From Pseudomonas putida (lineage in GTDB: Bacteria; Pseudomonadota; Gammaproteobacteria; Pseudomonadales; Pseudomonadaceae), in contig NZ_MKZO01000012.1 of NCBI RefSeq assembly GCF_001941965.1, positions 186,001 to 250,000 on the forward strand: a stretch of DNA of 64,000 nucleotides. Reading direction: 5' to 3'. How positions within the stretch are numbered: position 1 is the stretch's first letter; every line of letters starts with the position of its first letter. Made by a program: the position numbers and the translations under genes. Positions 1-64,000 of the stretch are shown here, in pieces. A model generated the notes under the pieces. It saw only the letters and a list, made by a program, of their open reading frames with translations. It was not told where the DNA came from and did no database searches.

Positions 1-9
1 AAACGACGA

Positions 10-41
10 TGGGAGCGACAGCCTCGCGGCCGTGCTCCCAC
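10..41. repeat. REP-like imperfect hairpin downstream of ybaB
   Basis: TGGGAGC at 10-16 is repeated in inverted form as GCTCCCA at 34-40. It lies just downstream of the ybaB stop on the minus strand. It resembles a different REP family from the one common in this window. No gene is visible in bases 1-63; recR usually follows ybaB and would lie outside the window. Confidence 0.4.
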
Positions 42-63
42 CGTGGGTACAACAGATGCGGTC

Positions 64-390
64 TTAGAAAGGCATCTTGAAGCCAGGCGGCAACTGCATG
101 CCAGCGGTCATGCCGCCCATCTTTTCCTGGCTGCTCTGCTCGACCTTGCGCACGGCGTCGTTGACGGCAGCGGCGATCAGGTCTTCCAGCACTTCCTTGT
201 CTTCCTGCATCAGGCTGTCGTCCAGGCTGATGCGCTTGACGTCATGACGGCCGGTCATCACCACGCTGACCAGACCGGCGCCGGATTGACCGGTCACTTC
301 GGCGTTCGCCAGTTCTTCCTGCATCTTGGCCATCTTTTCCTGCATCTGCTGCGCCTGCTTCATCAGGCCGGCCATGCCACCTTTCATCAT
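64..390 (-). CDS. ybaB: YbaB/EbfC family nucleoid-associated protein
   Basis: A protein of 108 aa, the usual length for YbaB/EbfC, which binds DNA as a homodimer and is linked to nucleoid organisation and recombination. The N-terminus is a Gln/Lys/Glu-rich helix ([15 protein letters not shown]). The middle has the family pattern with a VTVTG-like strand, here [18 protein letters not shown], and the C-terminus is rich in Met and Gly. I chose the MM start at 390 because AGGTG sits 7-8 bases upstream; the open frame extends to 423 without a better site. It follows dnaX on the same strand after about 60 bases, the conserved dnaX-ybaB-recR order. Confidence 0.95.
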
Positions 391-450
391 GAGAATCACC
401 TCGGTAGTTGTCTGACGCACCACGCGCGAAGCGCGGCGCTGGATATAGGG

Positions 451-2490
451 TTATGCGCCTTGGGTCACCACGGCGTCGACAGGTTCAATAGTATCGTGGC
501 GCACGCTGGCACCGAACTTCTGGATCATCTGCTGGATGAACGGGTCGTTGTCGATCGACTCCTCGGCCTCGCGCTGACGGTTGGCCCGCTTGCGCGCCGC
601 GGCCTGGGCCGGGGTTTCCTGCTCGGGGCGGATCAGCTCGATGCTCAGGTTCAGGGTGCGGCCCAGGTGCTGGTTCAGCGCGTCGTTCAGGCGGCGCTGC
701 TGGGTGGCGTTGAACAGGGCGCTGTGGTTCGGGTCCAGGTGCAGCAGCCAGTTGTCGCCTTCAGCGCTGATCAGCGTGCAGTTGGCGGCGATGCTCCCGG
801 TCATGCCGGAAATCGGCAGGTGCGGGAACAGCTCCAGCCATTGCAGGGCCAGGCCGGTGGCCGGCTGTGCGGCCGGCTCGGGCTCCGGTTCAGGCGCGGG
901 CTCGTCGCTGAGTTCGGCGGCGTGCTCGGTGGCCAGCTCGTCCAGGTAGCTGTAGCCCGCCGGGTCGGCTTCGCCCATGTAGTAATCGTCGTCCGGCGGC
1001 GGCTCGTCGTCGCGGTCCATGCCGGCCGGGGCGTAGGCCTGGTCGTCGTGGGGCGGTTCTTCACGCGGGGCGGCAGGCGGCGCGGCGGCGACAGGGGCCG
1101 GGGCGGGCTCGGGCTCTGGGGTAGCGACAGGCGCGGGAATCGGATCTTCCCAGGGCAGGTCGGTGACTTCCTCGATTTCCGGCTCGGGCTCGGCTGCGAC
1201 GACGGGCTCGGGTTGCGGTTCGGGTTGCGGCGCTGGCTCGGGCTCAGGCTCAGGCTCGGGCACCGCCTCGACGACCGGAGCGGGAGCACTGGCAGGCTCC
1301 GGGGCGGGTGCGGCGATCGCAACCGGGGCCACCGGTGCCGGGGAATCAGTCGTGGCCTGGCTGATCCCCACTGGCTTTAGCGTCGTACCCGGGGCATCGC
1401 CGCTGTCGGCCGGACGGAACGCCAGCATGCGCAGCAACACCATCTCGAAGCCGCCCCGCGGGTCCGGCGCCAGGGGCAGGTCGCGGCGACCGATCAGGCC
1501 CATCTGGTAGTAGAACTGCACATCCTCGGCCGGCAATGCCTGGGCCAGGGCCAGCACGTTCTCGCGATCGCCCTGGCCGTTGTCCACCGCCTCCGGCAGC
1601 GCCTGGGCAATCGCCACGCGGTGCAGGACGTTGAGCATTTCCGACAGCACGCCATTCCAGTCCGGCCCCTGCTCGGCCAGATGGCGCACGGCCTCCAGCA
1701 GTGCGCGGGCATCGCCGTCCAGCAGGGCCTGGAGCACGCCGTAGACCTGGCCGTGGTCCAAGGTGCCGAGCATGGCCCGCACATCGGCGGCCAGGACCTT
1801 GCCTTCCCCGAAGGCGATGGCCTGGTCGGTCAGGCTCATGGCGTCGCGCATCGAACCGTCGGCAGCGCGGCCCAGCAGCCACAGGGCATCGTCCTCGAAC
1901 GGCACGTTCTCCACGCCGAGCACATGGCTCAGGTGCTCGACCACGCGCTCGGGGGTCATGTTCTTCAGGGAGAACTGCAGGCAGCGGGACAGGATGGTCG
2001 CCGGCAGTTTCTGCGGATCGGTGGTCGCCAGGATGAATTTGACGTAGGGCGGCGGCTCTTCCAGGGTCTTCAGCAGGGCGTTGAAGGAATGGCTGGACAG
2101 CATGTGCACTTCGTCGATCAGGTAGACCTTGAAGCGCCCGCGGCTTGGTGCGTACTGCACGTTATCCAGCAGTTCGCGGGTGTCCTCGACCTTGGTCCGG
2201 CTCGCGGCGTCGATCTCGATCAGGTCGACGAAGCGGCCCTCGTCGATCTCCCGGCACACCGAGCAGGTGCCGCAGGGGGTCGAAGTGATGCCGGTTTCGC
2301 AGTTCACGCACTTGGCGATGATCCGCGCGATGGTGGTCTTGCCGACCCCGCGGGTCCCGGTGAACAGATAGGCGTGGTGCAGGCGCTGGTTGTCCAGCGC
2401 GTTGATCAGGGCCTTGAGCACATGGGTCTGGCCGACCATTTCGCGGAACGAGCGCGGACGCCATTTACGTGCAAGGACCTGATAACTCAT
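451..2490 (-). CDS. dnaX: DNA polymerase III subunit gamma/tau
   Basis: A 679-aa clamp-loader ATPase. It starts at MSYQVLARKWRP, as in other DnaX proteins; the open frame runs much further upstream (to 2958) but without homologous sequence. Walker A is GTRGVGKT at residues 45-52. A four-Cys zinc site follows (CVNC ... CGTCSVC), then the DEVH Walker B box and the SRC sensor motif. After the AAA+ and collar domains comes a long Pro/Glu/Ala-rich linker (about residues 375-530) and a tau-specific C-terminal domain that would bind the polymerase and DnaB. No run of four or more T is visible on the plus strand within the gene, so an E. coli-like A6G slippery heptamer is absent; if gamma is made here it uses another signal. 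Confidence 0.97.
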   Translation of the reverse strand: MSYQVLARKWRPRSFREMVGQTHVLKALINALDNQRLHHAYLFTGTRGVGKTTIARIIAKCVNCETGITSTPCGTCSVCREIDEGRFVDLIEIDAASRTKVEDTRELLDNVQYAPSRGRFKVYLIDEVHMLSSHSFNALLKTLEEPPPYVKFILATTDPQKLPATILSRCLQFSLKNMTPERVVEHLSHVLGVENVPFEDDALWLLGRAADGSMRDAMSLTDQAIAFGEGKVLAADVRAMLGTLDHGQVYGVLQALLDGDARALLEAVRHLAEQGPDWNGVLSEMLNVLHRVAIAQALPEAVDNGQGDRENVLALAQALPAEDVQFYYQMGLIGRRDLPLAPDPRGGFEMVLLRMLAFRPADSGDAPGTTLKPVGISQATTDSPAPVAPVAIAAPAPEPASAPAPVVEAVPEPEPEPEPAPQPEPQPEPVVAAEPEPEIEEVTDLPWEDPIPAPVATPEPEPAPAPVAAAPPAAPREEPPHDDQAYAPAGMDRDDEPPPDDDYYMGEADPAGYSYLDELATEHAAELSDEPAPEPEPEPAAQPATGLALQWLELFPHLPISGMTGSIAANCTLISAEGDNWLLHLDPNHSALFNATQQRRLNDALNQHLGRTLNLSIELIRPEQETPAQAAARKRANRQREAEESIDNDPFIQQMIQKFGASVRHDTIEPVDAVVTQGA

Positions 2491-2593
2491 GAAAAACGTC
2501 GCAACCTGAACGAGCGGGAATAGGCTGCTAATGCTAGCGGAGCGGGGGCAAAATTGCATCCTGCCATTCAGGGGTCGGATCTGCGACCGCTGA

Positions 2594-2671
2594 CCCTGTG
2601 GGAGCTGGCTTGCCAGCGATTGCTGTAGTGAATTCACCATCGCAATCGCTGGCAAGCCAGCTCCCACAGGG
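2594..2671. repeat. REP pair (BIME), GAATTC-spacer type
   Basis: Two inverted copies of the REP core (CCTGTGGGAGCTGGCTTGCC form) face each other around a spacer containing TGAATTCA. It lies between dnaX and the DUF2938 gene. Similar pairs are at 15537, 27489 and 61839. Confidence 0.9.
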
Positions 2672-2684
2672 TACGCGGTGTGCT

Positions 2685-3146
2685 TCAGAGGAGGCATGCC
2701 GCCAGGAACAGCCCACAGCCAAACACCGCGTGCGTCATCAAACTCCGCCCCCGGTTCCGCCACGGCGTCGGCGTTTTGCTGGCAAAGAACCCCGCCCCCA
2801 TGGCCGGCTGCATCACGCACCAAGGCGCCAGCACCGTCACCACACCAAAGATCAAGGCGGGAACCAGCGTCGGCCCGCGCAACCATCCTTCCCCCGCCAG
2901 CCCCACCAACCCGGCCGCGAACACCAGCCCGATGGCGTAATGCAGCACCCAGCCCCACACCCGCTCATTGGCGATCGGCTCACTTTTGGCGATCCCCTGA
3001 TGATGCACACGTCCCTTCAGCAAATGCCCGGCCCAGCGCCCGAGCATCGCGTAGTTCAAGGTCACGACCCCAAGCCGCTTGAGCAACAGCGTCCACAGGT
3101 CCATGACCAGCGTGGCCCCTACCCCGATCAACACAATGGAAAACAT
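2685..3146 (-). CDS. DUF2938 family membrane protein
   Basis: A 153-aa protein with about four hydrophobic segments (near residues 1-20, 60-85, 90-115 and 130-150), matching the DUF2938 family of small inner-membrane proteins of unknown function. Start at 3146 follows GGGGGTTTTGCC, a good ribosome site; the longer open frame upstream would cross the promoter. It is transcribed divergently from the MerR-type gene at 3231 and has a MerR-type promoter with a 19-bp spacer, so it is very likely the target of that regulator. The substrate or role is unknown. Confidence 0.8.
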   Translation of the reverse strand: MFSIVLIGVGATLVMDLWTLLLKRLGVVTLNYAMLGRWAGHLLKGRVHHQGIAKSEPIANERVWGWVLHYAIGLVFAAGLVGLAGEGWLRGPTLVPALIFGVVTVLAPWCVMQPAMGAGFFASKTPTPWRNRGRSLMTHAVFGCGLFLAACLL

Positions 3147-3189
3147 GGCAAAACCCCCGGCACGTTGACGAAATCGAAACATGCCGCGC

Positions 3190-3220
3190 AGGATAGAAGT
3201 TGAAGTCAACTTCAAGTCAA
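3190..3220 (-). promoter_or_regulatory. MerR-type promoter/operator of the DUF2938 gene
   Basis: On the minus strand: -35 TTGACT (3215-3220), a 19-bp spacer, and -10 TATCCT (3190-3195). The spacer holds a perfect inverted repeat, GAAGTTGA then TCAACTTC, separated by 2 bp (3196-3213). An overlong 19-bp spacer with a central dyad is the hallmark of MerR-family activated promoters. Confidence 0.85.
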
Positions 3221-3230
3221 GGGTCAGCCC

Positions 3231-3608
3231 ATGGACATTGCCGATGTCGCCAAACGCACCGGAGTACCGGCTTCGACGCTGCGTTACTACCAGAAGATAG
3301 GTTTGCTCCAGTCCCTCGCCGGGCATGGCCAGCGCCGCCAGTTCGCGGCGGATGTGGAGGACCGGCTGGCGTTGATCGCGCTGGGCCAGGCGGCAGGGTT
3401 TTCACTGGATGAGGTCGGGGCGATGCTGGTGGATCTGCAGGTGGACCGGCAGATGCTGGTGGCTCGGGCGGATGAGATCGATATGCAGGTGAAGCGGCTG
3501 CAGGCGATGAGCAAGGGGTTGCGGCATGCGGCGGAGTGTCCGGAGAAGGATCACCTGGCGTGCCCGACGTTTCGGCGGTTGATGAAGGTGTCGTTGCTCA
3601 AGCGTTAG
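3231..3608 (+). CDS. MerR family transcriptional regulator
   Basis: A 125-aa protein. Its N-terminal winged helix begins MDIADVAKRTGVPASTLRYYQKIGLL, the MerR HTH signature, followed by the wing (GHGQRRQF) and a long coiled-coil dimerisation helix (about residues 75-105). The C-terminal part has two Cys (AECPEKDHLACPTF), which may bind a metal or sense redox state. AAGGG lies about 8 bases before the ATG. It is divergent from the DUF2938 gene and the shared operator lies between them. The effector cannot be named from sequence. Confidence 0.9.
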   Translation: MDIADVAKRTGVPASTLRYYQKIGLLQSLAGHGQRRQFAADVEDRLALIALGQAAGFSLDEVGAMLVDLQVDRQMLVARADEIDMQVKRLQAMSKGLRHAAECPEKDHLACPTFRRLMKVSLLKR

Positions 3609-3646
3609 CCTGATGGCTACCACAGGATCTGTGTGCACCGCAAAAC

Positions 3647-3673
3647 CCTGTGGGAGCTGGCTTGCCAGCGATG
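3647..3673. repeat. REP element, single, with degenerate partner
   Basis: One full REP core. Just upstream, CCACAGGATCTGTGTGCACC looks like the truncated end of a partner REP plus the spacer type seen at 51802, so this is a half-lost BIME. Confidence 0.8.
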
Positions 3674-3743
3674 AGGCCGGAAGAAACAAAGCTGGACATG
3701 GAGACCAGACACAAACACCCCGGCCCCCACTGTCCAGCTTCAA

Positions 3744-3986
3744 TCAAGCAAGAAAATCAGCAAACGCCTTATCCTGCTCCAACAACTCCGGCAGCTTGTC
3801 GAACACCGCGTCGAGGTTCACCCCCTCGAACAACGGCCCGCCCACTGCCTCCCGCGCCTCGGCGCCCGGCCCACCGTGCTGCTGCAGCGCATCGCTGATT
3901 TCCATGGCCTGGGCCACGACCCCGCGCACCCCGGCGCCGACTTGAACGCCCCGATCCCCGCCAAGGCCAGCATCAGACTCGGTGTG
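3744..3986 (-). pseudogene. 3' fragment of an unrecognised gene
   Basis: An 81-codon open frame with no credible start. It runs from a stop at 3987-3989 to a stop at 3744-3746 and ends in the acidic stretch LDAVFDKLPELLEQDKAFADF. The coding character (third-position GC) is convincing for the last 60 residues, but upstream the frame loses it. I read it as the C-terminal end of a gene whose 5' part was lost. I do not recognise the family. Confidence 0.4.
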
Positions 3987-4032
3987 CTAACCTCAAATCC
4001 ACGTCTTTTTCACACTTCTAGTTACTTTTGCC

Positions 4033-4242
4033 ATGAGCAGCGGCCACCAGCACTCAAAAGACCTTAGCTTTGCGGAAATGATGAGCGTTAAAAGGAGTTC
4101 ACGTGACCGCTTGGTTGACGCTGTCTATGCCGCTGATCCTCAGATACTTGAAATAAGTGCTGCCCGCGCCAAAGCCGCCCTTCGTGGTCGCGCTGCATCA
4201 ATCCCTCGCCCACAACGATTCTCTGCGCTTAGCAACTTATGA
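4033..4242 (+). CDS. small hypothetical protein
   Basis: A 69-aa open frame starting MSSGHQHSKDLSFAEMM. It has no clear ribosome site, no recognised domain and no membrane segment. The middle (SRDRLVDAVYAADPQILEISAARAKAAL) could form amphipathic helices. It lies between a gene fragment and the pRiA4b-like gene, so it may be a remnant. The remaining stretches 3987-4032 and 4243-4286 show nothing. Confidence 0.3.
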   Translation: MSSGHQHSKDLSFAEMMSVKRSSRDRLVDAVYAADPQILEISAARAKAALRGRAASIPRPQRFSALSNL

Positions 4243-4286
4243 CCTAAAGCGGAAAACGAAGGTGCTCGTTCGTCCGACTTGAATGT

Positions 4287-4862
4287 TCACCTGATCTCCT
4301 TCAACCACTCATTCACTTGCTCACGATCAAAAGCCGCTGGATCGAAGGCTTCGCCGTACCATTCCATCATCGTTTCATGCTCCGGATGATCGGGGTCTGC
4401 CATCGCCTCGAGAAACGCGGCATAACCCGGCTCGCCGCCCACATCTTCGGGAGGGCAGGCATTGGCACCCCCGATGCAATACGGCACCTGCGGACAGGCA
4501 ATTGCAGGCAGTACTTTTTCGACTTTGACCCGGTGATCCCAGCTGTCGCCAAAGTCATACACATAGCGAAATGTCTTCTTCCCGCACAAAGCTTTGACGA
4601 GGGTCTTGCGGGCTTCCGGCTTGACGGGCGGGCCCCATCCGTCGGGGGTGGGTATGCCGTAGCTTTCACCGGCAATTTCAAATTCATGAAGATGCCCGTC
4701 TTCCCAGCCCATGGCGAGCTGGATCACGGAGTGCAATCTACCCAGGGTGATATTTTCCGGCACAGCCACACGACGCCAAATCGTAGGCTGAACGTATTTC
4801 AATTCAATGCGCAGCAACAACAGATCTGCTTCAGGTTTTGGCAAACGAACTGGGTTGGCCAT
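4287..4862 (-). CDS. plasmid pRiA4b ORF-3 family protein
   Basis: A 191-aa protein matching the pRiA4b ORF-3-like fold. Landmarks are LRIELKYVQPTIWRRVAVPE near the N-terminus, the LHSVIQLAMGWEDGHLHEF motif around residues 43-62, and YDFGDSWDHRVKVE around residues 101-114, followed by a Cys/Gly segment (CIGGANACPPEDVGG). The function is unknown. The family is often carried on plasmids and islands. A clean stop and ATG suggest an intact gene. It stands alone, with gene fragments on one side and an IS66 relic on the other. Confidence 0.9.
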   Translation of the reverse strand: MANPVRLPKPEADLLLLRIELKYVQPTIWRRVAVPENITLGRLHSVIQLAMGWEDGHLHEFEIAGESYGIPTPDGWGPPVKPEARKTLVKALCGKKTFRYVYDFGDSWDHRVKVEKVLPAIACPQVPYCIGGANACPPEDVGGEPGYAAFLEAMADPDHPEHETMMEWYGEAFDPAAFDREQVNEWLKEIR

Positions 4863-4887
4863 GGATTAATCCGCTTCGCAGTGTGCA

Positions 4888-5055
4888 TTAGGGCTGAGGA
4901 AAACGTTCCAAGGCAACAGCTCGTCGAATCCGATTGATCGGGTCCGCGGCGATACACTCCAGGACGTAGGTCAAATAGACTGGCGGGGTCAGGCCTTTCA
5001 GCGTGGCCAAATGTACCAGCATGTATAACGCAGCCTGCCCCAATAGCTTTCGCAT
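4888..5055 (-). pseudogene. C-terminal fragment of an IS66-type transposase (TnpC)
   Basis: The last 55 codons of this frame read LYMLVHLATLKGLTPPVYLT then YVLECIAADPINRI. This matches the end of IS66 TnpC, where the usual pattern is LYSLxxTAKLNGxxPxAYL followed by a conserved VLxRI..HxINRL. No catalytic region is attached. Another IS66 fragment lacking just this end lies on the same strand at 9723-9918. Upstream, 5056-5149 shows no further transposase sequence. Confidence 0.5.
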
Positions 5056-5149
5056 GGGACAGAAGATTGTCCCAGTTCCGTGATGCCGTTTCGAGCCAAT
5101 GATGCCTGCTCTCCTACGGCGATCAGGGTAACTGTTACCCCCTGCGGAA

Positions 5150-5466
5150 AGGTGTCGCATTTAGCCGCAAAACTTCCCCGGTTTCCGACTTTCTTGTAGG
5201 CAATTTCCCAAGCATACTGCCAGCCCCCTCCTGGTGGTTGCGTCCCGTGGAAACGGTGCCTAGGCTGCGTCAGTCGTCGCACATTCGACGACCGGATTAG
5301 CAGTCCGACATTGGTAACCACCAGCAGCCTTTATGGCGGCTGTACGTGTGGGCACCTCCGGGTGCGCCGGGTTCCCAATGTCCTGGTCTGCTAACTCACG
5401 TACGGTCGCCACCCTTCGTCTAGCAGCGACTCGTGGCGACTCCGATCCCGACATTGGAGTTACACC
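5150..5466 (+). promoter_or_regulatory. structured RNA leader, unit 1
   Basis: This is the leader of the first 80-aa gene, with at least four conserved paired elements. The stem CTGTACGTG (5340-5348) pairs with CACGTACGG (5397-5405) and encloses a GGCACC hairpin. TCGCCAC (5406-5412) pairs with GTGGCGA (5433-5439). TTAGCAG (5297-5303) can pair with CTGCTAA (5388-5394). Variable segment a GACATTGG (5307-5314) is complementary to b CCAATGTC (5375-5382), and b is also complementary to c GACATTGG (5450-5457), whose last bases belong to the Shine-Dalgarno GGAG (5456-5459). Pairing b:c would hide the ribosome site; pairing a:b would free it. Related leaders lie at 6752 and 7628. Confidence 0.75.
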
Positions 5467-5709
5467 ATGAAAAAGCTCGTACCCGATCCACCGCCTACGC
5501 TCTGCGTCGGCCCCGGACTCTCCCATGAAGAAGCCATCAAGCGCGCAGCGGAGCATCTCAACAGAGCCATTCTTGACTCTGCTTACCTTCCTGACCCTCC
5601 CGATGCCCGCCACAAGGAAATGCTCGACGGCGCACGGCTGAACATGAGGATTACCAAGGCATTGCTGGCGCTCGCGGTAGCGGCATCGCCGGTGACCGTA
5701 GCAGTATGA
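5467..5709 (+). CDS. 80-aa Pseudomonas small protein, copy 1 of 3
   Basis: An 80-aa protein beginning MKKLVPDPPPTLCVGPGLSH. A helical middle (EEAIKRAAEHLNRAILDSAY) follows and the end is hydrophobic (ALLALAVAASPVTVAV). The MKKxVPDPP start and length resemble the small Pseudomonas proteins filed under DUF3077/DUF6124, but I am not certain of membership and know no function. GGAG lies 7 bases before the ATG, inside the switching segment of the leader. It differs from copies 2 and 3 only at residues 11 (T/V), 46 and 55. Leader, gene and terminator-like hairpin form one self-contained unit. Confidence 0.85.
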   Translation: MKKLVPDPPPTLCVGPGLSHEEAIKRAAEHLNRAILDSAYLPDPPDARHKEMLDGARLNMRITKALLALAVAASPVTVAV

Positions 5710-5712
5710 AGG

Positions 5713-5742
5713 AAGGCCGCGGAGTTCAACTCCGCGGCCTTC
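5713..5742 (+). terminator. terminator-like hairpin of unit 1
   Basis: A perfect dyad, AAGGCCGCGGAGTT and its complement, starts 3 bases after the stop and ends in CCTTCTC. The stem is very stable, but the T-run is short. Confidence 0.7.
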
Positions 5743-5791
5743 TCGCAGTTCGGATTTGCACTGCGAAGCCCAACCATTGGACGGTACCTAC

Positions 5792-6571
5792 ATGCTCGAC
5801 CTCGACACCACCTTATTGATCCTCGCCCTCTTCGCCTTCTGCGGCGGCCTGATCGACGCGGCCGTCGGCGGTGGCGGTCTGGTCCAGGTTCCCGCCCTGC
5901 TCCACGCCCTCCCCCAGCAAAGCGTCGCCACCGTCCTGGGCACCAACAAACTGGCCGTGCTGGGCGGCAACCTCGCCTCGATCTTCAGCTACGCGAAACG
6001 CATCCGCATCGTCTGGAAGCTGATGCTGCCGACCATGCTCTCGGCCTTTCTGTTCGCCTTCGTCGGCGCCTGGTCGGTGTCCCTGATTCCCAAGTCGGTC
6101 ATGGAGTCGGTGGTCTTCGTCATCCTGATCGCCATGGCGGTCTACACCTTCGCGAAAAAGGACCTGGGCCAGACCCATGCGGATCTGACGCTGGGCAGGA
6201 AACAGGTGCTCCTGGGTGTGTTGATGGGTGGCCTGATCGGTTTCTACGACGGCCTGTTCGGCCCAGGCAGCGGCAGCCTGCTGCTGTTCGCCTTCGTCAA
6301 ATGCTTCGGCTTCGATTTTCTCAATGCCTCCGCCTCGGCCAAGCTGGTCAACCTCGCCACCTTTACGGCTGCCCTGCTGTTTTTCATTCCGGCAGGTCAT
6401 GTGCTGTGGGCCATTGGTGGGCTGGTGTGCCTGAGTAATATGGCCGGGTCGGTGACCGGGACCTTTCTCGCGCTGCGCTATGGCAGCGGGTTTATTCGGG
6501 TGTTCTTTTTGATTCTGCTGGTTTTCCTGATTGGGCGGATGGCGCTGTCGATCTTTGGTATCACTGCATGA
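5792..6571 (+). CDS. TauE/SafE (TSUP) family permease
   Basis: A 259-aa inner-membrane protein with about eight hydrophobic segments. The first repeat carries GGLIDAAVGGGGLVQVPALL and the second MGGLIGFYDGLFGPGSGSLL, the paired TSUP signatures with GxxDxxxGxGGG-like loops. The family moves sulfonates, sulfite or related anions; the substrate here is unknown. I chose the ATG at 5792 (MLDLDTT), giving a normal TSUP N-terminus; an upstream ATG at 5756 would add 12 polar residues. It overlaps the small gene at 6568 by ATGA, so the two are probably cotranslated. The gene separates unit 1 from units 2 and 3. Confidence 0.9.
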   Translation: MLDLDTTLLILALFAFCGGLIDAAVGGGGLVQVPALLHALPQQSVATVLGTNKLAVLGGNLASIFSYAKRIRIVWKLMLPTMLSAFLFAFVGAWSVSLIPKSVMESVVFVILIAMAVYTFAKKDLGQTHADLTLGRKQVLLGVLMGGLIGFYDGLFGPGSGSLLLFAFVKCFGFDFLNASASAKLVNLATFTAALLFFIPAGHVLWAIGGLVCLSNMAGSVTGTFLALRYGSGFIRVFFLILLVFLIGRMALSIFGITA

Positions 6572-6729
6572 CCAGCAGCAGACAGAGCTGCAGCGACGCC
6601 GAACGCACCCAACTCATGGATGCCGCTCAGCGCGTACTGGTCGGATGGCAACCCAGCGCCGAACAGCAACCGGTGGAGGAAAAACTGGTCAAGCTGATGC
6701 AGGAGCGATTCAAGGGGCGGACCACCTGA
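6568..6729 (+). CDS. 53-aa small protein coupled to the TSUP permease
   Basis: The ATG overlaps the permease stop (ATGA), which suggests translational coupling. The product begins MTSSRQSCSDAERTQLMDAA and ends EEKLVKLMQERFKGRTT, a charged, helix-forming peptide with no membrane segment. A damaged copy of its 3' end recurs at 7472-7612 with a longer, different tail. The duplication that made units 2 and 3 therefore started inside this gene, and this copy's tail may itself be shortened. No family recognised. Confidence 0.5.
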   Translation: MTSSRQSCSDAERTQLMDAAQRVLVGWQPSAEQQPVEEKLVKLMQERFKGRTT

Positions 6730-6751
6730 ATAGCTGATTCCGATCGCCAGA

Positions 6752-7079
6752 AGATGTCGCATTTAGCGGCAAAACTTCCTCGATTTCCGACTTTCTTGTA
6801 GGCAATTTCCCAAGCATACTCCCCGACCCATCTTGGTGGTTGCGTCCCGTGGAAACGGTGCCTAGTCTGCGTCAGTCGTCGCTCATCGACGACACGGATT
6901 AGCAGTCCGTCGAAATGATGAAACCACCAGCAACCAGTTAATGGCGGCTGTGCGTGTGGGCACCCTTTGGTGCGCCGGGTTTTCTCATTTCACCGGTCTG
7001 CTAACCCACGCGCAGTCGCCACCCTTCGTTTAGCAGCGAATCAAGTGGCGAATTCATCGATGAAATGAGGAAACACGCC
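6752..7079 (+). promoter_or_regulatory. structured RNA leader, unit 2
   Basis: Same architecture as unit 1 with different variable bases. TTAGCAG (6899-6905), CTGCTAA (6998-7004) and a second TTAGCAG (7030-7036) are retained. Segment a GAAATGA (6912-6918) is complementary to b TCATTTC (6985-6991). Segment b extended as CTCATTTCA (6984-6992) is complementary to c TGAAATGAG (7061-7069), which runs into the Shine-Dalgarno GAGG (7067-7070). CTGTGCGTG pairs with CACGCGCAG, and TCGCCAC with GTGGCGA, with wobble or compensatory changes against unit 1. Confidence 0.75.
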
Positions 7080-7322
7080 ATGAAAAAGCTCGTACCCGAT
7101 CCACCGCCCGTACTCTGCGTCGGCCCCGGACTCTCCCATGAAGAAGCCATCAAGCGCGCAGCGGAGCATCTCAACAGAGCCATTCTTGACTCTGCTTATC
7201 TCCCCGACCCTCCCGGTGCTCGCCACAAGGAAATGCTCGACAGCGCACGGCTGAACATGAGGATTACCAAGGCGTTGCTGGCGCTTGCCGTGGCGGCGTC
7301 ACCGGTGACCGTGGCTGTATAA
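7080..7322 (+). CDS. 80-aa Pseudomonas small protein, copy 2 of 3
   Basis: Identical to copy 1 except Val11, Gly46 and Ser55. I chose the ATG at 7080, which matches copy 1 and has GAGG at 7067-7070; the open frame could begin at 7065, but that start lies inside the leader's segment c. Strong protein conservation next to a changed leader segment argues that both protein and pairing are kept by selection, although recent duplication also contributes. Confidence 0.85.
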   Translation: MKKLVPDPPPVLCVGPGLSHEEAIKRAAEHLNRAILDSAYLPDPPGARHKEMLDSARLNMRITKALLALAVAASPVTVAV

Positions 7323-7324
7323 GT

Positions 7325-7355
7325 AAAGGCCGCGGAGCTCAGCTCTGCGGCTTTC
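7325..7355 (+). terminator. terminator-like hairpin of unit 2
   Basis: AAAGGCCGCGGAGCT pairs imperfectly with AGCTCTGCGGCTTTC; several changes against the unit 1 hairpin fall on both arms and keep most pairs. It is followed by TTGCG. Confidence 0.6.
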
Positions 7356-7419
7356 TTGCGTCTCCGCTCGGCCCAACCGAAGGACCATGGCTGAGAGGGA
7401 AACGGGTTAATGTTCCAAC

Positions 7420-7469
7420 TGAAAGTAAATCTGTCCTCGTTTTCTGAAAATAAATCTGTCCCCGTTTTC
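7420..7469. repeat. two AAATAAATCTGTCCCCG-type short repeats
   Basis: GAAAGTAAATCTGTCCTCG and GAAAATAAATCTGTCCCCG lie head to tail. Other copies are at 8285, 8340, 8746 (inverted) and 8781. They look like non-autonomous ends of a mobile element; no transposase is attached. Confidence 0.7.
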
Positions 7470-7471
7470 AT

Positions 7472-7612
7472 GGTCGGCCAGCAAGCCGGTGCCGAATAGC
7501 AATCAGCAGCGGAAAGCTGGTCAACCTGATGCAGGATCGATCCAAAGACGTGAGCTATAGGGAGAAAGGCAAGAAGCTGCATGAGGCGATTCTTGCTGAC
7601 CTGGATAGCTGA
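7472..7612 (+). pseudogene. broken second copy of the small gene at 6568
   Basis: The bases align with 6650-6720 but carry an in-frame TAG (GCCGAATAG where the intact copy has GCCGAACAG) and an indel. In the shifted frame the tail reads LVNLMQDRSKDVSYREKGKK and then LHEAILADLDS before a stop. That tail is coherent and longer than the one at 6568, so it may show the ancestral C-terminus. Confidence 0.5.
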
Positions 7613-7627
7613 TCCTGCTAGCCAGAA

Positions 7628-7944
7628 GATGTCGCATTTAGCGGCAAAACTTCCTCGATTTCCGACTTTCTTGTAGGCAATTTCCCAAGCATACTCCCCG
7701 ACCCTTCTTGGTGGTTGCGTCCCGTGCAAACGGTGCCTAGTCTGCGTCGGTCGTCGCTCATCGACGACACGGATTAGCAGTCCGTAATGTGGACGCAGCA
7801 GCACGCCTGTCATGGCGGCTGTGCGTGTGGGCACCTTCGGGTGCGCCGGTTTCCATGTTCCGGTCTGCTAACCCACGTACAGTCGCCACCCTTCGTTTAG
7901 CAGCGATCCGTGGTGCATCCATCCACCAACATGGAGATTCACCA
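7628..7944 (+). promoter_or_regulatory. structured RNA leader, unit 3
   Basis: Same elements: TTAGCAG (7774-7780), CTGCTAA (7865-7871), a UUCG-capped GGCACC hairpin, and CTGTGCGTG pairing with CACGTACAG. Variable segment a AATGTGGA (7786-7793) pairs with b TCCATGTT (7852-7859) through six Watson-Crick and two G-U pairs. Segment b pairs perfectly with c AACATGGA (7928-7935), which overlaps the Shine-Dalgarno GGAG (7933-7936). Confidence 0.75.
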
Positions 7945-8187
7945 TTGAAAAAACTCGTACCCGATCCACCGCCCGTGCTCTGCGTCGGTCCTGGCCTCTC
8001 TCATGAAGAAGCCATCAAGCGCGCAGCAGAGCATCTCAACAGAGCAATTCTTGACTCTGCTTATCTCCCCGACCCTCCCGATGCTCGCCACAAGGAAATG
8101 CTCGACAGCGCACGGCTGAACATGAGGATTACCAAGGCGTTGCTGGCGCTTGCAGTGGCGGCGTCACCGGTGACCGTGGCTGTATAA
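7945..8187 (+). CDS. 80-aa Pseudomonas small protein, copy 3 of 3, TTG start
   Basis: Same protein as copies 1 and 2 (Val11, Asp46, Ser55). Where the others have ACCATGAAA, this copy has ACCATTGAAA: one inserted T destroys the ATG but leaves TTG in frame at the same codon, 8 bases after GGAG. Translation should be weaker. A longer frame from 7789 would read through the leader and is unlikely. The copy may be on its way to silence or be a low-expression variant. Confidence 0.75.
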   Translation: MKKLVPDPPPVLCVGPGLSHEEAIKRAAEHLNRAILDSAYLPDPPDARHKEMLDSARLNMRITKALLALAVAASPVTVAV

Positions 8188-8189
8188 GT

Positions 8190-8220
8190 AAAGGCCGCGG
8201 AGCTCAGCTCTGCGGCTTTC
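8190..8220 (+). terminator. terminator-like hairpin of unit 3
   Basis: Same sequence as the unit 2 hairpin: AAAGGCCGCGGAGCT then AGCTCTGCGGCTTTC, starting 2 bases after the stop. Confidence 0.6.
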
Positions 8221-8284
8221 TTGCGTCTCCGCTCGGCCAAACCGAAGGACCATGGCTGAGAGGGAAACGGGTTAATGTTCCAAC

Positions 8285-8361
8285 TGGAAATAAATCTGTC
8301 CCCGTTTTCCTCTGGGGAAAAGAACTCAGCTTCCTCCTCCTGAAAATAAATCCGTCCCCTT
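8285..8361. repeat. two AAATAAATCYGTCCCC short repeats
   Basis: GGAAATAAATCTGTCCCCG at 8285 and GAAAATAAATCCGTCCCC at 8340, same family as at 7420. Apart from these, 8188-8489 holds only the unit 3 hairpin and its shared tail. Confidence 0.65.
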
Positions 8362-8489
8362 CTCAGTCCCTTCTCAGCGGCCCACTTTTCAGCGGTCCTT
8401 CCAGGGAAGAAATATCTCGCAACACTTACAGCATTGAAATGATGGCACACAGTCCCTATGAATTTCTTTTAAATCAGAGGGAGTTGCAT

Positions 8490-8711
8490 ATGTCTAGTTT
8501 CAAGAAAGGTGACGTGGTGGTGATGCGCAGCGGTGGTCCGAAGATGACTGTTACTGACATCGGGGATTACAGTGGTTCTGGACTCGGCCCAGAGGATGGC
8601 GTCAAGTGTCAGTGGTTTGAAAAAACAAAACTCTTCGAAAAAGTTTTTGACGCCGTAGCTTTGAAAATCTATACAGCACCGTCAATAGGAGTTGTGTCGA
8701 CCCGCGCCTGA
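8490..8711 (+). CDS. YodC-like (DUF2158) small protein
   Basis: A 73-aa protein. MSSFKKGDVVVMRSGGPKMT begins a small beta-barrel typical of YodC/DUF2158, followed by VKCQWFEKTKLFEKVFDA, the second family block. The function is unknown. The start at 8490 has GAGGGAG 7 bases upstream, much better than the upstream ATGs at 8439 and 8442. The gene is isolated in an AT-rich accessory stretch, flanked on both sides by AAATAAATC repeats. Confidence 0.85.
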   Translation: MSSFKKGDVVVMRSGGPKMTVTDIGDYSGSGLGPEDGVKCQWFEKTKLFEKVFDAVALKIYTAPSIGVVSTRA

Positions 8712-8745
8712 CTCTATCGTGCGCAACATGTTGCTATCTTGCGCA

Positions 8746-8807
8746 AAAACGGACGAATTTATTTTACAGCCAACTCTAATACTGAAAAATAAATCCGTCC
8801 CTTTTCG
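8746..8807. repeat. inverted pair of the AAATAAATC repeat
   Basis: An inverted copy (AAAACGGACGAATTTATTTT) and a direct copy (GAAAAATAAATCCGTCCC) face each other about 12 bases apart. This is the arrangement expected of a small non-autonomous element, or of the fused ends of a lost one. Confidence 0.6.
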
Positions 8808-8930
8808 GAAGGGCCTTTTGGTAAAACAGAAACAGTATTAAATTAAGCAATCGAGAGCGAAATCCACATACAAAGCCATTCAAATCAAGACACACCCAAC
8901 CATCTAGACACATCAAAAGGATCTAAAGAA

Positions 8931-9719
8931 TTGAAATATTCATCTAGAGATTATGAACAGTTCACCCAGGCTTTACACCAGCGAATAATCGAAGAAGAAG
9001 GCTATAGCAACGTCGACGTCTTGCACAACCAAAACTTCATAGGGAAAAGCAAAGCAAAGCACCAGATAGATGTATGCTGGACGTTAGAAATCGGCAGAAT
9101 TCAACAACTTTTCTGTGTTGAATGCAAATACTGGAAAAACAAAGTTAAAAAAGATCACATCGCAAGCTTTATTACAAAGCTGGAAGACATCGGCAATGCA
9201 AGAGGGATTTTTGTTACAACTAACGGCTTCCAGCTAGGAGCCACTAGACTTGCAAAACATAGCGGAATAACACTGATAAACGCCACCTACACAATAGAAA
9301 ATAGAGAAGCCACAATGAGCTTCTGCGCGCCTCGATTCCACGACTTTCGCACAACTTTTGAAGATGTATCATCCGAGATACTTGAAGAACTTGGAAGACT
9401 AGAAAGGTCGTCAGCCAGTGCAGCCGATGTAAAAATCTTTGACTCCACTGGCGAGCATATTGGCTCACTTACCGATCTAACGGAACAATTTAGCCACGAA
9501 AATGACGGTCATTACCAGCAAGCAATAGAAGATAGATTTATATATGTGCTAGGAAACCCGATTCAAATAAAGTACGTGGAATACACATACGAACAAAACA
9601 TAATAGGAACACCACTAAAAGGCAACTATGAAATAGCCAATGCCAAAGCTCACTACATATTTGATGACAGAGAAATTTCGGCGATATTAAACTCACACAG
9701 AAGCCCCTCATTTGACTGA
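8931..9719 (+). CDS. Mrr-like PD-(D/E)XK nuclease family protein
   Basis: A 262-aa protein from a TTG start with AAGGATC upstream. The first 130 residues fit a restriction-endonuclease fold: KHQIDVCW supplies the Asp, [15 protein letters not shown] the (D/E)XK core, and [26 protein letters not shown] the strand-helix typical of Mrr_cat proteins. The last half has no recognised domain and may bind DNA or a partner. It lies alone in AT-rich DNA with codon use unlike its neighbours, so it was probably transferred. No methyltransferase is adjacent, which fits a modification-dependent or solitary defence nuclease. The stop lies immediately before an IS66 fragment, so the very C-terminus could be altered. 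Confidence 0.75.
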
Positions 9720-9722
9720 ACC

Positions 9723-9918
9723 AGAGAAGAAAAGAGCGGATCGCACGTTCTGCAGCGTTATTGTCAATCGGCAAATAGCCGTGCTCGACATAGCGCTCCA
9801 GCTTGCGCCAGTTGCTGACCAAACTAATGGTTGATTCGAGGTTTTTGACATTGAAACCATGCCGCGGGTTATACCGAATCAGGCGACGCAACGAAGCGTA
9901 AAACTTGTCATTGAGCAT
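9723..9918 (-). pseudogene. internal fragment of IS66 transposase (TnpC)
   Basis: [20 protein letters not shown] to [20 protein letters not shown] then AERAIRSF is the well-known IS66 TnpC segment ending in the DNNxAERAIR motif. The frame breaks right after it, at the junction with the Mrr-like gene. The N-terminal and C-terminal parts are missing here. Confidence 0.85.
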
Positions 9919-10231
9919 TGCGCCAGAGATCGAAACCGTCCAGCAACCAATTGAGCTCTTGCATGGTCAGGACGAAGGCCAAGTCTGTGGGGGGACGATT
10001 TTGCGAACCGCCCTAAGCCCAAGTGTTTGCCAGAGACTGAAGCCGTTTTGCTCCAGCATAGGACTTTCACTCGATTGCGCAAATTGTTGAGGAAGACGAA
10101 AGGCACGGGGTCAAACACCGCCAACTTGACATTGAGTTCGGCTAGGGAAGCCAAGCCACCAATGGGTTTTCGGAAGTGAACGGGCTTGAGGTAGAGATAG
10201 ACTTTTTGACTTTGGCGTCGTGCCGCATCAT
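9908..10231 (-). pseudogene. IS66 orf2 (TnpB), frameshifted
   Basis: Reading from MMRHDAKV, a one-base shift leads into KVYLYLKPVHFRKPIGGLAS and VFLNNLRNRVKVLCW, which are TnpB signatures. After LCW, one missing G breaks the frame; restoring it gives EQNGFSLW. The end, [15 protein letters not shown], sits in yet another frame. At least two or three frameshifts make it dead. It directly adjoins the TnpC fragment, in the usual IS66 order. Confidence 0.85.
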
Positions 10232-10256
10232 GGCTGCGGGCTCCAGAGAGAGATTG

Positions 10257-10456
10257 GAGCACGGCATTCAGATTCCCGCATGGAGCCTGAATATGGGGTA
10301 CAGGGACCGCTTAAGTTACTTCCCCAGCTTGCAACCAGACAACACCTTCAATTACGTGAATATCGCGGCGCAGGAGACTAAACACCCACTTCTTACGTGC
10401 TAAGCCACTACTAACATTAAGGCTTTTTAGGCAACCATGAAAATACCGACCATACC
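10257..10456. other. intergenic stretch with nothing identified
   Basis: Between the IS66 relic and the end of the cold-shock-domain gene I see no convincing ORF, terminal inverted repeat or RNA. Confidence 0.5.
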
Positions 10457-10675
10457 TTAACCAATTCTTTTTATCTTATAAGCTCTCGGCCCTTTAGCCT
10501 CTATTCGAATCTGAAAACGAACTATTTCACCTGGCACCAAGCCCTCCACCCCATCATCAATATCATCGTAAAAAAAGAATACATCTCGCCCCTTATCCCT
10601 CCTAATGAAACCGAAACCTTTAAACGAATCATATGTATTCACAACACCTTGACCCATCACATCCTCATCCGACAT
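10457..10675 (-). CDS. cold-shock-domain protein in the retron-type operon
   Basis: A 72-aa protein with one OB-fold cold-shock domain. GQGVVNTYDSFKGFGFIRRD carries the RNP1-like KGFGFI box and GRDVFFFYDDI the RNP2-like strand. Such domains bind single-stranded RNA or DNA. The ATG at 10675 lies 2 bases after the reverse-transcriptase stop with GGGAG close upstream; a GTG at 10687 would overlap that stop. The tight spacing shows one operon. Given the partner, it may bind the retron RNA or msDNA, or act as the accessory protein of the system. Confidence 0.85.
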   Translation of the reverse strand: MSDEDVMGQGVVNTYDSFKGFGFIRRDKGRDVFFFYDDIDDGVEGLVPGEIVRFQIRIEAKGPRAYKIKRIG

Positions 10676-10677
10676 AG

Positions 10678-11856
10678 CTACTCCCACATCATTACTTTTG
10701 ATGGCACACCTGAAAATCTAGCTTTTAGCTGGCGTCGCAAGCTTTTTGCCAACGGCCGATTAGTACGCGTCATGATACCTAGCTTATTAATAAGCCGACG
10801 ATAAGACTGTATGACAGCTATTTTTTTGTGAGAAGAAAGCGGCCGCCTCAACATCCTATCCGCTTCACGCCATATGCTTGCGATAGCCTTGCTATCATAT
10901 AGAGGCAGTATCTCACCCATCCTCTCGCGCAGCTTAGGAGCTTGCGAGTGATCTAACCGAGTCAGCTTAGCGACCTGACCAGAAACCTTATTCCACATGA
11001 CGTGGTACGTATCAGAGAAAGGATCCTTGGAATATTCTTGCTCACAGATGTAAACAGAATGTCGTATCATATCCCGCTCACTTCGGCGTAACTTCGGGAT
11101 ACCATGTCCAACCCAAACACCGGTAACTTTGTAGGGAGCACTCAGGTCATCTGAACGCTCCAACTTAGTTTTACTCTGCCTGAGACGTAGGCCGTGCTCT
11201 TTAAAAAGCCCGGCCAAATATCGGATTCGCTGACTTGCTTCATCTTGTGAAATCAGACGAGGCGAGGAGATTGTGACATCATCCAAAAGTCTAGAATAGG
11301 AGAATCCTTCGTCACGCATTTTTTTCACGTAACTGTATTCTGAATTGTGAAACACCAAGTTCGCCACATAGCTGGAGGTACACCCTCCTTGCGGAACTCT
11401 ACCGTCGCGAGTCACGATCCGAGTGAGCACATCACTAACATCATCAGGGAACTTGAAAAAATGCTTAAAAATAGAGATAACGCTTTCCAACGGAATACTA
11501 TCGTAGAAATTCCGAATATCCAAGCTTATTAGAAACTTCGACCCAGCATGGATTCTGCTGTTCTCGATATAGTCCCTTGGATTAGACTCGTCTTTTATAC
11601 CACCCTGCAGGTAGCTAGGAAACTGTACCTTTTCAAAGAGACGGGAATTAATTCTCTTCTGTAGTTTTTTAAGCTCATATTTAGGCTCGTATACGTCCCT
11701 ATCCTTGCCTTTGGTGGAAACCAAGAAATGAGTATACGACTTTGAGGCCTTACTGGCCAAGTCAGTAAGAACCTTAGGATGGACACCTAAGGTTTTAGCC
11801 AACATCGCCAAAGAACCAATAGATGCGTGAGGATAGTACGGCTTATCCTTAGCCAC
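10678..11856 (-). CDS. retron-type reverse transcriptase
   Basis: A 392-aa RT from a GTG start (an AGG lies about 8 bases upstream). Motifs in order: KFLISLDIRNFYDSI (RT3, first catalytic Asp), VPQGGCTSSYVANLVF (RT4), YSRLLDDVTISS (RT5), GLRLRQSKTKL (RT6) and YKVTGVWVGHGIPK, which contains the VTG triplet typical of retron RTs. The active-site box is LLDD instead of YADD; both Asp are kept. There is no maturase or endonuclease domain, so it is not a group II intron RT. It is followed by a cold-shock-domain gene and preceded by a non-coding stretch that could encode msr-msd. The AT-rich codon use differs from the core genes around it. Confidence 0.88.
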   Translation of the reverse strand: MAKDKPYYPHASIGSLAMLAKTLGVHPKVLTDLASKASKSYTHFLVSTKGKDRDVYEPKYELKKLQKRINSRLFEKVQFPSYLQGGIKDESNPRDYIENSRIHAGSKFLISLDIRNFYDSIPLESVISIFKHFFKFPDDVSDVLTRIVTRDGRVPQGGCTSSYVANLVFHNSEYSYVKKMRDEGFSYSRLLDDVTISSPRLISQDEASQRIRYLAGLFKEHGLRLRQSKTKLERSDDLSAPYKVTGVWVGHGIPKLRRSERDMIRHSVYICEQEYSKDPFSDTYHVMWNKVSGQVAKLTRLDHSQAPKLRERMGEILPLYDSKAIASIWREADRMLRRPLSSHKKIAVIQSYRRLINKLGIMTRTNRPLAKSLRRQLKARFSGVPSKVMMWE

Positions 11857-11884
11857 AATATGACCTAATCCATTAAGTTTTAAA

Positions 11885-12201
11885 GCAAAGGTTAAAAGTC
11901 AGTTAGATTTCGTCATTCCCCATAAACATGGCAAACAATTTACGTCCAACCCAGCTCAAGAAAGCCATCACGGTCATTCTCAAAACTGCATTCGAGTCAA
12001 TTCTTTTCCGCGAAGGACTATCTCTAGGCACCCCACGAACGCTCTCTTTGTTACCAGTCACAAGTACAACTATTTTGATTTGAAGCATTGCTTTTTCCTT
12101 TCAGAACGCGAAGGTGAGGAATTCACCTCCGACGCCAGACCAATTGGATCAAGCAAATCAGGGAATATTAATATTGACTTGAATGGACTCTTAACTTTTA
12201 C
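11885..12201 (-). ncRNA. candidate retron msr-msd RNA
   Basis: On the minus strand, GTAAAAGTTAAGAGTC (12186-12201) and GACTTTTAACCTTTGC (11885-11900) can pair over 16 positions with one mismatch and two G-U pairs. That is the arrangement of retron a1/a2 repeats. The second arm ends 28 bases before the RT start. Inside is a strong hairpin, CGGAGGTGA with TCACCTTCG. The span of about 317 nt is long for a retron and contains a 61-aa ORF, so this is a proposal only. Confidence 0.35.
11903..12088 (-). CDS. 61-aa small ORF upstream of the reverse transcriptase
   Basis: The frame begins MLQIKIVVLVTGNKESVRG and ends SWVGRKLFAMFMGNDEI. AAAGGA lies about 8 bases before the ATG. The C-terminal third is hydrophobic (AVLRMTVMAFLSW), suggesting a possible membrane or toxin-like peptide. 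It lies in the same direction as the RT, but also within the proposed ncRNA, so the two readings compete. Confidence 0.4.
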   Translation of the reverse strand: MLQIKIVVLVTGNKESVRGVPRDSPSRKRIDSNAVLRMTVMAFLSWVGRKLFAMFMGNDEI

Positions 12202-12673
12202 GCCAGACAACGGTCGCAAGCGCTAGCTTTGGGAGCGAACATCACACCCCAAGCCGTGCGGAGGCCACCGAGACGCCGGTCATGACCCTAAAGGGTCGCC
12301 AAGTAAAAGGCATCGATTTCCCTGAAAAATTGTGACTTTAAAGAGCAAGAACAGGTGGATACACCTGCTGATCCAAGCATAAAAAATCGAACGGCATGAT
12401 GTTAACAGGCCAGCAGAAAAATAACTGAACTTTTTGAACGCGGAAGGACGACGAGGCGTCAAAAAACCTCAAAATTCGCTGACTACTTTGCCAACGACTT
12501 GCCAACATTCAATATATGCATGCATTGATGGGACAATCTAACGTAGCAGGAGTTAGAGCGACAGGCGGAGATGATATCCAGCGACCCACACCACCTTGGT
12601 GTATCTAAACGCTGTCACTCTCGAGATTTTTAGCTGAGAAATCCTCGATAAATCAAGGACTTTGAGAAAGGAG
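12202..12673. other. AT-rich intergenic stretch between retron region and ffs
   Basis: No convincing gene. Two hairpins are clear: GACCC-TAAA-GGGTC (12284-12297), overlapping the palindrome GGTCATGACC, and CAGGTG-GATA-CACCTG (12352-12367). They could belong to a longer retron RNA or to a promoter region. Confidence 0.5.
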
Positions 12674-12780
12674 GCGGCCCCACCAGCCACACCCCGGCAC
12701 ACAATGTTCCCGCTATGGCTGCTCCCTTCCGGGCCTGACCAGGTTTACGGGTAATCGTTGCGGGGGGACCGATGGGGCCA
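12674..12780 (-). ncRNA. ffs: 4.5S RNA, signal recognition particle RNA
   Basis: The minus strand reads CCTGGTCAGGCCCGGAAGGG followed by AGCAGCC, the invariant SRP domain IV loop bound by Ffh. Outer arms GGCCCCA and TGGGGCC close the stem, as in the roughly 114-nt E. coli 4.5S RNA. The ends are approximate. Confidence 0.95.
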
Positions 12781-12817
12781 CCATTACGCAGCTCGCCATC
12801 TGGTGACGAGCCGCGCC

Positions 12818-12845
12818 ATTGTACCGGTCTTAGGCAGAGTTACAA
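12818..12845 (-). promoter_or_regulatory. promoter of ffs
   Basis: On the minus strand TTGTAA (12840-12845) and TACAAT (12818-12823) are separated by 16 bp. Transcription would begin near 12811, leaving a leader of about 30 nt that would be trimmed, as E. coli 4.5S precursor is. Confidence 0.7.
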
Positions 12846-13035
12846 CCTTTGGGTGAGAAAAAATCATCATTTCTCAAGGACTTGTCCGAAGCGAGGGGCC
12901 AACTGCGGGTCTTTTTGCAATGGGTGACGACGCTGTCGGAGAGCCTGAGCGCCAGTTGCCTCAGGCATACCAAAATGGGGGCTGACTGTGAGGGCGGCGG
13001 ACCGCTGCGATTACGAGGCTGAATTCAACGACGCA

Positions 13036-13062
13036 ATCGCTGGCAAGCCAGCTCCCACAGGG
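13036..13062. repeat. REP element, single
   Basis: One REP core between ffs and the end of ligA. The rest of 12846-13102 shows no gene. Confidence 0.85.
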
Positions 13063-13102
13063 GTCCGTGTCGCCCATGGGAGCGCGGACACCGCGAGGGG
13101 TC

Positions 13103-15673
<2,571 letters not shown>

Positions 15674-15686
15674 TCAACTGCGTGTT

Positions 15687-16565
15687 TCAGCGTTTCTGGG
15701 TCAGCGCACGGCGCTCGAATTCGACGATGCGCTGGCGGTAGTGCTCGATGGTTTGCGCGGTCATCACACTGCGCTGGTCATCCTTCAGCTCGCCATTCAG
15801 TTCATGGGCCAGCTTGCGCGCCGCCGCCACCATCACGTCGAAGGCCTGCTTCGGATGACGCGGGCCCGGCAGGCCGAGGAAGAAGCTGACGGCACGGGTG
15901 CTGAAGTGGTCGATGTCGTCCAGGTCGAAGACGCCCGGCTTGACAGCGTTGGCCATGGAGAACAGGACCTCGCCATTGCCGGCCATGCTTTCGTGACGGT
16001 GGAAAATGTCCATCTCACCGAAACGCAGACCGCTTTCGAGGATGTTCTGCAGCAGCGCCGGGCCCTTGAAGCCGCCTTCGTCACGGGAGATCACGCTGAT
16101 CACCAGCACTTCTTCAACCGGTGGCAGTTCCTTGCCTTCAGCGGCAGTGCCGTAGCCGGTGGTCGTGGTGGTGCGGGTGTTCTCGGCGGGGAAGTCGTCC
16201 TCTTCGTCGGCGAACAGGTCCGGCTCGCGCTCGCGCGGTTCGGCGCTGAGGTTGAGGTCGCCCTGTTGCGGCTCGCCGCGCTTGCCACGCTTGCTGGCCT
16301 TGCCCGCCTTGGGTTCGCGGACCGGGGCGCTCATCGACGGCAGGTCGTCCTCGTCGAGCTGCGGCTCCTGATGCGTATCCAGCACGCGGGACGGGCCGAG
16401 CACTTCGGCGTTGTTTTCTTCGTCAGGAAGATTGGAGAAACTGCGGTCCAGACGGAATTTCAACTTGCCCTTGCCACCGCGCATGCGGCGCCAGCCGTCG
16501 AAGAGAATACCGGCGATAACTATGATGCCGATGACGATCAGCCATTCGCGCAGACCGATTTCCAT
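15687..16565 (-). CDS. zipA: cell division protein ZipA
   Basis: A 292-aa protein. The N-terminal segment [18 protein letters not shown] is a single membrane anchor followed by basic residues, as in ZipA. A charged, disordered linker covers about residues 35-150. The C-terminal FtsZ-binding domain begins near [16 protein letters not shown] and contains [16 protein letters not shown]. ZipA tethers FtsZ to the inner membrane at the septum. It sits between smc and ligA on the same strand; a terminator-like hairpin lies upstream, so it probably has its own promoter in 16566-16766. Confidence 0.95.
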
Positions 16566-16591
16566 GTAATCCCGTGCCTCTGTAAAAAATG

Positions 16592-16620
16592 CTGAAAAAT
16601 AAAAGGGTTAAAACCCTTTA
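16592..16620 (-). terminator. terminator downstream of smc
   Basis: On the minus strand AAAGGGTT and AACCCTTT form a stem followed by TATTTTTC, about 150 bases after the smc stop. Confidence 0.6.
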
Positions 16621-16766
16621 AAACGTGGCGCCAACTCTATGTTCTGACTGACGTTTTACCCACGCACGAAAAATTGACATTAAGCTAGCACGACCAAAGA
16701 TAACTTTACACCGTCTAGGCCACTTGACCGGTGCATTTGCCCAAAGATCGTGCACAAACGCCCGTT

Positions 16767-19700
16767 TCAGGCGTCGACCATGGCCATCGCCTCCTCCACA
16801 TCCACCGCCACCAGCCGCGAACAGCCGGGCTCGTGCATGGTCACCCCCATCAGTTGATCGGCCATCTCCATGGCGATCTTGTTGTGGGTGATATAGATGA
16901 ACTGAACGGTCTGACTCATCTCTTTCACCAGTCGCGCGTAGCGGCCGACGTTGGCATCGTCCAGCGGCGCGTCGACTTCATCGAGCATGCAGAACGGTGC
17001 CGGGTTCAATTTGAAAATGGCAAATACCAGGGCCAGGGCCGTCAGCGCTTTTTCACCGCCGGAGAGCAAATGAATGGTGCTGTTCTTCTTGCCCGGCGGG
17101 CGCGCCATGATCGTCACCCCTGTATCGAGTAAATCTTCGCCCGTCAGTTCCAAGTAAGCGCTGCCACCACCGAAAACTTTCGGGAAAAGTGCCTGCAATC
17201 CGGCATTTATCTGATCGAAGGTATCCTTGAAGCGGTTGCGGGTTTCCTTGTCGATCTTGCGAATGACGTTCTCGAGGGTGTCCAGGGCTTCCACCAGGTC
17301 GGCGTCCTGGGCATCCAGATAGCGCTTGCGCTCGGATTGCTGCTGGTATTCCTCGATAGCCGCGAGGTTGATCGCGCCGAGACGCTGGATACGGCCGTCG
17401 AGGCGCTCCAGTTCGGCTTCGGCCTCCTGCTCGTTGGCTTCCGCGGTCAGGGTGGCGATCACGCCGTCGAGGTCGTAGCCGTCGGCGTGCAGTTGTTCGT
17501 GCAGGGTCTTGCGCCGCACACTGAGGCCCTGCCATTCCATGCGGTGCTGTTCGAGCTGGCCGCGCAGCAGTTGTGATTGCTGCTCGGCCTGGCTGCGGCG
17601 CTTCTCGGCGTCGCGCAGTTCGCGGTCGGCGTCTTCCATGTGCAGGCGCGCCTGACGCATTTCCTCGTCGACGCTCATGCGTTTTTCCAGCAGCTCTTCC
17701 AGCTTCAGGCGCAGCTCTTCCAAGGGGGCTTCGCCCTCCTCCAGGTTGAGGCTGAGCTGTTCGCGCTTTTCGGTGAGGCGTTCGGATTGCAGCTCCAGGC
17801 GCTCGAGGGCCTGGCGCGTGGAGTCGTGCTGGGCACGCAGCGAGCCGAGGCGCACGGCGAGCTGGTGGGCGTGGTCCTTGTGCTGGCGGGCTTCCTGCCG
17901 CACCCGGTCGAGGTGCTCGCGCAGGCCATCGCGCTTGGCCAGCAGCAGCTCGCGCTGCTCGGTGTCCTGGGCCATGAGGTCCAGGGACTCCTGCAGGATC
18001 AGCCGGGATTCGCCCAGTTGCTCCTGTTCGATGGAGCGCTGTTCGGCGGCTTCGGTGAGTTCGTCTTCGAGACGCTGGCGACGCAGGTTGAGCTGTTCGG
18101 CGCGGGCCTTGCCGGCGGACAGCTTGGCTTTCAGTTCGCCCTGTTGACGAGCCTCTTCCTGAGCCCGGCGACGCAATTGCTCGCGGCTGTCTTCGAGATG
18201 ACGCTGCTGCTCGCGGACATCGTTCAGTTGCTCGTCGAGCTGGGCCAGACGGGCTTCCTGCTCTTCCTGCTCCAGCCCGAGACGCTCCAGCTCCTGACCA
18301 CGGGCCAGCACGCCGCCCTGGGCATCGCTGGCGCGGCTGACCCGCAGGAAATGCCGGCCGACCCAGTAGCCATCACGGCTGACCAGGCTTTCGCCCTCGC
18401 CCAGTTGGGCACGCTGCGCCAACGCCTGGTCCAGGGTTTCCACCGGACGCACCCGGCCCAGCCATGGCGCCAGGTCCACCGCGCCCTCGACCTTGTCCAG
18501 CAGGCTGCCCGGCAGGCGGGGCGCGCCGGCCTTGGCGTCGAGCAGGCGCAGCTCGCCCTGGTCGAAGCCGTCGAAGGCCAGGCCGTCGAAGCCATCCACC
18601 AGCACCGCTTGCAGATCGGCGCCGAGCACGGTTTCCACCGCCAGTTCCCAGCCGGATTCGACGCGCAGGCCCTCGGCCAGACGCGGGCGCTGTTCCAGGC
18701 CATGTTCGCGCAGCCACTCCGCGGCGCCTTTGCCCGGTTCCAGCGCGGCTTGTTGCAGGGCTTCGAGCGACGCCAGACGCCCGCCCAGGCGCTGCAATTC
18801 GCCCTGAGCCTGCTGCTGGGCCTGGGTGGCCTGTTGCAGTTGCTCGCGCAGCGTGTCGAGACGCTCCGCAGCCTGTTGTTCTTCCAGTTGCAGGTCTTCC
18901 AGCACCAGTTCGCTGCTGGCGACCTGCTCGGCCAGTTCGAGGATGGCCGCGTCTTCCGGGTCGGCGCTGAGCTGGTCACGCTCTTCATTCAGCTTGCGCT
19001 GGCGCTCGGACAGCCGCTCGATACTGTTTTCCAGTTGCTGGATCCGCGACTGCTGCACCTCGGCCTGACGCCGCGGTTCGGCGGAGCTGGAGTTGAAGCT
19101 GTCCCACTGCTCCTGCCAGCCGTGCATGGTGGTTTCCGCTTCCTCAAGGGTCGCGGAGGCTTCCTCGGCGGCGGCCAGGGTCATTTCCTGTTCCGGCTCG
19201 AGCATTTCCAGCTCTTCGCCGAGGGTCGCCAGCAGGGTGCGGTCGTGGCCGAGGTGGGATTCGGTTTCCTGGCGCGAGCGTTCGGCTTCCTTGAGGTCGT
19301 CCTGCAACTGGCGCAGGCGCTGCTGGCCGTGCTGGATGCTTTGCTCGATACGAGCGATATCGCCGCCCACCGAATAGAAGCGGCCTTGCACCAGATTGAA
19401 GCGTTCGGACAGCTCATGGTGCCCGTCACGCAGCCTTTCGATGCTCGCATCGGCATTGCGCTGGTCCGCCACCAGTGCCTCAAAGGACACTTCCTGGTCG
19501 CCGATCACGCTTTCGCGCTGACGCACCTGCTCGTCCAGCGCGCGCCAGCGCAGGGCCGAGAGTTGCGCCTTGAGCTGGCGTTCCTCGGCCTTGTATTCCT
19601 TGTATTTCTCCGCTGCCTGGGCCTGGCGGTGCAGGCGTTCGAGCTGGCGTTCCAGCTCTTCGCGCAGGTCGGTCAGGCGCTCGAGGTTTTCCTGGGTGCG

Positions 19701-20255
19701 GCGAATGCGGTTCTCGGTTTCGCGGCGGCGCTCCTTGTACTTGGAGATGCCCGCGGCTTCCTCGATGAAGTTGCGCAGCTCTTCCGGCTTGGCCTCGATC
19801 AGCTTGGAGATCATGCCCTGCTCGATGATCGAGTAGCTGCGCGGCCCCAGGCCGGTGCCGAGGAAGATGTCGGTGATGTCCCGGCGCCGGCACTTGGTGC
19901 CGTTGAGGTAGTAGGTGTTCTGCCCGTCGCGGGTGACCTTGCGACGGATCGAGATCTCGGCGTAGGCGGCGTATTCACCCACCAGGGTGTTGTCGCTGTT
20001 GTCAAAGACCAGCTCGATGCTCGCCTGGCTGACCGGCTTGCGGCTGGTGGAGCCGTTGAAGATGACGTCGGTCATCGACTCGCCGCGCAGGTTCTTCGCC
20101 GAGCTTTCGCCCATCACCCAGCGCACCGCGTCGATGATGTTGGACTTGCCGCAGCCATTGGGCCCGACCACGGCGGCCATGTTGCTGGGGAAGTTGACCG
20201 TGGTCGGGTCGACGAAGGACTTGAAGCCCGCCAGGCGGATGCACTTGAGGCGCAT
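16767..20255 (-). CDS. smc: chromosome segregation protein SMC
   Basis: A 1162-aa ATPase of the condensin complex. The N-terminal Walker A is GPNGCGKSN (residues 32-40). Long coiled coils (about residues 165-500 and 660-1000) flank a hinge near residues 510-640. The C-terminal signature LSGGEKALTALALVFAIF and Walker B LDEVDAPLDDANV close the head. The length is normal. The start MRLKCIRLAGFKSFV is typical. It ends the ligA-zipA-smc set and begins 3 bases after the stop of the GntR gene upstream, so the two may be cotranscribed. Confidence 0.98.
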   Translation of the reverse strand: MRLKCIRLAGFKSFVDPTTVNFPSNMAAVVGPNGCGKSNIIDAVRWVMGESSAKNLRGESMTDVIFNGSTSRKPVSQASIELVFDNSDNTLVGEYAAYAEISIRRKVTRDGQNTYYLNGTKCRRRDITDIFLGTGLGPRSYSIIEQGMISKLIEAKPEELRNFIEEAAGISKYKERRRETENRIRRTQENLERLTDLREELERQLERLHRQAQAAEKYKEYKAEERQLKAQLSALRWRALDEQVRQRESVIGDQEVSFEALVADQRNADASIERLRDGHHELSERFNLVQGRFYSVGGDIARIEQSIQHGQQRLRQLQDDLKEAERSRQETESHLGHDRTLLATLGEELEMLEPEQEMTLAAAEEASATLEEAETTMHGWQEQWDSFNSSSAEPRRQAEVQQSRIQQLENSIERLSERQRKLNEERDQLSADPEDAAILELAEQVASSELVLEDLQLEEQQAAERLDTLREQLQQATQAQQQAQGELQRLGGRLASLEALQQAALEPGKGAAEWLREHGLEQRPRLAEGLRVESGWELAVETVLGADLQAVLVDGFDGLAFDGFDQGELRLLDAKAGAPRLPGSLLDKVEGAVDLAPWLGRVRPVETLDQALAQRAQLGEGESLVSRDGYWVGRHFLRVSRASDAQGGVLARGQELERLGLEQEEQEARLAQLDEQLNDVREQQRHLEDSREQLRRRAQEEARQQGELKAKLSAGKARAEQLNLRRQRLEDELTEAAEQRSIEQEQLGESRLILQESLDLMAQDTEQRELLLAKRDGLREHLDRVRQEARQHKDHAHQLAVRLGSLRAQHDSTRQALERLELQSERLTEKREQLSLNLEEGEAPLEELRLKLEELLEKRMSVDEEMRQARLHMEDADRELRDAEKRRSQAEQQSQLLRGQLEQHRMEWQGLSVRRKTLHEQLHADGYDLDGVIATLTAEANEQEAEAELERLDGRIQRLGAINLAAIEEYQQQSERKRYLDAQDADLVEALDTLENVIRKIDKETRNRFKDTFDQINAGLQALFPKVFGGGSAYLELTGEDLLDTGVTIMARPPGKKNSTIHLLSGGEKALTALALVFAIFKLNPAPFCMLDEVDAPLDDANVGRYARLVKEMSQTVQFIYITHNKIAMEMADQLMGVTMHEPGCSRLVAVDVEEAMAMVDA

Positions 20256-20257
20256 GG

Positions 20258-20917
20258 TCAGTCAGTCACCAGGGCCGAGAGCACCAGTTCGCAGCTGCGG
20301 CTGCAATAGGTGCTGAGCACTTCGCGGACCTGGCCCAGGTCGCGGGCGACCACGGCCTGCAGCAACTGCGCGAAGAGCACGAGGAAGTCGTTCATTTCCG
20401 CCTTGCGCCGGTCCAGCGCCAGGTAATAGGCGCGGCTCATGGCCGGCTGGAGGTTCTCGACGGTTTCCTGCAGGTACGGGTTGTTGGCGAAGGGATAGGC
20501 GGCGCGCATCACGGCGAAGCTTTCTTCGACGAAGGCCTGGATGTCCTTGCGCTCGCAGGCGCTTTTCAGGCGCTGCTGGATGGCCAGGAACGGCGCCAGG
20601 TCGGCCTGGGTCTGGTAGCCGGTGGCCACGGTGTTGCCGAGCAGGATGTACAGCTCGCCCATCAGCGCGCAGAGGCTGCGCAGGTGGTGCTCGTTGAGCA
20701 CGGTCACGTGGGCGCCACGGCGCGGCAGGATGGTCACCAGGTGACGGCGTTCGAGGATCAGCAGGGCTTCGCGCACCGAGCCGCGGCTGACATTCAGGGC
20801 CTGGGTGACCTTCTGTTCCTGGATGCGTTCGGCAGGCTTGAGTTCACCCCGGATGATCCGCTCGGCCAGGTAGTGGGCAATTTGCTCGGAGAGGCTGTCC
20901 GGCGCCTTGAACGTCAT
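20258..20917 (-). CDS. GntR family (FadR-type) regulator beside smc and xdhA
   Basis: A 219-aa protein with an N-terminal winged helix (LSEQIAHYLAERIIRGELKP and LNVSRGSVREALLILERRHL) and an all-helical FCD-type C-terminal domain (about residues 80-215). The start at 20917 gives MTFKAPDSLSEQ; the frame upstream lacks homology. It is divergent from xdhA across 404 bp that contain two copies of a TGACC...GTCA dyad, making it the natural candidate for purine control of xdh. The effector is unknown. Confidence 0.9.
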   Translation of the reverse strand: MTFKAPDSLSEQIAHYLAERIIRGELKPAERIQEQKVTQALNVSRGSVREALLILERRHLVTILPRRGAHVTVLNEHHLRSLCALMGELYILLGNTVATGYQTQADLAPFLAIQQRLKSACERKDIQAFVEESFAVMRAAYPFANNPYLQETVENLQPAMSRAYYLALDRRKAEMNDFLVLFAQLLQAVVARDLGQVREVLSTYCSRSCELVLSALVTD

Positions 20918-21220
20918 GGTTTTCCTTCGCAATCGTTGAACGGCTAAAAACCCGGAAGTGTACCGCAAATGCCGGGTGTCAGCATGAAAGGCGCCGTCAA
21001 CTCGCACGAGCGTTTGCTGTCTGGCGTACGACTTTTCATGCGTTTAAGCGCATTCCTCAGCGTACGCCCAACTCCCCGCGAAGGTTTCAGTCAAGGCTAG
21101 TCGATGATTGGGCATGTTGCTTGCAGCTGTTCACTCATCCATCTCAGGGTTTTCCTACATGATCAGTGCTTAACTGAAGACAGGGGAAAGCGCTGCGGAT
21201 GACCGACCGTGGAAAATTTC

Positions 21221-21259
21221 CTGACCCTTAGGTCAGAAAATCATTGACCGGAAAGTCAA
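21221..21259. promoter_or_regulatory. two TGACC-N4-GTCA dyads upstream of xdhA
   Basis: CTGACCCTTAGGTCAG (21221-21236) is a perfect 6-bp dyad with 4-bp centre. TTGACCGGAAAGTCAA (21244-21259) is a near match 23 bp further on, about two helical turns. The same motif recurs at 28637 and 37285. The rest of the 20918-21320 gap holds no ORF. Confidence 0.6.
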
Positions 21260-21320
21260 GGCTGAATACATTCCGCCTCAGTCCGCTCAACAACAATAAA
21301 TTCGCTTGTGAGGCCCTTCC

Positions 21321-22775
21321 GTGATCCAGTTTCTCTTGAACCAGGAATTGCGCAGTGAGCATGCCCTGGACCCCAACATGACGGTGCTTGAGTACCTGCG
21401 TACGCACCTGGGAAAAACCGGTACCAAGGAGGGCTGCGCCAGCGGTGACTGTGGTGCCTGCTCGGTGGTGGTGGCCGAGCTCGATACCGCCGCCGACGGC
21501 AAGGAGAGCCTGCGCTACCGCAGCCTGAACTCCTGCCTGACCTTCGTTTCCTCCCTGCACGGCAAGCAATTGATCAGCGTCGAAGGCCTGAAGCACCAGG
21601 GCCAGCTGCACAGCGTGCAACAGGCCCTGGCCGACTGCCATGGCTCGCAGTGCGGCTTCTGCACCCCGGGCTTCGTCATGTCGCTGTTCGCCCTGCAGAA
21701 GAACAGCGATGCCCCGGACCTGCACAAGGCCCAGGAAGCCCTGGCCGGCAACCTCTGCCGCTGCACCGGCTACCGGCCGATCCTCGCCGCCGCCGAACAA
21801 TCCTGCTGCCAGGCCAAGCCTGACCAGTTCGATGCCGCCCAGGCGCAAACCATCCAGCGCCTGAAAGCCATCGCCCCGAGCGAAACCGGCGAGCTGAACA
21901 GCGGCGACAAGCGCTGCCTGGTGCCACTGACCGTGGCCGACCTGGCCGAGCTGTATGGCTCGCACCCGGAAGCCCGGCTGCTGGCCGGCGGCACCGACCT
22001 GGCCCTGGAAGTGACCCAGTTCCACCGTACCCTGCCGGTGATGATCTATGTGGGCAACGTTGCCGAACTGAAGCGCGTCGAACACTTCGACGACCGTATC
22101 GAGATCGGCGCCGCCACCCCGCTGACCGACTGCTACGAGGCCCTGAGCGCCGAGTACCCGGACTTCGGCGAGCTGCTGCACCGCTTCGCCTCCCTGCAGA
22201 TCCGCAACCAGGGCACCCTCGGCGGCAATATCGGCAACGCCTCGCCCATCGGCGACTCGCCGCCCCTGCTGATCGCCCTCGGTGCGCAACTGGTGCTGCG
22301 CAAGGGCGACAGCACCCGCACCCTGAAGCTGGAAGACTATTTCATCGACTACCGCATCACCGCCCGCCAGGACAGCGAGTTCATCGAGCGCATCATCGTG
22401 CCGAAGGCCCGCAACAACTGGACGTTCCGCGCCTACAAGGTGTCCAAGCGCCTGGACGACGATATCTCGGCGGTGTGCGCGGCGTTCAACCTGCGCATCG
22501 AGAACGGTGTGATCGAGCAGGCCCGGGTCGCCTTTGGCGGCATGGCGGCGATCCCGAAACGTGCCCGCGCCTGTGAAGCGGCGCTGACCGACAAGCCGTT
22601 CAACCAGGCGACCCTGGAGAAAGCCTGCCAGGCCCTGGCGGAGGACTTCACCCCGCTCTCGGACTTCCGCGCCAGCAAGGAATACCGCCTGCTGGGCGCG
22701 CAGAACCTGCTGCGCAAGTACTTCATCGAACTGCAAACACCGCACATCGAGACCCGGGTGACCGCTTATGTCTAA
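21321..22775 (+). CDS. xdhA: xanthine dehydrogenase small subunit
   Basis: A 484-aa subunit carrying the iron-sulfur and FAD domains. KEGCASGDCGACSVVV binds the first [2Fe-2S] cluster; CGFCTPGFVMS and CRCTGYRPI bind the second. The FAD domain follows from about residue 200 (LLAGGTDLALEV, then LGGNIGNASPIGDSPP). The GTG start has GAGG about 7 bases upstream. It passes electrons from the Mo centre of XdhB to NAD. The end overlaps xdhB by 8 bases, showing tight coupling. Confidence 0.96.
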   Translation: MIQFLLNQELRSEHALDPNMTVLEYLRTHLGKTGTKEGCASGDCGACSVVVAELDTAADGKESLRYRSLNSCLTFVSSLHGKQLISVEGLKHQGQLHSVQQALADCHGSQCGFCTPGFVMSLFALQKNSDAPDLHKAQEALAGNLCRCTGYRPILAAAEQSCCQAKPDQFDAAQAQTIQRLKAIAPSETGELNSGDKRCLVPLTVADLAELYGSHPEARLLAGGTDLALEVTQFHRTLPVMIYVGNVAELKRVEHFDDRIEIGAATPLTDCYEALSAEYPDFGELLHRFASLQIRNQGTLGGNIGNASPIGDSPPLLIALGAQLVLRKGDSTRTLKLEDYFIDYRITARQDSEFIERIIVPKARNNWTFRAYKVSKRLDDDISAVCAAFNLRIENGVIEQARVAFGGMAAIPKRARACEAALTDKPFNQATLEKACQALAEDFTPLSDFRASKEYRLLGAQNLLRKYFIELQTPHIETRVTAYV

Positions 22776-25167
22776 CCATCATCATGTGGCCAAGAGCCAG
22801 GCCGAACTGGCCGAACTGTTCAGCCAGGACCTGACCACCGGGGTCGGTCGCAGCGTCAAGCACGACAGCGCCGACAAGCAGGTGTCCGGTGAAGCGGTGT
22901 ATATCGATGACCGCCTGGAATTCCCGAATCAACTGCACGTCTATGCCCGTACCGCCGACCGTGCCCATGCGCGGATCCTCAAGGTCGATACCAGCCCGTG
23001 CTACGCCTTCGAGGGTGTGCGCATCGCCATCACCCACGAGGACATTCCCGGCCTCAAGGACATCGGCCCGGTGGTCGCCGGCGACCCGCTGCTGGCCATC
23101 GACAAGGTAGAGTTCTTCGGCCAGCCGGTGATCGCCGTGGCCGCCCGCGACCTCGACACCGCACGCCGTGCGGCGATGGCGGCGATCATCGAGTACGAGG
23201 ACCTGGAGCCGGTGCTCGACGTGGTCGAGGCCTTCCGCAAGAAGCACTTCGTGCTGGACAGCCACACCCACCAGCGCGGCGACTCGGTGAGCGCCCTGGC
23301 CAGCGCCCCGCACCGCCTGCAGGGCACCCTGCATATCGGCGGCCAGGAACACTTCTACCTGGAAACCCAGGTGTCTTCGGTGATGCCCACCGAAGACGGC
23401 GGCATGATCGTCTACTGCTCGACCCAGAACCCCACCGAAGTGCAGAAACTGGTGGCCGAGGTACTGGACGTGCCGATGAACAAGATCGTCCTCGACATGC
23501 GCCGCATGGGTGGCGGTTTCGGCGGCAAGGAAACCCAGGCGGCCAGCCCGGCCTGCCTGTGCGCGGTGATCGCTCGCATCACCGGCCAGCCGACCAAGAT
23601 GCGCCTGCCGCGGGTCGAAGACATGACCATGACCGGCAAGCGCCACCCCTTCTACGTCGAATATGACGTGGGCTTCGACGACAGCGGCCGCCTGCACGGG
23701 ATCAACTTCGACCTGGCCGGCAACTGCGGTTATTCGCCGGACCTGTCCGGTTCGATTGTCGACCGGGCCATGTTCCACTCCGACAACGCCTACTACCTGG
23801 GCGATGCCACGGTGCACGGTCATCGCTGCAAGACCAACACCGCGTCGAACACCGCCTACCGCGGCTTCGGTGGCCCGCAGGGCATGGTCGCCATCGAGGA
23901 AGTGATGGACCGCATCGCCCGCCACCTGGCGCTCGATCCGCTGGAGGTGCGCAAGGCCAACTACTACGGCAAGACCGAGCGCAACGTCACCCATTACTAC
24001 CAGACCGTCGAGCACAACATGCTCGAAGAGATGACCGCCGAGCTGGAGGCCAGTGCCGACTACGCCGAGCGCCGCGAGTCGATCCGCCGCTTCAACGCCA
24101 ACAGCCCGGTGCTGAAGAAGGGCCTGTCGCTGACCCCGGTGAAGTTCGGGATCTCGTTCACCGCCACCTTCCTCAACCAGGCCGGTGCGCTGATCCATAT
24201 CTACACCGACGGCAGCATCCACCTGAACCATGGCGGCACCGAGATGGGCCAGGGCCTGAACACCAAAGTGGCGCAGGTAGTGGCCCAGGTGTTCCAGGTG
24301 GACATCGACCGTATCCAGATCACCGCGACCAACACCGACAAGGTGCCGAACACCTCGCCGACCGCGGCGTCCAGCGGCGCGGACCTGAACGGCAAGGCGG
24401 CGCAGAATGCGGCCGAGATCATCAAGAAGCGCCTGGTCGAGTTCGCCGCGCGGCACTACAAGGTGACCGAGGAAGACGTCGAGTTCCGTAACAACCATGT
24501 GCGGGTGCGGGAGGAAATCCTCACCTTCGAAGCGCTGATCCAGCAGGCGTATTTCGCCCAGGTGTCGCTGTCCAGCACCGGCTTCTATCGTACGCCGAAG
24601 ATCTTCTACGACCGCAACCAGGCGCGCGGTCGGCCGTTCTACTACTTCGCCTTTGGTGCGGCGTGCTGCGAGGTGATCGTCGACACCCTGACCGGCGAGT
24701 ACAAGATGCTGCGCACCGACATCCTGCATGACGTCGGCGCCTCGCTGAACCCGGCCATCGATATCGGCCAGGTCGAGGGCGGTTTCGTCCAGGGCATGGG
24801 CTGGCTGACCACCGAGGAACTGGTGTGGAACGCCAAGGGCAAGCTGATGACCAACGGCCCGGCCAGCTACAAGATCCCGGCGGTGGCGGACATGCCGATC
24901 GATTTGCGGGTCAAGCTGGTGGAGAACCGCAAGAACCCGGAAGACACGGTGTTCCATTCCAAGGCCGTGGGTGAGCCGCCGTTCATGCTCGGGATTGCGG
25001 CGTGGTGTGCGATCAAGGACGCCGTGGCGAGCCTGGCGGATTATCGCGAGCAGCCGAATATCGATGCCCCGGCGACACCGGAGCGGGTGTTGTGGGGTTG
25101 TGAACAGATGAGGAAGAAGGTGGCGCAGCAGCAGGCCTCGGTCGAGGTCGAGGCGGTCACCGAGTAA
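22768..25167 (+). CDS. xdhB: xanthine dehydrogenase molybdopterin subunit
   Basis: A 799-aa catalytic subunit oxidising hypoxanthine and xanthine to urate. RMGGGFGGKETQ contacts the molybdenum cofactor, AYRGFGGPQG is the substrate-side loop, and GQVEGGFVQGMG and GEPPF near the C-terminus include the conserved catalytic Glu region. The length is normal for the bacterial two-subunit enzyme. The xdhC gene for cofactor sulfuration follows after a REP pair. Confidence 0.97.
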   Translation: MSNHHHVAKSQAELAELFSQDLTTGVGRSVKHDSADKQVSGEAVYIDDRLEFPNQLHVYARTADRAHARILKVDTSPCYAFEGVRIAITHEDIPGLKDIGPVVAGDPLLAIDKVEFFGQPVIAVAARDLDTARRAAMAAIIEYEDLEPVLDVVEAFRKKHFVLDSHTHQRGDSVSALASAPHRLQGTLHIGGQEHFYLETQVSSVMPTEDGGMIVYCSTQNPTEVQKLVAEVLDVPMNKIVLDMRRMGGGFGGKETQAASPACLCAVIARITGQPTKMRLPRVEDMTMTGKRHPFYVEYDVGFDDSGRLHGINFDLAGNCGYSPDLSGSIVDRAMFHSDNAYYLGDATVHGHRCKTNTASNTAYRGFGGPQGMVAIEEVMDRIARHLALDPLEVRKANYYGKTERNVTHYYQTVEHNMLEEMTAELEASADYAERRESIRRFNANSPVLKKGLSLTPVKFGISFTATFLNQAGALIHIYTDGSIHLNHGGTEMGQGLNTKVAQVVAQVFQVDIDRIQITATNTDKVPNTSPTAASSGADLNGKAAQNAAEIIKKRLVEFAARHYKVTEEDVEFRNNHVRVREEILTFEALIQQAYFAQVSLSSTGFYRTPKIFYDRNQARGRPFYYFAFGAACCEVIVDTLTGEYKMLRTDILHDVGASLNPAIDIGQVEGGFVQGMGWLTTEELVWNAKGKLMTNGPASYKIPAVADMPIDLRVKLVENRKNPEDTVFHSKAVGEPPFMLGIAAWCAIKDAVASLADYREQPNIDAPATPERVLWGCEQMRKKVAQQQASVEVEAVTE

Positions 25168-25200
25168 CAGGCTGGCCTGTTTGTGAAGGCTGCTGGCCCT

Positions 25201-25272
25201 ATCGCTGGCAAGCCAGCTCCCACAGGTATCGCGTACACCGCCGAACCTTGTGGGAGCTGGCTTGCCAGCGAT
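25201..25272. repeat. REP pair (BIME), back-to-back type
   Basis: Two REP cores in the opposite relative orientation to the GAATTC type, around a TATCGCGTACACCGCCGAA spacer, in the xdhB-xdhC gap. Transcribed REP pairs may stabilise upstream mRNA. Confidence 0.9.
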
Positions 25273-25316
25273 GAGGCCAGCACAAGCACCACAAGATTCT
25301 GGAGAGGACATCAATC

Positions 25317-26162
25317 ATGCACCAATGGATCAACGCCCTCGCCGACCTGCAAGCCCAGGGCGAGCCCTGCGTCCTGGTGACCATCATCGAGGAGCGCGGC
25401 TCGACCCCGCGCAACGCCGGTTCCAAGATGGTGGTCAGCGCCTTCCAGCTGTTCGACACCATCGGCGGCGGCCATCTGGAATTCAAGGCCATGCACATCG
25501 CCCGGCAGATGCTCGCCGAAGGCCGCGAATCCCCGCACCTCGAACGCTTCAGCCTCGGCGCCAGCCTCGGCCAGTGCTGTGGCGGCGCCACCGTGCTGCT
25601 GTTCGAACCCATGGGCGCGGTCCAGGCCCAGGTCGCGGTATTCGGCGCGGGCCATGTCGGCCGCGCTCTGGTACCCTTGCTCGCCGCCCTGCCCTGCCGG
25701 GTGCGCTGGATCGATTCCCGCGAGCAGGAGTTCCCCGACACGCTGCCCGCCGGGGTCAGCAAGATCGTCGCCGAAGAGCCGGTGGACGAGGTCGACGAAC
25801 TGCCCCCGGGCAGCTACTGCATCGTCATGACCCACAACCATCAGCTCGACCTGGAACTGACCGCCGCCATCCTCAAGCGCAATGACTTCACCTGGTTCGG
25901 CCTGATCGGCTCGAAGACCAAGCGCGCCAAGTTCGAACACCGCCTGCGCGACCGCGGCTTCGATGCCGAACGCATGCAGCGCATGCGCTGCCCGATGGGC
26001 CTGGCCGAGGTCAAGGGCAAGCTGCCGATCGAGATCGCCGTGTCCATCGCCGCCGAGATCATCGCCACCTACAACGCCAGTTTCGGCCAGCACAACCCGG
26101 CCGTGAACGCCGAACCCATCGCCCAACTGCTGCCGCCGTCGCGGCGCAGCCACGCCATTTGA
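25317..26162 (+). CDS. xdhC: xanthine dehydrogenase accessory protein XdhC
   Basis: A 281-aa protein. The N-terminal CoxI-like part has EERGSTPRNAGSKMVV and CCGGATVLLFEP with conserved Cys; the C-terminal Rossmann part starts VAVFGAGHVGRALVPLL. XdhC binds molybdenum cofactor, helps its sulfuration and inserts it into XdhB. It follows xdhB and precedes guaD by 10 bases. Confidence 0.95.
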   Translation: MHQWINALADLQAQGEPCVLVTIIEERGSTPRNAGSKMVVSAFQLFDTIGGGHLEFKAMHIARQMLAEGRESPHLERFSLGASLGQCCGGATVLLFEPMGAVQAQVAVFGAGHVGRALVPLLAALPCRVRWIDSREQEFPDTLPAGVSKIVAEEPVDEVDELPPGSYCIVMTHNHQLDLELTAAILKRNDFTWFGLIGSKTKRAKFEHRLRDRGFDAERMQRMRCPMGLAEVKGKLPIEIAVSIAAEIIATYNASFGQHNPAVNAEPIAQLLPPSRRSHAI

Positions 26163-26172
26163 CGAGACCGTT

Positions 26173-27480
26173 ATGAGCGCAACCCGCAAAGCCTACCGTT
26201 CCGCCATCCTGCACAGCATCGCCGACCCCGCCGAGGTGGGCATCGAGGCCTCCTTCGAGTATTTCGAGGACGGCCTGCTGGTGGTGGACAACGGCAAGAT
26301 CAGCCGCGTCGGCCACGCCGCCGACCTGCTGCCGACCCTGCCCGCCGATATCGAAGTGGTGCATTACCAGGACAAGCTGATCACCCCCGGCTTCATCGAC
26401 ACCCATATCCACTTCCCGCAGACCGGCATGATCGGCTCCTACGGCGAGCAACTGCTGGACTGGCTGAACACCTACACCTTCCCGTGCGAGAAGCAGTTCG
26501 CCGACAAGGCCCATGCCGACAAGGTGGCGAAGATCTTCGTCGAGGAACTGCTGCGCAACGGCACTACCACCGCCCTGGTGTTCGGCAGCGTGCACCCGGA
26601 ATCGGTGAACGCCTTCTTCGAAGAAGCCGAACGCCTGGACCTGCGGATGATCGCCGGCAAGGTGATGATGGACCGCAACGCCCCGGACTACCTGACCGAC
26701 ACCGCCGAGTCGGGCTATGCCGAGAGCAAGGCGCTGATCGAGCGCTGGCACGGCAAGGGCCGCCTGCATTACGCGGTGACCCCGCGCTTCGCGCCGACCA
26801 GCACCCCGGAGCAACTGCAACTGGCCGGGCAACTGCTGAGCGAGCATGACGGCCTGTACATGCACACCCACCTGAGCGAGAACCTCAAGGAAATCGACTG
26901 GGTGAAATCGCTGTTCCCGGAGCGCAGTGGCTACCTGGATGTGTACGACCACTTCAAGCTGCTCGGCGAGCGCTCGGTGTTCGCCCATGGCGTGCACCTG
27001 TGTGATGCGGAGTGCCAGCGGTTGGCGGAGACCGGGTCGGCGGTGGCGTTCTGTCCAACGTCGAACCTGTTCCTCGGTAGCGGGTTGTTCAACCTGCCGC
27101 AGGCCGAGCAGTTCAAGGTCAAGGTGGGGTTGGGGACTGACGTCGGTGCCGGCACCAGCTTCTCGCTGCTGAATACCCTGAACGAAGCGTACAAGGTGAT
27201 GCAGTTGCAGGGCGCGCGGCTGCATCCGTTCAAGTCGCTGTACCTGGCGACATTGGGTGGGGCGCGGGCTCTCAGTCTGGATGACAAAATCGGTAGCCTG
27301 AAGGCCGGCAACGATGCGGACTTCGTGGTGCTGGACTACAAGGCGACGCCGTTGCTGGATTACCGCCTGCAGCAGTCCAACAGTATCGAGGAGACCCTGT
27401 TCGTGCTGACCACCCTGGGTGACGACCGCACCATCAGCCAGACCTTTGCGGCGGGTGTTTGCGTCCATCAGCGCGGCTGA
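26173..27480 (+). CDS. guaD: guanine deaminase
   Basis: A 435-aa amidohydrolase. Zinc ligands are seen in GFIDTHIHFPQ near residues 75-85, with HTHLSEN and FAHGVHL later, and the catalytic Asp in LGTDVGAGTSFS. It converts guanine to xanthine and ammonia, feeding XdhAB. The length fits bacterial GuaD. It ends the xdhABC-guaD run and is followed by a REP pair and a strong bidirectional terminator. Confidence 0.96.
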   Translation: MSATRKAYRSAILHSIADPAEVGIEASFEYFEDGLLVVDNGKISRVGHAADLLPTLPADIEVVHYQDKLITPGFIDTHIHFPQTGMIGSYGEQLLDWLNTYTFPCEKQFADKAHADKVAKIFVEELLRNGTTTALVFGSVHPESVNAFFEEAERLDLRMIAGKVMMDRNAPDYLTDTAESGYAESKALIERWHGKGRLHYAVTPRFAPTSTPEQLQLAGQLLSEHDGLYMHTHLSENLKEIDWVKSLFPERSGYLDVYDHFKLLGERSVFAHGVHLCDAECQRLAETGSAVAFCPTSNLFLGSGLFNLPQAEQFKVKVGLGTDVGAGTSFSLLNTLNEAYKVMQLQGARLHPFKSLYLATLGGARALSLDDKIGSLKAGNDADFVVLDYKATPLLDYRLQQSNSIEETLFVLTTLGDDRTISQTFAAGVCVHQRG

Positions 27481-27488
27481 ACGCTGAA

Positions 27489-27565
27489 CCTGTGGGAGCT
27501 GGCTTGCCAGCGATAGCTATGGTGAATTCACCACTGCAATCGCTGGCAAGCCAGCTCCCACAGGG
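27489..27565. repeat. REP pair (BIME), GAATTC-spacer type
   Basis: Two inverted REP cores with a GGTGAATTCACC spacer directly after guaD. Confidence 0.9.
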
Positions 27566-27580
27566 TTACTCATTGCCCAC

Positions 27581-27610
27581 AAAAAAGGGGCTCATTCATG
27601 AGCCCCTTTT
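27581..27610. terminator. bidirectional terminator between guaD and GntR
   Basis: AAAAGGGGCTCAT and ATGAGCCCCTTTT form a perfect stem with A-tract and T-tract flanks, so it can end transcription from both converging genes. Confidence 0.9.
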
Positions 27611-27626
27611 CGCATCTGTGCAGTTT

Positions 27627-28397
27627 TCAGCCCTTGGCTGACACCGCCCCGCCGCGCTTCTTGCTCTGCAACAAATGCGAAAACACCGCATGCAGATCAT
27701 CCGAAGCACTTTCCTCATCCAGGTTCAGCTTGCTGTCGATGTGGTCCATGTGGTGCATCATCAGGTCCACGGCCTTGGCCGCATCCCGCGCTTCCAGGGC
27801 ATCGATCAATTGCATGTGCTCGTCATAGGAACAATGCGAGCGGTTGCCGCTTTCGTACTGGGCAATGATCAGCGAGGTCTGCGACACCAGGCTGCGCTGG
27901 AAGCTGATCAGCGGTGCATTGCCCGCCGCTTCGGCGAGCTTGAGGTGGAATTCGCCGGAAAGACGGATACCGGCACCCCGATCACCCCGGGAGAAGCTGT
28001 CGCGCTCTTCCCGGACCATCTCGCGCAGTTCGTTCAGTTGCTCGGCAGTGGCGTGCTGGATCGCCAGCTCGGTGATCGCGCGCTCCACCATACGGCGGGA
28101 GAAGAACACCTGGCGCGCTTCCTCGACCGTCGGGCTGGCCACCACTGCACCGCGATTCGGCCGCAGCAGGACCACGCTTTCATGGGCCAGGCGCGACAGG
28201 GCGCGACGAATGATGGTGCGGCTGACGCCGAAGATCTCGCCCAGTGCTTCCTCACTCAACTTGGTACCCGGGGCCAATCGCTGTTCGAGAATGGCTTCGA
28301 AGATATGCGCGTAGACAATATCGTCCTGGGTGCCGCTGCGACCGCCGGTCTTGCCGGCTCGCGGGGCTTTCTTGAGGGGTTGTAACTGTTCGTTCAT
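27627..28397 (-). CDS. GntR family regulator, candidate master of the ureide regulon
   Basis: A 256-aa protein with a basic N-terminal tail, winged helix (LSEEALGEIFGVSRTIIRRA and LSRLAHESVVLLRPNRGAVV) and an FCD helical domain (ARQVFFSRRMVERAITELAI onward). The start MNEQLQPLKK at 28397 is preferred to an upstream GTG-like frame. It is divergent from the AzgA permease and sits in the middle of the purine region; homologues occupy the same place in other Pseudomonas. I infer it recognises the TTGTATACAA palindrome found at 28602 and at six or seven more promoters here. The ligand may be an allantoin or glyoxylate-pathway intermediate. Confidence 0.9.
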   Translation of the reverse strand: MNEQLQPLKKAPRAGKTGGRSGTQDDIVYAHIFEAILEQRLAPGTKLSEEALGEIFGVSRTIIRRALSRLAHESVVLLRPNRGAVVASPTVEEARQVFFSRRMVERAITELAIQHATAEQLNELREMVREERDSFSRGDRGAGIRLSGEFHLKLAEAAGNAPLISFQRSLVSQTSLIIAQYESGNRSHCSYDEHMQLIDALEARDAAKAVDLMMHHMDHIDSKLNLDEESASDDLHAVFSHLLQSKKRGGAVSAKG

Positions 28398-28601
28398 GGG
28401 CACTCGCGCACGAAGATTCACCTATCGGGCCTCGACTGTAATACCAGCCAGTGGGGCGATGGCAAGTCCTGGGTAGAAAAATGACGGCATAAGGTATTGC
28501 CGCATTGTACACAGCAATCGGCATTTCTGCAGGCGCCATCATTCGTTATAGCCCTTGTGACAAACAAACTGCGCACATCCAATAAAACAGTATTTGCATT
28601 C

Positions 28602-28613
28602 TTTGTATACAAA
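28602..28613. promoter_or_regulatory. TTGTATACAA operator, permease/GntR gap
   Basis: Perfect 12-bp palindrome TTTGTATACAAA in the divergent gap. A half-like ATTGTACACA lies at 28504-28513, nearer the GntR start, and may serve autoregulation. Confidence 0.75.
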
Positions 28614-28636
28614 AGCATAATCCACCGGGCAACTTC

Positions 28637-28652
28637 CTGACCCGAAAGTCAA
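28637..28652. promoter_or_regulatory. TGACC-N4-GTCA motif before the AzgA permease
   Basis: CTGACCCGAAAGTCAA matches the xdhA-upstream dyad (21244) at most positions. It lies about 100 bases before the permease start, 24 bp from the TTGTATACAA site, so two regulators may act here. Confidence 0.55.
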
Positions 28653-28751
28653 CTCACGGTCCGGAGTCGCCGACAACCTTCCCTCGCAGAGCCCCCAGTG
28701 ATCGTGCAGGACCAGCTCTGAAAAACAAGAAAGACTTGAGGAGTACACGCT

Positions 28752-30101
28752 GTGGAAAGCCGCAAATCCGACGCCCCTACGCTGGATCTTGCTCCACCGC
28801 TCGAAACGAGCTGGCTGGAACGGATTTTCAAACTCAAGCAACACGGCAGCACCGTCAAGACCGAGATGATCGCGGGCCTGACGACCTTCATCACCATGGC
28901 CTACATCATCTTCGTCAACCCCAACATCATGGCCGATGCCGGCATCGATCACGGGGCGGCCTTCGTCGCCACCTGCATCGCCGCCGCCCTTGGCTGCCTG
29001 TTGATGGGGCTGTACGCCAACTGGCCGGTGGGCCTTGCTCCGGGCATGGGCCTGAACGCCTTCTTCACCTACACCGTGGTCGGGACCATGGGCTACACCT
29101 GGGAAGCCGCGCTGGGCGCGGTGTTCGTCTCCGGGGTGCTGTTCATGTTCCTGACCCTTTCCCGCGTGCGCGAATGGCTGCTCAACAGCATCCCGGTCAG
29201 CCTTCGCCACGCCATGGGCGCCGGCGTCGGATTGTTTCTCGGACTGATCGGCCTTAAAACCGCGGGCATCGTCGTCGACAGCCCGGCCACCCTGATCAAG
29301 CTCGGTCACCTCAACGAGCCCGGTCCGCTGCTCGCGGCGCTGTGCTTCCTGATGATCGCGGTACTCAGCTACCACCGGGTGTTCGGCGCAATCCTCATCA
29401 GCATCATCACCGTGACCCTGGCCGGCTGGGGCCTGGGCCTGGTGGAATACGGCGGAGTGTTCTCGCTGCCTCCGAGCCTGGCACCGACCTGGATGGCCAT
29501 GGATGTGGCCGGGGTGTTCAACGTCAGCATGATCGCCGTGGTCCTGGCGTTCCTCTTCGTGCATATGTTCGACACCGCCGGCACCCTGATGGGCGTGGCG
29601 CAACGTGCCAACCTGGTGAATGCCGACGGGCGTATCGAAAACCTGTCCCGTGCCCTGAAGGCGGATAGTGCCTCGAGCGTGTTCGGTGCCGTGGTCGGCG
29701 TGCCGCCGGTGACCAGCTATGTGGAAAGTGCCGCGGGCGTCGCGGCTGGCGGGCGTACCGGCCTGACGGCGGTGGTGGTCGGCTTGCTGTTCATCGCGGC
29801 GATGTTCTTCGCCCCGCTGGCCGGCATGATCCCGGCCTATGCCACCGCGGGTGCGCTGATCTACGTGGCGATGCTGATGATGGGCAGCATGGCCCATATC
29901 GAATGGGATGACGCCACCGACAGCATTCCGGCGATCGTCACGGTGATCATGATGCCGCTGACCTTCTCGGTCGCCGACGGTATCGCCCTGGGCTTCATCA
30001 CCTTCGTGGTGCTCAAGGCCTTCACCGGCAAGCACAAGGAGATCTCGGCCAGCCTGTGGGTGCTGTGTGCGATCTTCATTGCCAAGTTCATCTTCCTGTA
30101 A
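28752..30101 (+). CDS. AzgA-type NCS2 purine permease
   Basis: A 449-aa membrane protein with 12 or more hydrophobic segments. Family landmarks: EMIAGLTTFITMAYIIFVNP at the start, GLYANWPVGLAPGMGLNAFF with the NCS2 signature loop, and FDTAGTLMGVAQRA. The AzgA/PbuG group imports adenine, guanine or hypoxanthine with protons. The GTG start has GAGGAG 8 bases upstream. Its promoter carries both recurring motifs of this region, which ties it to purine catabolism. Confidence 0.93.
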   Translation: MESRKSDAPTLDLAPPLETSWLERIFKLKQHGSTVKTEMIAGLTTFITMAYIIFVNPNIMADAGIDHGAAFVATCIAAALGCLLMGLYANWPVGLAPGMGLNAFFTYTVVGTMGYTWEAALGAVFVSGVLFMFLTLSRVREWLLNSIPVSLRHAMGAGVGLFLGLIGLKTAGIVVDSPATLIKLGHLNEPGPLLAALCFLMIAVLSYHRVFGAILISIITVTLAGWGLGLVEYGGVFSLPPSLAPTWMAMDVAGVFNVSMIAVVLAFLFVHMFDTAGTLMGVAQRANLVNADGRIENLSRALKADSASSVFGAVVGVPPVTSYVESAAGVAAGGRTGLTAVVVGLLFIAAMFFAPLAGMIPAYATAGALIYVAMLMMGSMAHIEWDDATDSIPAIVTVIMMPLTFSVADGIALGFITFVVLKAFTGKHKEISASLWVLCAIFIAKFIFL

Positions 30102-30120
30102 GGGGTGGATGCAGGGCAGG

Positions 30121-30147
30121 AGCCTCACCTTCGGGTGGGGCTTTTTT
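30121..30147 (+). terminator. terminator after the AzgA permease
   Basis: AGCCTCACC-TTCG-GGTGGGGCT followed by TTTTTT, 20 bases after the stop. Confidence 0.95.
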
Positions 30148-30170
30148 GTGGATCAGACACTGCAAACCAG

Positions 30171-30280
30171 GTAGGAGCGTGGCTTGCCCGCGAAGGAGTG
30201 CGAAGCGCTCCCGAAAATGGTGCTGCCATCGAAATCCTGGGACCGCTGCGCGGTCCTTCGCGGGCAAGCCACGCTCCTAC
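30171..30280. repeat. REP pair of a second family
   Basis: GTAGGAGCGTGGCTTGCCCG at 30171 is repeated in inverted form ending at 30280. The core differs from the common REP of this window (GCGTGGCTTGCCCGC against GAGCTGGCTTGCCAGC). Only this locus has it here. Confidence 0.85.
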
Positions 30281-30313
30281 GGGGCCTTATACAGCCTTTG
30301 AAAAACAGCAGAC

Positions 30314-30341
30314 GAAAAAAAGCCCGCCAGTGTGAGCGGGC
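30314..30341 (-). terminator. terminator after hiuH
   Basis: On the minus strand GCCCGC-TCACACTG-GCGGGC is followed by TTTTTTTCG, about 30 bases after the hiuH stop. Confidence 0.9.
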
Positions 30342-30373
30342 CAAAGACCTACGAAGATTCTTCTAGCGACCAA

Positions 30374-30727
30374 CTAGCTTCCGCGATAGGTCGAGTAACT
30401 GTAAGGCGAGATCAGCAGCGGTACGTGGTAGTGGTCCTGCTTGTCGTTGATGCCGAAACGCAGCACCACCACATCCAGGAATGCCGGTTCCGGCAGTTGC
30501 ACACCACGGGCGCGGTAGTAGTCGCCAGCGCTGAATTGCAACTGGTACACACCGCTGCGGTAGTCATCGCCCTGCAGCAGCGGCGCGTCGACACGGCCGT
30601 CGCTGTTGGTCAGCGCGGTGGTCACCAGTTCCAGCTGCTGGCCTTCGACCCGGTACAGCTCGACCTTGATCGAGCTGCCAGGGCAGCCATGTGCGGCATC
30701 CAGTACATGCGTGGTCAAACGTCCCAT
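30374..30727 (-). CDS. hiuH: 5-hydroxyisourate hydrolase
   Basis: A 117-aa transthyretin-like enzyme that turns 5-hydroxyisourate into OHCU. The N-terminal signature LTTHVLDAAHGCPG and the C-terminal YSTYRGS are the diagnostic catalytic motifs. No signal peptide, so it is cytoplasmic. It is divergent from puuE across a 386-bp gap with two TTGTA-type operators. Confidence 0.97.
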   Translation of the reverse strand: MGRLTTHVLDAAHGCPGSSIKVELYRVEGQQLELVTTALTNSDGRVDAPLLQGDDYRSGVYQLQFSAGDYYRARGVQLPEPAFLDVVVLRFGINDKQDHYHVPLLISPYSYSTYRGS

Positions 30728-30830
30728 TGCTCGATCGCCTCTTGTTCACTCTATGGGCAAAAAATACCCGCCTGCACCAGAGGGAAACACGGCAGCAAGC
30801 GGCTGTGAAAGCATTAAGACACTTTATCGA

Positions 30831-30848
30831 AAAATTGTACACAATTTT
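30831..30848. promoter_or_regulatory. TTGTACACAA operator upstream of hiuH
   Basis: AAAATTGT-AC-ACAATTTT, an 8-bp perfect dyad about 105 bases before the hiuH start; a variant of the TTGTATACAA site. The same gap contains CTGACCAATCAG at 30939-30950, and nothing that looks coding. Confidence 0.65.
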
Positions 30849-31028
30849 TCTGGCAATTTTACGATTCAGCGCTACGGGCCGCCGTGAATCCTCCATTAGT
30901 CGCAAAGCCAGGGCCCATAACGACGCCAACGTCATTAGCTGACCAATCAGGCAGGTTTCTTGCTAGACATATAGAGGCACGCACGACGAAGAAATGGAAA
31001 AAAACAGGCTTACAAATCGTAAATAAAG

Positions 31029-31038
31029 TTGTATACAA
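31029..31038. promoter_or_regulatory. TTGTATACAA operator upstream of puuE
   Basis: Perfect TTGTATACAA palindrome 76 bases before the puuE start, where it could overlap the promoter. Confidence 0.75.
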
Positions 31039-31113
31039 TTGCTTCATCGTCGTGGCCCAACGCAACCTGCGCATTCGCCACCCCCGCATTCACGTACAAG
31101 AAGGAAGACTGCA

Positions 31114-32043
31114 GTGAGCGCTGATTATCCTCGCGACCTGATCGGTTATGGCAATACCCCTCCCCATCCGCACTGGCCGGGGAATGCGCGCGTCGCGTTG
31201 TCTTTCGTGCTCAATTACGAAGAAGGTGGCGAGCGCAACATCCTCCACGGTGACAAGGAATCCGAAGCCTTCCTCTCCGAGATGGTCGCTGCCCAGCCGC
31301 TGCAGGGCGCGCGCAACATGAGCATGGAATCGCTCTACGAATACGGCAGCCGCGCCGGCGTGTGGCGCCTGCTCAAGCTGTTCAAGGACAGCGGCGTGCC
31401 ACTGACCATCTTCGCCGTGGCCATGGCCGCCCAGCGCCACCCGGACGTGATCCGCGCCATGGCCGAGGCCGGCCACGAGATCTGCAGCCACGGCTACCGC
31501 TGGATCGACTACCAGAACATGGACGAGGCCCAGGAGCGCGAGCACATGCTCGAAGCCATCCGCATCCTCACCGAACTGACCGGCGAGCGCCCGGTCGGCT
31601 GGTACACCGGCCGCACCGGCCCGAACACCCGCCGGCTGGTGATGGAGGAAGGCGGCTTCCTCTACGACAGCGACACCTACGACGACGACCTGCCCTACTG
31701 GGAACCGAACAACCCGACCGGCAAGCCGCACCTGGTCATCCCCTACACCCTGGACACCAACGACATGCGCTTCACCCAGGTCCAGGGCTTCAACTGCGGC
31801 GAGCAGTTCTTCCAGTACCTGAAGGACGCCTTCGACGTGCTCTACGAAGAAGGCGCCACCGCCCCGAAAATGCTCTCCATCGGCCTGCACTGCCGCCTGG
31901 TCGGCCGTCCGGCACGCCTGGCTTCGCTCAAGCGCTTCATCGATTACGCCAAGAGCCATGACCAGGTCTGGTTTGCCCGTCGCGTGGACATCGCCCGCCA
32001 CTGGCACGCCACCCACCCTTTCCAAGCCGAGATTTCGAAATGA
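31114..32043 (+). CDS. puuE: allantoinase PuuE
   Basis: A 309-aa polysaccharide-deacetylase-fold allantoinase that opens allantoin to allantoate; this family is unrelated to the metal-dependent AllB type. Motifs: LSFVLNYEEGGERN near residue 30 and AGHEICSHGYRWIDY near residue 125. The GTG start (VSADYPRDLIGYG) is preceded by GAAGGA; an upstream ATG at 31039 lies close to the operator and would add unrelated residues. The stop overlaps uraD by ATGA. Confidence 0.96.
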   Translation: MSADYPRDLIGYGNTPPHPHWPGNARVALSFVLNYEEGGERNILHGDKESEAFLSEMVAAQPLQGARNMSMESLYEYGSRAGVWRLLKLFKDSGVPLTIFAVAMAAQRHPDVIRAMAEAGHEICSHGYRWIDYQNMDEAQEREHMLEAIRILTELTGERPVGWYTGRTGPNTRRLVMEEGGFLYDSDTYDDDLPYWEPNNPTGKPHLVIPYTLDTNDMRFTQVQGFNCGEQFFQYLKDAFDVLYEEGATAPKMLSIGLHCRLVGRPARLASLKRFIDYAKSHDQVWFARRVDIARHWHATHPFQAEISK

Positions 32044-32555
32044 CCGCTTTCAAGACCCTGACCCCTTCGTCCCTGGACCGTGTCGCATTCGTCGAGGCGT
32101 TCGCCGACATCTACGAGCACTCGCCGTGGGTGGCCGAGAAGGCCTACGACCTGGGCCAGCTCGGCGAAGTGGACCAGATCGAGAACCTGCACCAGCGCAT
32201 GAGCGACATCCTCCTCAGCGCCGATCACGCTGCCCAGCTGGCGCTGATCAACGCTCACCCGGACCTCGCCGGCAAGGCCGCGATCAAGGGTGAACTGACC
32301 GAGTCGAGCACCAACGAACAGGCCGGCGCCGGCATCCACCAGTGCACCGCCGAAGAGTTCGAGCGCTTCACCACGCTCAACGACGCCTACAAGGACAAGT
32401 TCGGCTTCCCGTTCATCATGGCGGTCAAGGGCAGCAACCGGCACCAGATCCTCGCCGCCTTCGAAACCCGCATCCACAACGATGCCGAAGCCGAGTTCAA
32501 GGAAGCCCTGGCGCAGATCAACCTGATCGCCCTGTTCCGCCTGCTGCAACTGTAA
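32040..32555 (+). CDS. uraD: OHCU decarboxylase
   Basis: A 171-aa all-helical enzyme converting 2-oxo-4-hydroxy-4-carboxy-5-ureidoimidazoline to S-allantoin. SPWVAEKAYD carries the conserved region near the active site, with NAHPDLAGKAA and the ESTNEQAGAGI loop after it. It is translationally coupled to puuE through ATGA. After its stop comes a GC-rich inverted repeat (GCGCCGGCC with GGCCGGCGC) in a 71-bp gap before allA, where other pseudomonads have alc. Confidence 0.96.
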   Translation: MTAFKTLTPSSLDRVAFVEAFADIYEHSPWVAEKAYDLGQLGEVDQIENLHQRMSDILLSADHAAQLALINAHPDLAGKAAIKGELTESSTNEQAGAGIHQCTAEEFERFTTLNDAYKDKFGFPFIMAVKGSNRHQILAAFETRIHNDAEAEFKEALAQINLIALFRLLQL

Positions 32556-32626
32556 GACCCGCGCCGGCCCGGCCGGCGCCACACAGCCTGACGACTTATA
32601 AAACACAGAATTCAGAGAATAAAAGC

Positions 32627-33130
32627 ATGCGTACTCTAGTGATCGAGCCCCTGACCAAAGAAGCCTTCGCCCCCTTCGGTGACGTGATCGAAACCGACGG
32701 CAGCGACCACTTCATGATCAACAACGGCTCGACCATGCGCTTCCACAAGCTGGCGACGGTGGAAACCGCCCAGCCGGAAGACAAGGCGATCATCAGCATC
32801 TTCCGCGCCGACGCGCTGGACATGCCGCTGACCGTACGCATGCTGGAACGCCATCCGCTGGGCAGCCAGGCTTTCATCCCGCTGCTCGGCAACCCCTTTC
32901 TGATCGTGGTCGCGCCAGTTGGCGATGCACCTGTATCAGGTCACGTCCGTGCCTTCATGAGCAATGGCAGGCAGGGCGTCAATTACCATCGCGGCGTCTG
33001 GCACCACCCGGTGCTGACGATCGAAAAGCGGGATGACTTCCTGGTGGTTGATCGCAGTGGTTCCGGCAACAACTGCGACGAGCATTTCTTTACCGAGGAT
33101 GAGCAGCTGATCCTCAATCCCCACCAATAA
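32627..33130 (+). CDS. allA: ureidoglycolate lyase
   Basis: A 167-aa cupin-type enzyme that splits ureidoglycolate into glyoxylate and urea. MRTLVIEPLTKEAFAPFGDV starts the family; GVNYHRGVWHHPVL holds metal or substrate residues and FLVVDRSGSGNNCDEHFF the end. A weak AGAG-containing site precedes the ATG. Its substrate normally comes from allantoicase, which is absent from the window. Confidence 0.95.
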   Translation: MRTLVIEPLTKEAFAPFGDVIETDGSDHFMINNGSTMRFHKLATVETAQPEDKAIISIFRADALDMPLTVRMLERHPLGSQAFIPLLGNPFLIVVAPVGDAPVSGHVRAFMSNGRQGVNYHRGVWHHPVLTIEKRDDFLVVDRSGSGNNCDEHFFTEDEQLILNPHQ

Positions 33131-33178
33131 GAGAAGGCTGGCCACCGGATTCCGGTGACCGGCAAGAGGTACAAGACT

Positions 33179-34549
33179 GTGGAAGCACATCTGTTGGAAT
33201 GGCTGAACCTGAGCGTGCGCTGGGTTCACATGATTACCGGCGTGGCCTGGATCGGCGCGTCGTTCTACTTCGTCTGGCTGGAAAACAACCTGAACCGCGC
33301 CAACCCGCGCGAAGGGCTGTCGGGTGACCTTTGGGCGATCCACGGTGGCGGTATCTACCACCTGGAGAAGTACAAGCTGGCACCGCCGAAAATGCCGGAC
33401 AACCTGCACTGGTTCAAATGGGAAGCCTACTTCACCTGGATGTCCGGGATCGCCTTGCTGTGCCTGGTGTTCTACTGGCAGCCGACCCTGTACCTGCTGA
33501 AACCGGGCAGCACCCTGACCGGCTTCGAAGGCGTGACCATCGGTGTCGCCTCGCTGATCGCCGCCTGGTTCATCTACGACTTCCTGTGCGACTCGCCACT
33601 GGGCAAGCACCCTGCCCTGCTCGGCCTGGTGCTGTTCGTCCTGGTGATCGCGGCGTGCTTCGGTTTCAGCCAGGTGTTCAGCGGTCGTGGTGCGTACCTG
33701 CACACTGGCGCCATCATCGGCACCATCATGGTCGGTAACGTATTCCGCATCATCATGCCGGCCCAGCGCCAGCTGGTGGCGGCGATCGAAGCCAACACCA
33801 CCCCCGATCCGGTCCTGCCGGCCAAGGGCCTGTTGCGCTCGCGCCACAACAACTACTTCACCCTGCCGGTGCTGTTCATCATGATCAGCAACCACTTCCC
33901 GAGCACCTACGGCAGTGAATACAACTGGCTGATCCTGGCCGGTATCGCCATCGCTGCGGTGTTGATCCGTCACTACTTCAACACCCGCCACGACAGCAAC
34001 AAGTTCGCCTGGGCCCTGCCCGCCGGCGCACTGGCGATGATCTGCCTGGCCTACGTCACAGGTCCTGCGCGCATGCCGAGCACTGCACCGGAACAGGCCG
34101 CCGCCAAGATCGAGTACCAGCCGCTGCCGGAAACCGCGCTGGGTGGCAAGACTGCCGCCGAGAAGGAAGAGGAAGCCAAAGCCGCCGCCTGGCAGGCCGC
34201 CCAGGCCAAGCCCGCCGAACCGGCTGCACCTGCCGCCCCGGCCGCTGCCGCCGAAGCCCCGGCGCAAGCGACCGCTGCCGCGACCGGTGGTGGTTTCGAG
34301 AAGATCCACAGCGTCATCCAGGAGCGTTGCACCGTGTGCCACTCGGCCAAGCCGACCAGCCCGCTGTTCAGCACCGCGCCGGCCGGCGTGATGCTCGACA
34401 CCGCGCAGCAGATCCAGGCCATGGCCCCGCGTATCCAGGCCCAGGCCGTCGCCAGCCAGATCATGCCGCTGGGCAACATCACCCAGATGACTGCCGAAGA
34501 ACGCAAGCTGGTCGGTGACTGGATCGCCAGCGGTGCCAAGGTGAATTGA
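33179..34549 (+). CDS. puuD: membrane urate hydroxylase PuuD with cytochrome c domain
   Basis: A 456-aa integral membrane protein that oxidises urate to 5-hydroxyisourate, replacing soluble uricase. The N-terminal half has about seven to eight hydrophobic segments (NLSVRWVHMITGVAWIGASF at the start). An Ala/Pro-rich linker (about residues 320-370) leads to a cytochrome c domain with CTVCH at residues 384-388 and a later Met ligand candidate in QIMPLGN. It probably passes electrons to the respiratory chain. The GTG at 33179 has AGAGGT 8 bases upstream; a GTG at 33155 is less likely. Confidence 0.93.
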   Translation: MEAHLLEWLNLSVRWVHMITGVAWIGASFYFVWLENNLNRANPREGLSGDLWAIHGGGIYHLEKYKLAPPKMPDNLHWFKWEAYFTWMSGIALLCLVFYWQPTLYLLKPGSTLTGFEGVTIGVASLIAAWFIYDFLCDSPLGKHPALLGLVLFVLVIAACFGFSQVFSGRGAYLHTGAIIGTIMVGNVFRIIMPAQRQLVAAIEANTTPDPVLPAKGLLRSRHNNYFTLPVLFIMISNHFPSTYGSEYNWLILAGIAIAAVLIRHYFNTRHDSNKFAWALPAGALAMICLAYVTGPARMPSTAPEQAAAKIEYQPLPETALGGKTAAEKEEEAKAAAWQAAQAKPAEPAAPAAPAAAAEAPAQATAAATGGGFEKIHSVIQERCTVCHSAKPTSPLFSTAPAGVMLDTAQQIQAMAPRIQAQAVASQIMPLGNITQMTAEERKLVGDWIASGAKVN

Positions 34550-34701
34550 GCTTCAAGCTTTAAGCCATAAGCTGCAAGTCAGAGCGGTTTTGCTTCGTCT
34601 GGAAGTGCGTCGTTCTGGCTTGCGGTAGTGACAAGCAAAAAAACTGCAAGTCCGGTGCACGCGGCTTCTTCTTGAAGCTTGCGGCTTGAGGCTTGCAGCT
34701 A
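34549..34701. repeat. intergenic inverted heptad repeat (AAGCTTGAAG type)
   Basis: AGCTTCAAGCTTTAAGCC on the left and GGCTTGAGGCTTGCAGCT on the right are mutually complementary in blocks, giving a long imperfect hairpin of about 150 bases between puuD and the permease. Similar AAGCTTG-rich hairpins are common in Pseudomonas genomes; it may also act as a weak attenuator. Confidence 0.65.
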
Positions 34702-34731
34702 AAAACAAGAACAAAACCGTAGAGGTGCTGC

Positions 34732-36087
34732 ATGTCCGAGTCTCGCAAGGCGTACATCCCCGATGCGCCGCCACGACAGCCCCTGCCCCTGCTGCAACTC
34801 ATCCTGGTGGGTCTGCAACATGTGCTGCTGATGTACGGAGGCGCCATCGCGGTGCCGCTGATCATCGGACAGGCTGCCGGACTCTCCCGAGAAGAAGTCG
34901 CTTTCCTGATCAATGCCGATCTGCTGGTCGCCGGTGTCGCCACCATCGTCCAGTCGTTCGGCATTGGTGCTGTGGGTATCCGCATGCCGGTGATGATGGG
35001 TGCCAGCTTTGCCGCCGTGGGCAGCATGGTGGCCATGGCCGGGATGCCCGGCGTCGGCCTGCAGGGGATCTTCGGCGCGACCATCGCCGCCGGGTTCTTC
35101 GGCATGCTGATCGCGCCGTTCATGTCCAAGGTCGCGCGGTTCTTCCCGCCGCTGGTCACCGGTACGGTGATCACCTCCATCGGCCTGTCGCTGTTCCCCG
35201 TGGCGGTGAACTGGGCCGGCGGCGGTGCCGAGGCGACCACCTTCGGCTCGCCGATCTACCTGACCGTCGCCGCCCTGGTGCTGGCCACCATCCTCCTGGT
35301 CAACCGCTTCATGCGCGGGTTCTGGGTCAATGTGTCGGTGCTGATCGGCATGGGCCTGGGCTACATCCTCGCCGGCTCCATCGGCATGGTCGACCTGTCC
35401 GGCCTGGACGAAGCACCGTGGCTGCAAGTGGTCACCCCGCTGCACTTCGGCATGCCGACCTTCAGCCTGGCGCCGATCCTGTCGATGTGCCTGGTGGTGG
35501 TGATCATCTTCGTCGAGTCCACCGGCATGTTCCTCGCCCTGGGCAAGGTCACCGACCGTGAAGTCACTCCGGGCATGCTGCGTCGCGGCCTGCTGTGCGA
35601 TGCCGGTGCGTCCTTCGTCGCCGGGTTCTTCAACACCTTCACCCACTCCTCCTTTGCCCAGAACATCGGCCTGGTGCAGATGACCGGGGTGCGCTGCCGT
35701 TATGTCACGGTGGTGGCGGGTGGCCTGTTGATCCTCTTGAGTCTGCTGCCGAAAGCGGCCTTCCTGATCGCCTCGATTCCGCCGGCGGTACTGGGCGGCG
35801 CGTCGATCGCCATGTTCGGCATGGTGGCCGCTACCGGGATCAAGATTCTCCAGGAAGCCGATATCAGCGACCGGCGCAACCAGTTGCTGGTGGCGGTGAG
35901 CGTCGGCATGGGCCTGATTCCGGTGGTCCGTCCGGAGTTCTTCGCGCAGATGCCGCAATGGATGGAACCCATCACCCATAGCGGTATCGCCATGGCAACG
36001 GTCAGCGCGCTGGTGCTGAACCTGTTGTTCAACATCCTCGGCGGCGCCGAACGCGCCTCGCACAACGAAGCCGCCGCGCACCATTGA
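34732..36087 (+). CDS. NCS2 xanthine/urate permease
   Basis: A 451-aa membrane protein with about 14 hydrophobic segments. LQLILVGLQHVLLMYGGAIA is the NCS2 first-segment signature with its conserved QH, and VFVESTG-like IIFVESTGMFLALG and FFNTFTHSSFAQNIGL are the substrate motifs of the PucJ/XanQ group. It probably imports xanthine or urate with protons. It follows puuD on the same strand after the heptad repeat. Confidence 0.92.
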   Translation: MSESRKAYIPDAPPRQPLPLLQLILVGLQHVLLMYGGAIAVPLIIGQAAGLSREEVAFLINADLLVAGVATIVQSFGIGAVGIRMPVMMGASFAAVGSMVAMAGMPGVGLQGIFGATIAAGFFGMLIAPFMSKVARFFPPLVTGTVITSIGLSLFPVAVNWAGGGAEATTFGSPIYLTVAALVLATILLVNRFMRGFWVNVSVLIGMGLGYILAGSIGMVDLSGLDEAPWLQVVTPLHFGMPTFSLAPILSMCLVVVIIFVESTGMFLALGKVTDREVTPGMLRRGLLCDAGASFVAGFFNTFTHSSFAQNIGLVQMTGVRCRYVTVVAGGLLILLSLLPKAAFLIASIPPAVLGGASIAMFGMVAATGIKILQEADISDRRNQLLVAVSVGMGLIPVVRPEFFAQMPQWMEPITHSGIAMATVSALVLNLLFNILGGAERASHNEAAAHH

Positions 36088-36226
36088 TGCCTTTTGGGTG
36101 GTCCCATGACCACCCGGCAGACCCCGAGCAACATGCAGTACCGCCGACCCGTGGGAGCGGGTCGGTCGGGGCGCTTCGCGCCAAAGAAAGCGCAACGAAC
36201 AACAATAATTAGCCGGGAATCACAAC

Positions 36227-37015
36227 ATGAAACGCACCACCACTTCCCTCCTCCTGGGCAGCAGTTTGCTGGCGAGCCTTCCAGCGGTAGCGGGGGATCT
36301 TTTGCTGTGGCAATCCAACAGCCTCAGCTATTTGTACGGCAAGGACTTCCAGGTAAACCCTGCGATCCAGCAGACCATTACCTTCGAACACGCCAACAAG
36401 TGGAAATACGGCGACACCTTCCTGTTCGTCGACAAGATCTTCTACAACGGCCAGGCCGACCGCGGCAAAGGCTATCGCACCTACTACGGCGAGTTCACCG
36501 AGCGCTTCTCGTTCGGCAAGATTTTCGACAAGAAGATCGAGCTGGGCCCGATCAAGGACGTGCTCCTGGCGGTGAGCTACGAATCCGGCGAAGGCGACAA
36601 CGAGGCCTACCTGATCGGCCCGGGCTTCGACCTGGCAATTCCCGGCTTCAACTACTTCACCCTGAACATCTACAACCGCCATACCGAGGGCAGCCGTCCG
36701 GGCGACAACGTCTGGCAGATCACCCCGACCTTCTCCTACACGATTCCCGTGGGTTCGTCCGACATCCTCATCGATGGCTACATGGACTGGGTGGTGGACA
36801 ACGACGAGACCAAGCGTCGCGGCACCTACCACGCCAACCTGCAGTTCAACCCGCAGGTCAAGTACGACCTGGGCAAGGCCCTGAAGCTCGGCGCCAAGCA
36901 GCTCTACGTGGGTATCGAATACAGCTACTGGAAAGACAAATACGGTATCGAGAACAGCAGTCGCCTCGACACCAACCAGAGCGTCACGAGTGCGTTGGTC
37001 AAAGTGCACTTCTAA
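36227..37015 (+). CDS. OmpK/Tsx-family outer-membrane channel, copy 1
   Basis: A 262-aa protein with a signal peptide (MKRTTTSLLLGSSLLASLPA, cut near AVAGD). The mature part has alternating strands, the start DLLLWQSNSLSYLYG and an aromatic C-terminal residue (VKVHF) for outer-membrane insertion. Members of the nucleoside-specific channel group form 12-stranded barrels. Position next to the xanthine/urate permease suggests uptake of nucleosides or purines. A paralogue follows at 37366. Confidence 0.88.
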   Translation: MKRTTTSLLLGSSLLASLPAVAGDLLLWQSNSLSYLYGKDFQVNPAIQQTITFEHANKWKYGDTFLFVDKIFYNGQADRGKGYRTYYGEFTERFSFGKIFDKKIELGPIKDVLLAVSYESGEGDNEAYLIGPGFDLAIPGFNYFTLNIYNRHTEGSRPGDNVWQITPTFSYTIPVGSSDILIDGYMDWVVDNDETKRRGTYHANLQFNPQVKYDLGKALKLGAKQLYVGIEYSYWKDKYGIENSSRLDTNQSVTSALVKVHF

Positions 37016-37284
37016 AAAAACCTGATCTGCGTCAGGTGCTCCCTGGAAGGAGTACTTGAGGGCCAGCGCGCAAGTCAGTAATCTGCGCGCCCCCTCGACC
37101 CGGGCGGAGGGATTCCGCCCGCGTTTGCTGACCGTCCAGTCAATGAATACGGGCGGTTGGCAGGCGCAAGCGCTAACAGTCGTAACCGTTTGAACTGTTC
37201 AGAAAGATGTCGAGCAGGATTGCTGCACCCTTCCGGGAAGGTTGGCTCAGCTCTTGCCATTTTGCTGTGGCCGGTCGCAAAAAC

Positions 37285-37300
37285 CTGACCCGAAAGACAA
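37285..37300. promoter_or_regulatory. TGACC-N4-GACAA motif before ompK copy 2
   Basis: CTGACCCGAAAGACAA differs from the site at 28637 by one base in 16. It lies 66 bases before the second channel gene. The rest of the 350-bp gap (37016-37365) shows GC-rich hairpins but no gene. Confidence 0.5.
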
Positions 37301-37365
37301 ACCTTTCATACCGACGGCGCCAACCCAAGAGCGCCGCAAACAGAATCAATCAAGGGAGCAACGCG

Positions 37366-38148
37366 ATGCGTTTCAACAACAGCCTGATCCTCGCCGGGGG
37401 CCTGCTGGCCGCCAGTTCCGCGATGGCCGACGACCTGCTGCTGTGGCAGAACAACAGCCTGACCTACCTGTACGGCAAGGATTTCGCCGTCAACCCGGAA
37501 ATCCAGCAGACCTTCACCTTCGAGCACGCCGATGCCTGGAAGTACGGTGACAACTTCCTGTTCATCGACAAGATCTTCTACAACGGCCAGAAAGACGCGA
37601 ACAACGGCCCGAATACCTACTACGGCGAGTTCAGCCCGCGCCTGTCGTTCGGCAAGATCCTCGGCCAGGACCTGTCGTTCGGCCCGGTCAAGGATGTGCT
37701 CCTGGCCATGACCTACGAGTTCGGCGAAGGCGATACCGAGTCGTACCTGATCGGCCCGGGCTTCGACCTGGACGTGCCGGGCTTCGACTACTTCCAGCTG
37801 AACTTCTACAACCGTCAGACCGAAGGCAGCCGCGCCGGCGACAACGTCTGGCAGATCACCCCGGTGTGGGCCTACACCATTCCCGTGGGCAAGTCCGACA
37901 TCCTGATCGACGGCTTCATGGACTGGGTGGTAGACAACGACGAGAACAAGAACGGCACCTACCACGCCAACCTGCACTTCAACCCGCAGATCAAGTACGA
38001 CCTGGGCAAGGCCATGAGCCTCGGCGAGAAGCAACTGTACGTCGGTATCGAGTACGACTACTGGTCGGACAAGTACGGCATCAAGGACAGCAAGTTCTTC
38101 GATACCAACCAGAACACCGCCAGCCTGCTGGTGAAAGTGCACTTCTAA
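37366..38148 (+). CDS. OmpK/Tsx-family outer-membrane channel, copy 2
   Basis: A 260-aa paralogue of the preceding gene. Signal peptide MRFNNSLILAGGLLAASSAM, mature start ADDLLLWQNNSLTYLYG, same C-terminal VKVHF. AAGGGAG lies a few bases before the ATG; the open frame further upstream is unrelated. Long blocks are shared with copy 1 (TFEHA..WKYGD, FIDKIFYNGQ, DNVWQITP), so this is a tandem duplication that has diverged, perhaps to different substrates. Confidence 0.88.
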   Translation: MRFNNSLILAGGLLAASSAMADDLLLWQNNSLTYLYGKDFAVNPEIQQTFTFEHADAWKYGDNFLFIDKIFYNGQKDANNGPNTYYGEFSPRLSFGKILGQDLSFGPVKDVLLAMTYEFGEGDTESYLIGPGFDLDVPGFDYFQLNFYNRQTEGSRAGDNVWQITPVWAYTIPVGKSDILIDGFMDWVVDNDENKNGTYHANLHFNPQIKYDLGKAMSLGEKQLYVGIEYDYWSDKYGIKDSKFFDTNQNTASLLVKVHF

Positions 38149-38155
38149 GTGCATG

Positions 38156-38185
38156 AGGGTCCGCATCCGGACCCTGGGTTGTTGC
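38156..38185 (+). terminator. possible terminator after ompK copy 2
   Basis: AGGGTCCG and CGGACCCT form a tight hairpin followed by GGGTTGTTG, 8 bases after the stop. Confidence 0.55.
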
Positions 38186-38240
38186 TGATGGCCTCATCGC
38201 CGGCAATCGGATCGCCGGCGATGGGGACATCAGCGGCAAC

Positions 38241-39152
<912 letters not shown>

Positions 39153-39342
39153 GTTCTGTGACTCTCGTGTAAGGGGATGTTGCCAAAGAATAGCTGCTTG
39201 CCTGACTGAAAACATCCGCTATTACTGGCACAGACGTGCTGCAAGCCCCCGCCTTGAGCGCCCTGCGAGCCCGGTGCTACCATGCGCCACCGCCTGCCCG
39301 GGCCTGCCTGGGGCGGGCCGAGACCAAGGAACAGCGCCAACC

Positions 39343-39951
39343 ATGAGCAGCATTCGCGAGCGCAACAAAGAACTGATCCTGCGCGCGGCCAGTGAAGAAT
39401 TCGCCGACAAGGGTTTCGCCGCCACCAAGACCAGCGATATCGCGGCCAAGGCCGGCTTGCCCAAGCCCAACGTCTACTACTACTTCAAGTCCAAGGAAAA
39501 CCTCTACCGCGAGGTGCTCGAGAGCATCATCGAGCCGATCATGCAGGCCTCGACGCCGTTCAATGCCGAGGGTGATCCGGAAGAAGTGCTGAGCGCCTAC
39601 ATCCGCTCCAAGGTGCGCATCTCCCGCGACCTGCCCTTCGCCTCCAAGGTGTTCGCCAGCGAGATCATGCACGGCGCCCCGCACCTGAGTACGCGCCAGG
39701 TCGAGCAATTGAACGTCCAGGCCCGGCACAACATCGCCTGCATCCAGCGCTGGATCGACAACGGCCAGATCGCCCCGGTCGACCCGCACCACCTGATGTT
39801 CAGCATCTGGGCCGCGACCCAGACCTACGCCGATTTCGACTGGCAGATCTCGGTGGTGACCGGGAAGGCGAAGCTGGACGAGAGCGATTATGAGGCGGCG
39901 GCGCAGACGATCATTCGGCTGGTGTTGAAAGGTTGTGCGCCGGACGCCTGA
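39343..39951 (+). CDS. RutR-like TetR family regulator
   Basis: A 202-aa protein. The N-terminal HTH is TKTSDIAAKAGLPKPNVYYYF. The C-terminal domain resembles E. coli RutR closely by eye (YIRSKVRISRDLPFASKVF, EIMHGAPHL, QIAPVDPHHLMFSIWAATQTYADF). RutR senses uracil or thymine, so a nucleobase-type ligand is plausible given the purine neighbourhood. Targets are not obvious; the divergent DUF808 gene is one candidate. Start chosen at 39343 because the frame upstream crosses the DUF808 gene. Confidence 0.88.
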   Translation: MSSIRERNKELILRAASEEFADKGFAATKTSDIAAKAGLPKPNVYYYFKSKENLYREVLESIIEPIMQASTPFNAEGDPEEVLSAYIRSKVRISRDLPFASKVFASEIMHGAPHLSTRQVEQLNVQARHNIACIQRWIDNGQIAPVDPHHLMFSIWAATQTYADFDWQISVVTGKAKLDESDYEAAAQTIIRLVLKGCAPDA

Positions 39952-39986
39952 CCGCGCTTTTTGACGCTGTTTCCCTCCTGATATAG

Positions 39987-40019
39987 GCTCAACTCAATTT
40001 TCCAGAAATTGAGTTGAGC
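39987..40019. promoter_or_regulatory. 14-bp perfect inverted repeat before the Fic gene
   Basis: GCTCAACTCAATTT (39987-40000) and AAATTGAGTTGAGC (40006-40019) flank 5 bases and end exactly at the ATG. Upstream lie TTGACG (39961) and TATAGG (39982) with a 15-bp gap. It could be an operator over the transcription start, or an RNA hairpin that hides the ribosome site. Confidence 0.75.
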
Positions 40020-41360
40020 ATGCCCCGCATCAGCAGACCCAAGCCCTACACGGAGATTTTCGCGCGCCATGCCGGCGAGATTCTGGGGCTCATCTCGACA
40101 TTTTCCGCCGTCGACGACAAGGGCCGTTATCTGCACTGGCACGACTTCCGCCACCGGGTGCCCTCCGGCATCAACGCGGAAGCGGCCTGGTGCACGGTGA
40201 AGCTGTCCAGAACCCTGATGCAGAGGTTCATCGGGCTGCGCGCCGAGGATGATTCCCCGTTCAAGTACTGCCTCCCCGACTACGCCCAGACGGTCATCCA
40301 CGCCATCGAGCACATCAACGCCCGGCTAGGGCTGGTGGTGTCGAAGGACTCGCCCGTCAACGAGAACAACCTGTTCCTGGTCGAGTCGCTGATGATGGAA
40401 GAAGCGATTTCCAGCGCACAGTTGGAGGGCGCGGCAACCACCCGCAAAGTCGCCAAGGAAATGCTCGAAAAGGAACGCGAGCCGGTCAACGACGACGAGC
40501 GGATGATCTTCAACAACTTCCTGCTGATGAAGCTGGCCAAGCACAGCAGCGAGCAACCGCTGTCCCTCGAGTTGATCAGGCGCTTTCACGCCGAGGCCAC
40601 GCGTAGCGTCCAGGAAGAGCACGCCTGCCCGGGAGAAATCAGAAGGACCAATGACATCCACGTCAAAGGCCGTGACGAGGAAATCGTCCATCAACCGCCG
40701 GATGCCGCCCTGCTCCTGGAGCGCCTGGAGAGACTCTGCGATTTCGCCAACCAGCAGCATGACGGCCACGACGGGCGAACCTTCATCCACCCCGCCGTGA
40801 AGGCGATCATCCTGCACTTCATGATCGGCTACGAGCATCCCTTCAACGATGGCAACGGCAGGACGGCAAGGTGCCTGTTCTACTGGTACATGCTGAAAAG
40901 CGGCTATTGGGCGTTCGAGTACATCTCGATCAGCGCGCTGTTGAAGCAGGCGCCGGTGCAGTATGGCGAGTCGTACCTGTTCACCGAGACCGATGAGTTC
41001 GACCTGACCTATTTCGTTTACCACCAACTGAAAATCATCGAGCGGGCGATGGACGGGTTCCTGGTCTACATCGAGAACAAGCGCAACGAGCTGCGTGACG
41101 TCATGGGGCTGCTGATGCAGTCCGGCTTCGACAAGGACCTGAATTTCAGGCAGGTGCAGTTGCTGAAAAAGGTACTGCGAGACCCCGGTCGGCTGTTCGT
41201 CGCCAAGGAAGTGAAGAATGACTTCGAGGTTTCGGAGGGGACTGCCCGGGCTGATCTGGAGAAGCTGGTGAAGCTCAAGCTGCTGGCCAAGGTCAGGGAG
41301 GGCAAGACCTGGTGCTATGTGGCTAGAGGGGACGCAGCGGACCAGATCAGAAAAAAGTGA
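40020..41360 (+). CDS. Fic family protein with C-terminal winged helix
   Basis: A 446-aa protein, cytoplasmic. The Fic core HPFNDGNGRTAR (catalytic H273) is complete, so it should transfer AMP from ATP to a target. The class II inhibitory motif SSAQLEG (Glu136) lies before it. N-terminal DUF4172-like part; C-terminal winged helix (FRQVQLLKKVLRDPGR to FEVSEGTARADLEKL). That domain and the perfect palindrome at its own start suggest autoregulation. A TTG at 40014 is an alternative start. No toxin-antitoxin partner gene is adjacent. Confidence 0.93.
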   Translation: MPRISRPKPYTEIFARHAGEILGLISTFSAVDDKGRYLHWHDFRHRVPSGINAEAAWCTVKLSRTLMQRFIGLRAEDDSPFKYCLPDYAQTVIHAIEHINARLGLVVSKDSPVNENNLFLVESLMMEEAISSAQLEGAATTRKVAKEMLEKEREPVNDDERMIFNNFLLMKLAKHSSEQPLSLELIRRFHAEATRSVQEEHACPGEIRRTNDIHVKGRDEEIVHQPPDAALLLERLERLCDFANQQHDGHDGRTFIHPAVKAIILHFMIGYEHPFNDGNGRTARCLFYWYMLKSGYWAFEYISISALLKQAPVQYGESYLFTETDEFDLTYFVYHQLKIIERAMDGFLVYIENKRNELRDVMGLLMQSGFDKDLNFRQVQLLKKVLRDPGRLFVAKEVKNDFEVSEGTARADLEKLVKLKLLAKVREGKTWCYVARGDAADQIRKK

Positions 41361-41367
41361 GGGCCCC

Positions 41368-41438
41368 ATCGCTGGCAAGCCAGCTCCCACAGGGTTCAGC
41401 GGCGCCGCGGACACTGTGGGAGCTGGCTTGCCAGCGAT
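41368..41438. repeat. REP pair (BIME), back-to-back type
   Basis: Two REP cores around TTCAGCGGCGCCGCGGACA, 8 bases after the Fic stop. Confidence 0.9.
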
Positions 41439-41468
41439 GAGGCCAGTGGTTACACCACAAGCTTCAGA

Positions 41469-41909
41469 TCAAGCAGCAACCCCCGCATCCGCCCGCAGCC
41501 CCGCCTCTTCGATCGCACTGATCGCACACTGCTCATCGATATCCGAGGTATCCCCGCTGATCCCGATCGCCCCCAGCACCACGCCCGCCTCGTTGCGAAT
41601 CAGCACGCCACCCGGCGCCGGCACCACCGGGCTCTGACCCAGGCCATTCAGCGCGGCAAAGAACGCCGGCCGCTGCTGCGCGTCCAGCGCCAGCAGGCGC
41701 GAGCCCTTGCCCAGGGCAATCGCACCCCACGCCTTGCCCATCGCCACCTGCGGCCGCAGCAGGCTGGCGCCATCTTCCCGTTGCAAGGTCAGCAGGTGAC
41801 CACCGGCATCCAGCACCACCACGGTCAGGGGCGCGGCGGAGATCTTGCGACCCGCGGCCAACGCGCCATTCACCAGGCTGACGGCGACTTTCAAGCTCAA
41901 TGCGTTCAT
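41469..41909 (-). CDS. GlcG/HbpS family protein
   Basis: A 146-aa protein with the GlcG fold: KISAAPLTVVVLDAGGHLLT, then LALDAQQRPAFFAALNG and GGVLIRNEAGVVLGAIGISG, ending DEQCAISAIEEAGL. The family is found near glycolate and glyoxylate genes; some members bind haem, most have no known reaction. AGAGGACC precedes the ATG at 41909. It is divergent from gcl, with two TTGTATACAA sites between them, so it probably belongs to the same regulon. Confidence 0.88.
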   Translation of the reverse strand: MNALSLKVAVSLVNGALAAGRKISAAPLTVVVLDAGGHLLTLQREDGASLLRPQVAMGKAWGAIALGKGSRLLALDAQQRPAFFAALNGLGQSPVVPAPGGVLIRNEAGVVLGAIGISGDTSDIDEQCAISAIEEAGLRADAGVAA

Positions 41910-41990
41910 CAAAAGGTCCTCTTGTTGTTATGAAGCCCTGTGGGCAAGTGAAAAATTGATAGACCAAATAGAACACAATGGCGAATATTT

Positions 41991-42000
41991 TTGTATACAA
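41991..42000. promoter_or_regulatory. TTGTATACAA operator, glcG-gcl gap (glcG side)
   Basis: Perfect palindrome about 82 bases upstream of the GlcG-type gene. Confidence 0.75.
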
Positions 42001-42129
42001 TAATTCGATTCCATCCACCTGATCGTCCGCCGAGCCCGTTTCCACGGCATTTCGACGAAAGCGCAGGCCACGGACGAAAATGGATTGACCAGAGCTGCAT
42101 CCCGTGAATACACTCTGGCAAAAGCTGTT

Positions 42130-42139
42130 TTGTATACAA
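42130..42139. promoter_or_regulatory. TTGTATACAA operator upstream of gcl
   Basis: Perfect palindrome, extended to TTTTGTATACAATT, 27 bases before the gcl ATG, where bound protein would block the promoter. It is 139 bp from the site at 41991, a spacing that would allow looping. Confidence 0.78.
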
Positions 42140-42165
42140 TTACAACATCGATGAGGCACAAAGCC

Positions 42166-43941
42166 ATGAGCAAAATGAGAGCAATTGATGCAGCCGTTCT
42201 GGTGATGCGCCGCGAAGGTGTGGAAACCGCGTTTGGCATTCCGGGTGCAGCGATCAACCCGCTGTATTCGGCCCTGAAGAAAGTCGGCGGTATCGATCAC
42301 GTCCTCGCTCGCCACGTTGAAGGCGCCTCGCACATGGCCGAGGGTTACACCCGTACCAAGGCCGGCAATATCGGCGTGTGCATCGGCACTTCCGGCCCTG
42401 CCGGCACCGACATGGTCACCGGCCTGTACAGCGCCTCCGCCGACTCCATCCCGATTCTCTGCATCACCGGCCAGGCTCCACGTGCCCGCCTGCACAAGGA
42501 AGACTTCCAGGCCGTGGACATCACCAGCATCGTCAAGCCGGTGACCAAGTGGGCAACCACCGTTCTGGAACCGGGCCAGGTGCCTTACGCCTTCCAGAAA
42601 GCCTTCTATGAAATGCGCACCGGCCGCCCAGGCCCCGTGCTGATCGACCTGCCGTTCGACGTGCAGATGGCCGAGATCGAATTCGACATCGATGCCTACG
42701 AGCCCCTGCCGGTCACCAAGCCAGCCGCGACCCGCAAGCAAGCGGAAAAAGCCCTGGCCATGCTCAATGAAGCCGAGCGTCCGCTGCTGGTCGCCGGTGG
42801 CGGCATCATCAACGCCGACGCCAGCGCCAAGCTGGTCGAGTTCGCCGAACTGACCGGCGTGCCGGTAGTCCCGACCCTGATGGGCTGGGGCACCATCCCT
42901 GACGACCACGAGCTGATGGTCGGCATGGTCGGCCTGCAGACCTCGCACCGCTACGGCAACGCGACCATGCTGAAATCCGACCTGGTGTTCGGCATCGGCA
43001 ACCGCTGGGCCAACCGTCACACCGGTTCCGTCGACGTCTACACCGAAGGCCGCACCTTCATCCACGTCGATATCGAACCGACCCAGATCGGCCGCGTGTT
43101 CACCCCGGACCTGGGCATCGTGTCCGACGCCGGCTCCGCACTGGATGCCTTCCTGGAAGTGGCCCGCGAGTGGAAAGCCGCCGGCAAGCTGAAATGCCGC
43201 GGCGAATGGCTGAAAGACTGCCAGGCCCGCAAGTCGAGCCTGCAGCGCAAGACCAACTTCGACAACGTTCCGGTCAAGCCACAGCGCGTGTACCAGGAAA
43301 TGAACGAAGTGTTCGGCAAGGACACCACCTACGTCAGCACCATCGGTCTGTCGCAGATCGCCGGCGCCCAGTTCCTCCACGTGTACAAGCCACGCCACTG
43401 GATCAACTGCGGCCAGGCCGGCCCGCTGGGCTGGACCATTCCGGCTGCCCTGGGCGTGGTCAAGGCCGACCCGAGCCGCAAGGTCGTCGCGCTGTCGGGC
43501 GACTATGACTTCCAGTTCATGATCGAAGAGCTGGCCGTGGGCGCGCAGTTCAACCTGCCGTACGTCCACGTCCTGGTGAACAACGCCTACCTGGGCCTGA
43601 TCCGCCAGGCGCAGCGTGGTTTCGAGATGGATTACTGTGTACAACTGGCGTTCGAGAACATCAACTCGCCAGACCTCAACGGTTACGGCGTCGATCACGT
43701 GGCCGTGGTCGAAGGCCTGGGTTGCAAGGCGCTGCGCGTGTTCAACCCGTCCGAGATCGCCCCGGCGCTGCTCAAGGCCCAGAAAATGGCCGAAGAGTTC
43801 CGCGTACCGGTGGTGGTCGAGGTGATTCTCGAGCGCGTCACCAACATTTCCATGGGTACCGAAATCAACGCGGTCAACGAGTTCGAAGACCTGGCGCTGG
43901 TCGGCAACGACGCGCCAACCGCGATTTCGCTGCTCGACTGA
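42166..43941 (+). CDS. gcl: glyoxylate carboligase
   Basis: A 591-aa ThDP enzyme joining two glyoxylates into tartronate semialdehyde with loss of CO2. At the cofactor-activating position the usual Glu is replaced by Val in [17 protein letters not shown], the trait that separates Gcl from other ThDP enzymes. The ThDP/Mg motif is [10 protein letters not shown] with NNAYLGLI. An FAD-site region lies in the middle. The length matches E. coli Gcl. Start [10 protein letters not shown]. It heads gcl-hyi-glxR-ttuD-pyk. Confidence 0.97.
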
Positions 43942-43998
43942 TTGCCTGTGCGGCCCCGCGCTTCACCGCGCGGGGCCCAACCCAGCAAGGAGACACAC

Positions 43999-44781
43999 AT
44001 GCCACGCTTTGCCGCCAACCTGTCCATGCTGTTCACCGAACAGGACTTCCTGCCGCGCTTCAAGGCGGCTGCCGACGCCGGCTTCAGCGGTGTCGAGTAC
44101 CTCTTCCCGTACGACTACGCCGCCACCGAGATCAAGCAGCAGCTCGACGCCCATGGCCTGACCCAGGTGCTGTTCAACCTGCCGGCCGGCGACTGGGCCA
44201 AGGGTGACCGCGGCATCGCCTGCGACCCGGCCCGGGTCGAGGAATTCCGCAGCGGTGTCGACCTGGCCATCGCCTACGCGCAAGTGCTGGGCAACACCCA
44301 GGTCAACTGCCTGGCCGGTATCCGTCCACAGGGTCCGGACTGCGCCACCGTGCGCAAGACCTTCGTGGAAAACCTGCGCTTTGCCGCCGACAAGCTCAAG
44401 GCTGCCGGGATCAAGCTGGTCATGGAAATGATCAACACCCGCGACATCCCGGGCTTCTACCTGAACACCACCCAGCAGGCCCTGGAGATCCAGGCCGAAG
44501 TGGGCAGCGACAACCTGTTCCTGCAGTACGACATCTACCACATGCAGATCATGGAGGGCGATCTGGCCCGCACCATGGAAAGCAACCTGGCGAAGATCAA
44601 CCACATCCAGCTGGCCGACAACCCGGGCCGTCACGAACCGGGCACCGGCGAGATCAACTACCGCTTCCTGTTCGAGCACCTGGACCGCATCGGTTACCAG
44701 GGCTGGGTGGGCGCGGAGTACAAGCCCAAGACCACCACTGAAGAAGGTCTGGGCTGGTTGAAGACCCATAACGCGATCTAA
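43999..44781 (+). CDS. hyi: hydroxypyruvate isomerase
   Basis: A 260-aa TIM-barrel enzyme interconverting hydroxypyruvate and tartronate semialdehyde. MPRFAANLSMLFTEQDFLPR is the family start; metal-ligand regions are KLVMEMINTRDIPGFY, LQYDIYHMQIMEGD and HIQLADNPGRHEPGTGEINY. AAGGAG precedes the ATG. It follows gcl by 57 bases. Confidence 0.95.
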   Translation: MPRFAANLSMLFTEQDFLPRFKAAADAGFSGVEYLFPYDYAATEIKQQLDAHGLTQVLFNLPAGDWAKGDRGIACDPARVEEFRSGVDLAIAYAQVLGNTQVNCLAGIRPQGPDCATVRKTFVENLRFAADKLKAAGIKLVMEMINTRDIPGFYLNTTQQALEIQAEVGSDNLFLQYDIYHMQIMEGDLARTMESNLAKINHIQLADNPGRHEPGTGEINYRFLFEHLDRIGYQGWVGAEYKPKTTTEEGLGWLKTHNAI

Positions 44782-44796
44782 CAAGCACCGCCCTCC

Positions 44797-44889
44797 CCTG
44801 TGGGAGCTGGCTTGCCAGCGATAGGGCCGGCAGCAGCAATGATGTTGTCAGTTCTGGCCTCATCGCTGGCAAGCCAGCTCCCACAGGGA
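44797..44889. repeat. REP pair (BIME), long-spacer type
   Basis: Inverted REP cores separated by about 38 bases containing ATGATGTTGTCAG, a spacer shared with the pair at 59365. It lies within the gcl operon, between hyi and glxR. Confidence 0.9.
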
Positions 44890-44923
44890 CTGCGGTGACC
44901 CCAATTACAAGAGGCAAATTCTC

Positions 44924-45817
44924 ATGGCTAAAATCGGTTTCATCGGCACCGGCATCATGGGCCGCCCAATGGCGCAGAACCTGCAGAAAGCGGGTCACAG
45001 CCTGTTCGTTTCCACCCACCACGATGCCGCCCCGGCCGACCTGATCGCCGCTGGCGCCGTGGCCCTGGCCAATCCGAAGGAAGTGGCCCAGGAAGCCGAG
45101 TTCATCATCGTCATGGTCCCGGACACCCCGCAGGTCGAAAGCGTCCTGTTCGGTGACAACGGCGTGGCCCAGGGCGTTGGCCCGAACAAGGTGGTGATCG
45201 ACATGAGCTCGATCTCCCCTATCGCTACCAAGGCCTTCGCCGAGAAGATCAAGGCCACCGGCGCTGCCTACCTGGACGCCCCGGTCTCCGGCGGCGAAGT
45301 CGGGGCCAAGGCCGCGACCCTGAGCATCATGGTCGGTGGCTGCCCGAAAGCCTTCGAGCGCACCCTGCCGCTGTTCCAGGCCATGGGCAAGAACATCACC
45401 CGCGTCGGTGGCAACGGTGACGGCCAGACCGCCAAGGTCGCCAACCAGATCATCGTCGCCCTGAACATCCAGGCCGTCGCCGAAGCCCTGCTGTTCGCCG
45501 CCAAGAACGGCGCCGATCCGGCCAAGGTCCGCGAGGCACTGATGGGCGGCTTCGCCTCGTCGAAGATCCTCGAAGTGCACGGCGAGCGCATGATCAAGGG
45601 CACCTTCGATCCAGGCTTCCGCATCAGCCTGCACCAGAAGGACCTGAACCTGGCCCTGCAAGGCGCCAAGGAGCTGAACATCAACCTGCCCAACACCTCC
45701 AACGCCCAGCAAGTGTTCAGCACCTGCGCGGCCATCGGTGGTGCCAACTGGGACCACTCGGCGCTGATCAAAGGCCTGGAACACATGGCCAACTTCTCGA
45801 TCCGCGACGACAAGTAA
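44924..45817 (+). CDS. glxR: tartronate semialdehyde reductase
   Basis: A 297-aa beta-hydroxyacid dehydrogenase reducing tartronate semialdehyde to glycerate. GFIGTGIMGRPMAQNLQKAG is the NAD-binding loop, DAPVSGGEVGAKAATL the substrate loop, and GQTAKVANQIIVALN holds the catalytic Lys. AAGAGG precedes the ATG. Part of the glyoxylate-to-glycerate run. Confidence 0.95.
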   Translation: MAKIGFIGTGIMGRPMAQNLQKAGHSLFVSTHHDAAPADLIAAGAVALANPKEVAQEAEFIIVMVPDTPQVESVLFGDNGVAQGVGPNKVVIDMSSISPIATKAFAEKIKATGAAYLDAPVSGGEVGAKAATLSIMVGGCPKAFERTLPLFQAMGKNITRVGGNGDGQTAKVANQIIVALNIQAVAEALLFAAKNGADPAKVREALMGGFASSKILEVHGERMIKGTFDPGFRISLHQKDLNLALQGAKELNINLPNTSNAQQVFSTCAAIGGANWDHSALIKGLEHMANFSIRDDK

Positions 45818-45901
45818 GCAACGCCTGCCAGCCCGCGGATTGAAGAGACCGCGCATCGATCTCTTCTGCCCTTGAGGCTGGCAGTTGCAACCGCGCAACA
45901 C

Positions 45902-45946
45902 CGCCCCTGGTTCAGCCTGCACGGAGGCCGTTCCAGGGGCGTTTTT
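45902..45946 (+). terminator. terminator between glxR and ttuD
   Basis: CGCCCCTGG and CCAGGGGCG with a 22-base loop, followed by TTTTT. A second dyad, GAAGAGA with TCTCTTC, lies at 45842-45866. Together they suggest attenuation within the operon or an end before a new promoter. Confidence 0.75.
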
Positions 45947-45980
45947 GATTCTGCAGAACAATAAGATTTGGAGGCCTGAG

Positions 45981-47261
45981 ATGTCGGTCGATCCGCAACA
46001 CTTTCTCCGCGACCTGTTCGCCACGGCCATCGACGCCGCGCACCCGCGTCAGGTCCTTGAAGCCCATCTGCCCGCCGACCGTACCGGTCGGGTAATCGTC
46101 ATCGGCGCCGGCAAGGCCGCCGCCGCCATGGCCGAAGTGGTCGAGCGCGCCTGGCAGGGCGAAGTCCGCGGCCTCGTCGTGACCCGCTACGGCCACGGCG
46201 CCAGCTGCTCGAAGATCGAGGTGGTGGAAGCCGCCCACCCCGTCCCCGACGCCGCCGGCCTGGCCGTGGCCAAGCGCGTGCTGGAAATGGTCAGCGACCT
46301 GAGCGCCGACGACCGGGTGATCTTCCTGCTGTCCGGCGGCGGTTCGGCCCTGCTGGCCCTGCCTGCCGAAGGCCTGACCCTGGCCGACAAGCAGCAGATC
46401 AACAAGGCCCTGCTCAAGTCCGGCGCAACCATCGGCGAGATGAACTGCGTGCGCAAGCACCTCTCGGCGATCAAGGGCGGCCGCCTGGCCAAGGCCTGCT
46501 GGCCGGCCACCGTGTACACCTACGCGATTTCCGATGTGCCGGGCGACCTCGCCACGGTCATCGCCTCCGGCCCCACCGTGGCCGACCCGAGCACCTCGGC
46601 CGAAGCCCTGGCGATCCTCAAGCGCTACAACATCGACGCGCCCAAGGCCGTGATCGACTGGCTGAACAACCCGGCTTCCGAGACCGTCAAGGCCGACGAC
46701 CCGGCCCTGGCCCGCAGCCACTTCCAGCTGATCGCCCGGCCCCAGCAGTCGCTGGAAGCCGCTGCGGTGAAAGCCCGGCAAGCCGGCTTCAGCCCGCTGA
46801 TCCTCGGCGACCTGGAAGGCGAATCGCGGGAAGTGGCCAAGGTCCACGCCGGCATCGCCCGCCAGGTGGTCCTGCATGGCCAGCCGCTAGCCGCGCCCTG
46901 CGTGATTCTCTCCGGCGGTGAAACCACCGTGACCGTGCGCGGCAATGGCCGTGGCGGGCGCAACGCCGAGTTTCTCCTGAGCCTGACCGAAAGCCTCAAG
47001 GGCCTGCCTGGGGTGTACGCCATCGCCGGCGACACCGACGGCATCGACGGTTCCGAAGACAACGCCGGCGCCCTCATGACCCCGGACAGCTACGCCCGCG
47101 CCGCGGCCCTGGGCCTGTCGGCCACCGACGAGCTGGACAACAACAACGGCTACGGCTACTTCGCCGCGCTCGACGCGCTGATCGTCACCGAGCCGACCCG
47201 CACCAACGTCAACGATTTCCGCGCCATCCTCATTCTTGAGACTGCCCACCATGACGCCTGA
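45981..47261 (+). CDS. ttuD: glycerate 2-kinase (MOFRL family), annotated TtuD
   Basis: A 426-aa protein often named hydroxypyruvate reductase TtuD, but its family is glycerate-2-kinase (GckA/MOFRL). N-terminal VIVIGAGKAAAAMAEVVE and FLLSGGGSALL, with the C-terminal MOFRL part CVILSGGETTVTVRGNGRGG and IAGDTDGIDGSEDNAGA. It would convert glycerate to 2-phosphoglycerate, the step before enolase and Pyk. GGAGG precedes the ATG. It overlaps pyk by 11 bases. Confidence 0.92.
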   Translation: MSVDPQHFLRDLFATAIDAAHPRQVLEAHLPADRTGRVIVIGAGKAAAAMAEVVERAWQGEVRGLVVTRYGHGASCSKIEVVEAAHPVPDAAGLAVAKRVLEMVSDLSADDRVIFLLSGGGSALLALPAEGLTLADKQQINKALLKSGATIGEMNCVRKHLSAIKGGRLAKACWPATVYTYAISDVPGDLATVIASGPTVADPSTSAEALAILKRYNIDAPKAVIDWLNNPASETVKADDPALARSHFQLIARPQQSLEAAAVKARQAGFSPLILGDLEGESREVAKVHAGIARQVVLHGQPLAAPCVILSGGETTVTVRGNGRGGRNAEFLLSLTESLKGLPGVYAIAGDTDGIDGSEDNAGALMTPDSYARAAALGLSATDELDNNNGYGYFAALDALIVTEPTRTNVNDFRAILILETAHHDA

Positions 47262-48666
47262 CAAAAAAGTCAAAATCCTCGCCACCCTCGGCCCTGCGAT
47301 CAAGGGCATCGACGATGTCCGCCAGCTGGTGGAAGCCGGGGTGAACATCTTCCGCCTCAACTTCAGCCACGGCGAGCATGAAGACCATGCGATGCGCTAC
47401 CAGTGGATCCGTGAAGTGGAGGCCCAGCTCAACTATCCGCTGGGCATCCTCATGGACCTGCAAGGGCCGAAGCTGCGCGTTGGCCGCCTGGCCGAAGGCA
47501 AGGCCATGCTCCAGCGTGGCCAGGCCCTGCGCCTGGACCTCGACCCGACCCCGGGCGATGCCACGCGGGTCAACCTGCCGCACCCGGAAATCATCGCCGC
47601 GCTGGAGCCGGGCATGGACCTGCTGGTGGATGACGGCCGCCTGCGCCTGCGGGTGACCGCCAAGCACGCCGACGCCATCGACACCGAAGTGCTCAACGGC
47701 GGCGAGCTGTCCGACCGCAAGGGCGTGAACGTGCCGCAGGCGGTGCTGGACCTCAGCCCGCTGACCGCCAAGGACCGCCGCGACCTGACCTTCGGCCTGG
47801 AACTGGGCGTGGACTGGGTGGCGCTGTCGTTCGTCCAGCGTCCCGAGGACATCGCCGAAGCCCGCGAGCTGATCGGTGACCGGGCCTTCCTGATGGCCAA
47901 GATCGAGAAGCCGTCGGCAGTGACCCAACTGCGCGAAATCGCCGAGCTGAGCGACGCGATCATGGTTGCCCGTGGTGACCTGGGCGTGGAAGTGCCGGCC
48001 GAGGCCGTGCCGCAGATCCAGAAGAACATCATCGCCACCTGCCGCCAGTTGGGCCGGCCGGTTGTGGTTGCGACGCAAATGCTCGAGTCGATGCGCTTCT
48101 CCCCTGCCCCGACCCGCGCCGAGGTCACAGACGTGGCCAATGCCGTGGCCGAAGGCGCCGATGCGGTGATGCTGTCGGCGGAAACCGCCTCTGGCGACTA
48201 CCCGCTGGAAGCCGTGCAGATGATGAGCAAGATCATCCGCCAGGTCGAAGCCGGCCCGGACTACCAGACCCAGCTCGACGTCGGCCGGCCGAAAGCCGAG
48301 GCAACCGTTTCGGACGCCATCAGCTGCGCGATCCGCCGGATCAGCGGCATCCTGCCGGTGGCGGTGCTGGTCAACTACAGCGAATCGGGCAACTCGACCC
48401 TGCGCGCCTCCCGCGAGCGGCCACGGGCGCCGATCCTCAACCTGACCCCGAACCTGGGCACTGCCCGGCGCCTGAGCGTGGTCTGGGGTGTGCACTCGGT
48501 GGTCAACGACCGCCTGCGCCAGGTCGACGAGGTGTGCTCCACCGCGCTGGAAATCGCCCAGGCCCAGGGCATGGCCAACCGCGGCGACACGCTGCTGATC
48601 ACCGCCGGTGTGCCTTTTGGCCAGCCGGGATCGACTAACTCGCTGCGTATCGAAACCCTGCTTTGA
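47251..48666 (+). CDS. pyk: pyruvate kinase
   Basis: A 471-aa enzyme making pyruvate and ATP from phosphoenolpyruvate. KILATLGPAI at the start, NIFRLNFSHGEHEDH, IMVARGDLGVEVP (Mg and substrate region) and VVVATQMLESM are all present, with the C-terminal regulatory domain. The ATG at 47251 overlaps ttuD, showing coupling; an upstream GTG-type start at 47236 is less likely. A pyruvate kinase tied to glyoxylate genes completes the glycerate route. The following 48667-48798 shows no gene. Confidence 0.95.
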   Translation: MTPDKKVKILATLGPAIKGIDDVRQLVEAGVNIFRLNFSHGEHEDHAMRYQWIREVEAQLNYPLGILMDLQGPKLRVGRLAEGKAMLQRGQALRLDLDPTPGDATRVNLPHPEIIAALEPGMDLLVDDGRLRLRVTAKHADAIDTEVLNGGELSDRKGVNVPQAVLDLSPLTAKDRRDLTFGLELGVDWVALSFVQRPEDIAEARELIGDRAFLMAKIEKPSAVTQLREIAELSDAIMVARGDLGVEVPAEAVPQIQKNIIATCRQLGRPVVVATQMLESMRFSPAPTRAEVTDVANAVAEGADAVMLSAETASGDYPLEAVQMMSKIIRQVEAGPDYQTQLDVGRPKAEATVSDAISCAIRRISGILPVAVLVNYSESGNSTLRASRERPRAPILNLTPNLGTARRLSVVWGVHSVVNDRLRQVDEVCSTALEIAQAQGMANRGDTLLITAGVPFGQPGSTNSLRIETLL

Positions 48667-48798
48667 CGTCTTCGCGAGGCAGGTTGGCGGCCATCGATTC
48701 ATCCGCGTGAATCCGTGATCACCCGCCTGCTTCGCGATCCATAACCGTGGGACAAGACCCGCCCAAAGAGGCGACCCACTTCATTCAGACCTACTGCC

Positions 48799-49668
48799 AT
48801 GTACACGAAAAACTTCGTCAATCCGTGCCCGGACTGGGCGACCGCGTTGCTCAACGGTTTCAGTCAGGTGCTGCTGCAGCGTAATCCGCTGTGCGGCCTG
48901 TGCTGCCTGCTGGCAATCCTTATCACGGCTCCACAACTGATCGGTGGTGCGCTGCTCGGCGCCCTCGCCGGCCTGCTCACCGCCCAGCGCCGCGGCTACA
49001 ACCGCGCCGACCGCCAGGCCGGGCTGTACAGCTACAACGGCGTGCTGATCGGCGTGCTGTTCAGCTACCTGCTGCCCTGGTCGCCGATTCTCCTGCCGCT
49101 GATCATCGCCGTTGCCGGGCTGAGCAGCATGCTGGTGCATCAATGGCTCAAGCGTGGCGGGTCGGTGTTGTTGCCGGCCTATACCCTGCCCTTCGTCCTG
49201 GCGGGCTGGGCCTTGCTGCTGGTGGCTGAACCGGAGGCACAGGCCAGCGCGCCGGTGCAGGCCAATGCCCTGGACGCCCTCGCCCGGGGGCTGGGGCAGA
49301 TCTTCCTGCTGGACCAGCCGCTGGCCGGGTTGCTGATTGCCCTGGGGCTGCTGCTGTCGGACCGCTATGCGGCGGCCTGGGCCTTCGTCGGCGCGGCGAT
49401 TGGCGGCAGCGTTGCGCTGATCGGCGGGGAAGCCACGGCGGCGTATATGGGGCTGTATGGCTTCAATGCAGCGCTGGCGGCCCTGGCCTTCAGCGGCACC
49501 CGTGCGCAACCGTGGAAGCCGTTGCTGGCGATCGTTCTGGCGATCGCGGTGCAGCCGCTGTTCAATATGTTGCCGATTCCGGGGCTGACGGCGCCGTTTA
49601 TCGTGGCGTGCTGGGTGGTGCGGCTGGGGGATGTGAAAGGGACCGGGGTGCAGAGTCGCTGCATCTGA
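48799..49668 (+). CDS. urea transporter
   Basis: A 289-aa membrane protein with about ten hydrophobic segments. NGFSQVLLQRNPLCGLCCLL and QAGLYSYNGVLIGVLFSYLLP, then YMGLYGFNAALAALAF, are the twin repeats of the UT/urea channel family with the GL-YxxNG/NxxL pattern. Urea is the co-product of AllA, so uptake or release fits next to this pathway. No ribosome site of note near the ATG. Confidence 0.9.
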   Translation: MYTKNFVNPCPDWATALLNGFSQVLLQRNPLCGLCCLLAILITAPQLIGGALLGALAGLLTAQRRGYNRADRQAGLYSYNGVLIGVLFSYLLPWSPILLPLIIAVAGLSSMLVHQWLKRGGSVLLPAYTLPFVLAGWALLLVAEPEAQASAPVQANALDALARGLGQIFLLDQPLAGLLIALGLLLSDRYAAAWAFVGAAIGGSVALIGGEATAAYMGLYGFNAALAALAFSGTRAQPWKPLLAIVLAIAVQPLFNMLPIPGLTAPFIVACWVVRLGDVKGTGVQSRCI

Positions 49669-49672
49669 AGTC

Positions 49673-49742
49673 ATCGCTGGCAAGCCAGCTCCCACAGGTT
49701 CGGGAGCGACGCGGACACTGTGGGAGCTGGCTTGCCAGCGAT
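49673..49742. repeat. REP pair (BIME), back-to-back type
   Basis: Two REP cores around TTCGGGAGCGACGCGGACA, directly after the urea transporter. Confidence 0.9.
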
Positions 49743-49820
49743 TAGGCCCTGGAAACTTGCACAACTGCCGGATCCCACCCTAGGCTTCGCATCACCACCC
49801 GCCTCGGAACCACCACCTTT

Positions 49821-50645
49821 ATGGACACCCCCCAGAGCCTGCGCCAGCGGCTCTTCGTCATCGTCTTCCAGACCGACACCGTCGCAGGACGCCGCTTCGA
49901 TACCATCCTGCTGCTGATCATCCTCGCCAGCCTGGTCACCGTGATCCTCGACTCCATCGACGAGGTCCACCAGAGCTACGCCGGCCTGCTCGCCGCCATC
50001 GAGTGGGGCTTCACCGCGGTCTTCCTGGTCGAGTACCTGCTGCGCCTGTACTGCTCGCCCAAGCCGCTGCGCTATGCCTTCAGCTTCTACGGCCTGGTCG
50101 ACCTGCTGGCGATCGTGCCGGGGATCATCGCCCTGTACTACAGCGACGCCCAGTACCTGCTGATCGTCCGGGTCATCCGCATGCTGCGGATCTTCCGCGT
50201 GCTCAAGCTCAGTCCGTACCTGAAGCAAGCCCACTACCTGCTCGACGCCCTGCGTGGCAGCAAGCAGAAGATCATCGTGTTCCTGGTCAGCGTGTCGACC
50301 CTGGTCACCGTGTTCGGCACCCTGATGTACGTGGTCGAAGGCCCGGAACACGGCTTTACCAGCATCCCCAAGGGCATCTACTGGGCCATCGTCACCCTGA
50401 CCACCGTCGGCTTCGGCGATATCGTGCCCAAGACCCCGCTGGGCCAGGTGATTTCCTCGATGGTGATGATCACCGGCTACTCGATCATCGCCGTGCCCAC
50501 GGGTATCTTTACCGCCGAACTGGCCAATGCCATGCGCGGCGAACAACTGCGCCACGACTGCCCGGTATGCCGCAAGAACAGCCACGAACACGGCGCCGCC
50601 TTCTGCTCGCGCTGTGGTAATGCGCTGTTCCGGAAGCTGGAATAA
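49821..50645 (+). CDS. voltage-gated K+ channel with C-terminal zinc ribbon
   Basis: A 274-aa protein with six hydrophobic segments. The fourth, LIVRVIRMLRIFRVLKL, has regularly spaced Arg like a voltage sensor. The pore filter is TTVGFGDI. After the last helix comes a cytoplasmic tail with CPVCRKN and FCSRCGNAL, a four-Cys zinc ribbon. The family conducts K+ across the inner membrane. It is a single gene, flanked by REP elements and sbp. Confidence 0.92.
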   Translation: MDTPQSLRQRLFVIVFQTDTVAGRRFDTILLLIILASLVTVILDSIDEVHQSYAGLLAAIEWGFTAVFLVEYLLRLYCSPKPLRYAFSFYGLVDLLAIVPGIIALYYSDAQYLLIVRVIRMLRIFRVLKLSPYLKQAHYLLDALRGSKQKIIVFLVSVSTLVTVFGTLMYVVEGPEHGFTSIPKGIYWAIVTLTTVGFGDIVPKTPLGQVISSMVMITGYSIIAVPTGIFTAELANAMRGEQLRHDCPVCRKNSHEHGAAFCSRCGNALFRKLE

Positions 50646-50741
50646 GCAAAGTCGTTTTTAATCTTTTTGTGCCTAAGGGCCATTGGCTATAGTCGCTGGC
50701 ACAATGCTTTCAATCCAACCAAGTCCAACAAGGAATGCACA

Positions 50742-51743
50742 GTGAAAAAACTCTTTGGTGCCTCGCTCCTCGCCGCGAGCCTGGTCGTGGGCAATATCGC
50801 CCAGGCCGCGCCCGCGCCGCTGCTGAACGTCTCCTATGACGTGATGCGCGACTTCTACAAGGACTACAACGTTGCCTTCCAGAAGCACTGGGAAGCCGAG
50901 CACAAAGAGAAGATCACCGTGCAGATGTCCTTCGGCGGTTCGAGCAAGCAGGCGCGCTCGGTGATCGACGGCCTGCCGGCGGATGTCATCACCATGAACA
51001 TGGCCACCGACATCAACGCCCTGGCCGACAACGGCAAGCTGGTCCCGGACAACTGGGTTACCCGCCTGCCGAACAACAGCGCGCCGTTCACCTCGGCCAC
51101 GGTGTTCATCGTGCGCAAGGGCAACCCGAAAGCGCTGAAGGACTGGCCGGACCTGCTCAAGGATGGCGTCCAGGTGATCGTGCCGAACCCGAAGACTTCG
51201 GGTAACGGCCGCTACACCTACCTGTCGGCCTGGGGCTATGTGCTGAAGACCGGTGGTGACGAGGCCAAGGCCAAGGACTTCGTCGGCAAGCTGTTCAAGC
51301 AGGCGCCGGTGCTGGACACCGGTGGCCGTGCCGCCACCACCACCTTCATGACCAACCAGATCGGCGACGTGCTGGTGACCTTCGAGAACGAAGCGGAAAT
51401 GATCGCCCGCGAGTTCGGTCGTGATCAGTTCGAAGTGATCTACCCGAGCGTTTCCGCTGAAGCCGAGCCGCCGGTGAGCGTGGTGGACAAGGTGGTCGAC
51501 AAGAAGGGCAGCCGTGCCACCGCCGAGGAATACCTGAAGTTCCTGTGGTCGCCTGAGGCCCAGGAGATCGCCGCCAACAACTACCTGCGTCCGCGGGACC
51601 CGGCGGTGCTGGCCAAGTACACCGACCGCTTCCCGAAAGTGGAATTCCTCTCGGTGGAGAAGACCTTTGGTGACTGGCGTACCGTGCAGAAGACCCACTT
51701 CAATGATGGCGGGGTGTTCGACCAGATCTATACCGGCAAGTAA
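50742..51743 (+). CDS. sbp: periplasmic sulfate-binding protein
   Basis: A 333-aa protein with signal peptide MKKLFGASLLAASLVVGNIA, cut near QAAPAP. The mature part begins LLNVSYDVMRDFYKDYN and has MSFGGSSKQARSV, NPKTSGNGRYTYLSAWGY and DVLVTFENEAEM, the sulfate-contact loops of Sbp/CysP. The GTG start has AAGGA 8 bases upstream. It would feed the CysTWA importer, which is not in the window. Confidence 0.95.
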   Translation: MKKLFGASLLAASLVVGNIAQAAPAPLLNVSYDVMRDFYKDYNVAFQKHWEAEHKEKITVQMSFGGSSKQARSVIDGLPADVITMNMATDINALADNGKLVPDNWVTRLPNNSAPFTSATVFIVRKGNPKALKDWPDLLKDGVQVIVPNPKTSGNGRYTYLSAWGYVLKTGGDEAKAKDFVGKLFKQAPVLDTGGRAATTTFMTNQIGDVLVTFENEAEMIAREFGRDQFEVIYPSVSAEAEPPVSVVDKVVDKKGSRATAEEYLKFLWSPEAQEIAANNYLRPRDPAVLAKYTDRFPKVEFLSVEKTFGDWRTVQKTHFNDGGVFDQIYTGK

Positions 51744-51774
51744 GCCCGGCATCGAGGCCTGACTTTCGGGCCTC

Positions 51775-51846
51775 ATCGCCGGCAAGCCAGCTCCCACAGG
51801 GATTTGTGTGCACCACGGACCCTGTGGGAGCTGGCTTGCCAGCGAT
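51775..51846. repeat. REP pair (BIME), back-to-back type
   Basis: Two REP cores, the first with ATCGCCGG for ATCGCTGG, around an ATTTGTGTGCACCACGGA spacer. Confidence 0.9.
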
Positions 51847-51936
51847 AGGGCCCTCACAGATTGCAAATCCCTCGCAGAAAAACCCCAAAGATCATTGTCT
51901 ACCCTTTCCGTCACCCCACGGCTGAAGGAGTACCCC

Positions 51937-53955
51937 GTGATCCGCCCCCTGCTCACTCTCCTCTTCTGCACCCTGCTGAGCCTGCAGGCATTGGCCGGCC
52001 CGCTGGCCGCCGTCACCGAGGAACAACCGGCCAAGGAGCCGGAACCGGTCGTCCAGGGCGGTCTGCTCGGCACCCTCGCCAGCGGCCTCGACGACGTCTC
52101 CCAGGAACTCAATATCGACCACCACCTGCTCGACAGCTGGCGCCTGCGCACCGATCGTGCAGCCAAGGAGGTCAACCAGCTGGTCGACCGCCATGACGCC
52201 GGCGACCTGATGTCGATGACCTGGGACTTCCTGATCCTCACCGCCACCTGGGCCGCAACCTTCGCCGTGCTCTGCTACCTCGGCCGCCTCGCCGCCCGTG
52301 CCAGCCAGCGCAGCCGCCTGCTGCGCGAGCGCCCGCGCCCGCAAAAGCTCCTCGGCTACCTGCTGCCCTACACCCTGCCGGCCATCGCCAGCCTGCCCGC
52401 CGCGCTGTTCATCAGCCGCCAGCTCGATCCGTCGGTGGGTCGCGCCCTGGGCATGAGCCTGGCCTATGCCACCAGCAGCGGGATCTTCTCCACCACCCTC
52501 ATCCTGTGCCTGATCACCCTGTTCGATGTCGGCCACAAGCGCACGGCGGTGCGCATCATCCGCGAGGCCGCGCCGCGGCCGCTGTTCATGATCGGCTTCC
52601 TCGCCGCCTGGAGCGACGCCCTGACCAGCCCGCAGATTTCCCGTCAGATCGGCGGCAACCTGACCAGCAGCATCGCGGTGATCACCGGCCTGCTGGCGAC
52701 CCTGATCTTCGCCGTGGTGGTGCTGCGTTCCCGGCGCCCGGTGGCGCACCTGATCCGCAACCGCAGCCTCAAGGACCGCCTGCAACACCGCGCGGTGCAG
52801 GAGACCCTGCGGATCTTCTCGGCGATCTGGTACCTGCCGATCCTGATGATGATCATGGTCTCGGGGATCAACCTGATCGGCGCCGGCGAAGAAAGCCAGC
52901 GCGCCCTGCAAAAGGCCCTGCTGACCACGGTGCTGCTGATCGGCACGGTGTTCCTGAGCATCACCCTGCAGCATTTCCTCAACCCGCCGCGCAACCCGGA
53001 ACAGCGCCTGCGCCCGTACAAGGAGCTGCTCTACAGCCTCGCCCACGCCCTGCTGCGCATCGCCATGGCGGTGGCCTTCATCGAACTGCTGGGGCGTATC
53101 TGGGGCTTCTCGGTGCTGGACTTCGCCCTGCGCAACAGCTTCGGCCGGGCGATCAGTGATTCGCTGAGCAGCATCGGCCTGATCCTGCTGGTGACCTGGC
53201 TGCTCTGGGTGGTGATCGACACGGCGATCCAGGAAGCGCTCAAGCCGACACCGGGCCGGCGCAACACCCGCCAGCCGAGCACCCGCACGCGGACCATCCT
53301 GCCGATGCTGCGCAACGCCACCAAGGTGGTACTGGTGGTGATCTGCACCATCACCACCATGGCCAACCTGGGGATCAATGTCGCGCCGTTCCTCGCCGGT
53401 GCCGGGGTGGTCGGCCTGGCCATCGGCTTCGGCTCGCAGCAACTGGTGCAGGACGTGATCACCGGGCTGTTCATCCTGATCGAGGACACCATCGCCATCG
53501 GCGACTGGGTGGTGCTCGACTCCGGGCATGCCGGTACCGTGGAAAGCCTGACCATCCGCACCCTGCGCCTGCGCGACGGCAAGGGCTTCGTGCACTCGGT
53601 GCCGTTCGGGCAGATCAAGGCCGTCACCAACCAGTCGCGGCAGTTCGCCTACGCGTTCTTCTCGGTGCAGTTCAGTTATGACTCGGACGTGGATGCGGCG
53701 CTCAAGCTGATTCGCGAGGCGGGGCAGTCGATCAGCGAGGACCCGATCCTGCGGCACAATTTGCAGGGGCCGTTGCAGGTGTTCGGGGTGGACAGCATGA
53801 ACCTGAACGGGATGACCCTGACGGCGCAGTTCAGGACGACTTCGGGCGGGCAGTACGCGGTGAACCGGGCGTTCAACGAGCGCTTGAAGAAGCTGGTGGA
53901 CAAGACGGACGAGGTGAGTTTTGCGCAGTACAGTCCGGTGCCGGCAACCCAGTAA
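51937..53955 (+). CDS. MscS-family mechanosensitive channel, large type
   Basis: A 672-aa protein. Signal peptide (VIRPLLTLLFCTLLSLQALA) is followed by a periplasmic segment and about ten hydrophobic segments. The MscS core is near residues 480-530: FLAGAGVVGLAIGFGSQQLV is the pore helix and GLFILIEDTIAIGDWVVL the following beta domain. It resembles E. coli YbiO. It would release solutes on hypo-osmotic shock. The GTG start has GAAGGAG close by; an ATG at 51808 would lie in the REP element. Confidence 0.92.
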   Translation: MIRPLLTLLFCTLLSLQALAGPLAAVTEEQPAKEPEPVVQGGLLGTLASGLDDVSQELNIDHHLLDSWRLRTDRAAKEVNQLVDRHDAGDLMSMTWDFLILTATWAATFAVLCYLGRLAARASQRSRLLRERPRPQKLLGYLLPYTLPAIASLPAALFISRQLDPSVGRALGMSLAYATSSGIFSTTLILCLITLFDVGHKRTAVRIIREAAPRPLFMIGFLAAWSDALTSPQISRQIGGNLTSSIAVITGLLATLIFAVVVLRSRRPVAHLIRNRSLKDRLQHRAVQETLRIFSAIWYLPILMMIMVSGINLIGAGEESQRALQKALLTTVLLIGTVFLSITLQHFLNPPRNPEQRLRPYKELLYSLAHALLRIAMAVAFIELLGRIWGFSVLDFALRNSFGRAISDSLSSIGLILLVTWLLWVVIDTAIQEALKPTPGRRNTRQPSTRTRTILPMLRNATKVVLVVICTITTMANLGINVAPFLAGAGVVGLAIGFGSQQLVQDVITGLFILIEDTIAIGDWVVLDSGHAGTVESLTIRTLRLRDGKGFVHSVPFGQIKAVTNQSRQFAYAFFSVQFSYDSDVDAALKLIREAGQSISEDPILRHNLQGPLQVFGVDSMNLNGMTLTAQFRTTSGGQYAVNRAFNERLKKLVDKTDEVSFAQYSPVPATQ

Positions 53956-53978
53956 TTGATGGTGCTCTCAAGGGCCTC

Positions 53979-54049
53979 ATCGCTGGCAAGCCAGCTCCCA
54001 CAGGGTTCGCGGCGCACACATACCCTGTGGGAGCTGGCTTGCCAGCGAT
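53979..54049. repeat. REP pair (BIME), back-to-back type
   Basis: Two REP cores between converging mscS-type and methyltransferase genes. Confidence 0.9.
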
Positions 54050-54062
54050 AGGGCCCTCAAAC

Positions 54063-54971
54063 TCACCGAAAAACCAGGGCCTTGAGCCCCCCAGCCACAT
54101 CCACATCCGGAAACTCCGGCGCATTCTCCAGCCGCTCGACGAACTTCAACCCCGGCGCCTGCTCCGCCATCCCCTCGATCAGAAACTCCGCCCCGATCCC
54201 CGGATCATTGACACAAGCCAGCACCGTCCCGCCCTCGCTCAACAGCTCCGGCAGACGGCGGAGGATCTTCGCGTAGTCCTGGGTCAGGGCAAAGCTGCCC
54301 TTCTGGAAGCTCGGCGGGTCGATGATGATCAGGTCATAAGGCGCCGTCTTGCGCACCTTGCCCCAGGACTTGAACAGCTCATGCCCAAGGAAGCCGACCT
54401 TGCCCAGGTCATGCCCGTTGAGCCGGTGATTGTCCCGCCCCCGGGACAGCGCCGCCTTCGACATATCGAGGTTGATCACCTGCTCAGCCCCGCCGGCAAT
54501 CGCTGCCACCGAAAAGCCGCAGGTATAGGCGAACAGGTTGAGCACCCGCTGCCCCGCCGCCTGCGCACGCACCCAGCGCCGGCCGTAGCGCATGTCGAGG
54601 AACAGGCCGTTGTTCTGCTTCATGCCCAGGTCGAGCTGGTAGCGCAGACCGTCCTCGTCGATGACCTTGTGTGTGCAAGGCTCACCCCGCAGCCAGTAAC
54701 CGGGACTGTCCGGCAGATAACGATGCTGGATCAGCACCGCCATATCCCCGGTCGCCAGGTCGCGCAACATGGCTTGCAGTTCGTCCAGTTGGCCCTCGGG
54801 CGGCTCGCGGAACAGCGCCACCAGCAGCACGCCCTGCAGCCAGTCCACGGTGATCTGCTCCAGCCCCGGCCAGCAGCGCCCGCGGCCATGGAACAGCCGC
54901 CGGGTTTCAGCCGGCGGTGGGTTCAGGGCGTTGAGCAGGTGGTGGTGCAGGGTTTCGATGGCGGAGGTCAT
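54063..54971 (-). CDS. class I SAM-dependent methyltransferase (RlmI/RlmK-like)
   Basis: A 302-aa protein. The SAM site is VLNLFAYTCGFSVAAIAGG and the catalytic loop is DLIIIDPPSFQKGSFALTQD, the NPP-like motif of rRNA cytosine/guanine methylases. A preceding segment (GLFLDMRYGRRWVRAQA) matches the RlmI/RlmK family, but the N-terminal PUA or THUMP domain is missing, so the target cannot be named. Start at 54971. It is 32 bases from the end of the EamA gene on the same strand. Confidence 0.88.
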   Translation of the reverse strand: MTSAIETLHHHLLNALNPPPAETRRLFHGRGRCWPGLEQITVDWLQGVLLVALFREPPEGQLDELQAMLRDLATGDMAVLIQHRYLPDSPGYWLRGEPCTHKVIDEDGLRYQLDLGMKQNNGLFLDMRYGRRWVRAQAAGQRVLNLFAYTCGFSVAAIAGGAEQVINLDMSKAALSRGRDNHRLNGHDLGKVGFLGHELFKSWGKVRKTAPYDLIIIDPPSFQKGSFALTQDYAKILRRLPELLSEGGTVLACVNDPGIGAEFLIEGMAEQAPGLKFVERLENAPEFPDVDVAGGLKALVFR

Positions 54972-55003
54972 GGCGGGTTTTCGGTGAACTAAAGCGGCGC
55001 ATT

Positions 55004-55906
55004 CTACGCTTTTGCACCGCTGGCGCGGGCAGCGGATTTGAACCACCAGCCCCGCTGCATCCCGGCCGCCGCCAGCAGGATCGCCGCCACGCCCAGCCAT
55101 TGCAGAGGCTCCAGGCGATGGCCGAAGGCGACCCAGTCCACTGCGATCGCCGCAATCGGGTAGATGAACGACAACGCGCCGGTCAGCGCCGTCGGCAGTT
55201 TCTGGATGGCGCCGTAGAGCAGCACGTACATCACGCCGGTATGCACGATGCCCAGGGTGACCAGGCTACCCAGTTCACCCGGCACGGTGGGCAGGCCGCC
55301 GAGATTGGCGAACGGCGCCAGCAGCAACACCCCGGTACTCACCTGGACCAGCGCGATCAGGTGCGGTGGCGTGCCACTCAGGCGCTTGATGATCAGCGCG
55401 GCCACCGCATAGAGGAACGCCGCACCAAGGGCCAGGGCGATGCCCATCAGGTAGTCCTCGCCACTTTCGCCCTGGCTGCCATGGGCACTGACGATGGCCA
55501 GCATCCCGGCGAAGGAAACACCAAGCCAGAACAGCTTGGGCACGGTGATCTTCTCACCGAGAAACAGCGCCGCCAGCCCCACCAGCATGAACGGCTGGAC
55601 GTTGTACACCGCCGTGCCGATGGCGATGGACGCCCGCGAGTAGGAGGCGAACAGCAGCACCCAGTTGCCGACGATGGCTACGCCGCTGAGCACGGCCAGG
55701 GCGAAGGTCATGCGGGTCAGGAGGCCTGGGCGCAGGAAGCCCATGGCGGTGCAGATCAGCAGCAAGGTCCCGGCGCCGAACAGGCAGCGCCAGAACACCA
55801 CGTCCAGCACCGGTTGCTCGGATACCAGGACGAACCAGCCAATGGTGCCGGAAATCAGCATGGCGCCGATCATTTCCAGGGAACCGCGACGTATCGAATT
55901 GTCCAT
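55004..55906 (-). CDS. EamA family (DMT superfamily) exporter
   Basis: A 300-aa inner-membrane protein with ten hydrophobic segments in two EamA repeats; the second ends with ALSFIYPIAAIAVDWVAFGH, the family signature. GGAGGTGA lies just before the ATG at 55906. It is divergent from the Lrp-type regulator at 56042, which suggests an amino-acid or metabolite exporter under its control. Confidence 0.92.
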   Translation of the reverse strand: MDNSIRRGSLEMIGAMLISGTIGWFVLVSEQPVLDVVFWRCLFGAGTLLLICTAMGFLRPGLLTRMTFALAVLSGVAIVGNWVLLFASYSRASIAIGTAVYNVQPFMLVGLAALFLGEKITVPKLFWLGVSFAGMLAIVSAHGSQGESGEDYLMGIALALGAAFLYAVAALIIKRLSGTPPHLIALVQVSTGVLLLAPFANLGGLPTVPGELGSLVTLGIVHTGVMYVLLYGAIQKLPTALTGALSFIYPIAAIAVDWVAFGHRLEPLQWLGVAAILLAAAGMQRGWWFKSAARASGAKA

Positions 55907-56041
55907 CACTCACCTCCAGGCAGATGTGACAAAGTATGCCGAGGGTGCCTGGGACCATTCCAGTGGATAAATCAGGCAGGAATGATCTTCGACCTTTCTT
56001 ATCAAGGTGATTTCATTGAATCGCCTAACCGGAGCCTTTTC

Positions 56042-56479
56042 ATGACCGATGCCATCGACCAACTGCTGCTCAATGCCCTGATGGAGGATTCGCGGCGCTC
56101 GCTGAAGGCGCTGGCGAGCCTGACCGGGTTGTCCTCACCCAGCGTCAGCGAGCGCCTGCGCCGCCTGGAGGAACGCGGTGTGCTCAAGGGCTACACCGTG
56201 GAAGTGGATGCCCGCAGCTTCGGCTACCAGTTGCAGGCCATCGTGCGCATTCGCCCGCTGCCGGGGCAGTTGCATGAGGTGGAGCGGCAGATCATCGCCA
56301 TTCCCGAGTTCACCGAGTGCGACAAGGTGACCGGGGATGACTGCTTCATCGCGCGCCTGCATGTGCGCTCGATGGAGCAACTGGACACCTTGCTGGACAA
56401 GCTCAACAGCCAGGCCGAGACCAGTACGGCGATTGTGAAGAAGACCCCGGTGAAGCGGCGGTTGCCGCCGATGGATTGA
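56042..56479 (+). CDS. Lrp/AsnC family regulator
   Basis: A 145-aa protein with N-terminal HTH (MEDSRRSLKALASLTGLSSP then SVSERLRRLEERGVLKGYTV) and C-terminal RAM ligand domain (FTECDKVTGDDCFIARLHVR). CGGAG precedes the ATG. The divergent EamA exporter 135 bases away is the likely target, as in many Lrp-exporter pairs. Confidence 0.93.
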   Translation: MTDAIDQLLLNALMEDSRRSLKALASLTGLSSPSVSERLRRLEERGVLKGYTVEVDARSFGYQLQAIVRIRPLPGQLHEVERQIIAIPEFTECDKVTGDDCFIARLHVRSMEQLDTLLDKLNSQAETSTAIVKKTPVKRRLPPMD

Positions 56480-56537
56480 GATCTGGAAGCTGGACGCGAA
56501 CCCTGTGTGTCCAATCCAATATCCATACAAACAAAAA

Positions 56538-56580
56538 TTGTACACAAGCATGTAACCGAAAGTGCCTTTTTTGTGTGCAA
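56538..56580. promoter_or_regulatory. two TTGTATACAA-like sites after the Lrp gene
   Basis: TTGTACACAA (56538-56547) and TTGTGTGCAA (56571-56580) are variants of the ureide operator, 33 bp apart, three helical turns. They lie 360-400 bases before the NCS1 permease. Confidence 0.55.
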
Positions 56581-56628
56581 TCACCCCACACCCTGCCCCA
56601 TATCGTTACATCCTCCCGCTCTATTAAC

Positions 56629-56686
56629 TTGACCAATCAATCAGAATTTAACTAAGCGAAAAAATAAAACCTGTTTAATTGGTCAA
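56629..56686. promoter_or_regulatory. TTGACCAAT inverted repeat before the NCS1 permease
   Basis: TTGACCAAT (56629-56637) and ATTGGTCAA (56678-56686) are a perfect 9-bp inverted pair 40 bp apart in AT-rich DNA. A related CTGACCAATCAG lies in the hiuH-puuE gap (30939). No gene is seen in 56480-56941. Confidence 0.45.
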
Positions 56687-56799
56687 TTTATAAATTCTAG
56701 CTTTCAATAACTTACAAAAATCCTAAGCAACTTCAGCAAGATACGACTTCTGCCTACGAACTTCCCGTGGCATGGATCTGGCTTGAGTGGTCTCGCTCT

Positions 56800-56809
56800 T
56801 TGTATACAA
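56800..56809. promoter_or_regulatory. TTGTATACAA operator upstream of the NCS1 permease
   Basis: Perfect palindrome 133 bases before the NCS1 start. Confidence 0.75.
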
Positions 56810-56941
56810 CTCAACGAAATCAAGAGCACACTTCAGATCCGCCCACCTGCCGTCGCCGGGTAGCGGAATGCCCCTAACCAATTGGTTCTCGTGGTTGATG
56901 ACCAGGCTTCCCCACGCCACGAGTATCAGGAGCACGCCGGA

Positions 56942-58471
56942 ATGAGCATGAGTCTCTACAACAAGACAGAACTGGACTTTTCCTCGGCTATACCCGAATC
57001 GACGACGCAACCGCAGCAACCCGTGACCCTGAGCCCGCGCCTGCACAACCACGACCTCGCCCCGACCAAGGCCGAGGGCCGCCGCTGGGGGCGCTACAGC
57101 ATCTTTGCCCTGTGGACCAACGATGTGCACAACATCGCCAACTACTCCTTCGCCATGGGCCTCTACGCCATGGGCCTGGGCGGCTGGCAGATCCTGCTCT
57201 CGCTGGGGATCGGTGCCGCACTGGTGTACTTCTTCATGAACCTGTCCGGCTACATGGGCCAGAAGACCGGCGTGCCGTTCCCGGTGATGAGCCGGATCGC
57301 CTTCGGTATCCATGGTGCGCAGATCCCGGCGCTGATTCGCGCAGTGATCGCCATCGCCTGGTTCGGTATCCAGACCTACCTGGCCTCGGTGGTCCTGCGC
57401 GTACTGCTGACGGCCGTCGCGCCGGGCATGGCCGCCTATGACCAGGACTCGATCCTCGGCCTGTCGAGCCTGGGCTGGGTGTGCTTCGTGGCGATCTGGC
57501 TGGTGCAGTTGGTGATCCTCGCCTACGGCATGGAGATGGTGCGGCGCTACGAAGCCTTCGCTGGCCCGGTGATCCTGCTCACCGTGACCTGCCTGGCGGC
57601 GTGGATGTACGTCCAGGCCGACTTCGCCATCGCCTGGTCGGTGCGCGAACCACTGACCGGCGCGGCCATGTGGCACAACATCTTCGCCGGCGGCGCGCTG
57701 TGGCTGGCGATCTACGGCACCCTGGTACTGAACTTCTGCGACTTCGCCCGTTCCTCGCCGTGCCGCAAGACCATCCGCTCGGGCAACTTCTGGGGCCTGC
57801 CAGTGAACATCATCGCCTTCGCGGTGATCAGCGTGGTGCTGTGCGGTGCGCAGTTCAAGATCAACGGCCAGATCATCGACAGCCCGACCCAGATCATCGC
57901 CAGCATCCCTAGCACCTTCTTCCTCGTACTCGGCTGCCTGGCCTTCCTGATCGTCACCGTGGCGGTGAACATCATGGCCAACTTCGTCGCCCCGGCCTTC
58001 GTCCTCAGCAACCTGGCGCCACGCCTGCTCAACTTCCGCCGTGCCGGGCTGATCAGCGCCACCCTGGCCGTGCTGATCCTGCCGTGGAACCTCTACAACA
58101 GCCCGCTGGTGATCATGTACTTCCTCTCCGGCCTCGGCGCCCTGCTCGGCCCGCTGTACGGGGTGATCATGGTCGACTACTGGCTGATTCGCCGCGGTCG
58201 CATCAACGTGCCCGAGCTGTACAGCGAAGACCCCAAGGCGGCCTATCACTACCGCCGCGGCGTCAACCCGCGAGCACTGATCGCCTTCGTCCCGGCCGCG
58301 CTGCTGGCCATTGTCCTGGCCCTGGTGCCCAACTTCGAAACCATCGCACCGTTCTCCTGGATGATCGGCGCCGGTATCGCCGGCCTGCTCTACCTGCTGT
58401 GCGCCCCGCGCAACCAGCAGTACCAGGACGTGAGCGGCGAATCCATCGCCGTTGACAGCGTCAGCCACTGA
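56942..58471 (+). CDS. NCS1 nucleobase/allantoin permease
   Basis: A 509-aa membrane protein with about 12 hydrophobic segments. Signatures are WGRYSIFALWTNDVHNIANY near the start, the GVPFPVMSRIAFGIHGAQIP helix and FGIQTYLAS. NCS1 members move hydantoins, allantoin, cytosine or uracil with a cation. A racemase gene of the hydantoin/allantoin type follows at 56 bases, and a TTGTATACAA operator precedes it, so allantoin is the most likely substrate. Confidence 0.9.
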   Translation: MSMSLYNKTELDFSSAIPESTTQPQQPVTLSPRLHNHDLAPTKAEGRRWGRYSIFALWTNDVHNIANYSFAMGLYAMGLGGWQILLSLGIGAALVYFFMNLSGYMGQKTGVPFPVMSRIAFGIHGAQIPALIRAVIAIAWFGIQTYLASVVLRVLLTAVAPGMAAYDQDSILGLSSLGWVCFVAIWLVQLVILAYGMEMVRRYEAFAGPVILLTVTCLAAWMYVQADFAIAWSVREPLTGAAMWHNIFAGGALWLAIYGTLVLNFCDFARSSPCRKTIRSGNFWGLPVNIIAFAVISVVLCGAQFKINGQIIDSPTQIIASIPSTFFLVLGCLAFLIVTVAVNIMANFVAPAFVLSNLAPRLLNFRRAGLISATLAVLILPWNLYNSPLVIMYFLSGLGALLGPLYGVIMVDYWLIRRGRINVPELYSEDPKAAYHYRRGVNPRALIAFVPAALLAIVLALVPNFETIAPFSWMIGAGIAGLLYLLCAPRNQQYQDVSGESIAVDSVSH

Positions 58472-58526
58472 TTGCCTCTTGCGACCCGGCGCTGCCGGGT
58501 CGGTCTACTGCCTAGCGAGTCCCGAT

Positions 58527-59255
58527 ATGCGAATCCTGATAGTCAACGTCAACACCAGCGAAGCCATTACCGAAGCCATCGCCCGCCAGGCCCAGGCCGT
58601 CGCGGCGCCGGGCACCGAGATCATCGGCCTGACCCCGTACTTCGGCGCGGAATCGGTGGAGGGCAATTTCGAAAGCTACCTGGCGGCCATCGCGGTGATG
58701 GACCGCGTGCTCGCCTACGACGGCCCGTACGACGCGGTGATCCAGGCAGGTTACGGCGAGCACGGCCGGGAAGGCCTGCAGGAACTGCTCGACGTACCGG
58801 TGGTGGATATCACCGATGCCGCCGCCAGCACTGCCATGTACCTCGGTCATGCCTACTCGGTAGTCACCACCCTGGATCGCACCGTGCCGCTGATAGAAGA
58901 CCGCCTGAAGCTGTCCGGCCTGCTCGACCGCTGCGCCTCGGTGCGCGCCAGCGGCATGGCCGTGCTGGAGCTGGAAGCGGAGCCGGAGCGCGCCCTGGAA
59001 GCCATCGTGCGCCAGGCCGAACTGGCGGTCAGCGAAGACAAGGCGGAAGTGATCTGCCTGGGTTGTGGCGGCATGGCCGGGCTCGACGAGAAGATTCGCC
59101 AGCGTACCGGCGTGCCGGTGGTGGATGGGGTCAGTGCGGCAGTGAAGATGGCTGAATCGCTGGTGCAGCTCGGGCTGTCCACCTCGAAGACCCGCACCTA
59201 CGCCAAGCCGCGGCCCAAGCGCGTGATTGGCTGGCCGGCGCAGTTCGGTCGGTAA
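58527..59255 (+). CDS. hydantoin/allantoin racemase (Asp/Glu racemase superfamily)
   Basis: A 242-aa enzyme. MRILIVNVNTSEAITEAIAR is the racemase start, and the two catalytic Cys fit the superfamily in part: GCGGMAGLDEKI supplies one, while the first Cys position is GYGEHG here, in place of the usual CFxDP. This missing Cys is unusual for HyuE/HpxA proteins. With the NCS1 permease it would equilibrate R- and S-allantoin for PuuE. Activity should be regarded as unproven. Confidence 0.82.
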   Translation: MRILIVNVNTSEAITEAIARQAQAVAAPGTEIIGLTPYFGAESVEGNFESYLAAIAVMDRVLAYDGPYDAVIQAGYGEHGREGLQELLDVPVVDITDAAASTAMYLGHAYSVVTTLDRTVPLIEDRLKLSGLLDRCASVRASGMAVLELEAEPERALEAIVRQAELAVSEDKAEVICLGCGGMAGLDEKIRQRTGVPVVDGVSAAVKMAESLVQLGLSTSKTRTYAKPRPKRVIGWPAQFGR

Positions 59256-59364
59256 AACGTTAGTCCCTTTTGCGAGGCGCGATCAACGGTGCCAGGACCT
59301 GAACAGGTCATCTCCCCTGGTACCCGCGCCTCGGTTTTTTCCGTTCTCCCGGGGCCAACTCGAT

Positions 59365-59457
59365 CCCTGTGGGAGCTGGCTTGCCAGCGATGAGGCCGGC
59401 AGGAACAAAGATGTTGTCAGATAGGGCCAAATCGCTGGCAAGCCAGCTCCCACAGGG
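59365..59457. repeat. REP pair (BIME), long-spacer type
   Basis: Inverted REP cores about 39 bases apart with an AGATGTTGTCAGA spacer like the one at 44797. Confidence 0.9.
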
Positions 59458-59464
59458 ATCAATG

Positions 59465-60142
59465 TCAACCCTGAGAGAGAGTATGCGGGCAGCTCAAGTC
59501 CCCGCCATCCAGCCCCTGCTTCACATTCCGGCTCAGCATCGTCGCCTTGCCGTCGCGCCAGGTCAGGGTCAGCACATACAGCGAGTCGAAATCGCTGTTC
59601 TCCCAATCCTCGGTAATCACCCGCTCCTCGCCCAGGGCCTTGCCGGCCACGGCGTTGATCAGTTCGGGCAGATAGCCGTGGGACCAGGCGGTATACACCG
59701 TCGAATTCCGGTACTTGTTGCTGGTCAGCTCGCGGGCCAGGGCGTTGGTGTCATTGGCGCCGTATTCGATATTCACCGGCAAGCCGAGCTTGATCGCGCT
59801 GGGGCTGATGGTCATCAACGGCCGCAGGTAGCTGTAGCTGTCGTCATTGGCGCCCTCTTCCACTTCACGGGTCGGGTCGGCGGCGAACACGTAGTCGGCG
59901 TCGCCGAACTTCTCCGGGAGCAAGGTCGCCAGGTCGAGGGCGCGGTTAAGGCCCTGGCAGTTCAGTTGGCCAAGCCCTTCGCCGGGCTTTTCCGCATGGC
60001 GCAGGAAGACCAGGGTCTGGGTGCCATCGACCGGTTTGGCCAGGCTGTCGAAGGTGGTGAATCCAAGGAGGGCGGCGCCTGCTACGAGCACGGTGCCGAG
60101 CAGCGCCTGACGGCGCGAAGGCAGGAATGCGGGGAACTTCAT
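59465..60142 (-). CDS. exported histidine phosphatase family protein
   Basis: A 225-aa protein. The N-terminus MKFPAFLPSRRQALLGTVLV with AGAALLGF is a signal or membrane anchor starting with twin Arg. LVFLRHAEKPGEG is the RHG-type catalytic motif (RHA here). A second His is in YTAWSHGYLPE. The substrate is unknown. The ATG at 60142 is preferred over a TTG 6 bases upstream. Confidence 0.85.
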   Translation of the reverse strand: MKFPAFLPSRRQALLGTVLVAGAALLGFTTFDSLAKPVDGTQTLVFLRHAEKPGEGLGQLNCQGLNRALDLATLLPEKFGDADYVFAADPTREVEEGANDDSYSYLRPLMTISPSAIKLGLPVNIEYGANDTNALARELTSNKYRNSTVYTAWSHGYLPELINAVAGKALGEERVITEDWENSDFDSLYVLTLTWRDGKATMLSRNVKQGLDGGDLSCPHTLSQG

Positions 60143-60351
60143 GATCAACCCTTAAGGACAAAAGACTGTGAACCAACCCGCCAGTGCTGCCCCGCGGCCG
60201 GAGCCGCGGAGCATCCCTGTCTATCACTCCATCCGTGGATACGGGCGTCCTTGAGAGTGCAGCAAGCCCGATTGGTTCTGTCCTTGGGGTGCTTGTCCTT
60301 AAGCTGGGAGTGAATTTACCGCTCCCCTGTTACGAAATTAAGACGGCGTTT

Positions 60352-60699
60352 TCAGTCGTCGCGGGTCAGCACTTCCAGTACTTCAATCTCGAAATACAGG
60401 TCCGAGCCCGGCGGGATGGCGCCCACGGCACGCGTGCCATAGCCCAGATGCTGGGGCACGAACAGCTTGCGCTTGCCGCCGACCTTCATGCCCATCAGGC
60501 CGAGGTCCCAGCCCTTGATCACCCGCCCGGTGCCGATCACGCACTGGAACGGCTTGCCGCGCCGGTGCGAGGAGTCGAAGACCGTGCCATCGGCCAGGGT
60601 GCCGGTGTAATGGGTAGTGATCAGGGCGCCCTTGACCACTTCCTTGCCGTCGCCGAGCTGGACGTCGGTGACCAGGAGTTCATCGTTAAGGATATTCAT
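60352..60699 (-). CDS. FKBP-type peptidyl-prolyl isomerase
   Basis: A 115-aa single FKBP domain with no signal peptide. VVKGALITTHYTGTLADGTV and FDSSHRRGKPFQCVIGTGRV are the FKBP core, and the end has FVPQHLGYGTRAVGAIPPGS. It speeds cis-trans proline changes in the cytoplasm. GAGGTTGTC precedes the ATG. Confidence 0.93.
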   Translation of the reverse strand: MNILNDELLVTDVQLGDGKEVVKGALITTHYTGTLADGTVFDSSHRRGKPFQCVIGTGRVIKGWDLGLMGMKVGGKRKLFVPQHLGYGTRAVGAIPPGSDLYFEIEVLEVLTRDD

Positions 60700-60865
60700 G
60701 ACAACCTCTTTTGCGCAGCTGTGACGTATGTCGCAGCGTTTTCTCAGGATTATCAGTAATTTGCAACAAGAGCATGGACAAACTCCGACCGTTGGGAACC
60801 TGCGTCAAAGCAGATTCATCGCAATCAGCTAGGATCACCCGGACAAGCGTCACAAGGACATAACA

Positions 60866-61372
60866 ATGAACGAAAAAAGCAAGGCGCTGTGTGAAGAGCT
60901 GGGGATCAGCGAGGAACTGCTGATTGCCCGTGGCTTCGTCGAGTACCCGGAAGCGCGGGTGCTGGCGAGCGCCGAGGTCGATGAGGACGGGCGCCGCTTC
61001 GAGCTGGAACCGGAGGCGGCGGCCGCCTGGAAGCAACTGCGGGCAGCGGCGGCGCGGGATCATGTGGAACTGCGCCTGGTGTCGGCGTATCGCAGTGTCG
61101 AGTACCAGGCCGGCATCGTGCGGCGCAAGCAGCAACGCGGGCAGAGCCTGGAGCAGATCCTCGCGGTCAACGCACCACCCGGCTTCAGCGAGCATCACAC
61201 CGGCCGGGCGGTGGATATCAACTCCCTCGAAGCCGAATTCGAGCACAGCGGGGCCTATGCCTGGTTGCTGCTCAATGCCGAACGCTTCGGTTTCCACCTC
61301 TCCTACCCGCGAGATAACGCCCAGGGCTATGCGTTCGAGCCCTGGCACTGGTGCTACCGGGCAACTAGCTGA
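60866..61372 (+). CDS. M15 family D-Ala-D-Ala carboxypeptidase (VanY-like)
   Basis: A 168-aa protein. Zinc and catalytic motifs are SAYRSVEYQAG, SEHHTGRAVDIN (HxxxxxxD) and AFEPWHWCYR (ExxH), the M15B/VanY set. No clear signal peptide is visible, which is odd for a cell-wall enzyme; it may act in the cytoplasm or on recycled peptides. ACAAGGAC precedes the ATG. Its end overlaps the converging GFA gene by 8 bases. Confidence 0.9.
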   Translation: MNEKSKALCEELGISEELLIARGFVEYPEARVLASAEVDEDGRRFELEPEAAAAWKQLRAAAARDHVELRLVSAYRSVEYQAGIVRRKQQRGQSLEQILAVNAPPGFSEHHTGRAVDINSLEAEFEHSGAYAWLLLNAERFGFHLSYPRDNAQGYAFEPWHWCYRATS

Positions 61373-61775
61373 ACTGCGCGACCACTTCGGCGCCAGTCAT
61401 GTTTTTCGTCTGGTTGGAGAAGCAGTAGAAGGACGGTTTTTCGTCGATATAGACCTGCAGGTCCAGGCTCCAGGCCTGCTCGCCGTCCAGCAAGCCCACC
61501 GGGATGGCGAAGAAGTTGCCGCCCTTGAGGCGATAGAACAGATGGCTTCCGCATTTGGCGCAGAAGCCGCGCTCGGCCCAGTCGGAGGAGCCGTACACCG
61601 CAGGTGTGGCGCCGCTGAACTGCGGGGCGCTGCTGCTGTGCACGGTGAGCAGCGGGCCGCCGTTCCACTTGCGGCACATGCTGCAATGGCAGGCGCCGAC
61701 GCTGGCGTCGTCGAGGGTGACGCTGAGCTGGATGGCGCCGCAGAGGCAGGCGCCCTGATGGGTTTGGCTGGACAT
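61365..61775 (-). CDS. GFA family (glutathione-dependent formaldehyde-activating-like) protein
   Basis: A 136-aa zinc protein. GACLCGAIQLSV, GACHCSMCRKW and GFCAKCGSHLFYR supply the seven or so zinc Cys of the GFA fold. The name reflects the first member; most have no proven reaction. GGAG precedes the ATG at 61775. It overlaps the M15 gene tail to tail. Confidence 0.92.
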   Translation of the reverse strand: MSSQTHQGACLCGAIQLSVTLDDASVGACHCSMCRKWNGGPLLTVHSSSAPQFSGATPAVYGSSDWAERGFCAKCGSHLFYRLKGGNFFAIPVGLLDGEQAWSLDLQVYIDEKPSFYCFSNQTKNMTGAEVVAQFS

Positions 61776-61838
61776 GGGGAGAGCTCCTTGCAGGCTGAGG
61801 TTGCTGAGTGTAGCCAAGATCCATCGAACACCCGAGAA

Positions 61839-61916
61839 CCCTGTGGGAGCTGGCTTGCCAGCGATTGCTGTAGTGAATTCACCATAGCTATCGCTGGCAA
61901 GCCAGCTCCCACAGGG
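61839..61916. repeat. REP pair (BIME), GAATTC-spacer type
   Basis: Two inverted REP cores around a GTGAATTCACC spacer, nearly the same as the pair at 2594. Confidence 0.9.
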
Positions 61917-61928
61917 TATGCGGTGCTC

Positions 61929-62867
61929 TTAAGCATTCACCGGGGTCAGCACCGGTTCGCCGGCGAAGAAGGCCTGCAGGTTCTTGAGCACCAACGCCAC
62001 CATATCCCTGGCCGCTTCCGGCGTCTGCGCCGCCACATGCGGCGTCAGCACCACATTGCCCAGCGCCTTCAACTCATCCGGCACCGACGGCTCGTCATCG
62101 AACACATCCAGCCCCGCCCCGGCGATCCGCCCTTCGCGCAGCGCCGCGACCAGCTCGGCCGTGGACACCACGCTGGCCCGCGAGATATTCACCAGGAACC
62201 CCTGCGGCCCCAGCGCATCCAGCACTTCACGCCCGACCAGGGCCCGGGTATTGGCCCCACCCGGCGTGGCGACGATCAGGAAATCCGACACCCGCGCCAG
62301 CTCCAGCACGCTCTCGCAGTACTGATACGGCACGCCCTCGCGCGGCGAACGGTTGTGATAACGCACGTCCATGTCGAAGCCAAGCGCGCCACGCCTGGCA
62401 ATCGCCATGCCCACCGCGCCCAATCCGAGAATCCCCAGGCGCTTGCCCGCCAGCGACGGGCTGATTACCCGGTTCCACTGGCCCTGGCGTGTGGTCGCAT
62501 CGGCGCGGCAGATATCCCGGACCACGGCGAACAACAGGGCCATGGTGTGATCCGCCACCGCCGAGGCATTGGCCCCGGCACCGTTGGTGACGACGATGCC
62601 CCGCGCCGCAGCGGCGGCCAGATCCACGGCCTCGTAGCCGGCGCCGATCACACAGATCAGCCGCAGCAACGGCAGCGCAGCGATTTCCTCGGCCGTGATC
62701 CCCAGCGGCCCGCGGGTCAGCACCACATCGATCTCGCCAGCATGCCGGGCAATCGCTTCGGCGCGCAGCGCCGGCGTCTTCGCGCGGATCAGGCGGTAAC
62801 CGTGGTCTTCCAGCAAGGGCAGGTAGTCATCGACCGTTTCGACCAACACCAGTACCGTCTTCGTCAT
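61929..62867 (-). CDS. D-2-hydroxyacid dehydrogenase
   Basis: A 312-aa NAD(P)-linked enzyme. GKRLGILGLGAVGMAIARRG is the Rossmann loop, followed by DVRYHNRSPR; NISRASVVSTAELVAALREG carries the catalytic-Arg region and VLTPHVAAQTPEA the catalytic His. The DVRYHNR stretch favours NADPH, as in GhrB-like glyoxylate/hydroxypyruvate reductases. That would suit a glyoxylate-producing cell, but the substrate is not proved. Confidence 0.9.
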   Translation of the reverse strand: MTKTVLVLVETVDDYLPLLEDHGYRLIRAKTPALRAEAIARHAGEIDVVLTRGPLGITAEEIAALPLLRLICVIGAGYEAVDLAAAAARGIVVTNGAGANASAVADHTMALLFAVVRDICRADATTRQGQWNRVISPSLAGKRLGILGLGAVGMAIARRGALGFDMDVRYHNRSPREGVPYQYCESVLELARVSDFLIVATPGGANTRALVGREVLDALGPQGFLVNISRASVVSTAELVAALREGRIAGAGLDVFDDEPSVPDELKALGNVVLTPHVAAQTPEAARDMVALVLKNLQAFFAGEPVLTPVNA

Positions 62868-62909
62868 CTTATGCTCCCAGGCGTTCAGCGAGGGGGCATT
62901 ATGCCGGCA

Positions 62910-63323
62910 TTACTGGGCGAACGCGCGGCCCAGACCGCCCGGGACGCCACTGGAATCGGTGTCCTGCCACGGCCCTTCGGGGTTGGTGGCCCAGCTCCAG
63001 CCGTTGTTCCAGCGGTAATAGGTGCGCTGGCGGTAGAAGGTGTTGGTCTTGCCTTCGAGCACGTAGACCCCGAGTTTCGGGTCCCAGTGGCTGGCGCCGC
63101 CCGGTGGCGGGGCGAAGCTGGCGGAGGTACGCGGCATGGGTTTCGGCGTCGGGGTGACGGAAGGCTTGGGCACGCTTGGGCCCGGCTTGATCACCGGGCC
63201 CGGCGGGGGTGCAGTCTCGATCGGCGGCAGCGGTTCTCGCTCCGGCTCCCGAGGCTGATGCACCGTACATGCGCTCAACCCCAGGGCCAGTGAAATCAGG
63301 GTCAGGCGTACGGTGCTGTTCAT
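62910..63323 (-). CDS. proline-rich lipoprotein of unknown function
   Basis: A 137-aa protein. The signal ends in the lipobox LGLSAC (MNSTVRLTLISLALGLSACT). A Pro/Lys-rich linker (about residues 25-75) leads to a conserved-looking end, YRQRTYYRWNNGWSWATNPE. The lipid anchor should place it in the outer or inner membrane facing the periplasm. It starts 14 bases after the ccmI stop and may be cotranscribed with it. Confidence 0.8.
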   Translation of the reverse strand: MNSTVRLTLISLALGLSACTVHQPREPEREPLPPIETAPPPGPVIKPGPSVPKPSVTPTPKPMPRTSASFAPPPGGASHWDPKLGVYVLEGKTNTFYRQRTYYRWNNGWSWATNPEGPWQDTDSSGVPGGLGRAFAQ

Positions 63324-63337
63324 GGGGGCGCTCTCTT

Positions 63338-64000
63338 CTACTGGTCCGGACTGTCGATGATGAGGTGTTGCGGCGCCTCGGTGTTGCTCGCCAGCGGCGA
63401 ACCGCGGCCGATCCACTCGCCCTTGCCGGGCTGACCGGCACGGGAGACGCGCGCCATCAGTTGGACTTCAGGGAAGTTCGACAGTTTCATGTTCGGCATC
63501 ATCGCGTCGCTGTCACTGAGCACCACCTCGATCGGCAACTGCGCCACGGTGATGCGCTTGGCCGCCAGCGGCAGGCTCGGACCGGACGCAGCACGGGCGA
63601 AGATGAACACCACATCGTCCGGCTTGACCTTGTCCTTCAGCGCGTCGGCCAGTTCGACCTTGACGGTGAGCTTCGCACCCGAAGGTGCGGTGGCCGCCGT
63701 GGAAGCCTTGCCCTCGCCCGCCGCGAGCTTCTCCTTGGCCCGCTCGATACCGCCCACCAGGGCATTGCGCGAGCTGTCTCCCTCCGGCAACTGCACCAGC
63801 AGACGGTTCCAGTAGTCCACGGCGTCCTGGTAGCGCTCATCCTCGAACGCGGCGATACCCAGCAGGCCGAGGCTGGTGACTTCGTTCGGATCGCCTTTCA
63901 ACGCCTCGTCGGTCAGCGCCTGGATCTGCGGCGTCCACTGTTTGTTGTTGGCGAAGTAGCGCGCCTGGGCCAGTTGCCCCAGCAGCTCCGGTGCGCGACC
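63338..64000 (-). CDS. ccmI: cytochrome c biogenesis protein CcmI, 3' part
   Basis: The visible 220 codons run to the window edge; the 5' part is outside. TPR-type helices ([20 protein letters not shown], then [20 protein letters not shown] and [10 protein letters not shown]) are followed by the CcmI C-terminal domain ([20 protein letters not shown] and [20 protein letters not shown]). CcmI presents apocytochrome c for haem attachment in the periplasm. Confidence 0.9.

What the first reader, a model, noticed from the sequence alone, without database searches (positions are those of the whole stretch)
5150..7944. Three leaders with private, covarying a-b-c segments: a likely two-state RNA switch on translation
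Seen directly: the leaders at 5150, 6752 and 7628 share a scaffold, but each carries a different short segment in three places. In unit 1, a and c are GACATTGG and b is CCAATGTC. In unit 2, a is GAAATGA, b CTCATTTCA and c TGAAATGAG. In unit 3, a is AATGTGGA, b TCCATGTT and c AACATGGA. In every unit b can pair with a or with c, and c overlaps the Shine-Dalgarno bases. Scaffold pieces repeat the logic: TTAGCAG occurs upstream and again near c, and CTGCTAA sits beside b. The stem CTGTRCGTG with CACGYRCRG also changes on both arms. Bases differ among copies while pairing stays, which random drift would not produce. Inference: an on/off switch of riboswitch, thermosensor or sRNA-responsive type, with private segments so that units do not cross-talk. 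I know of no description of this motif.
Basis: partly seen in the sequence, partly recalled or inferred. Interest (0 to 1): 0.93.

Follow-up and report, generated by a model that had tools for sequence, protein, structure and literature searches.

The report
Private antisense locks on Pseudomonas genes
Three neighbouring small genes in this (likely Pseudomonas) chromosome each carry in their leader a copy of the C4 antisense RNA known from phage P1, with matching target sites that differ from gene to gene, and the genome holds 38 such RNAs, so each one is predicted to switch off mainly its own gene.

Summary
Each leader holds an Rfam C4 antisense RNA (RF01695, 73-82 bits, cut-off 45) in the order of phage P1 c4: a1-b1, C4 with loops b' and a', then a2 and b2 over the Shine-Dalgarno bases. 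Likely mechanism: C4 antisense repression, not a riboswitch or thermosensor.

New here is the scale. This genome holds 38 C4 RNAs; 137 of 149 genus genomes have C4 over the cut-off, against 11 of 228 others drawn from the class. Over 137 units from five genomes (one sampled in part) a' matches a2 exactly in 88 (0.7% expected), and b' pairs better on average with its own target than with others'. Usual targets are small DUF6124/DUF3077-type proteins: 76 of 88 DUF6124 genes have C4 just upstream. Paralogues with similar proteins carry keys about as different as unrelated units. One promoter-like element occurs 23 times in this genome, always at these units (one degenerate). Orthogonality is imperfect, and the proteins' role is unknown. 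Searches listed no account of this repertoire.

The parts
5194..5218 (+). unit 1 promoter-like element TTGTAGGCAATTTCCCAAGCATACT
   Evidence: 23 matches (<=3 mismatches) in the whole genome, 0 for the reversed control; 22 lie at C4 units, 1 at a degenerate unit. No sigma-70 consensus site was found in 5100-8400, so its promoter role is inferred.
5260..5311 (+). unit 1 c4-a1b1 match (RF03163), with a1 5297-5303; b1 5307-5314 runs just past it
   Evidence: 40.8 bits, E 3.1e-8, below the family cut-off of 46.7; letters
5329..5416 (+). unit 1 C4 antisense RNA; b' loop 5375-5382, a' 5388-5394; mature RNA by P1 offsets would be 5335-5413
   Evidence: RF01695 73.7 bits; positions
5420..5457 (+). unit 1 target a2 (5420-5426) and b2 (5450-5457) over the Shine-Dalgarno bases
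   Evidence: cognate pairing -12.6 kcal/mol, rank 1 of 26
5467..5709 (+). unit 1 target ORF, 80 aa, MKKLVPDPPP...
   Evidence: no Pfam family at 1e-3; predicted loose N-terminus plus two-helix hairpin, mean pLDDT 79
5713..5741 (+). unit 1 inverted repeat after the ORF, terminator-like (AAGGCCGCGGAGTT/AACTCCGCGGCCTT)
   Evidence: read; not listed by the terminator scan
6796..6820 (+). unit 2 promoter-like element
6862..6913 (+). unit 2 c4-a1b1 match, with a1 6899-6905; b1 6912-6918 runs just past it
   Evidence: 32.9 bits, below cut-off
6937..7026 (+). unit 2 C4 antisense RNA; b' 6985-6991, a' 6998-7004
   Evidence: RF01695 73.3 bits
7030..7069 (+). unit 2 target a2 (7030-7036) and b2 (7061-7069)
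   Evidence: -14.6 kcal/mol, rank 1 of 26
7080..7322 (+). unit 2 target ORF, 80 aa, MKKLVPDPPP... (the longer ORF starts at 7065)
7671..7695 (+). unit 3 promoter-like element
7737..7788 (+). unit 3 c4-a1b1 match, with a1 7774-7780; b1 7786-7793 runs just past it
   Evidence: 36.6 bits, below cut-off
7808..7893 (+). unit 3 C4 antisense RNA; b' 7852-7859, a' 7865-7871
   Evidence: RF01695 81.7 bits
7897..7935 (+). unit 3 target a2 (7897-7903) and b2 (7928-7935)
   Evidence: -12.1 kcal/mol, rank 1 of 26
7945..8187 (+). unit 3 target ORF, 80 aa, TTG start, same protein family

Best explanation
Each leader carries a C4-type antisense RNA and two target sites for it, and the RNA, predicted to be cut out of the leader by RNase P, likely pairs with a2 and b2 to block translation of the small protein encoded just downstream. 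Shown here: the C4 match, the order of sites, the covariation of both loops with both targets, the overlap of b2 with the Shine-Dalgarno bases, and 38 such RNAs with differing keys in this genome. Inferred from phage P1/P7: processing, action in trans, and repression. Inferred with less support: pairing of C4 with a1-b1 in the precursor acts as decoy or self-control, and the private b' loop (plus variants of a') limits cross-silencing among paralogues. The shared upstream element suggests that the units of this species are transcribed together as one regulon. The target proteins have no known function.
For: Rfam matches in all three leaders. P1 record: a1, b1, C4 (77 nt), a2, b2, icd, ant in the same order; P1 C4 itself matches at 68.8 bits, and in P1 a1 and a2 both pair 7/7 at C4 position 57 and b1/b2 pair 7/8 and 8/8 at position 43, while a' starts at position 58-62 in the window units. 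Cognate b':b2 pairing in this genome. In 137 units of five genomes a' equals the reverse complement of a2 in 88 and of a1 in 92, against 0.7% and 2.1% for non-cognate a'. In the top-scoring C4 of each of 29 other genomes (26 of them outside those five) a2 is exact in 29 of 29 and a1 in 28 of 29, and b' pairs at -15.4 against -8.8 kcal/mol. From the protein side, 76 of 88 DUF6124 and 16 of 24 DUF3077 genes over the cut-off in five genomes have C4 within 500 nt upstream on the same strand; about 0.2% expected by chance in the genome computed.
Against: No expression or processing data for this organism. The a1b1 matches in the window are below the family cut-off. Orthogonality by duplex energy is imperfect: among units with a target box within one mismatch, the cognate b2 ranks first for 73 of 115 keys and the cognate b1 for 56 of 123, and in this genome the mean best non-cognate energy (-12.7) is not far from the cognate mean (-14.8). 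12 of 38 C4 RNAs here lack an ORF with an a2 site. The targets are not icd-ant.
Confidence: 0.86

Rival explanations
1. The leader is a purely intramolecular two-state switch: b pairs with a (on) or with c (off), with no separate antisense RNA.
For: a1-b1 and a2-b2 are both complementary to the same C4 loops with similar strength (113 units with both boxes: b1 mean -12.4, b2 mean -13.4 kcal/mol; b2 stronger in 66, b1 in 47), so exclusive pairing is possible.
Against: The element between the two target sites is a full C4 domain with its own covarying stem, a known processed antisense RNA; no riboswitch or thermometer family matched the window at the gathering threshold, and in 5140-8000 only C4 and c4-a1b1 matched at E up to 0.1.
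Confidence: 0.08
2. Type I toxin-antitoxin-like addiction: the small proteins are toxic when not silenced, and each private C4 is the antitoxin of its own gene, so that duplicated units must diverge in key to stay independent.
For: Small proteins under a linked antisense RNA; 48 within-genome pairs (not independent of each other) with protein identity of at least 0.80 have mean key identity 0.56, close to unrelated units (0.52) and shuffled keys (0.50), against 0.84 for the C4 scaffold; P1 C4 controls icd, annotated as inhibitor of cell division.
Against: No toxicity evidence; the modelled proteins are a loose tail plus helices with no significant structural match in the one library searched for each; P1 Icd is not a credible relative of the targets (best BLAST E 0.012 to a protein of G017; nothing significant in the part of the phmmer output printed). 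Duplicates with identical keys also exist.
Confidence: 0.25
3. The units are phage immunity pieces kept or decaying in the chromosome: their C4 silences incoming phages that carry the same key, and the linked gene is a by-product; orphan C4 RNAs are immunity alone.
Against: Of 137 units 88 keep an exact a2 and 104 have an ORF after the C4, which plain decay would not predict; viral contigs may include host DNA at prophage edges; no shared key between host and an infecting phage was tested.
Confidence: 0.2
4. Chance or duplicated sequence: the apparent covariation only reflects common descent of three tandem copies.
For: The three units are tandem duplicates with 89-95% identical ORFs.
Against: The private segments are the parts that differ, and they pair; the same holds in 29 other genomes, each sampled once, and in permutation tests.
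Confidence: 0.01

Closest known systems
C4 antisense RNA of phages P1 and P7 (RF01695) with a1-b1 and a2-b2 targets (RF03163)
   Same: RNA fold, order a1-b1-C4-a2-b2-gene, a2 just after C4, b2 shortly before the start codon, both target pairs complementary to the same two loops (P1 only was examined)
   Different: Target is a small KxVPDPP protein, not icd-ant; chromosomal; 38 copies in one genome; not shown to take part in lysogeny
Group 1 C4-like sRNAs of Acinetobacter baumannii AB5075 (PMC5320573; passages and the Group 1 section read)
   Same: Multi-copy (21 sRNAs, 15 full-length) bacterial C4-like RNAs with a variable target loop, expressed and apparently processed at a GG start
   Different: The passages and section that I read name no linked cognate target genes; here most C4 RNAs have their own a2-b2 site and gene, and the key covaries with it
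Type I toxin-antitoxin systems with an antisense RNA per paralogue (recalled, not from a call)
   Same: Would work alike: a linked RNA silences a small protein; paralogues keep separate recognition
   Different: The antisense RNA lies in the leader of the same transcript and has a C4 fold; toxicity not shown

Membership tests
C4 antisense RNA (RF01695) | Covariance model score above the gathering cut-off | tested here: met
   73.7, 73.3, 81.7 bits against 45, full length 1-87
C4 antisense RNA (RF01695) | Two unpaired segments (a', b') complementary to a target upstream of and over the ribosome-binding site | tested here: met
C4 antisense RNA (RF01695) | RNase P cleavage giving a separate RNA of about 77 nt that starts with GG | not testable with these tools
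   All three units begin GGCGGCT at the P1 offset, predicted lengths 79, 81, 77; processing itself untested
C4 antisense RNA (RF01695) | Represses translation of the target in trans | not testable with these tools
   Needs reporters
P1-type c4/icd/ant immunity operon | Downstream icd and ant genes | tested here: not met
   Downstream ORFs are KxVPDPP proteins; P1 Icd has no credible relative among the 104 C4-linked ORFs compared. Some other C4 units of the genus do precede Bro-N antirepressor-like genes
c4-a1b1 (RF03163) | Score above the gathering cut-off upstream of C4 | tested here: inconclusive
   Window units 32.9-40.8 bits against 46.7; in the genome 6 of 25 matches are over the cut-off
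DUF6124 / DUF3077 proteins (window ORFs) | Pfam score above cut-off | tested here: not met
   No family at E 1e-3; at E up to 1 only an unrelated sub-cut-off match; profile comparison of the window family with DUF6124 gave probability 2.2. They share only the N-terminal KxVPDPP-like motif and predicted long helices
Riboswitch / RNA thermometer | Match to a described family | tested here: not met
   Only C4 and the SRP RNA matched in the window at gathering thresholds

The most novel reading that the evidence does not exclude
Pseudomonas has turned the phage C4 antisense RNA into a genome-wide set of dozens of lock-and-key pairs: one promoter element drives a whole regulon of small DUF6124/DUF3077-type proteins, each silenced by its own C4, with keys that turn over much faster than the genes they guard, as in an arms race against cross-silencing by siblings and by phages carrying the same module; orphan C4 RNAs act as key-only immunity.
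Probability: 0.25. Interest if true: 0.85.

Novelty: new variant of a known kind. Interest (0 to 1): 0.6.

Why it matters
C4 is a classic phage immunity RNA studied mainly in two phages (recalled). Here the same device is present in about 40 copies in each of three fully scored genomes of one genus (38, 39 and 42 over the cut-off), most of the units examined with a linked target gene of unknown function (104 of 137). That gives a natural experiment in how antisense specificity evolves in paralogues (three sites must change together), a ready set of partly orthogonal translational repressors for engineering, and a regulatory handle on DUF6124 and DUF3077, which had 0 and 1 hits in the paper library searched.

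Tried and rejected
Riboswitch or thermosensor: no family match. Membership of the window proteins in DUF6124/DUF3077: not met. Structure as a clue to function: the window-family model (mean pLDDT 79) was compared with PDB only and the DUF6124 model (mean pLDDT 70) with BFVD only; neither had a match with E at or below 0.001; the low-confidence tails make this weak. Window protein in phage or plasmid records: none; a DUF6124 protein: one phage record, no plasmid. P1 Icd as a relative of the targets: rejected. Orphan C4 keys aimed at siblings: their best predicted partners range from -10.2 to -19.4 kcal/mol; 6 of 12 are stronger than the mean best non-cognate partner of the other keys (-12.7) and 4 of 12 reach the cognate mean (-14.8), the strongest being C17:112107 on the C67:242274 target (-19.4); with only 12 and no control for loop length I assigned no trans targets. 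The upstream element as a genus-wide promoter: rejected; with up to 5 substitutions of 26 it was found in 22 of 38 units here but in 1 of 99 units of the other four genomes; the ten units per genome that I printed there show other recurring upstream sequences by eye. Scripts that failed or misled: searches (wrong start-motif pattern, repaired; loci of minus-strand hits not turned, repaired), and the P1 a' check (wrong offset, gave 2/7; repaired). The two non-motif ORFs were added by hand; two other mechanical ORFs, after C17:112107 and C21:16326, were left out. The a' parser is shifted by one base in some units (for example TGCTAAC), which should lower the exact-match counts. Searches used frames one residue long or short at the N-terminus for units 2 and 3.
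Full report
What is there. The three leaders are real and match the description. cmscan places the C4 antisense RNA family RF01695 at 5329-5416, 6937-7026 and 7808-7893, full length, 73.7, 73.3 and 81.7 bits against a cut-off of 45. Upstream of each lies a match to RF03163, 'a1, b1 targets of C4 antisense RNA' (40.8, 32.9 and 36.6 bits; below that family's cut-off of 46.7).

Same anatomy as phage P1. The annotated P1 record AF234172 has, in order, putative a1, putative b1, C4 (77 nt), a2, b2, icd, ant1; its C4 scores 68.8 bits. Both P1 a sites pair 7/7 with C4 position 57, and b1 and b2 pair 7/8 and 8/8 at position 43. In the window a' starts at position 58-62 of the C4 match. PMC5320573 (passages and its Group 1 section read) summarises the P1/P7 mechanism: RNase P frees C4, a' and b' pair with the target, and b' partly covers the ribosome-binding site. 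That processing and repression happen here is inferred.

How many. This genome (7.06 Mb, 79 contigs) has 38 C4 matches, all over the cut-off, and 25 a1b1 matches, 6 over the cut-off. Fully scored counts in four others are 42, 43, 30 and 10, of which 3 of the 42 and 1 of the 43 are below the cut-off. Of 228 other genomes drawn from the class 11 have C4, with 1-4 matches each (stricter filters, at most 18 candidates scored per genome, so weak or low-ranked matches may be missed). The genus is taken as Pseudomonas because the listed homologues that bear an organism name are Pseudomonas (one search lists 120 of 1916); the G genomes themselves are unnamed.

Do the keys fit? In this genome 24 of 38 C4 RNAs are followed by an ORF with a KxVPDPP-type start; two more small ORFs were added by hand. 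For these 26 the loop pairs with its own 35 nt before the start codon at -14.4 kcal/mol on average against -7.2 for others, first rank for 22 of 26 (two ties), best of 20,000 permutations -9.6. With 99 units of four other genomes added (137 in all; 16 of the 42 of G005, all of the other three), a2 is the exact reverse complement of a' in 88 and a1 in 92 (non-cognate 0.7% and 2.1%). Mean cognate b' energies are stronger than non-cognate ones in every genome for b2 and for b1, though in the smallest set (G003, 9 units) the b2 mean (-12.1) did not beat the best of 5000 permutations (-12.3). Among units with the box within one mismatch, cognate b2 ranked first for 73 of 115 keys and b1 for 56 of 123, so orthogonality is clear on average, not absolute. 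The top-scoring C4 of each of 29 genomes other than this one (26 of them not among the five) gave a2 exact in 29 and a1 exact in 28, -15.4 against -8.8 kcal/mol, with the cognate below the 5th percentile of non-cognate pairs in 22 of 29; these 29 hold only 19 distinct keys and are the best-scoring matches, not a random draw. The C4 stem covaries as well.

What is guarded. Of the 137 units 104 have an ORF of at least 50 aa after the C4, 72 of them with a PDPP-like start. Scanned representatives include DUF6124 (PF19619), DUF3077 (PF11275) and, in other genomes, Bro-N antirepressor-like proteins, while some match nothing. From the protein side, 76 of 88 DUF6124 genes over the cut-off in five genomes, and 16 of 24 DUF3077 genes, have C4 within 500 nt upstream on the same strand (78 of 88 and 19 of 24 within 1000 nt; some genes match both models). 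The three window proteins fall in neither Pfam family but share the N-terminal motif and predicted long helices after a loose start. Their function is unknown; the library searched has one paper with DUF3077 (a passage of PMC9630843 read: a base insertion in a DUF3077 pseudogene of an evolved P. putida) and none with DUF6124.

Keys change faster than genes. In 48 within-genome pairs (overlapping, so not independent) with protein identity of at least 0.80, the C4 scaffold is 0.84 identical on average but the loop only 0.56, close to unrelated units (0.52) and shuffled loops (0.50). In the window, units 2 and 3 have 95% identical ORFs and 34% identical key columns. Copies with identical keys also exist (G005 3628832/3629682, G003 13691/4778550, G017 332576/336368) and dropped out of the 48 because one copy of each had no ORF called. 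Diversifying selection and gene conversion of the ORFs are both possible; I did not separate them.

One regulon per species? TTGTAGGCAATTTCCCAAGCATACT occurs 23 times in this genome with up to 3 mismatches and never in the control; 22 lie upstream of C4 units and the 23rd at a degenerate unit on contig C10 that appears to have lost most of its C4. So 16 of the 38 C4 RNAs lack it at this stringency. It was found in 1 of 99 units of the other four genomes. No sigma-70 consensus was found. Shared transcription is an inference.

Phage link. A Pseudomonas phage record (EU982300) has C4 and a DUF6124-like gene divergent from prtR. Whether host C4 RNAs silence phages was not tested.

Prior art. The C4 motif in proteobacteria is known (PMC2864571, two passages read), and 21 C4-like sRNAs are described in one Acinetobacter baumannii genome (PMC5320573). 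Searches for 'C4 antisense RNA' (15 of 17 listed), 'c4-a1b1', 'RF01695', 'c4 antisense' with 'Pseudomonas' (6), a mixed search (20 of 330 listed), 'DUF3077', 'DUF6124' and variants (6 of 8 listed) showed no account of the Pseudomonas repertoire or its targets. The library holds only open-licence papers; apart from the four papers read in passages (PMC2864571, PMC5320573, PMC9630843, PMC12197685) I saw listings only, and no supplements. Verdict: a known RNA kind in an expanded and differently aimed form.

Noticed in passing
L299 603-800 (G000:C10): A unit with promoter element, a1b1 match and DUF3077 gene but no C4 match: most of the C4 appears deleted, with a P3-like piece just before the start codon.
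   Followed up: partly
L053 (G000:C21 16214-16512) and L041 (G000:C58 321065-321241): C4 RNAs in tandem, three at C21 and two at C58, without a called target gene carrying an a2 site, each with a different loop.
   Followed up: partly
L138, L164 and others (G017, G005): C4 RNAs in front of Bro-N antirepressor-like genes, apparently the nearest chromosomal likeness to P1 c4-ant.
   Followed up: partly
viral contig loci L179-L298: A family of about 52 aa (M-ALIPSKIRALAHRRMALAALHANSSL...) recurs after C4 on viral contigs and in several genomes; function unknown.
   Followed up: no
window 7421-7469, 8287-8309, 8341-8360, 8782-8806: Repeats resembling AAATAAATCTGTCCCCGTTTTC lie before and after unit 3; possibly a dispersed intergenic repeat (read by eye).
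   Followed up: no
window 12678-12774, minus strand: Bacterial small SRP RNA, 77.5 bits.
   Followed up: no
window 8490-9719: A DUF2158 gene and an Mrr-type restriction endonuclease domain gene lie just after the cluster.
   Followed up: no
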